Source of the DNA: Verrucomicrobiota bacterium
GTDB taxonomy: Bacteria > Verrucomicrobiota > Verrucomicrobiia > Opitutales > Opitutaceae
Direction: 5' to 3'
Length of the DNA stretch: 20,591 nt
NCBI GenBank assembly: GCA_030916665.1
Contig: JAUPWC010000461.1
Location: 1-20,591, forward strand
Of the stretch, positions 1 through 20,591 are shown piece after piece (within the stretch, counting starts at the first letter, position 1; the number at the start of each line of letters is the position of its first letter). Below the pieces are notes generated by a model. That model searched no databases. It was not told where the DNA came from and saw only the letters and a program-made list of their open reading frames with translations. The position numbers and the translations under genes were made by a program.

Positions 1-1347
1 GCGGGAACGACGGCGCAGGCGTGGATCAGCGCGGGCCTCGCGGCGGTGGCGGCACTGGGTCTTGCACGGGTGCGGCCGGTGTGGACGGCGGCACAGCCTA
101 CGGGCCGTGCTTCCGTCTGGCGTTGGGTGGCGGTTTTCCTGGCGCTGGTGTGGCTCGATTCGGCCGCGTTCTACATCATCCAGCAAACCCCGTTGCTGCG
201 CGGAGCCACGTGGTCCGGCCTGAGCCGGCTGTGGGGCAATGGGGCCGTGCATTTGGGCGCGGCGCTGCTGGCCGGCTGGCTGCTGGATCGCGGCAGTCTT
301 CGCGTGGTCGCCGGCGCGGCCTGGCTGGCGCTGGCGGTCGCGTGTCTGTCGCTCGGGGCCACGGAGCCGGGCGGCGCGACCGGTTTCCTCTATGCGGGCG
401 GCGTTTCGCTCTACTCGACGGCGTTGGTCTGTTTCGCGGCACGCGACGGCCGGCCCGGCGTGGCGGCGGCGGTGTTTGCGGTCGCCGGCTGGATCGGGTC
501 GGCGCTCGGCATCGGCCTGGCGCAGGATTTGCACGGCGTGCCGCCGTGGTTCGTGGCCGCGAGCGGAGCCGGGCTGGCGCTGACGTTGCAGCCATGGCGC
601 CGGGCGGGGCTGGTGATGCTGGCCTTGCTGGCACTGGTGAGGCCGGTGCGGGCGGATGAGGGCAACCCCCTCGTCGCGCGCGGCCGGGACGTGTTTATCG
701 CGGAGGGCTGCATGCACTGTCACTCGCAGTATGTGCGGCCGGGGGTGAGGACGGATGTCGAGCGTTGGGGACCGGCGCATCCGCTGGAGGATCTGTTGCG
801 CGGCGGACCGCCCCTGCCCGGCAACCGCCGGCAAGGGCCGGACCTGACGAACGTGGGCAACCGGCGTTCGCCCGAGTGGAACCGGTTGCACCTTCAGGAG
901 CCGCGCACGCTGTCGCCGGGTTCGCGCATGCCGTCCTACCGGCACCTCTTCGCGCCGGGCGACGGACGGGGCGAGGCGCTGGTGGCTTATCTGGCCTCGC
1001 TGGGGGCGGGAACGGAGGGCGAGCATTGGGAGCTGGCGTTGAGCTGGCAGCCGGTGATGACGGCGCCCGGGGTGAACCCGGCCGGGGCCGCGAGACTCTT
1101 CGCACAGAATTGCGTGCCATGCCACGGCCCGGAAGGACGCGGCGACGGACCGCTGGTGCCGCGGTTCCGCCTGCCGCCGCCGGACTGGACGCGCGAGGCC
1201 TGGCGACGCGTGCCGGACGGCGACGAGGCCGGGCTGGCGCGGGTGATCAAGTTCGGTTCACCCGGCACGGGGATGGCGGGGCACGAGGCCTTCAGCGATG
1301 CGGAAATCCTTGGGCTCGCCCGCCACGTGAAGTTGCTGCACAAGTGA
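1..1347 (+). CDS. MFS-like membrane protein fused to two c-type haem domains (CcoO/FixO-like plus class I), 5' end missing
   Basis: The frame is open from the first base, so the true start lies upstream; a GTG at 46 is only an internal option. Counting from the first codon (448 residues), the first ~220 residues hold about six hydrophobic helices with short polar loops, like the C-terminal half of an MFS-type carrier. A further helix ending in VRADEG at ~215-220 looks like a signal anchor. The first haem site is CMHCH at 237-241, followed by SQYVRP, GPDL..VG, W..LHL..PR and a Met ligand at ~310 (SRMPSYRHLF); this order is the cbb3 oxidase CcoO/FixO signature. The second site is CVPCH at 371-375 with a likely Met ligand at ~425. 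Haem domains would face the periplasm. No oxidase catalytic subunit is in view, so partner and role are unknown. A two-component system follows 10 nt downstream and is probably co-transcribed. Confidence 0.82.
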   Translation, partial: AGTTAQAWISAGLAAVAALGLARVRPVWTAAQPTGRASVWRWVAVFLALVWLDSAAFYIIQQTPLLRGATWSGLSRLWGNGAVHLGAALLAGWLLDRGSLRVVAGAAWLALAVACLSLGATEPGGATGFLYAGGVSLYSTALVCFAARDGRPGVAAAVFAVAGWIGSALGIGLAQDLHGVPPWFVAASGAGLALTLQPWRRAGLVMLALLALVRPVRADEGNPLVARGRDVFIAEGCMHCHSQYVRPGVRTDVERWGPAHPLEDLLRGGPPLPGNRRQGPDLTNVGNRRSPEWNRLHLQEPRTLSPGSRMPSYRHLFAPGDGRGEALVAYLASLGAGTEGEHWELALSWQPVMTAPGVNPAGAARLFAQNCVPCHGPEGRGDGPLVPRFRLPPPDWTREAWRRVPDGDEAGLARVIKFGSPGTGMAGHEAFSDAEILGLARHVKLLHK

Positions 1348-1357
1348 GGGCATTCCG

Positions 1358-2029
1358 ATGAAAATCCTGGTTGTCGAGAACGAGCGGAAGGTCGGCCAGT
1401 TCGTGGAACGGGCGTTGACCGAGCAGGCCTACACCGCCCGGCTGGTCGGTTCCTGCGCCGCGGCGCGGGATGCGCTGGCGGAGTCGCCCTACGACGCCGT
1501 GGTGCTCGACCTCGGCTTGCCGGACGGCGACGGCCTGGACCTGCTGCGCGAGTGGCGCACGAGCGGTTTCAACGAGCCCGTGCTGATCCTCAGTGCGCGG
1601 GACGCCGTGCAGGACCGCATCCGCGGGCTGAACCTGGGCGCGGACGACTATCTGCCGAAACCCTTCAGCGTGGAGGAACTGCTGGCGCGCCTGCGTTCGC
1701 TGCTGCGCCGCCGGGGTGCCGGAGCCCGCGTGGCGACCGTGCTCGAGCACCGGAGCGTGAAGCTTGATCTGCTGGCGCGCACGGTCACGCGCGAAGGCGA
1801 GCGCATCGAATTCACCGGTCGCGAACTGGCCCTGCTCGAACTGTTCCTGCAGAATCCGAACCGCGTGCTGACGCGCACGCTCATCGCCGAAAAGGTTTGG
1901 GAGGCGTCCTACGACATGGAAACCAACCTGATTGACGTCTATGTCCGCCGGTTGCGGCGGAAGCTCGAGCCGCCGGGGGCCGAGCCGTTCATCCGCACGA
2001 TCCGCGGCACGGGTTACCAGCTGGCATGA
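1358..2029 (+). CDS. OmpR/PhoB-family response regulator
   Basis: The 223-residue protein has an N-terminal receiver domain (~1-115) and a C-terminal winged-helix DNA-binding domain (~128-222, ending in the RTIRGTGYQL motif typical of the family). The phospho-acceptor is D51 (VVLDLGLPDGDG), with the conserved Ser/Thr at S79 and Lys at K101 (LPKPF). The usual acidic pair near the N terminus is E7-N8 rather than E-D, a mild departure that could alter Mg2+ binding. The ATG is preceded by GAGGG seven bases upstream, a good ribosome binding site. The sequence resembles the CopR/CusR metal-responsive subgroup, but the signal cannot be deduced. It overlaps the downstream kinase start by ATGA, so the two are translationally coupled and form a cognate pair. 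Confidence 0.93.
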   Translation: MKILVVENERKVGQFVERALTEQAYTARLVGSCAAARDALAESPYDAVVLDLGLPDGDGLDLLREWRTSGFNEPVLILSARDAVQDRIRGLNLGADDYLPKPFSVEELLARLRSLLRRRGAGARVATVLEHRSVKLDLLARTVTREGERIEFTGRELALLELFLQNPNRVLTRTLIAEKVWEASYDMETNLIDVYVRRLRRKLEPPGAEPFIRTIRGTGYQLA

Positions 2030-3387
2030 AGCATTCGTTCACGCTCCGGCTGACCGTGCGTTTCGCGGTGCTGGTCACGCTCACGACCGCGGCGGTGCTC
2101 GCGGCCGGCGGGTGGTTGCTGCACCGGCAGGCGATGGCCAGCTTGGTTGATCTGCACGCAATCGAAAGCGAGGAACTCGGCGAGATCCTCGAAGCCGTCC
2201 TGCGCGGCGCCGGCGACGTGGGCCACCGGATCAAGGAAGAGGCCGACAGCGACTTCGCCCTGTTCTACATCCAGGTGCGCGACGAGCACGGGGCCGTGGC
2301 GTTCCGCTCCACCAACCTCGGCGCTACGCTGCTGCCGGTGCTGGCCGGCGAGCAAGGCGACTACGTGGTGGAACTGCCCGGGGCCGGGCGTGTGCTGATC
2401 TCGGAAACGAAGTACGGGGTCTGGCATCTGCAGGTGGCCAGCCGGCTGGAACCGACGGAGCGCATGCTGCGCGACTATGCGAAGGTCAGCGGACTGCTGC
2501 TGGCCGGGGCGGCGCTGCTCAGCGTCGGACTCGGCCACCAGTTCAGCCGGGCCACGCTGCGGCCCGTGCGCGCGATCGAGGCCACCGCCCGGCGCATCCG
2601 GGCGGACAATCTCAGCGAACGCATCCCCGTCGCCGCCGGCCATGGGGAACTCACCGCGCTCATCAACCTGCTTAACGACACCTTCGACCGGCTGCAGCGT
2701 TCCTTCGACCAGGTGCAGCGGTTCACGGCCGAGGCGTCGCACGAGCTGAAGACCCCGCTGGCGCTCGCGCGCCTCAACGCCGAGAAGCTGCAGGCCCGCT
2801 TGGCCGCCGATCCCGAGGCCGGGGCCCTGGCCTCGGACATCCTCGACGAGATCGCCCGCCTGAACCGGATCATCGAGAGCCTCCTCTTTCTGGCGAAAAC
2901 CGAGGGCGGGGCGCTGCAACTGCCGCGCCGTGACATCGATCTGGCCAAATTGGTGGCCGAATTCGCCGACGATGCCGCGGTGCTCGCCGAGGACGGCGGG
3001 GCGCGTTTCACCCTCGGACGCAATGATCCCGGCATGGTTCGCGGCGATCCGGGGCTGCTGCGGCAACTGTTGCTCAACCTGCTCGGCAACGCCCTCGCGG
3101 TTTCCGGCGAGGGCGGGGCGATCTCGCTCGAATCCCGGCGCGAAGCCGAGGGCCGGGAACTGGTCCTGACGGACGAGGGTCCGGGGTTGCCCGCAAACCA
3201 GCTGGAGCGGGTTTTCGAGCGATTCGCCCGCTACGAAGGCACCGTCCGGCGCGAAGGCGGCGGAGGCACGGGGCTGGGACTGGCGATTTGCCGCGGCATA
3301 GTGGAGTTGCACGCGGGCACGATTCACGCCGAGAATCGCCCCGACCGGAGCGGGTTGCGGGTTGTGGTGCGCCTGCCCGCGGCCTGA
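2026..3387 (+). CDS. membrane sensor histidine kinase, partner of the upstream regulator
   Basis: The 453-residue protein has TM helix 1 at ~11-32, a periplasmic sensor region of ~120 residues with no recognised fold, TM helix 2 at ~153-172, a HAMP linker (~175-228), a HisKA dimerisation domain with the H-box SHELKTP (H239 is the predicted phosphorylated His), and a HATPase domain. The ATPase N-box Asn is N355, the G1 motif is DEGPGLP starting at D383, and the G2 motif is [11 protein letters not shown]. All catalytic motifs are intact, so it should be active. Its ATG lies within the last codons of the regulator gene (ATGA overlap). The stimulus is not evident; the gene order suggests it relates to the haem/membrane fusion protein upstream, which is inference. 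Confidence 0.93.
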   Translation: MKHSFTLRLTVRFAVLVTLTTAAVLAAGGWLLHRQAMASLVDLHAIESEELGEILEAVLRGAGDVGHRIKEEADSDFALFYIQVRDEHGAVAFRSTNLGATLLPVLAGEQGDYVVELPGAGRVLISETKYGVWHLQVASRLEPTERMLRDYAKVSGLLLAGAALLSVGLGHQFSRATLRPVRAIEATARRIRADNLSERIPVAAGHGELTALINLLNDTFDRLQRSFDQVQRFTAEASHELKTPLALARLNAEKLQARLAADPEAGALASDILDEIARLNRIIESLLFLAKTEGGALQLPRRDIDLAKLVAEFADDAAVLAEDGGARFTLGRNDPGMVRGDPGLLRQLLLNLLGNALAVSGEGGAISLESRREAEGRELVLTDEGPGLPANQLERVFERFARYEGTVRREGGGGTGLGLAICRGIVELHAGTIHAENRPDRSGLRVVVRLPAA

Positions 3388-3443
3388 AGCGTGGTGGCGT
3401 GCAGGTTCCACCAAAACAGTCTGGCCGCGGAGGTTCCCGCCGC

Positions 3444-3449
3444 TACGTT
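3444..3449 (+). promoter_or_regulatory. possible -10 element close to the oxidoreductase start
   Basis: TACGTT (a TAnnnT pattern) ends 7 nt before the ATG at 3457, and no Shine-Dalgarno lies at normal spacing (the nearest GGAGG is over 20 nt away). This arrangement would give a leaderless or nearly leaderless mRNA. No convincing -35 hexamer is visible. The same arrangement occurs at proB. Confidence 0.3.
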
Positions 3450-3456
3450 CGCCCCC

Positions 3457-4437
3457 ATGGCCAAATCCAAGATCAAGTGCGGTGTTGTCGGCGTCGGTTC
3501 GCTTGGTCAGCACCATGCGCGCATCTACGCCTCGCTGCCGGGGGCCGAGCTCGCCGGCATCTTCGAGACCAGCGACACGCGCGCGGCCGAGATCTGCGGC
3601 AAGTTCAACTGCCGCCGCTTCGCCACCATGGCGGAACTGGGCGCGGCCTGCGAGGCGGTCAGCGTGGTCGTGCCGACCGACAAGCATGCGCAGGTCGCGC
3701 TGCCGTTGCTGGCCCAAGGCTGCCACCTCCTGATCGAAAAGCCGCTCTGCGCCACCCTGGAGGAAGCGTCTGCGGTCCTGGCTGCGGCCCAGAAGGCCGG
3801 GCGCATCGTGCAGGTCGGCCACATCGAACATTTCAACCCCGTGATGAGCTATCTCGAGAAGCACGCGAGCCGGCCCCAATACATCACCACCGAGCGCCTC
3901 GCGCCCTACCAGACGCGCGGCACCGAGGTCGGGGTCGTCCTCGACCTGATGATCCACGACATCGGCATCGTGCTCGCGCTCGTGAAGTCCCCGATCCGCA
4001 AGATCGATTCCGTCGGCATCAACGTGCTGTCCAAGACCGAGGACATCGCCAACGCGCGCATCGAGTTCGAGAACGGCTGCGTGGCCAACCTCAGCGCGTC
4101 ACGCATGAGCCTGAAGAAGAACCGCGAGATCCGCGTCTTCCAGGACAACGCCTACCTGTCGCTCGATTTCATGAACCAGAAGGGCCACCTGGTGAAGAAG
4201 AGCGACATCATCGCCTACGGCCTGAAACTAAAGGTCGGCCTAGCCAAGGCCGGCGAGGACAAAGTTCCCGTTCACGAAATCCCGATCGAGAAGGGCGAGC
4301 CGCTGGCCATCGAACTGGCGCACTTCCTCGAGAGTGTGAAGGAAGCAAAGGAACCCAAGGTCGGCGCCGCCCTCGGCAAGTCGGCGCTCGAGGTGGCGAT
4401 CACGATCACGGAGGAGATCCGGCGGAAACAGGGATGA
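3457..4437 (+). CDS. Gfo/Idh/MocA-family NAD(P)-dependent oxidoreductase next to lpxB
   Basis: The 326-residue protein has an N-terminal Rossmann fold with the dinucleotide motif GVGSLG at ~10-15, the family motif EKPL with the catalytic Lys at K95, and the C-terminal substrate-binding segment containing HIEHFNPV and LDLMIHDIGIVL, whose His residues are typical active-site positions. The start was set at ATG 3457 because the protein then begins just before the Rossmann strand; a GTG at 3391 would add 22 unlikely residues. Family members oxidise or reduce sugars and nucleotide sugars. Members encoded beside lipid A genes include GnnA, which oxidises UDP-GlcNAc at C3 so that an amine can be installed. 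The lpxB neighbour makes a nucleotide-sugar substrate plausible, but no GnnB-type aminotransferase is in view, so the substrate is unproven. Confidence 0.9.
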   Translation: MAKSKIKCGVVGVGSLGQHHARIYASLPGAELAGIFETSDTRAAEICGKFNCRRFATMAELGAACEAVSVVVPTDKHAQVALPLLAQGCHLLIEKPLCATLEEASAVLAAAQKAGRIVQVGHIEHFNPVMSYLEKHASRPQYITTERLAPYQTRGTEVGVVLDLMIHDIGIVLALVKSPIRKIDSVGINVLSKTEDIANARIEFENGCVANLSASRMSLKKNREIRVFQDNAYLSLDFMNQKGHLVKKSDIIAYGLKLKVGLAKAGEDKVPVHEIPIEKGEPLAIELAHFLESVKEAKEPKVGAALGKSALEVAITITEEIRRKQG

Positions 4438-4444
4438 TGGGCAC

Positions 4445-4469
4445 CACGAAATACACGAAAGACACGAAA
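4445..4469 (+). repeat. three copies of CACGAAA at 9-nt spacing
   Basis: CACGAAA occurs at 4445, 4454 and 4463, just after the oxidoreductase stop codon. It looks like the edge of an intergenic repeat cluster that runs to the lpxB ribosome binding site. It is not coding and its role is unknown. Confidence 0.55.
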
Positions 4470-4484
4470 ATGATTCTCATAGCG

Positions 4485-4513
4485 TGTCATCCTGAGCGGA
4501 GCGAACGATCCAG
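4485..4513 (+). repeat. single copy of a 29-nt dispersed repeat (TGTCAT..CTGAGCGGAGCGAA family)
   Basis: These 29 bases match the segment at 12514-12542 at 26 positions, and in reverse complement they resemble 12460-12488. Having copies in two unrelated intergenic regions 8 kb apart identifies a dispersed non-coding repeat. Here it is solitary; at 12460-12542 two copies face each other. Confidence 0.75.
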
Positions 4514-4521
4514 TGGCTTGG

Positions 4522-4633
4522 GTTGTAGGGCGGGGTCACCGAACCCCGCCTCGATCACCTTGTCGTCATCGCACCAAGGCGGGGTTGCTTCGCCATCTCC
4601 GCAGAGCCTCCGTCGGAGACCCCGCCCTACAAC
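4522..4633. repeat. 112-bp palindromic element with 16-bp perfect terminal inverted repeats
   Basis: GTTGTAGGGCGGGGTC at 4522-4537 is the exact reverse complement of 4618-4633. Within it, GGCGGGGT (4529-4536) and ACCCCGCC (4543-4550) form an 8-bp hairpin with a 6-nt loop, which recurs almost identically at 12321-12342. The element ends directly at the lpxB ribosome binding site (AGAGGAG, 4634-4640). No transposase is encoded, so it is a MITE-like or REP-like unit. Its transcript could fold and affect lpxB expression. Confidence 0.8.
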
Positions 4634-4647
4634 AGAGGAGTGCGATC

Positions 4648-5805
4648 GTGAGTAAGCTCGCCCTTCAAGACGGACTTCCGGCACCGCTGCACGGCGCTGT
4701 GAACCTGCTGATCGTCGCGGCCGAGCACTCGGGCGACGAACACGCGGCGCGCATGGTGCGCGGTCTTCTGGCAAAACAACCCGGACTCAAGGTCTGCGCT
4801 TTGGGCGGGCGGCACCTCGAAGCGGCGGGGGCGCAACTGCTGCGTGATCTCACGGGGCAGTCGGCGCTCGGCTTTGCCGTCATCGCCAAAATTTCCTATT
4901 ACCGGGCGCTGATCGCCGAGATTGTGAGCTGGACCGGCCGGCACCGGCCGCGCGCCATCTGTTTCATCGATTCGTCGGGTCTCAATCTTCGCATCGCCAA
5001 GGGCCTGTTCGAGCGTGGCTACTCGGCCAAGGCCGGCGGACCGACCAAGGCGCTCTATTTCATCAGCCCGCAGATCTGGGCCTCGCGCGCCGGACGGCGC
5101 TTCGAGATGGCGAAACACCTCGACGGCCTCGCGGCGATCTTTCCCTTCGAGCCAAAGGTCTATGCCGACACGTCGCTGCCGGTGGAGTTTGTCGGGCATC
5201 CTTTCGTGGCGCCGGACTACGCGGCGCCGGTGAGTTACGATCCGGCCGGGCCGATCCTGCTGTTGCCGGGCAGCCGGCGCGGCGCGGTGGCACGGATTTT
5301 CCCGGTGCTGCTGGAGGGTTACAAAGCTTGGGGCGGCCAGCGTCCGGCGGTCGTGCTGTATCCGAGCGAGGACATCCTCGGCGTGCTTAAGGCGGCCAAT
5401 CCGCCGTCCGGGGTCGAGCTGCGCCGCACGGGCGAAAGCGTCGCCGTCGCCGCGTCGGCCGTGCTGACCTCGAGCGGCACGATGTCCATGCATTGCGCCT
5501 TGGCGGGCATCCCGGGAGTGGTGACCTACCGGGCGGATCCGCTGACCTATTTTATCGGCCGGTTGTTGGTGAAAGTTGAGCACCTCGGCATCGCGAATCT
5601 GCTGCTCAAGGAGGCGATGTATCCCGAATACATCCAGGGCGCGGGCAAGGCCGAGGTCTTTGCCCGGGAACTGAAGGACTGCTTGGAAAACCCCGCCCGG
5701 CGCGAGCGCACGGCCGCCCAAGCCCGTAAATTGCGCGATTTGTTGAGCCAGCCGAGCAACGGTTCGGTGGTGGATTGGATGGAGCGTCACCTCGGCGACC
5801 TGTAA
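4648..5805 (+). CDS. lpxB: lipid-A-disaccharide synthase
   Basis: LpxB is a GT19 glycosyltransferase at the inner membrane that joins 2,3-diacylglucosamine 1-phosphate to UDP-2,3-diacylglucosamine, forming the lipid A disaccharide. The 385-residue product matches the usual ~380. Family motifs in order are AAEHSGDEHAA near the N terminus (GEASGD in E. coli), IDSSGLN (IDAPDFN equivalent, keeping the Asp), SPQIWASRAGRR (SPSVWAWR equivalent), FPFEPKVY, VGHP, LLPGSRRGA and SGTMSMHCALAGIPGVVTYR. The motifs are recognisable but divergent from the proteobacterial form. The GTG start at 4648 is supported by GAGGAG seven bases upstream; the longer frame from 4513 reads through the repeat element and is rejected. 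It lies downstream of an oxidoreductase that may act on a related nucleotide sugar. Confidence 0.93.
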   Translation: MSKLALQDGLPAPLHGAVNLLIVAAEHSGDEHAARMVRGLLAKQPGLKVCALGGRHLEAAGAQLLRDLTGQSALGFAVIAKISYYRALIAEIVSWTGRHRPRAICFIDSSGLNLRIAKGLFERGYSAKAGGPTKALYFISPQIWASRAGRRFEMAKHLDGLAAIFPFEPKVYADTSLPVEFVGHPFVAPDYAAPVSYDPAGPILLLPGSRRGAVARIFPVLLEGYKAWGGQRPAVVLYPSEDILGVLKAANPPSGVELRRTGESVAVAASAVLTSSGTMSMHCALAGIPGVVTYRADPLTYFIGRLLVKVEHLGIANLLLKEAMYPEYIQGAGKAEVFARELKDCLENPARRERTAAQARKLRDLLSQPSNGSVVDWMERHLGDL

Positions 5806-5853
5806 AAACCCTACGGATTTTGCCGTAAGTGCCGATATTCCAAGGGAACCACC

Positions 5854-7956
<2,103 letters not shown>

Positions 7957-8078
7957 CCGGTCGTTCTGCCCCTCCGGTTTCAGGTTGTCGCCGCGCGGTT
8001 GGTTCGATCGCTTCGGGCGTGAAATCGTCGGCCATATTACGCCTTCGTCCGGGCAATCCGTGGGCAGGCCGTAAACTC

Positions 8079-9725
8079 TCAGCGCGGCGGTTTGAAGTCA
8101 GCTGGCTGCGTGGCCAATTCGAGCAGGCGCGCGCGTTTCTCCGGAAAGAGGCGCGCGCCATTCTCCAGCGCGGCGAGAACTTCGTCAGAGGGTGGCGTCA
8201 CGCTTTGCGCGCTGATGTGCGCGAGCAGTTCGTAGCTGGCGGCCAGCGGTGGTGATCGCTTCATGCCGGCCAGCAGGGGCTCGACGACGGAGGCCACTTG
8301 CGCGGAAGAGAACTTGTCGTCGTTGCGGGTGGAGCGGCCGACGAGGGCGTCGTAGCGCAAGCGGGCCAACTCGTAGGTGGCCCGGGGTCGCACGACATCG
8401 CGTTGCACGGCTTCTTCCAAGAGAGCGACGGCTTCCGCCTTGTTGCCAGCGTCCAACTCCAGCAGACCGAGCGAGGCGAGCAGGCGCGGGTCGCGGTCGC
8501 CGCGGTCGTAGACCCGGCGGAGGGTGCGCCGGGCGAGTGTCACGTAGTGGTCTTCGAGGTCGGGGTGGTTCTTTCTGCCGTAGCGGGCTTCAAGTCGCTC
8601 CCACTCGCCTTTGATCCGGGCGATCTGGAGCGGTGTGGCGTCCCGCAGCGGATAGGGCGGCGGTCGTGACAACTCCTCCGGCAGCACCCAGCGGAGGCCG
8701 GGATGATTCGCGCCATAGGCGGCGAGCCGGCGCGTGGCTTCGTTGAAATCAAACCCGAAGCACTCCTTGAAAAGCGCCTCCGTGACTGGCTCGGTGCAGG
8801 CGCGCTCCACGAGTTTCCAGAAGGCGGTGGCGCGGCCCTGTGCGGGATCAAGGCCCCAGCTTACAAGGAGCTCGCATTGTTCAACCCAGGCGAAGGTGTC
8901 GGGCGCAGCGGCGGATTTTCCGGCGAAGAAAACGGCGGGAGCAATCAGGTCCGGCTGGGGAGCGGAGGGTTGGGCTCCCGGGGTGGCTTGCGTGGCGAAA
9001 TTCCACCGGATGGGCCGGACCGTGACGGTGTTGTCCGCGAAATCCATGCGGTCGTAGAGGCGCATGAAACCCGCCGTGAACCATTCGGGCAGCGTGGGGG
9101 TGCGGCGCTCGAGCAGGTTGGCCACGTAGGCCGGGGTCAGATAGCTCCGTTGCGGATCGAGGGTGGAGGACGACACCAAGGCGAAGGTGGTGATCGAATC
9201 CGCGTCGCTCAGCATGAGGTTGCTGAAAAAACTGTCGCGAGCCGCAGTCTGCGCCGAAGGGCTTGCGCCCAGCAGCTTGGCGCCGGTGATCGGCTCGAGC
9301 TGGACGCGTGGTGGTGTTCCCGGTGACGGCAGGCCGTCGGCGCGAGCGGGCGGATGGGCCTTGAGCAAGGCGGCGACTGCGGCCTGCTCTGCGACCGGCC
9401 AGAGCTTTTCGTCGTAGAAGATCAGGGCTTGCGGCACATCGAGCGCGAGTTGGAAACGCTCGGGCAGCACCAGGCCGAGCAGCTGGTTGGCACGGTGGAA
9501 GGCGAGGGCGAGTTGCTCCGTCGTCAGGTCGTTGCAGCGCGACAGGATTTCGTAGCGCGGGATGCGGGTGTAGCGCCACTTCGGGCCGGTAGTCTGCTCG
9601 ATGATGAACGGCGGCAGCTGGACCGACATCTCGACCTTGGGCTCCGGCGCGGCTGTCAACAGCCCACCAAGGCAACAGGCAACAATCCAGAGGAGGCGTA
9701 TCAACGGGCAAGCGAAGCGTTCCAT
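8079..9725 (-). CDS. exported protein, peptidase-MA-like but without HExxH, with a helical-repeat C-terminal region
   Basis: The 548-residue protein starts with a signal peptide (hydrophobic ~8-24, then TAAPEP) and should be exported to the periplasm or beyond. I do not recognise a named family. Around residue 215, LPEWFTAGFMRLYDRM resembles the segment that follows the zinc motif in peptidase-MA/DUF1570-type gluzincins (P-x-W-F/L-x-E-G). The HExxH expected just upstream is absent, and the Glu of the W..EG segment is Ala. The C-terminal third (~385-520) is Ala/Leu-rich helical sequence with TPR-like pairs (LLASLGLLELDAGNKAEAV). It is probably a non-catalytic scaffold. The small TM/Gly-rich gene 48 nt upstream on the same strand is likely in the same transcript. 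No Shine-Dalgarno is visible. Confidence 0.8.
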   Translation of the reverse strand: MERFACPLIRLLWIVACCLGGLLTAAPEPKVEMSVQLPPFIIEQTTGPKWRYTRIPRYEILSRCNDLTTEQLALAFHRANQLLGLVLPERFQLALDVPQALIFYDEKLWPVAEQAAVAALLKAHPPARADGLPSPGTPPRVQLEPITGAKLLGASPSAQTAARDSFFSNLMLSDADSITTFALVSSSTLDPQRSYLTPAYVANLLERRTPTLPEWFTAGFMRLYDRMDFADNTVTVRPIRWNFATQATPGAQPSAPQPDLIAPAVFFAGKSAAAPDTFAWVEQCELLVSWGLDPAQGRATAFWKLVERACTEPVTEALFKECFGFDFNEATRRLAAYGANHPGLRWVLPEELSRPPPYPLRDATPLQIARIKGEWERLEARYGRKNHPDLEDHYVTLARRTLRRVYDRGDRDPRLLASLGLLELDAGNKAEAVALLEEAVQRDVVRPRATYELARLRYDALVGRSTRNDDKFSSAQVASVVEPLLAGMKRSPPLAASYELLAHISAQSVTPPSDEVLAALENGARLFPEKRARLLELATQPADFKPPR

Positions 9726-9773
9726 CGTTTGATCAAGGCTGTCGGGGTGATCGGGGCTGGGGTATCGCTCGGC

Positions 9774-10031
9774 TCAGTCTGATCCCCCGCCTCCGCCATC
9801 TCCCCCGCCACCGTCGGAGCTTCCGCCCGAATCGCCACCGCCGGCATCGCCATGGCCGCAACCGGGCGTGTGGTGATGCGGGGAGTGTCCGCCGTCGGTG
9901 ACCATGGGAACGTAACCGGAATCCCCGGCACCGCCTTGGGAGGAACGGGTGCCCGGAGCGCCCGAGCCGAAAAGCTTGGCGAGGACGACGATCAACACGA
10001 AGAGTCCGACAAGAACAATGAGGGCGATCAT
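9774..10031 (-). CDS. small single-pass membrane protein with Gly/His/Asp-rich tail
   Basis: From the ATG at 10031 the product is 85 residues: an N-terminal helix of ~18 hydrophobic residues at positions 1-20 (MIALIVLVGLFVLIVVLAK), then a low-complexity tail with a HSPHHHTPGCGH cluster and long Gly/Ser/Asp runs to the end. A longer frame reaching 10154 adds 41 residues of non-hydrophobic sequence that would bury the helix, so the shorter start is preferred. The His/Cys cluster could bind metal, but Gly-rich tails are common in small membrane proteins and no function can be assigned. It lies 48 nt before the exported protein on the same strand. Confidence 0.6.
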   Translation of the reverse strand: MIALIVLVGLFVLIVVLAKLFGSGAPGTRSSQGGAGDSGYVPMVTDGGHSPHHHTPGCGHGDAGGGDSGGSSDGGGGDGGGGGSD

Positions 10032-10265
10032 GGGACGCGTGGGGTGGGGGTGCCAGCACAGCCCAGCCGAACTGTCTCCGGCGTTCAACGCCTGAATCCA
10101 CGGGCATCCGGCTTGCTCCGCGACCTCCGTGTTTTCCCTGTGTTCGGCGGGCAATTCCGCCGTTCGCGCCGTGGTTCAGCGCAGAATCCTTGACGGTCAC
10201 ATGGCTTCGCTGCCGAACCGACTGGCGATTGGCGCAGAGGCGTATTCGCTTGCGGCGATTCCCTT

Positions 10266-10284
10266 CCGGGGCGCGTAGCCCCGG
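10266..10284 (+). other. 7-bp hairpin just upstream of the arabinofuranosidase gene
   Basis: CCGGGGC (10266-10272) and GCCCCGG (10278-10284) form a perfect stem with a 5-nt loop, ending 12 nt before the ATG at 10297. No Shine-Dalgarno lies between. It could affect translation initiation or be part of an operator. I see nothing else definable in the 265-bp gap 10032-10296. Confidence 0.45.
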
Positions 10285-10296
10285 TTCCTTTACCCC

Positions 10297-12303
10297 ATGA
10301 AATCCCTGAAACTGTCCATGCTGGCAGCGGTCACGCTGCTCCCGCTTACGCCCGCGCTCCGCGCCGCGCCCATCGAGGTCAAACTGGACGCCGCCAAGAC
10401 CGGCGCGCCCATCAATCCGTTCATCTACGGCCAGTTCATCGAGCACATGGGCCGCTGCATCTACGGCGGCATCTGGGCCGAGATGCTGGAGGACCGGAAG
10501 TTCTATTTCCCGGTCACCGAGAAATACGCTCCCTACCGCGCGATCGAGAACGCGGATTTCCCGGGCCAGGTTGTGGAGCGCGGATTTCCGGTCGTCGGAG
10601 CCTCGCCGTGGCAGATCATCGGTGACGCTTCCTCCGTGACGATGGTAAAAGAGGGTGCGTTCGTCGGCAAGCACTCGCCGCGCATCAACGCGGGCGCGGG
10701 TCTCCGCCAGCGCGATCTCGGGGTGAAGGCCGACCTCCGTTACGACGGCTATGTCTGGGCCAAGCCGCTGAGCGGCAGGGCCGAGATCGAGGTGACGCTT
10801 GTCTGGGGCGAGGGCGCGGCCGACCGGGCCTCCGTCAAGCTCGCCTTCAGCGGCGGTGATTTCAGCAAGCAGACCTTTTCACTCACGCCCAAGGCCGGTC
10901 TCGAGAAGGGCGCGTTGCTCGAGCTGCGCGTGTCCGGCGGCGACGTGCTCCTCGGGCCGCCTTCGCTCATGCCGTCCGACAATTTCAAGGGCATGCGTCG
11001 CGACACGCTCGCGCTCCTCAAGCAGCTCAACGGCACGGTCTATCGCTGGCCGGGTGGCAACTTCGTGAGCGGCTACGATTGGCGCGACGGCATCGGCGAC
11101 CGTGACCGCCGTCCGCCGCGCAAGAACCCGGCCTGGACCGGCGTCGAGCACAACGACTTTGGCACCGACGAGTTCATTGTGTTCTGCCGCGAGATCGGCA
11201 CCGAGCCCATGATCGCCGCCAACACCGGCTTCGGCGACGCCTACTCCGCCGCCCAGTGGGTGGAATACACTAACGGCGGCGCCGACACGGTCGCCGGCGG
11301 CTGGCGTGCGAAAAACGGCAACGCCCAGCCCTACGCCGTGAAATACTGGTGTGTCGGCAACGAGATGTTCGGGCCCTGGCAGCTCGGCTTCATGCAGATG
11401 CAGCACTACACGCTGAAGCACAACGAAGTCGCCGAATACATGTGGAAGGTTGATCCCTCGCTGCAGCTTGTAGCCGTCGGCGATCTCACGACCATCAACA
11501 AGGACCACGACCCGGCCCAGGCCCGATCCGGCAAGACCTGTTCGCATATCATGCTCGAAGACTGCGCCGAGCACATGAACTATCTCTCGGAGCACTTCTA
11601 CGTCGGCCGCGTGCCGTGGAACAAGAACGGCCGCACCGACGTGCTCACGCATGTCGGCCTGGTCAGCAAGGCCATCCGCGAAAAGGCCGACGGCCACCGC
11701 AAGCTGCAGGCCAGCCTGCCCAACCTGAAGGGCAAGCTCATGCCGATCGCGATGGACGAATGGAACTACTGGCACCGCGAATACGCTTACGGCGAGCTCG
11801 GCTGCGTCTATGAACTGCAGGACGGCCTCGGCATCGCCGCCGGCCTGCACGAGTTCTACCGGCAGAGCGACCTGATCCAGATGGCGCACTACGCGCAGAC
11901 GGTGAACGTCATCGGTGCCATCAAGACCAGCAAGGTGGCCGCCGAGATGGAGACCACCGGCCTCGTGCTCCAGCTCTACCGCGAAAAGTTCGGCCAGAAG
12001 CCGCTGGCGGTGTCGGCCGACGCCGGGCCGCTCGATGTTTCCGCCGCCCTGACCAAGGACGGCAAAACCCTCACGGTCGGCGTGGTCAACCCGACCGGCG
12101 AAGCCGTGGACCTGAAGCTCGCCCTGGTCGGCCTGAAGTATGCCGGCCCCGCCACCCGCTGGCACATCACCGGACCGAACGCAGAGGCGCACAACACGCC
12201 GGGCAAACCGCGCGTCGTGGATATCAAGCGCACCGAGGCGAAGGCCAGCCTGCTGCAGGTGCCCGCGCTCAGCGTCGCCCTCTTCGAGGTGCCGCTGGAG
12301 TGA
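10297..12303 (+). CDS. secreted GH51 alpha-L-arabinofuranosidase
   Basis: The 668-residue protein has a signal peptide (MKSLKLSMLAAVTLLPL..ALRAAPIE, cleavage around 23-25), so it acts outside the cytoplasm. It then shows the GH51 N-terminal signature NPFIYGQFIEHMGRCIYGGI at ~41-60, a carbohydrate-binding-like beta insertion (~90-220), the (beta/alpha)8 barrel with YRWPGGNF, and the C-terminal beta domain. The acid/base is E356 in GNEMFG and the nucleophile is E488 in MDEWNYW, so both catalytic Glu residues are present. The family removes terminal arabinofuranosyl units from arabinan, arabinoxylan or arabinogalactan. No transporter, regulator or other CAZyme gene is next to it, so it is not part of a visible polysaccharide utilisation cluster. 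Confidence 0.95.
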   Translation: MKSLKLSMLAAVTLLPLTPALRAAPIEVKLDAAKTGAPINPFIYGQFIEHMGRCIYGGIWAEMLEDRKFYFPVTEKYAPYRAIENADFPGQVVERGFPVVGASPWQIIGDASSVTMVKEGAFVGKHSPRINAGAGLRQRDLGVKADLRYDGYVWAKPLSGRAEIEVTLVWGEGAADRASVKLAFSGGDFSKQTFSLTPKAGLEKGALLELRVSGGDVLLGPPSLMPSDNFKGMRRDTLALLKQLNGTVYRWPGGNFVSGYDWRDGIGDRDRRPPRKNPAWTGVEHNDFGTDEFIVFCREIGTEPMIAANTGFGDAYSAAQWVEYTNGGADTVAGGWRAKNGNAQPYAVKYWCVGNEMFGPWQLGFMQMQHYTLKHNEVAEYMWKVDPSLQLVAVGDLTTINKDHDPAQARSGKTCSHIMLEDCAEHMNYLSEHFYVGRVPWNKNGRTDVLTHVGLVSKAIREKADGHRKLQASLPNLKGKLMPIAMDEWNYWHREYAYGELGCVYELQDGLGIAAGLHEFYRQSDLIQMAHYAQTVNVIGAIKTSKVAAEMETTGLVLQLYREKFGQKPLAVSADAGPLDVSAALTKDGKTLTVGVVNPTGEAVDLKLALVGLKYAGPATRWHITGPNAEAHNTPGKPRVVDIKRTEAKASLLQVPALSVALFEVPLE

Positions 12304-12320
12304 GTGGTAATCGGCTGCAG

Positions 12321-12342
12321 GGCGGGGTCTCCGAACCCCGCC
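12321..12342. repeat. GC-rich hairpin shared with the lpxB upstream element
   Basis: GGCGGGGT (12321-12328) and ACCCCGCC (12335-12342) pair around a 6-nt loop. The unit plus its flanks (AGGGCGGGGTC.CCGAACCCCGCCT) matches 4528-4551 with one difference in the loop, so it is a dispersed repeat. It begins 18 nt after the arabinofuranosidase stop codon. Confidence 0.7.
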
Positions 12343-12352
12343 TGGTATTTCC

Positions 12353-12378
12353 GAGGCGGAGGCTCAGGCCTCCGCCTC
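12353..12378. repeat. 11-bp perfect hairpin
   Basis: GAGGCGGAGGC (12353-12363) is the reverse complement of 12368-12378, with a 4-nt TCAG loop. It is very stable but lacks a T-run, so it is not a classical intrinsic terminator on the + strand. Lying between convergent genes, it may still block or stabilise transcript ends. Confidence 0.65.
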
Positions 12379-12386
12379 CTGCTTTT

Positions 12387-12442
12387 GGGAGGGTCTGTCT
12401 CCCGACCGACCGCGGCCGGCTCGCAGAGACGCGAGCCCTCCC
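12387..12442. repeat. nested inverted repeat
   Basis: The outer arms GGGAGGG (12387-12393) and CCCTCCC (12436-12442), and the inner arms GTCTC (12397-12401) and GAGAC (12426-12430), are nested in register. The element resembles a further palindromic unit in this repeat-filled gap. Confidence 0.5.
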
Positions 12443-12459
12443 GCCACCAACGATCATTT

Positions 12460-12542
12460 CTGGATTCTTCGCTGTGCTCAGAATGACACGCAGCCGTGGT
12501 AACGTTCTTGTTCTGTCATTCTGAGCGGAGCGAAGAATCCAG
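12460..12542. repeat. facing pair of 29-nt dispersed repeats (inverted, 27/29 paired)
   Basis: Positions 12460-12488 and 12514-12542 are reverse complements except for two central bases, separated by 25 nt. A third, single copy lies at 4485-4513. The pair would form a long hairpin in RNA or a cruciform in DNA. Confidence 0.8.
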
Positions 12543-12587
12543 TCCTATGCACACGCCGTGATTTTGCGGCATAGTCCGGGTCTGCCT

Positions 12588-12638
12588 TTGTGGGAGCGTG
12601 CTTGCACGCGACAGTCGCGACCAAGGTCGCTCCCACAA
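12588..12638. repeat. REP-like cloverleaf palindrome (GTGGGAGCG family)
   Basis: The outer arms TTGTGGGAGCG (12588-12598) and CGCTCCCACAA (12628-12638) enclose two small hairpins: CGTGC-TT-GCACG (12597-12608) and GCGACC-AA-GGTCGC (12617-12630), which compete slightly with the outer stem. The start resembles the REP sequences known from Pseudomonas. No RAYT transposase is in the window. Confidence 0.7.
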
Positions 12639-12657
12639 TAAAAACCAATCCGCTCCC

Positions 12658-13929
12658 TCAGCTTCGCACCTGGCCGGTGCCGCGCACGACGTATTTGTAG
12701 GACGTCAGCTCCTCGAGGCCCATCGGGCCGCGGGCGTGGAGCTTGTCGGTGCTGATGCCGATCTCGGCACCGAAGCCGAACTGGAAGCCGTCGTTGAAAC
12801 GCGTCGAGGCGTTCCAGAGCACGACGGCGCTGTCGATGCTGTTCAGGAAATGCTCGGCGGTCGCGGCGTCGGCCGTGACGATCGTCTCGGTGTGGCGCGA
12901 GCCATGCGCCTCAATGTGCTCGATGGCGGCAGCGCAGTCGTCCACGACCTTCACCGCCAGGATGAGGTCGAGGAACTCGGTGCGGAAGTCCTCCTCCTTG
13001 GCGGGAACGGCGGCGACTCCGGCCTTCTGCAGGGCGGCGAGCGCGCGTGGCTCGGCGCGGAGCTGGACCTTGGCGGCGGTGAGCGCCGGACCGGCCTGGG
13101 CGAGAAATTTGTCGGCCACGTCGCGGTGCACGAGCATCGTCTCGATGGCGTTGCACACGCCGGGGCGCTGGACCTTGGCGTTTAGCGCGATCTGCTCGGC
13201 CATCGCGAAGTCAGCGGCCTTGTCCACGTAGAGCGCGCAGATGCCGTCGTAGTGCTTGATGACCGGCACGCGCGCGGTGCGCACGACGGTCTCGATGAGG
13301 CCGCGGCCGCCGCGCGGGATGAGCAGGTCCACGGTGCCGACGGATTCGCCGAGCAGGCGCACGGTGTCGCGGTCGGCGACGGGGATGAGCTGCACGGCCG
13401 CGGCCGGCAGGCCGGCGCGGGTGAGACCGCGCGAGAGGGCGGCGGCGACGGCGGTGTTGGACCTCAGCGCCTCGGAACCGCCGCGCAGGATCACGGCGTT
13501 GCCGCTCTTCAGGCAGAGGCCAGCGGCATCGACGGTGACGTTGGGCCGCGACTCGTAGATGAAACCGATGACGCCGAGCGGCACGCGGATCTTGGCGATC
13601 CTGATACCGTTTGGCTGCGTCCATTCGCGCAGGATCTGGCCGACCGGATTGGGCAGGGTGGCGACCTGGCGAAGGCCCTCGGCGCAGGTGGCGAGGCGCT
13701 TCGGATCGAGCGTCAGACGGTCCAAGAGCGCGGGCGTCTGGCCGTTGGCCCGGGCGGCGGAAACATCCTGCGCGTTGGCGGCGAGAATCTCCTTCTCGGC
13801 GGCGATCAATTGGTCGGTCATGGCCAGCAGCGCGGCATCGATGCGCGCCGTCGGCGTGGTCGCGAGCACTCGCGCGGCGGCGCGGGCCTGCGAACCGAGT
13901 TGGGCGACGAGTTGGGCGAGATCAGACAT
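12658..13929 (-). CDS. proA: glutamate-5-semialdehyde dehydrogenase (gamma-glutamyl phosphate reductase)
   Basis: ProA is a cytoplasmic enzyme that reduces gamma-glutamyl phosphate with NADPH to glutamate semialdehyde, the second step of proline synthesis. The 423-residue product has the usual length. It shows the family motifs SRPNVTVDAAGLCLKSGNA, HYDGICALYVDK, RPGVCNAIET with the catalytic Cys at C259, and FGAEIGISTDKLHARGPMGL near the C terminus. The start at 13929 (MSDLAQLV) matches the family N terminus; the longer frame to 13986 reads through the upstream palindrome. It follows proB on the same strand after 90 nt that contain a hairpin-forming repeat, which may reduce its expression relative to proB. 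Confidence 0.96.
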   Translation of the reverse strand: MSDLAQLVAQLGSQARAAARVLATTPTARIDAALLAMTDQLIAAEKEILAANAQDVSAARANGQTPALLDRLTLDPKRLATCAEGLRQVATLPNPVGQILREWTQPNGIRIAKIRVPLGVIGFIYESRPNVTVDAAGLCLKSGNAVILRGGSEALRSNTAVAAALSRGLTRAGLPAAAVQLIPVADRDTVRLLGESVGTVDLLIPRGGRGLIETVVRTARVPVIKHYDGICALYVDKAADFAMAEQIALNAKVQRPGVCNAIETMLVHRDVADKFLAQAGPALTAAKVQLRAEPRALAALQKAGVAAVPAKEEDFRTEFLDLILAVKVVDDCAAAIEHIEAHGSRHTETIVTADAATAEHFLNSIDSAVVLWNASTRFNDGFQFGFGAEIGISTDKLHARGPMGLEELTSYKYVVRGTGQVRS

Positions 13930-13939
13930 GGCAATAAAT

Positions 13940-14002
13940 TCTGTAGCGGCGGTCGGTGACCGCCGGGGTCGCGGCACGGCGGTCACAGACCGCCGCTACA
14001 GA
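13940..14002. repeat. palindromic element between proB and proA
   Basis: TCTGTAGCGGCGGTC (13940-13954) is the exact reverse complement of 13988-14002. Just inside the arms, GGCGGTC..TGACCGCC-type pairs allow each half to fold by itself. It fills most of the 90-nt proB-proA gap and belongs to a repeat family different from those at 4.5 and 12.5 kb. Confidence 0.75.
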
Positions 14003-14019
14003 CTGGATGGTTGTGAGCA

Positions 14020-14784
14020 TCACTTGGCCGGGAAGTATGTTCCCACGCGCTTGCCGGCGACGATCTGGTAAACGAGCCCGGCTTTGCGGCCGCTGGCGAT
14101 GTTGACCGGGATGCCGGCCTTTACGGCGAGCTGCGCGGCCTGGAGCTTGGTGACCATGCCGCCGGTGGAGACGTGGCCCTTGTCGGAACGCACGAGACCG
14201 GAGACCTCGCTGAAATCGCGCACGAGCGGCACGACCTTGCCGGCGGCGTCCTGCAGGCCGTCCACGCTGGTCAGGATGATCAGCAGGTCGGCGTTGATGA
14301 GGGTGGCGACCTCGGCGGAGAGGCGGTCGTTGTCGCCGAAGTTGAGTTCCTCGACGGCGACGGAGTCGTTCTCGTTGATGATCGGCACGACGTTGCCGCG
14401 GGAGAGCAGGTGGGAGAGGGTGGCGCGGGCGTTGAGGTGGCGCACGCGGCTGTCGAGGTCGTTGTGCGTGAGCAGGAGCTGGGCGACCGCGATGTCCTGC
14501 TTGGCGAACTCACTGGCGTAGGCGTGCATGAGCTGTGACTGCCCAACGGCGGCGCAGGCCTGCTTGGCGGCGAGTTCCTTGGGCTTGGCGGTCAGCTCCA
14601 GCGTGGCCAGACCGGCGGCGACCGCGCCGCTCGACACGATGACGCACTCGTGGCCGGCGCGCACCAGGGTACCGACCTCGCGCGCGAGGCGGGCGATCTG
14701 TGGGCGGCTCAAGCCGACGCCCTTCTCCTTCGAGAGGATGCCGGAACCGAACTTCAGCACGATGCGTTGGGAGCGTTTGGACAT
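14020..14784 (-). CDS. proB: glutamate 5-kinase, short form without PUA domain
   Basis: ProB phosphorylates glutamate with ATP to gamma-glutamyl phosphate, the first and usually feedback-controlled step of proline synthesis. The 254-residue product is an amino acid kinase fold with VLKFGSGIL at the N terminus, VIVSSGAVAAG, the NENDSVAVEELNFGDNDRLSA block that binds substrate, and STGGMVTKLQAA near the C terminus. It ends after the kinase domain, while E. coli ProB (367 residues) carries a C-terminal PUA domain, so this is the short class. The start at 14784 gives the family N terminus. No Shine-Dalgarno is visible, and a promoter-like element lies 9 nt upstream. It is probably co-transcribed with proA. 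Confidence 0.96.
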   Translation of the reverse strand: MSKRSQRIVLKFGSGILSKEKGVGLSRPQIARLAREVGTLVRAGHECVIVSSGAVAAGLATLELTAKPKELAAKQACAAVGQSQLMHAYASEFAKQDIAVAQLLLTHNDLDSRVRHLNARATLSHLLSRGNVVPIINENDSVAVEELNFGDNDRLSAEVATLINADLLIILTSVDGLQDAAGKVVPLVRDFSEVSGLVRSDKGHVSTGGMVTKLQAAQLAVKAGIPVNIASGRKAGLVYQIVAGKRVGTYFPAK

Positions 14785-14793
14785 GGAGGGTTC

Positions 14794-14821
14794 ACAGTAG
14801 TCGTCGCGGCACGCGCAACAA
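14794..14821 (-). promoter_or_regulatory. candidate proBA promoter
   Basis: On the minus strand, TTGTTG (14821-14816) and TACTGT (14799-14794) are separated by 16 nt, and the -10 ends 9 nt before the proB ATG. The transcript would be nearly leaderless, which fits the absence of a ribosome binding site. The call rests on pattern only. Confidence 0.4.
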
Positions 14822-14866
14822 GCCGGAATCCTTCCGCGCTGCGTGTCAGCGGGGCGGCTTGTTAAC

Positions 14867-14904
14867 TATGACACGTTTCTGAGTGACTCACTCAAGTATG
14901 ACAC
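14867..14904. promoter_or_regulatory. palindrome flanked by 30-bp-spaced direct repeats, possible operator
   Basis: TGAGTGA-C-TCACTCA (14880-14894) is a perfect 15-bp palindrome with a single-base centre. It is flanked by two exact TATGACAC copies at 14867-14874 and 14897-14904, exactly 30 bp apart (about three helical turns). It lies in the divergent proB-metX gap, where a regulator could affect both sides. Confidence 0.5.
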
Positions 14905-14911
14905 CTTCCTC

Positions 14912-14927
14912 CCTTGTCTCGACAAGG
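14912..14927. promoter_or_regulatory. 16-bp inverted repeat, possible operator
   Basis: CCTTGTC (14912-14918) and GACAAGG (14921-14927) are exact reverse complements with a 2-bp spacer. The arrangement is typical of a dimeric repressor site and lies 8 bp from the preceding repeat cluster. Confidence 0.4.
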
Positions 14928-14983
14928 TGGGTGGCGTCCCTTAGTCGTCAGAAAAAATACCAGCCTCTTCCTGTCATGCTTCC

Positions 14984-15082
14984 ATCAACCAAATCATCCG
15001 TCAGGGCCAAGCGCCCGCCCAAAGCGGGCGTGGCCGGACCCTGTGGCGGGTTGATTTGCGCGGAGACCCACGAAGTTCCGCA
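14984..15082 (+). ncRNA. foldable metX leader RNA with alternative pairings (candidate cis-regulator)
   Basis: The hairpin CGCCCGC-CCAAA-GCGGGCG (15012-15030) sits at the centre. It can be extended by GGCCA (15005-15009) with TGGCC (15031-15035), or by the competing CAGGG (15002-15006) with CCCTG (15039-15043). Two outer pairings exclude each other: ATCAACC (14984-14990) with GGTTGAT (15049-15055), or CAAATCA (14990-14996) with TGATTTG (15052-15058). A further stem, GCGGA with TCCGC, lies at 15060-15081. No known SAM or SAH riboswitch core motif is recognisable, so this is a structural candidate only. Confidence 0.35.
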
Positions 15083-15122
15083 GATGGTTGGCTGACGTCG
15101 AGGCGATCCCTCCATCGCCTGC

Positions 15123-16193
15123 ATGCCGACTGTCGCCGCTTCACCGCGTATCTTCGAACTGGCTTTGCCCGACCTCGCCCTTGAGCGGGGCGGCATGGTC
15201 CGGTCGCACCGTGCGCGCGGCTGGTGGTGGAGCCGCGAGGGGGATTCGCCGGAAGCACCGCTGGCCGGCGTGCCCACCGTGCTGCTCGTGCATGCGCTGA
15301 CCGGCAGTGCGCAGGCGGGCGGGCAGGGCGGCTGGTGGGAACCCGTCATCGGGCCCGGCCGCGCGCTCGACCCCGACCAGTTCCGCATCGTGTGCCTGAA
15401 CAATCTCGGCTCCTGCTACGGCAGCAGCGGCCCCGGCACCGATGGTTTTCCGGAGGAGCGCAACCTTGAGCTGACCAGCATCGACATCGCGCGCGGGCTG
15501 CTGCTCGCGCTCGACAAGCTCGGCATCAGGAAGGTTCACCTGACGACCGGCGGTTCGCTCGGCGGCATGGTGACGCTCACGCTGGCCGCGCTGGCGCCGG
15601 CGCGCTTTGAGCGCATTCTCCCGCTCGCCACCAGCGTCGCCGCGAGCGCCTGGGTCGTCGGTTGGAACCACGTCGCCCGACAGATTCTGCGGCTCGACCC
15701 CGGCTATCCGGATAACATCGGCCGGGGGCTCGAGATCGCGCGCCAGCTGGCCATCCTGACCTACCGCGCCGAGCCGGGGCTTGATGAGCGCCAGCCGCGC
15801 CCGGCCTTCGCGAGTTCGTCACAATCCGGTTATCCGGTCCAAAGCTACCTTGAGCATCAGGGCGCCAAGCTGCGCAACCGCTTCGCCGCGCAGGCCTACG
15901 AGCTGCAACTTGCCGCGATGGACCATCACGACCTGCTGCAACCGCTGCCCGGCGACAACCGCCCCGCGATCAGCCGCGTGCATGCGAGCACGCTCGTCGT
16001 GGACATCGACACCGATCAGCTCTTCACGCCCGCGCAGGCGGCGGTGCTCGAGGCCGAACTGCGCAAGGCCGGCGCCCGCGTCGAGCGTGCGACGATGAGC
16101 AGTTTGCACGGGCACGATGCATTCCTGATGGAGTGGGAGGCGCTCGCGCCGATCCTCGCCCGCGCGCTGCAGCTGGAGGCCCCCGTATCATGA
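15123..16193 (+). CDS. metX: homoserine O-acyltransferase (MetX family)
   Basis: MetX is a cytoplasmic alpha/beta-hydrolase-fold enzyme that transfers an acyl group (usually acetyl from acetyl-CoA) to homoserine, committing it to methionine. The 356-residue product has the usual length. It shows HALTGSAQAGG with GWWEPVIGPG, the LNNLGSCYGSSGP segment, the nucleophile elbow GGSLGG with S145, the acid D298 in DTDQLFTPAQ and the base H331 in HGHDAFL. Acetyl versus succinyl specificity cannot be settled from these motifs, so the acetyltransferase reading is the default. No Shine-Dalgarno precedes the ATG; the leader can fold into stems. It overlaps the aspartokinase gene by ATGA, so both are translated from one message. 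Confidence 0.93.
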   Translation: MPTVAASPRIFELALPDLALERGGMVRSHRARGWWWSREGDSPEAPLAGVPTVLLVHALTGSAQAGGQGGWWEPVIGPGRALDPDQFRIVCLNNLGSCYGSSGPGTDGFPEERNLELTSIDIARGLLLALDKLGIRKVHLTTGGSLGGMVTLTLAALAPARFERILPLATSVAASAWVVGWNHVARQILRLDPGYPDNIGRGLEIARQLAILTYRAEPGLDERQPRPAFASSSQSGYPVQSYLEHQGAKLRNRFAAQAYELQLAAMDHHDLLQPLPGDNRPAISRVHASTLVVDIDTDQLFTPAQAAVLEAELRKAGARVERATMSSLHGHDAFLMEWEALAPILARALQLEAPVS

Positions 16194-18679
16194 GCGAAGC
16201 CTGGCAGGTCTATAAATTCGGCGGCACTTCGGTCGGTACACCCGGCCGGTTGCCGCGCGTCCTCGAGCTCATCGCCAGCGCCCCGAAACCGCTGGCGGTC
16301 GTGGTCTCCGCGCCCGGCGACACCACCGACTGGCTCATCCTCTGCGCGCGTTCCGCCGAGAGCGGCAACATCAGCCAGGCCCGCCGCGAACTCGGCCAGG
16401 CCAAGGAACTCGCCACGACGATCGCCCGCAATGTGCTCGGCGGTCCGGGCCAGAAAGGTTTCAAATACGATCTCGATGAAATCCTGACCCCGGTCGAGCG
16501 CCTGCTCTCGGGCATCGAGCTCACCCGCGAGTGTTCCCCGCGCACGCTCGACTCGATCATCTCGGTCGGCGAACGCATCTCGGTGGCGATCCTCTCCCGT
16601 GCGCTCACGGAGAAGGGCGTCAACGCCATCGCGGTGGACGCGCGCGACTTCGTCGTCACCGACGCCACGCACGGCGCCGCCACCGTGGACAAGGCCGGCA
16701 CCTCGGCCAAGTTCGCCGCCGTGCTCCCCGGCTGGAGCGGCACTGTGCCGATCATCACCGGTTTCATCGGCCGCACGCGCGACGGCCACACCACCACGCT
16801 CGGCCGCAACGGCTCCGACTACACGGCCACGCTCGTGGCCGGTCTGCTCAGGGCGAGCGCCGTCACGGTGTGGACCGACGTGCTTGGTGTGATGACCGCC
16901 GATCCCGCGCTCGTGCGCGAGGCCCAGCCCGTGGACCGGCTGTCCTACGACGAGGCGCTGGAGCTGGCGTATTTCGGCACCCGGATGTTCCACCCGCGCA
17001 CGATCATCCCTCTGCGCGAATGCGGCGCGGCGCTCGTCATCCGCAGCACGACGCAGCCCGAGGCCCCCGGCACGCGCATCGATGCGACCGGCAATCCCGA
17101 TCCCAACCGCCCGACCTGCGTGACCAGTCTCGAGCGTCTCGCGCTCATCGGCGTGCAGTCGCGCCGCACCGGACTGAGCAAGCCCGTCGGCGGCCGCATC
17201 CTCGCGGCGCTGGGGGAAGCGGGCGTGCGTGTCTGGATGACCACCGAGTCCACGCTCGGCCAGTCGTTCTCCGTCGTGATTCCCGAGAGCGACGAACAGA
17301 AGGCCAAGCAGAGCATCGGCGAGGCGCTCGCGCCCGAAATCCAGACCGGTGATCTGCGCATTGAACCGGTGCTTTCTCCGGTCACCATGGTGACCCTCGT
17401 CGGTGAAAACATGGGCCGGCGTCCGAATGTCGCGGGACGTTTCCTGAATTCCATCGGCTCGGCGGGCATCAACGTCCGCGCGCTCGCGCAGGGCGCCTCC
17501 GCCCGCAGCATTTCCGCCGTGGTGGATGCCGACCAGACCGCGACCGCCGTCCGCACCGTGCACGGCGCGTTCAACCTGTCGCACACCGAAATCAGCGTGT
17601 TGCTGCTCGGGCGCGGCGTGGTGGGCGGCTCGCTGCTCAAGCAGATCGACCAGCAGAACAAGCTGCTCGGCCGCGAACACGACGTGCAGATCCGGCTCGT
17701 GGGCGTCGGCTCCAGCGGCGGCGTCTTGTTCGACGAGCACGGTTTGTCCACCGACCGCGCGGTCGAGCTGCAGAAGACCGCACTCGAGGAAGGCAAGACC
17801 GTGAAGGATGTCATCTCCCTGCTCGGCAAACTCTCCAGCCTGCCGAATCCCGTGCTCGTGGACTGCTCGGCCGCGCCCGGCATGGAAAAGCTCTATCTCG
17901 CCGCGTTCGACCAGGGCGTGAACGTCGTCTCGGCCAACAAGCAGCCGCTGGCCCTGCCGCAGGTGCAGCGCGACGAGTTGCTCGGCCGCGCGCGCAAGCA
18001 CTACCGCGCCTATCACTACGAGACGACGGTCGGCGCCGCGTTGCCGGTCATCGAGACGCTCAAGAACCTCGTCCGCACCGGCGACCACGTCATCACGATC
18101 GAAGGCGCGTTCTCCGGCACGCTCGGTTTCCTGTGCGACCAGATCGCCAAGGGCACGCCGTTGTCCGTCGCCGTGCGCACCGCGCGCGAACTGGGTTACA
18201 CCGAGCCGCACCCACGCGACGACCTGTCCGGCCTCGACGTGGCCCGCAAGGCCGTGATCCTCGCCCGCGAACTCGGCCTGCGCGTCGATCTGACCGACGT
18301 GGAGCTCAAGCCCTTCGTGCCCGAATCCTATCTCAAGGAGAGCGACCCGGAGAAGTTCATGCAGTCGCTGACCAGCCTCGATGCCGACGTGACCACCCGC
18401 GTCACGGCCAGCAAAGGGCAGGGCAAGCTGCCGCGCTATCTCGCCCGCATCACACCCGGTGCTGCCGGCGCCAAGGTCACGGTTGGCCCCGTCGATGTGG
18501 ACAGCGCACACCCCGCCGCCGCCTTGCGCGGAGCCGAGGCGTTTGTGGCTTTCCACACCGAGCGCTACAAGGAATACCCGATGGTCGTCCGCGGTGCGGG
18601 CGCGGGTGGAGCGGTCACCGCTGCCGGCGTGCTCGCCGACATCCTCCGTCTCGCTCAGAACATCCGCGGGCGGGGGTGA
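16190..18679 (+). CDS. thrA: bifunctional aspartokinase/homoserine dehydrogenase
   Basis: This enzyme phosphorylates aspartate and later reduces aspartate semialdehyde to homoserine, the precursor of threonine, isoleucine and methionine. The 829-residue product is close to E. coli ThrA (820). The aspartokinase domain (~5-295) begins with YKFGGTSVG and includes RNGSDYTATLVA. An ACT regulatory region (~310-460) contains VTLVGENMG and GINVRALAQG. The homoserine dehydrogenase domain (~466-829) has the dinucleotide motif GRGVVG at 474-479, SANKQPLA, the YETTVGAALPVI segment and GYTEPHPRDDLSGLDVARK. The ACT region implies feedback by an end product, probably threonine as in the family. The start at 16190 has GGAGG ten bases upstream inside metX; the longer frame from 16133 is rejected because it overlaps metX more deeply and adds no family sequence. 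Confidence 0.96.
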   Translation: MSEAWQVYKFGGTSVGTPGRLPRVLELIASAPKPLAVVVSAPGDTTDWLILCARSAESGNISQARRELGQAKELATTIARNVLGGPGQKGFKYDLDEILTPVERLLSGIELTRECSPRTLDSIISVGERISVAILSRALTEKGVNAIAVDARDFVVTDATHGAATVDKAGTSAKFAAVLPGWSGTVPIITGFIGRTRDGHTTTLGRNGSDYTATLVAGLLRASAVTVWTDVLGVMTADPALVREAQPVDRLSYDEALELAYFGTRMFHPRTIIPLRECGAALVIRSTTQPEAPGTRIDATGNPDPNRPTCVTSLERLALIGVQSRRTGLSKPVGGRILAALGEAGVRVWMTTESTLGQSFSVVIPESDEQKAKQSIGEALAPEIQTGDLRIEPVLSPVTMVTLVGENMGRRPNVAGRFLNSIGSAGINVRALAQGASARSISAVVDADQTATAVRTVHGAFNLSHTEISVLLLGRGVVGGSLLKQIDQQNKLLGREHDVQIRLVGVGSSGGVLFDEHGLSTDRAVELQKTALEEGKTVKDVISLLGKLSSLPNPVLVDCSAAPGMEKLYLAAFDQGVNVVSANKQPLALPQVQRDELLGRARKHYRAYHYETTVGAALPVIETLKNLVRTGDHVITIEGAFSGTLGFLCDQIAKGTPLSVAVRTARELGYTEPHPRDDLSGLDVARKAVILARELGLRVDLTDVELKPFVPESYLKESDPEKFMQSLTSLDADVTTRVTASKGQGKLPRYLARITPGAAGAKVTVGPVDVDSAHPAAALRGAEAFVAFHTERYKEYPMVVRGAGAGGAVTAAGVLADILRLAQNIRGRG

Positions 18680-18749
18680 GAGGATGTGGCTTGGCGCGTG
18701 TTTTTACACATCCCGCGACCAGTCGCCCGAAGATTCCAAAAACTGAGGG

Positions 18750-18778
18750 TTGACAGGATTTGTGCCGATACGCACGTT
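18750..18778 (+). promoter_or_regulatory. candidate promoter for the ilv leader
   Basis: A perfect consensus -35 TTGACA lies at 18750-18755. Seventeen nt later CACGTT (18773-18778) is a weak -10; it differs by one base from the TACGTT seen upstream of the oxidoreductase gene. Transcription would begin at about 18785, roughly 12 nt before the leader ORF. Read-through from thrA is the alternative source of leader transcript. Confidence 0.5.
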
Positions 18779-18796
18779 CAACTCCCTCTTCCCGTA

Positions 18797-18898
18797 ATGT
18801 TCAACGTCGTAGCCATTGCCCTTATTACCGTCGTTCTGGCCCTTGTTGCCGAGAACACAATAACCCATGGGCGGCTCGCCGAAGTCTCAAACTCCTAA
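18797..18898 (+). CDS. branched-chain amino acid leader peptide of the ilvD attenuator
   Basis: This is a 33-codon ORF. Residues 4-17 are VVAIALITVVLALV, in which 10 of 14 positions are Val, Ile or Leu, followed by a polar tail to the TAA at 18896. It has the size and composition of the enterobacterial ilv leader peptides (32 residues for ilvGMEDA). It lies directly upstream of an intrinsic terminator and then ilvD. The function would be as a sensor: ribosomes stall at the Val/Ile/Leu codons when charged tRNA is scarce. There is no Shine-Dalgarno, and the start would be close to the 5' end of the message if the promoter at 18750 is used. A longer in-frame version from 18686 exists, but it overlaps the promoter and lacks supporting features. 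An ordinary small membrane peptide is the main alternative reading. Confidence 0.75.
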   Translation: MFNVVAIALITVVLALVAENTITHGRLAEVSNS

Positions 18899-18930
18899 GA
18901 GAGAAAACAGAAAAAAGATGAAGCCGCCCA
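18868..18930 (+). promoter_or_regulatory. antiterminator pairing of the ilvD attenuator
   Basis: TGGGCGGCT (18868-18876, inside the leader ORF) is the exact reverse complement of AGCCGCCCA (18922-18930), which contains the 5' arm of the terminator. Forming this 9-bp helix would prevent termination. The segment lies about 21 nt past the last codon of the Val/Ile/Leu cluster, so a ribosome stalled there leaves it free, whereas a ribosome translating to the stop passes over it. It can also be sequestered locally (GGCG 18870-18873 with CGCC 18877-18880) or pair weakly with GTTGCC at 18845-18850. Confidence 0.7.
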
Positions 18931-18949
18931 CGAAAAGGGCGGCTTTTTT
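18921..18949 (+). terminator. intrinsic terminator before ilvD (attenuator)
   Basis: AAGCCGCCC (18921-18929) and GGGCGGCTT (18937-18945) form a perfect 9-bp stem with a 7-nt ACGAAAA loop, running into six T residues at 18944-18949. It is the only textbook rho-independent terminator seen in the window. It begins 22 nt after the leader stop codon and ends about 90 nt before ilvD. It could also end read-through transcripts from metX-thrA. Confidence 0.88.
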
Positions 18950-19037
18950 ATTCTCCAGCCCTTATGACGCAGACCCTTAAAACCCCAACCTCGCCCTCCC
19001 GGTAATGTTCCGGTAGCGTGGAATGACCATTTTCCCT

Positions 19038-20591
19038 ATGGATTCCGGCAAACGCCACAGCCACCACATCACAGAAGGCCCCCAGCGGGCACCTTCCCGC
19101 GCCATGCTTAAGGCAGTGGGGTTTAACGACGAGGACTTGAAAAAGCCCCTGATCGGCATCGCCAACACTTGGACCGAAATCGGGCCCTGCAATTACCACC
19201 TTCGCGCGCTGGCCGAGCATGTAAAAGCCGGCATCCGGGCCGCCGGTGGCACGCCGCTCGAGTTCAACACCGTCTCCATCTCCGACGGCATCACGATGGG
19301 CACCGAGGGCATGAAGACCTCGCTCATCTCCCGCGAGCTCATCGCCGACTCCATCGAGCTCGTCGTCCGCGGCAACTACCTCGACGGCCTCGTTTGCCTT
19401 TCCGCCTGCGACAAGACCAACCCCGGCGTGATGATGGCGCTCGCGCGTTGCGACATCCCCGGCCTTGCCCTCTACGGCGGCTCGATCAACCACGGCCACC
19501 ACAACGGCAAGGCCCTGACCGTGCAGGACGTGTTCGAGGCGGTGGGCGCCTATGCCGCGCACAAGATCGACGAGAAGGAATTCAATTCCGTTGAAAACTC
19601 CGCCTGCCCGACTGCCGGCGCCTGCGGCGGCCAGTTCACCGCCAACACCATGGCCACCATCATGGAGGCCATCGGCATTTCCCCGGTCGGTCTGAACGGC
19701 ATCCCCGCCGTGGACGAAGCCAAGAACAAGGCCGCGTTCCGTTGCGGCGAGATCGTCATGGATCTCGTGCGCGGCAACCTGAAGCCCTCGCAGATTTTCA
19801 CCCGCAAGGCCTTTGAGAACGCCATCGCGTCCGTCTCCGCTTCCGGCGGTTCGACCAACGCTGTGCTGCATCTCCTCGCGCTCGCGAAGGAGGCCGGCGT
19901 GTCGCTCACCATCGACGAGTTCGACGCGATCTGTGCCAAGACGCCGACCATCGCCACGCTCAAGCCCGGCGGTCTCTACACCGCGGTCGAGATGCACCAG
20001 GCCGGCGGCATCTCGCTGCTCCTGCGCCGGCTGCACGAGGGCAACTACCTGCACACCGACACGCTCACCGTCACCGGCCGCACGCTCGCCGACGAAGTGC
20101 GCAACGCGCCCGAGACGCCCGGCCAGCAGGTCATCCGCCCGACCAGCAAACCCTTCAAGCCCACCGGCGGTCTCATCATCCTCAAGGGCAACCTCGCCGA
20201 GGAAGGCTGCGTGCTCAAACTGGCGGGCACGACCATCAAGCACTTCAAGGGCCCGGCTCGTGTCTTCGACAACGAGGAAGACGCCATGGCCGCCGCCACC
20301 GCCGGCAAGATCAAGCCGGGCGACGTCGTGGTTATCCGTTACGAGGGCCCCAAGGGCGGCCCCGGCATGCGCGAGATGCTCGGTGTGACCGCCGCGCTCG
20401 CTGGCGCCGGCATGGTCGAGACGGTGGCGCTGCTCACCGACGGACGTTTCTCCGGCGCGACGCGCGGTTTCTCCATCGGCCACGTGGCCCCCGAGGCCTT
20501 CGTGGGTGGTCTCATCGCCTTTGTGAAGGAGGGCGACCAGATCGAGATCGATGTGCCGGCGCGCAAGCTGCAGGTCGCGATCGCTCCCGAC
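19038..20591 (+). CDS. ilvD: dihydroxy-acid dehydratase, 3' end beyond the window
   Basis: IlvD dehydrates 2,3-dihydroxy-isovalerate and 2,3-dihydroxy-3-methylvalerate to the keto acids for Val/Leu and Ile, using an Fe-S cluster in the cytoplasm. The frame stays open for 518 codons to the last base; the family is ~560 residues, so about 40 are missing. It shows [17 protein letters not shown] near the start and the three cluster Cys at C51 (IGPCNYH), C124 (SACDKTNP, with the adjacent K126) and C196 ([12 protein letters not shown]), plus [13 protein letters not shown] and [16 protein letters not shown]. The CxGG form around C196 resembles the short, [2Fe-2S]-type enzymes rather than E. coli IlvD; this is inference. 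An in-frame ATG at 19023 would add five residues; neither start has a clear Shine-Dalgarno. Expression is probably controlled by the attenuator upstream. Confidence 0.96.

Follow-up and report, generated by a model that had tools for sequence, protein, structure and literature searches.

Does the short gap between thrA and ilvD on this contig carry a leader-peptide attenuator, and what would it control? The window, meaning the whole stretch of DNA analysed (20,591 nt), is an entire contig (C29) that ends within ilvD. An Ile/Val/Leu attenuator in front of this gene had been proposed in a first-pass annotation. Judged from sequence comparison, the element is read here as a ribosome-mediated transcription attenuator controlling a branched-chain amino acid (BCAA) operon that starts with ilvD, with a probability of about 0.9. 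This reading was adopted because a BCAA-rich ORF is conserved, a segment within that ORF is complementary to one arm of the terminator, the intrinsic terminator covaries, and the leader codons are biased. It was adopted also because the leader persists without thrA, heads ilvB at a locus of another genus (L243), and has His and Phe/Tyr counterparts.

Layout of the leader region

The upstream neighbour thrA ends at 18679, and the leader elements sit between it and ilvD, all on the forward strand. A -35-like hexamer, TTGACA, was read from the sequence at 18750..18755; a promoter scan returned 0 full sigma-70 promoters, and no -10 element was recognisable. The hexamer is followed by a leader ORF of 33 codons plus TAA (18797..18898), MFNVVAIALITVVLALVAENTITHGRLAEVSNS, which lacks a Shine-Dalgarno sequence. 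Its codons 4-17 (18806..18847), of which 10 of 14 are Val, Ile or Leu, form the proposed stalling region, assigned from the sequence and from codon bias relative to ilvD. Further along the ORF lies segment 2 (TGGGCGGCT, 18868..18876), the putative antiterminator arm, assigned by complementarity, codon fixation and shuffling and being the exact complement of 18921-18929 with an offset of one base. The intrinsic terminator was read from the sequence, and its stem pairing is borne out in 32 listed loci (below). It consists of segment 3 (AAGCCGCCC, 18921..18929) as 5' arm and segment 4 (GGGCGGCTT) with the T-run (18937..18949) as 3' arm and tail, so that the hairpin at 18921-18945 reads AAGCCGCCC-ACGAAAA-GGGCGGCTT, with a perfect 9-bp stem and a T-run at 18944-18949.

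The ilvD gene (19038..20591, incomplete at the contig end) was identified by TIGR00110 above cut-off. Its frame is open from 19023, where an in-frame alternative start is found; 19038 is the likelier start because the alignments of 7 out of 10 Opitutaceae relatives begin at residue 6, and it would place the gene about 90 nt past the T-run. The parts listed in the first-pass annotation, namely TTGACA ahead of a 33-codon ORF with 10 Val/Ile/Leu in 14 codons, an exact in-ORF complement to the 5' arm of a perfect 9-bp terminator with a T6 tail, and ilvD some 90 nt beyond, were thus recovered, the last with the start at 19038.

Of the short ORFs in the window (218, both strands counted), 5 reach at least 7 I/L/V in 12 codons, and among these five the leader ORF alone has a terminator within reach; no other ORF attains a density of 10 in 14. 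Folding of the whole leader was by itself unimpressive (z = -1.85; 10 of 200 shuffles folded equally well).

Operon context

The first-pass annotation had described a lone ilvD, which is an artefact because the contig stops within this gene. In all 29 relatives whose sequence extends past ilvD, ilvB follows, and the order ilvD-ilvB-ilvN-ilvC-leuA-cimA-leuB was found in four longer stretches (L171, L172, L176 and L177). In this order the names ilvC and leuB come from NCBIfam models, ilvN was assigned by its place and length, and a second LeuA-like gene is labelled cimA. In the window's own genome, part of ilvC followed by leuA-cimA-leuB is found on contig C679. The inclusion of metX-thrA in the arrangement does not hold either: an upstream thrA was detected for 15 of the 29 relatives and at 0 of 11 loci of a second leader type, and the leader therefore travels with ilvD and not with thrA.

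Opitutaceae carry two very different ilvD/ilvB types: the window has the close type, to which the other is about 48% (ilvD) and 40-45% (ilvB) identical. Identity of the window's ilvD to that of Holophagaceae/Geothrix is higher (67-70%), and this closeness suggests that the operon was transferred.

Conservation of the leader ORF

Loci with ilvD of at least 80% identity were classed as close-type, and at least 32 were present in 252 Opitutaceae genomes, the window included and partial matches to ilvD in G136 and G043 not counted; the 32 listed loci are kin, and counts over them do not represent independent events. At all 32, a leader ORF, GGGCG inside the ORF and a terminator occur together, and the best 12 leader codons include 7 to 10 for I, L or V. 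Among these loci none was seen that keeps the terminator and loses the BCAA-rich ORF or the competing pairing, a pattern that the first-pass annotation had held would speak against attenuation, and its attenuator reading as a whole draws support from these loci.

Two leader types were distinguished, that of the window (20 loci) and a second (12 loci), example endings being VALIALITVVLALLATDPNTHGRLAKATSS and ALIIAVVILLTPSTGRLSHN. The hydrophobicity of the peptides would suffice for a membrane helix, and their amino acid sequence is conserved within each type, which would fit a functional single-pass membrane microprotein with an ordinary terminator behind it. Against this stands the codon usage. 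The Gly codon of segment 2 is GGG at 32 of 32 listed loci and the codon CGG is kept at 31 of 32. Over the whole leaders, ATT makes up 86% of Ile codons (15% in ilvD of the same loci), CTT 39% of Leu codons (8% in ilvD) and GGG 94% of Gly codons (10% in ilvD). Because the third positions of GGG CGG are fixed, and because GGG, ATT and CTT are rare in ilvD, the constraint appears to act on RNA and codons. The two types moreover have N-terminal parts of different length and sequence, and other pathways have leaders of the same layout with His or Phe/Tyr runs, so that a microprotein is considered very unlikely. Over the same listed loci the I/L/V fraction is 0.38 in the leaders and 0.22 in ilvD.

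A Shine-Dalgarno-like motif, searched for within 20 nt of the start, was found in 0 of the 32 listed leaders. At these loci TTGAC lies 39-51 nt 5' of the leader ATG, its presence being partly due to selection, as the nearest one upstream was chosen, and its spacing not. The spacing suggests that the 5' UTR is short, and we infer that the leader is initiated without a Shine-Dalgarno sequence and from such a short 5' UTR.

A TGTCATA box was found 20-30 nt 5' of TTGAC at 21 of the 32 listed loci (in 18 of these 21 at 20-23 nt), and the 17,256 nt of upstream sequence from these loci contain no other copy, as might be expected if control were exerted mainly by a DNA-binding protein at this box near TTGACA and the leader were of little weight. 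The box is, however, absent from the other 11 listed loci, the window among them, and control of this kind, for which we see even less likelihood than for a microprotein, would leave the leader unexplained; the box could act alongside attenuation.

Terminator and antiterminator pairing

Across the 32 listed sequences the terminator stem is 98.9% paired, with 2 pairs altered on both sides. Its covariation score was 0.238, against at most 0.157 for slid versions of the stem, one of which had 3 two-sided pairs versus 2 in the unshifted stem. The antiterminator helix is 96.4% paired over the same sequences; its core is invariant, and no two-sided change was found in it. The alignment of relatives proposed in the first-pass annotation thus yielded the conserved BCAA-rich ORFs and the covarying terminator stem that it had named as support, but not a covarying antiterminator arm. 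When the leaders were shuffled synonymously, the strength of the antiterminator was matched by 0 to 13 of 500 shuffles at 31 of 32 listed loci; at L083 it was weakly better than the shuffles, 48 of 500 reaching the same strength.

A protector hairpin (1:2), in which segment 2 is paired upstream before segment 3, was also considered. It was matched by at most 5 of 100 synonymous shuffles at 4 of the 32 listed loci, the window among them (1 of 100), and the loci as a whole do not support it.

A known Rfam element was rejected as a candidate, Release 15 giving 0 matches at the gathering score in the window and likewise none in the other leader loci tested. That a metabolite- or tRNA-binding riboswitch employs the same terminator is scarcely credible, for although the terminator does lie in the 5' leader of a biosynthetic operon, and papers report control of such operons elsewhere by ppGpp riboswitches and T-boxes, the best sub-threshold Rfam scores in the window are far lower than the gathering scores (e.g. 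Thr_leader, 19.8 versus 55 bits) and the conserved part is an ORF plus a hairpin.

Ribosome position and proposed mechanism

The position of the ribosome was modelled as a mask covering 14 nt from the start of the A-site codon, with equilibrium folding and with transcription assumed to begin 35 nt past the first base of TTGAC. In this model, stalls up to 15 nt 5' of segment 2 left the 2:3 pairing in place (mean 0.99), and stalls from 9 nt 5' of segment 2 onward nearly abolished it (0.08). At 32 of 32 listed loci the BCAA run falls within the permissive part and ends at the point from which a stalled ribosome would only just spare segment 2. With no ribosome and with segment 3 present, the model prefers the 2:3 antiterminator (mean 0.96), and efficient translation of the leader may be what permits termination. 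A ribosome on the stop codon masked segment 2 at none of the 20 loci with the window's leader type, against 11 of the 12 with the second. The preference for the antiterminator in the absence of a ribosome and the lack of masking in the window's type speak against a trp-like scheme.

Under the attenuator reading, scarcity of charged Val, Ile or Leu tRNA would stall the ribosome at codons 4-17 and leave segment 2 free; segments 2 and 3 would then pair, the terminator would be blocked and RNA polymerase would enter ilvD. With ample charged tRNAs the ribosome would pass over segment 2, segments 3 and 4 would pair, and transcription would stop near 18949.

Comparison with known systems

The ilv and trp attenuators of E. 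coli combine a leader peptide containing regulatory codons with mutually exclusive antiterminator and terminator structures. The Opitutaceae element resembles them in both respects and differs in that segment 2 lies inside the ORF, no Shine-Dalgarno sequence is present and a protector hairpin is not generally supported. In the open-licence literature, no relevant paper on leader peptides or attenuation in Verrucomicrobia, Opitutaceae or Acidobacteria was found, and to this extent the statement in the first-pass annotation that such an element was not known to be described for this lineage stands. A BCAA leader in front of ilvD is in itself already known, Staphylococcus aureus having a BCAA-rich leader peptide and terminator before an ilv-leu operon likewise headed by ilvD, as described in the parts of PMC5794164 drawn on here. 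According to the same parts, the S. aureus leader has a ribosome binding site, its proposed antiterminator pairs with the terminator poly-U, and CodY acts too (PMC5794164); the Opitutaceae leader, unlike it, has no Shine-Dalgarno sequence, and segment 2 within its ORF pairs with the 5' arm of the stem.

BCAA leaders have been described or predicted in Actinobacteria (PMC1262725, in part). Those of the Corynebacterium ilvB-II uORF and ilvBNC attenuator share with the present element a BCAA-rich uORF, a terminator and a competing antiterminator, and differ in sequence, in the ilvBNC operon and, as far as the excerpts used here go, in a model with an anti-antiterminator (PMC10272879; PMC11857589), which is not generally supported in the Opitutaceae loci. 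The ilvB-OMG motif, reported from various phyla, and the Leptospira ilvB motif also have uORFs rich in BCAA codons ahead of ilvB and likewise come from outside the classic lineages (PMC10272879). From the portion of that paper used here, ilvB-OMG may overlap in phyla with the present leaders, and related cases may have been seen earlier. The leader peptide without a Shine-Dalgarno sequence had been taken for an unusual variant; the sequence is indeed missing, but a leaderless attenuator ORF is known in S. meliloti trpL, the transcript of which begins at the ATG (PMC7298713, in part). The window leader is like trpL in having no Shine-Dalgarno sequence and unlike it in that a short 5' UTR is more likely. 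In the sections consulted of a 2010 survey, leader-peptide systems (the ermC leader aside) are stated to have been known only in Proteobacteria and Actinobacteria before the survey's own find in Firmicutes, and its predicted Acidobacteria attenuators are almost without assigned function (PMC2965389). The mechanism is already known; the lineage, the sequence family and the use in several pathways appear to be new.

Leaders for other pathways

More interesting than the single ilvD element is the set of attenuators that these genomes appear to carry. It is fairly probable that Lacunisphaera-type Opitutaceae and relatives run a suite of attenuators without Shine-Dalgarno sequences over at least three pathways (BCAA, DAHP synthase and histidine), and that the BCAA one has kept its place in front of an operon that was probably transferred, despite a change of first gene (ilvD or ilvB). 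If true, this would be the first leader-peptide attenuator set described in Verrucomicrobiota. A BCAA attenuator in this phylum, with its His and Phe/Tyr siblings and the Geothrix layout, would widen the range of this regulation, a repeated origin of leader-peptide attenuation would become testable, and many uncultured genomes would offer readable cases of amino acid control.

In the window's genus, 17 of 19 loci had a leader with at least 4 His before hisG and the other two had 3, against 0 of 62 off-target regions; the leader in the window's own genome (L307, G000:C437) is MKLHHHHHPV. Nothing in Rfam matched in the three His-leader loci searched. The hisG leaders (L301-L319) have a terminator, other examples being MILNHHHHHEA and MVLNHHHHHAC. 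Phe/Tyr leaders preceded DAHP synthase at 10 of the 14 loci scanned in this genus (L251-L264), with three more found by a looser scan and 0 of 67 off target. The three DAHP synthase products tested gave strong matches to DAHP synthase models, below the curated cut-offs, and the window's own genome yielded no DAHP synthase of this kind. Phe/Tyr leaders with a terminator before DAHP synthase were also seen at L234-L240, L242, L244, L246-L248 and L250, in several Opitutaceae genera, and several Phe/Tyr leaders have AGTCATAA or TATGACA at a place similar to that of the TGTCATA box. Trp leaders before trpE were found at 0 of 16 loci of the same genus by the combined scan, L292 being excluded from the set as its upstream sequence spans 97 nt; the noise of the W filter is considerable, since 3 of 32 ilvD regions pass it on the forward strand and 3 on the reverse.

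BCAA leaders at other loci

The combined scan recovered I/L/V leaders before ilvD at 32 of 32 listed loci, with 1 of 49 off target. A covariance model of the leader (R1) was run over the 252 Opitutaceae genomes and found all 32 listed ilvD leaders at 76 bits or more, together with at least 47 further matches at E <= 0.001, of which 20 were inspected; many of the remainder score weakly. The inspected matches comprised 13 Phe/Tyr leaders before DAHP synthase, 5 before 107-aa or cut-off proteins, L243, and one that looks spurious and was set aside (L249). The five (L231-L233, L241 and L245) are leader-like ORFs with terminators, e.g. MMSRLTWLPINDTTSKHVVVILFAPIAGRLSHT, the end of which resembles the ilv leader; the proteins that follow have 107 aa (one is cut off), and three that were tested gave a sub-threshold match to DUF6538.

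At L243 (G131, another genus) a BCAA leader, MNFVVVSLILGLVLVIIGTHDQLDGKEVRVTR, precedes ilvB, the product of which is 77.6% identical to that of the window-type operon, versus 40-45% for 28 other Opitutaceae. Its leader-terminator pairing is shifted and longer, with one mismatch, and 21 of 1000 shuffles were as good. The ilvB set was drawn from 36 genomes, 2 being of the close type; in the 28 others scanned, no leader was found before ilvB, one ORF passing the residue filter but having no terminator. At 12 loci of the other ilvD type (about 48% identity), scanned with the residue filter only, no leader was found and one unrelated ORF passed.

Outside the phylum, a BCAA leader with terminator was found before 6 of 69 ilvD relatives, with 0 hits on the 69 reverse strands and 1 in 345 shuffles. 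Among these six, the antiterminator pairing of Geothrix L013 and L015 beat synonymous shuffles (4 and 0 of 1000 reaching it), and at L039 and L040 the antiterminator match was no better than such shuffles (350 and 249 of 1000). The ilvD leaders of Geothrix (L013-L016) are BCAA-rich and end in ...VAIPAVLIISGEVGAS or similar, with a hairpin GGCCCCGC...GCGGGGCC and short T-tails. In 70 upstream regions of ilvB from other Verrucomicrobiota, a loose scan was noisy (9 forward, 6 reverse), and a strict scan gave 6 forward and 1 reverse at a threshold of 7 and 5 and 0 at thresholds of 8 and 9. Upstream of ilvB at L383 (G306), a tandem pair of BCAA-rich leader ORFs was seen, each with its own terminator.
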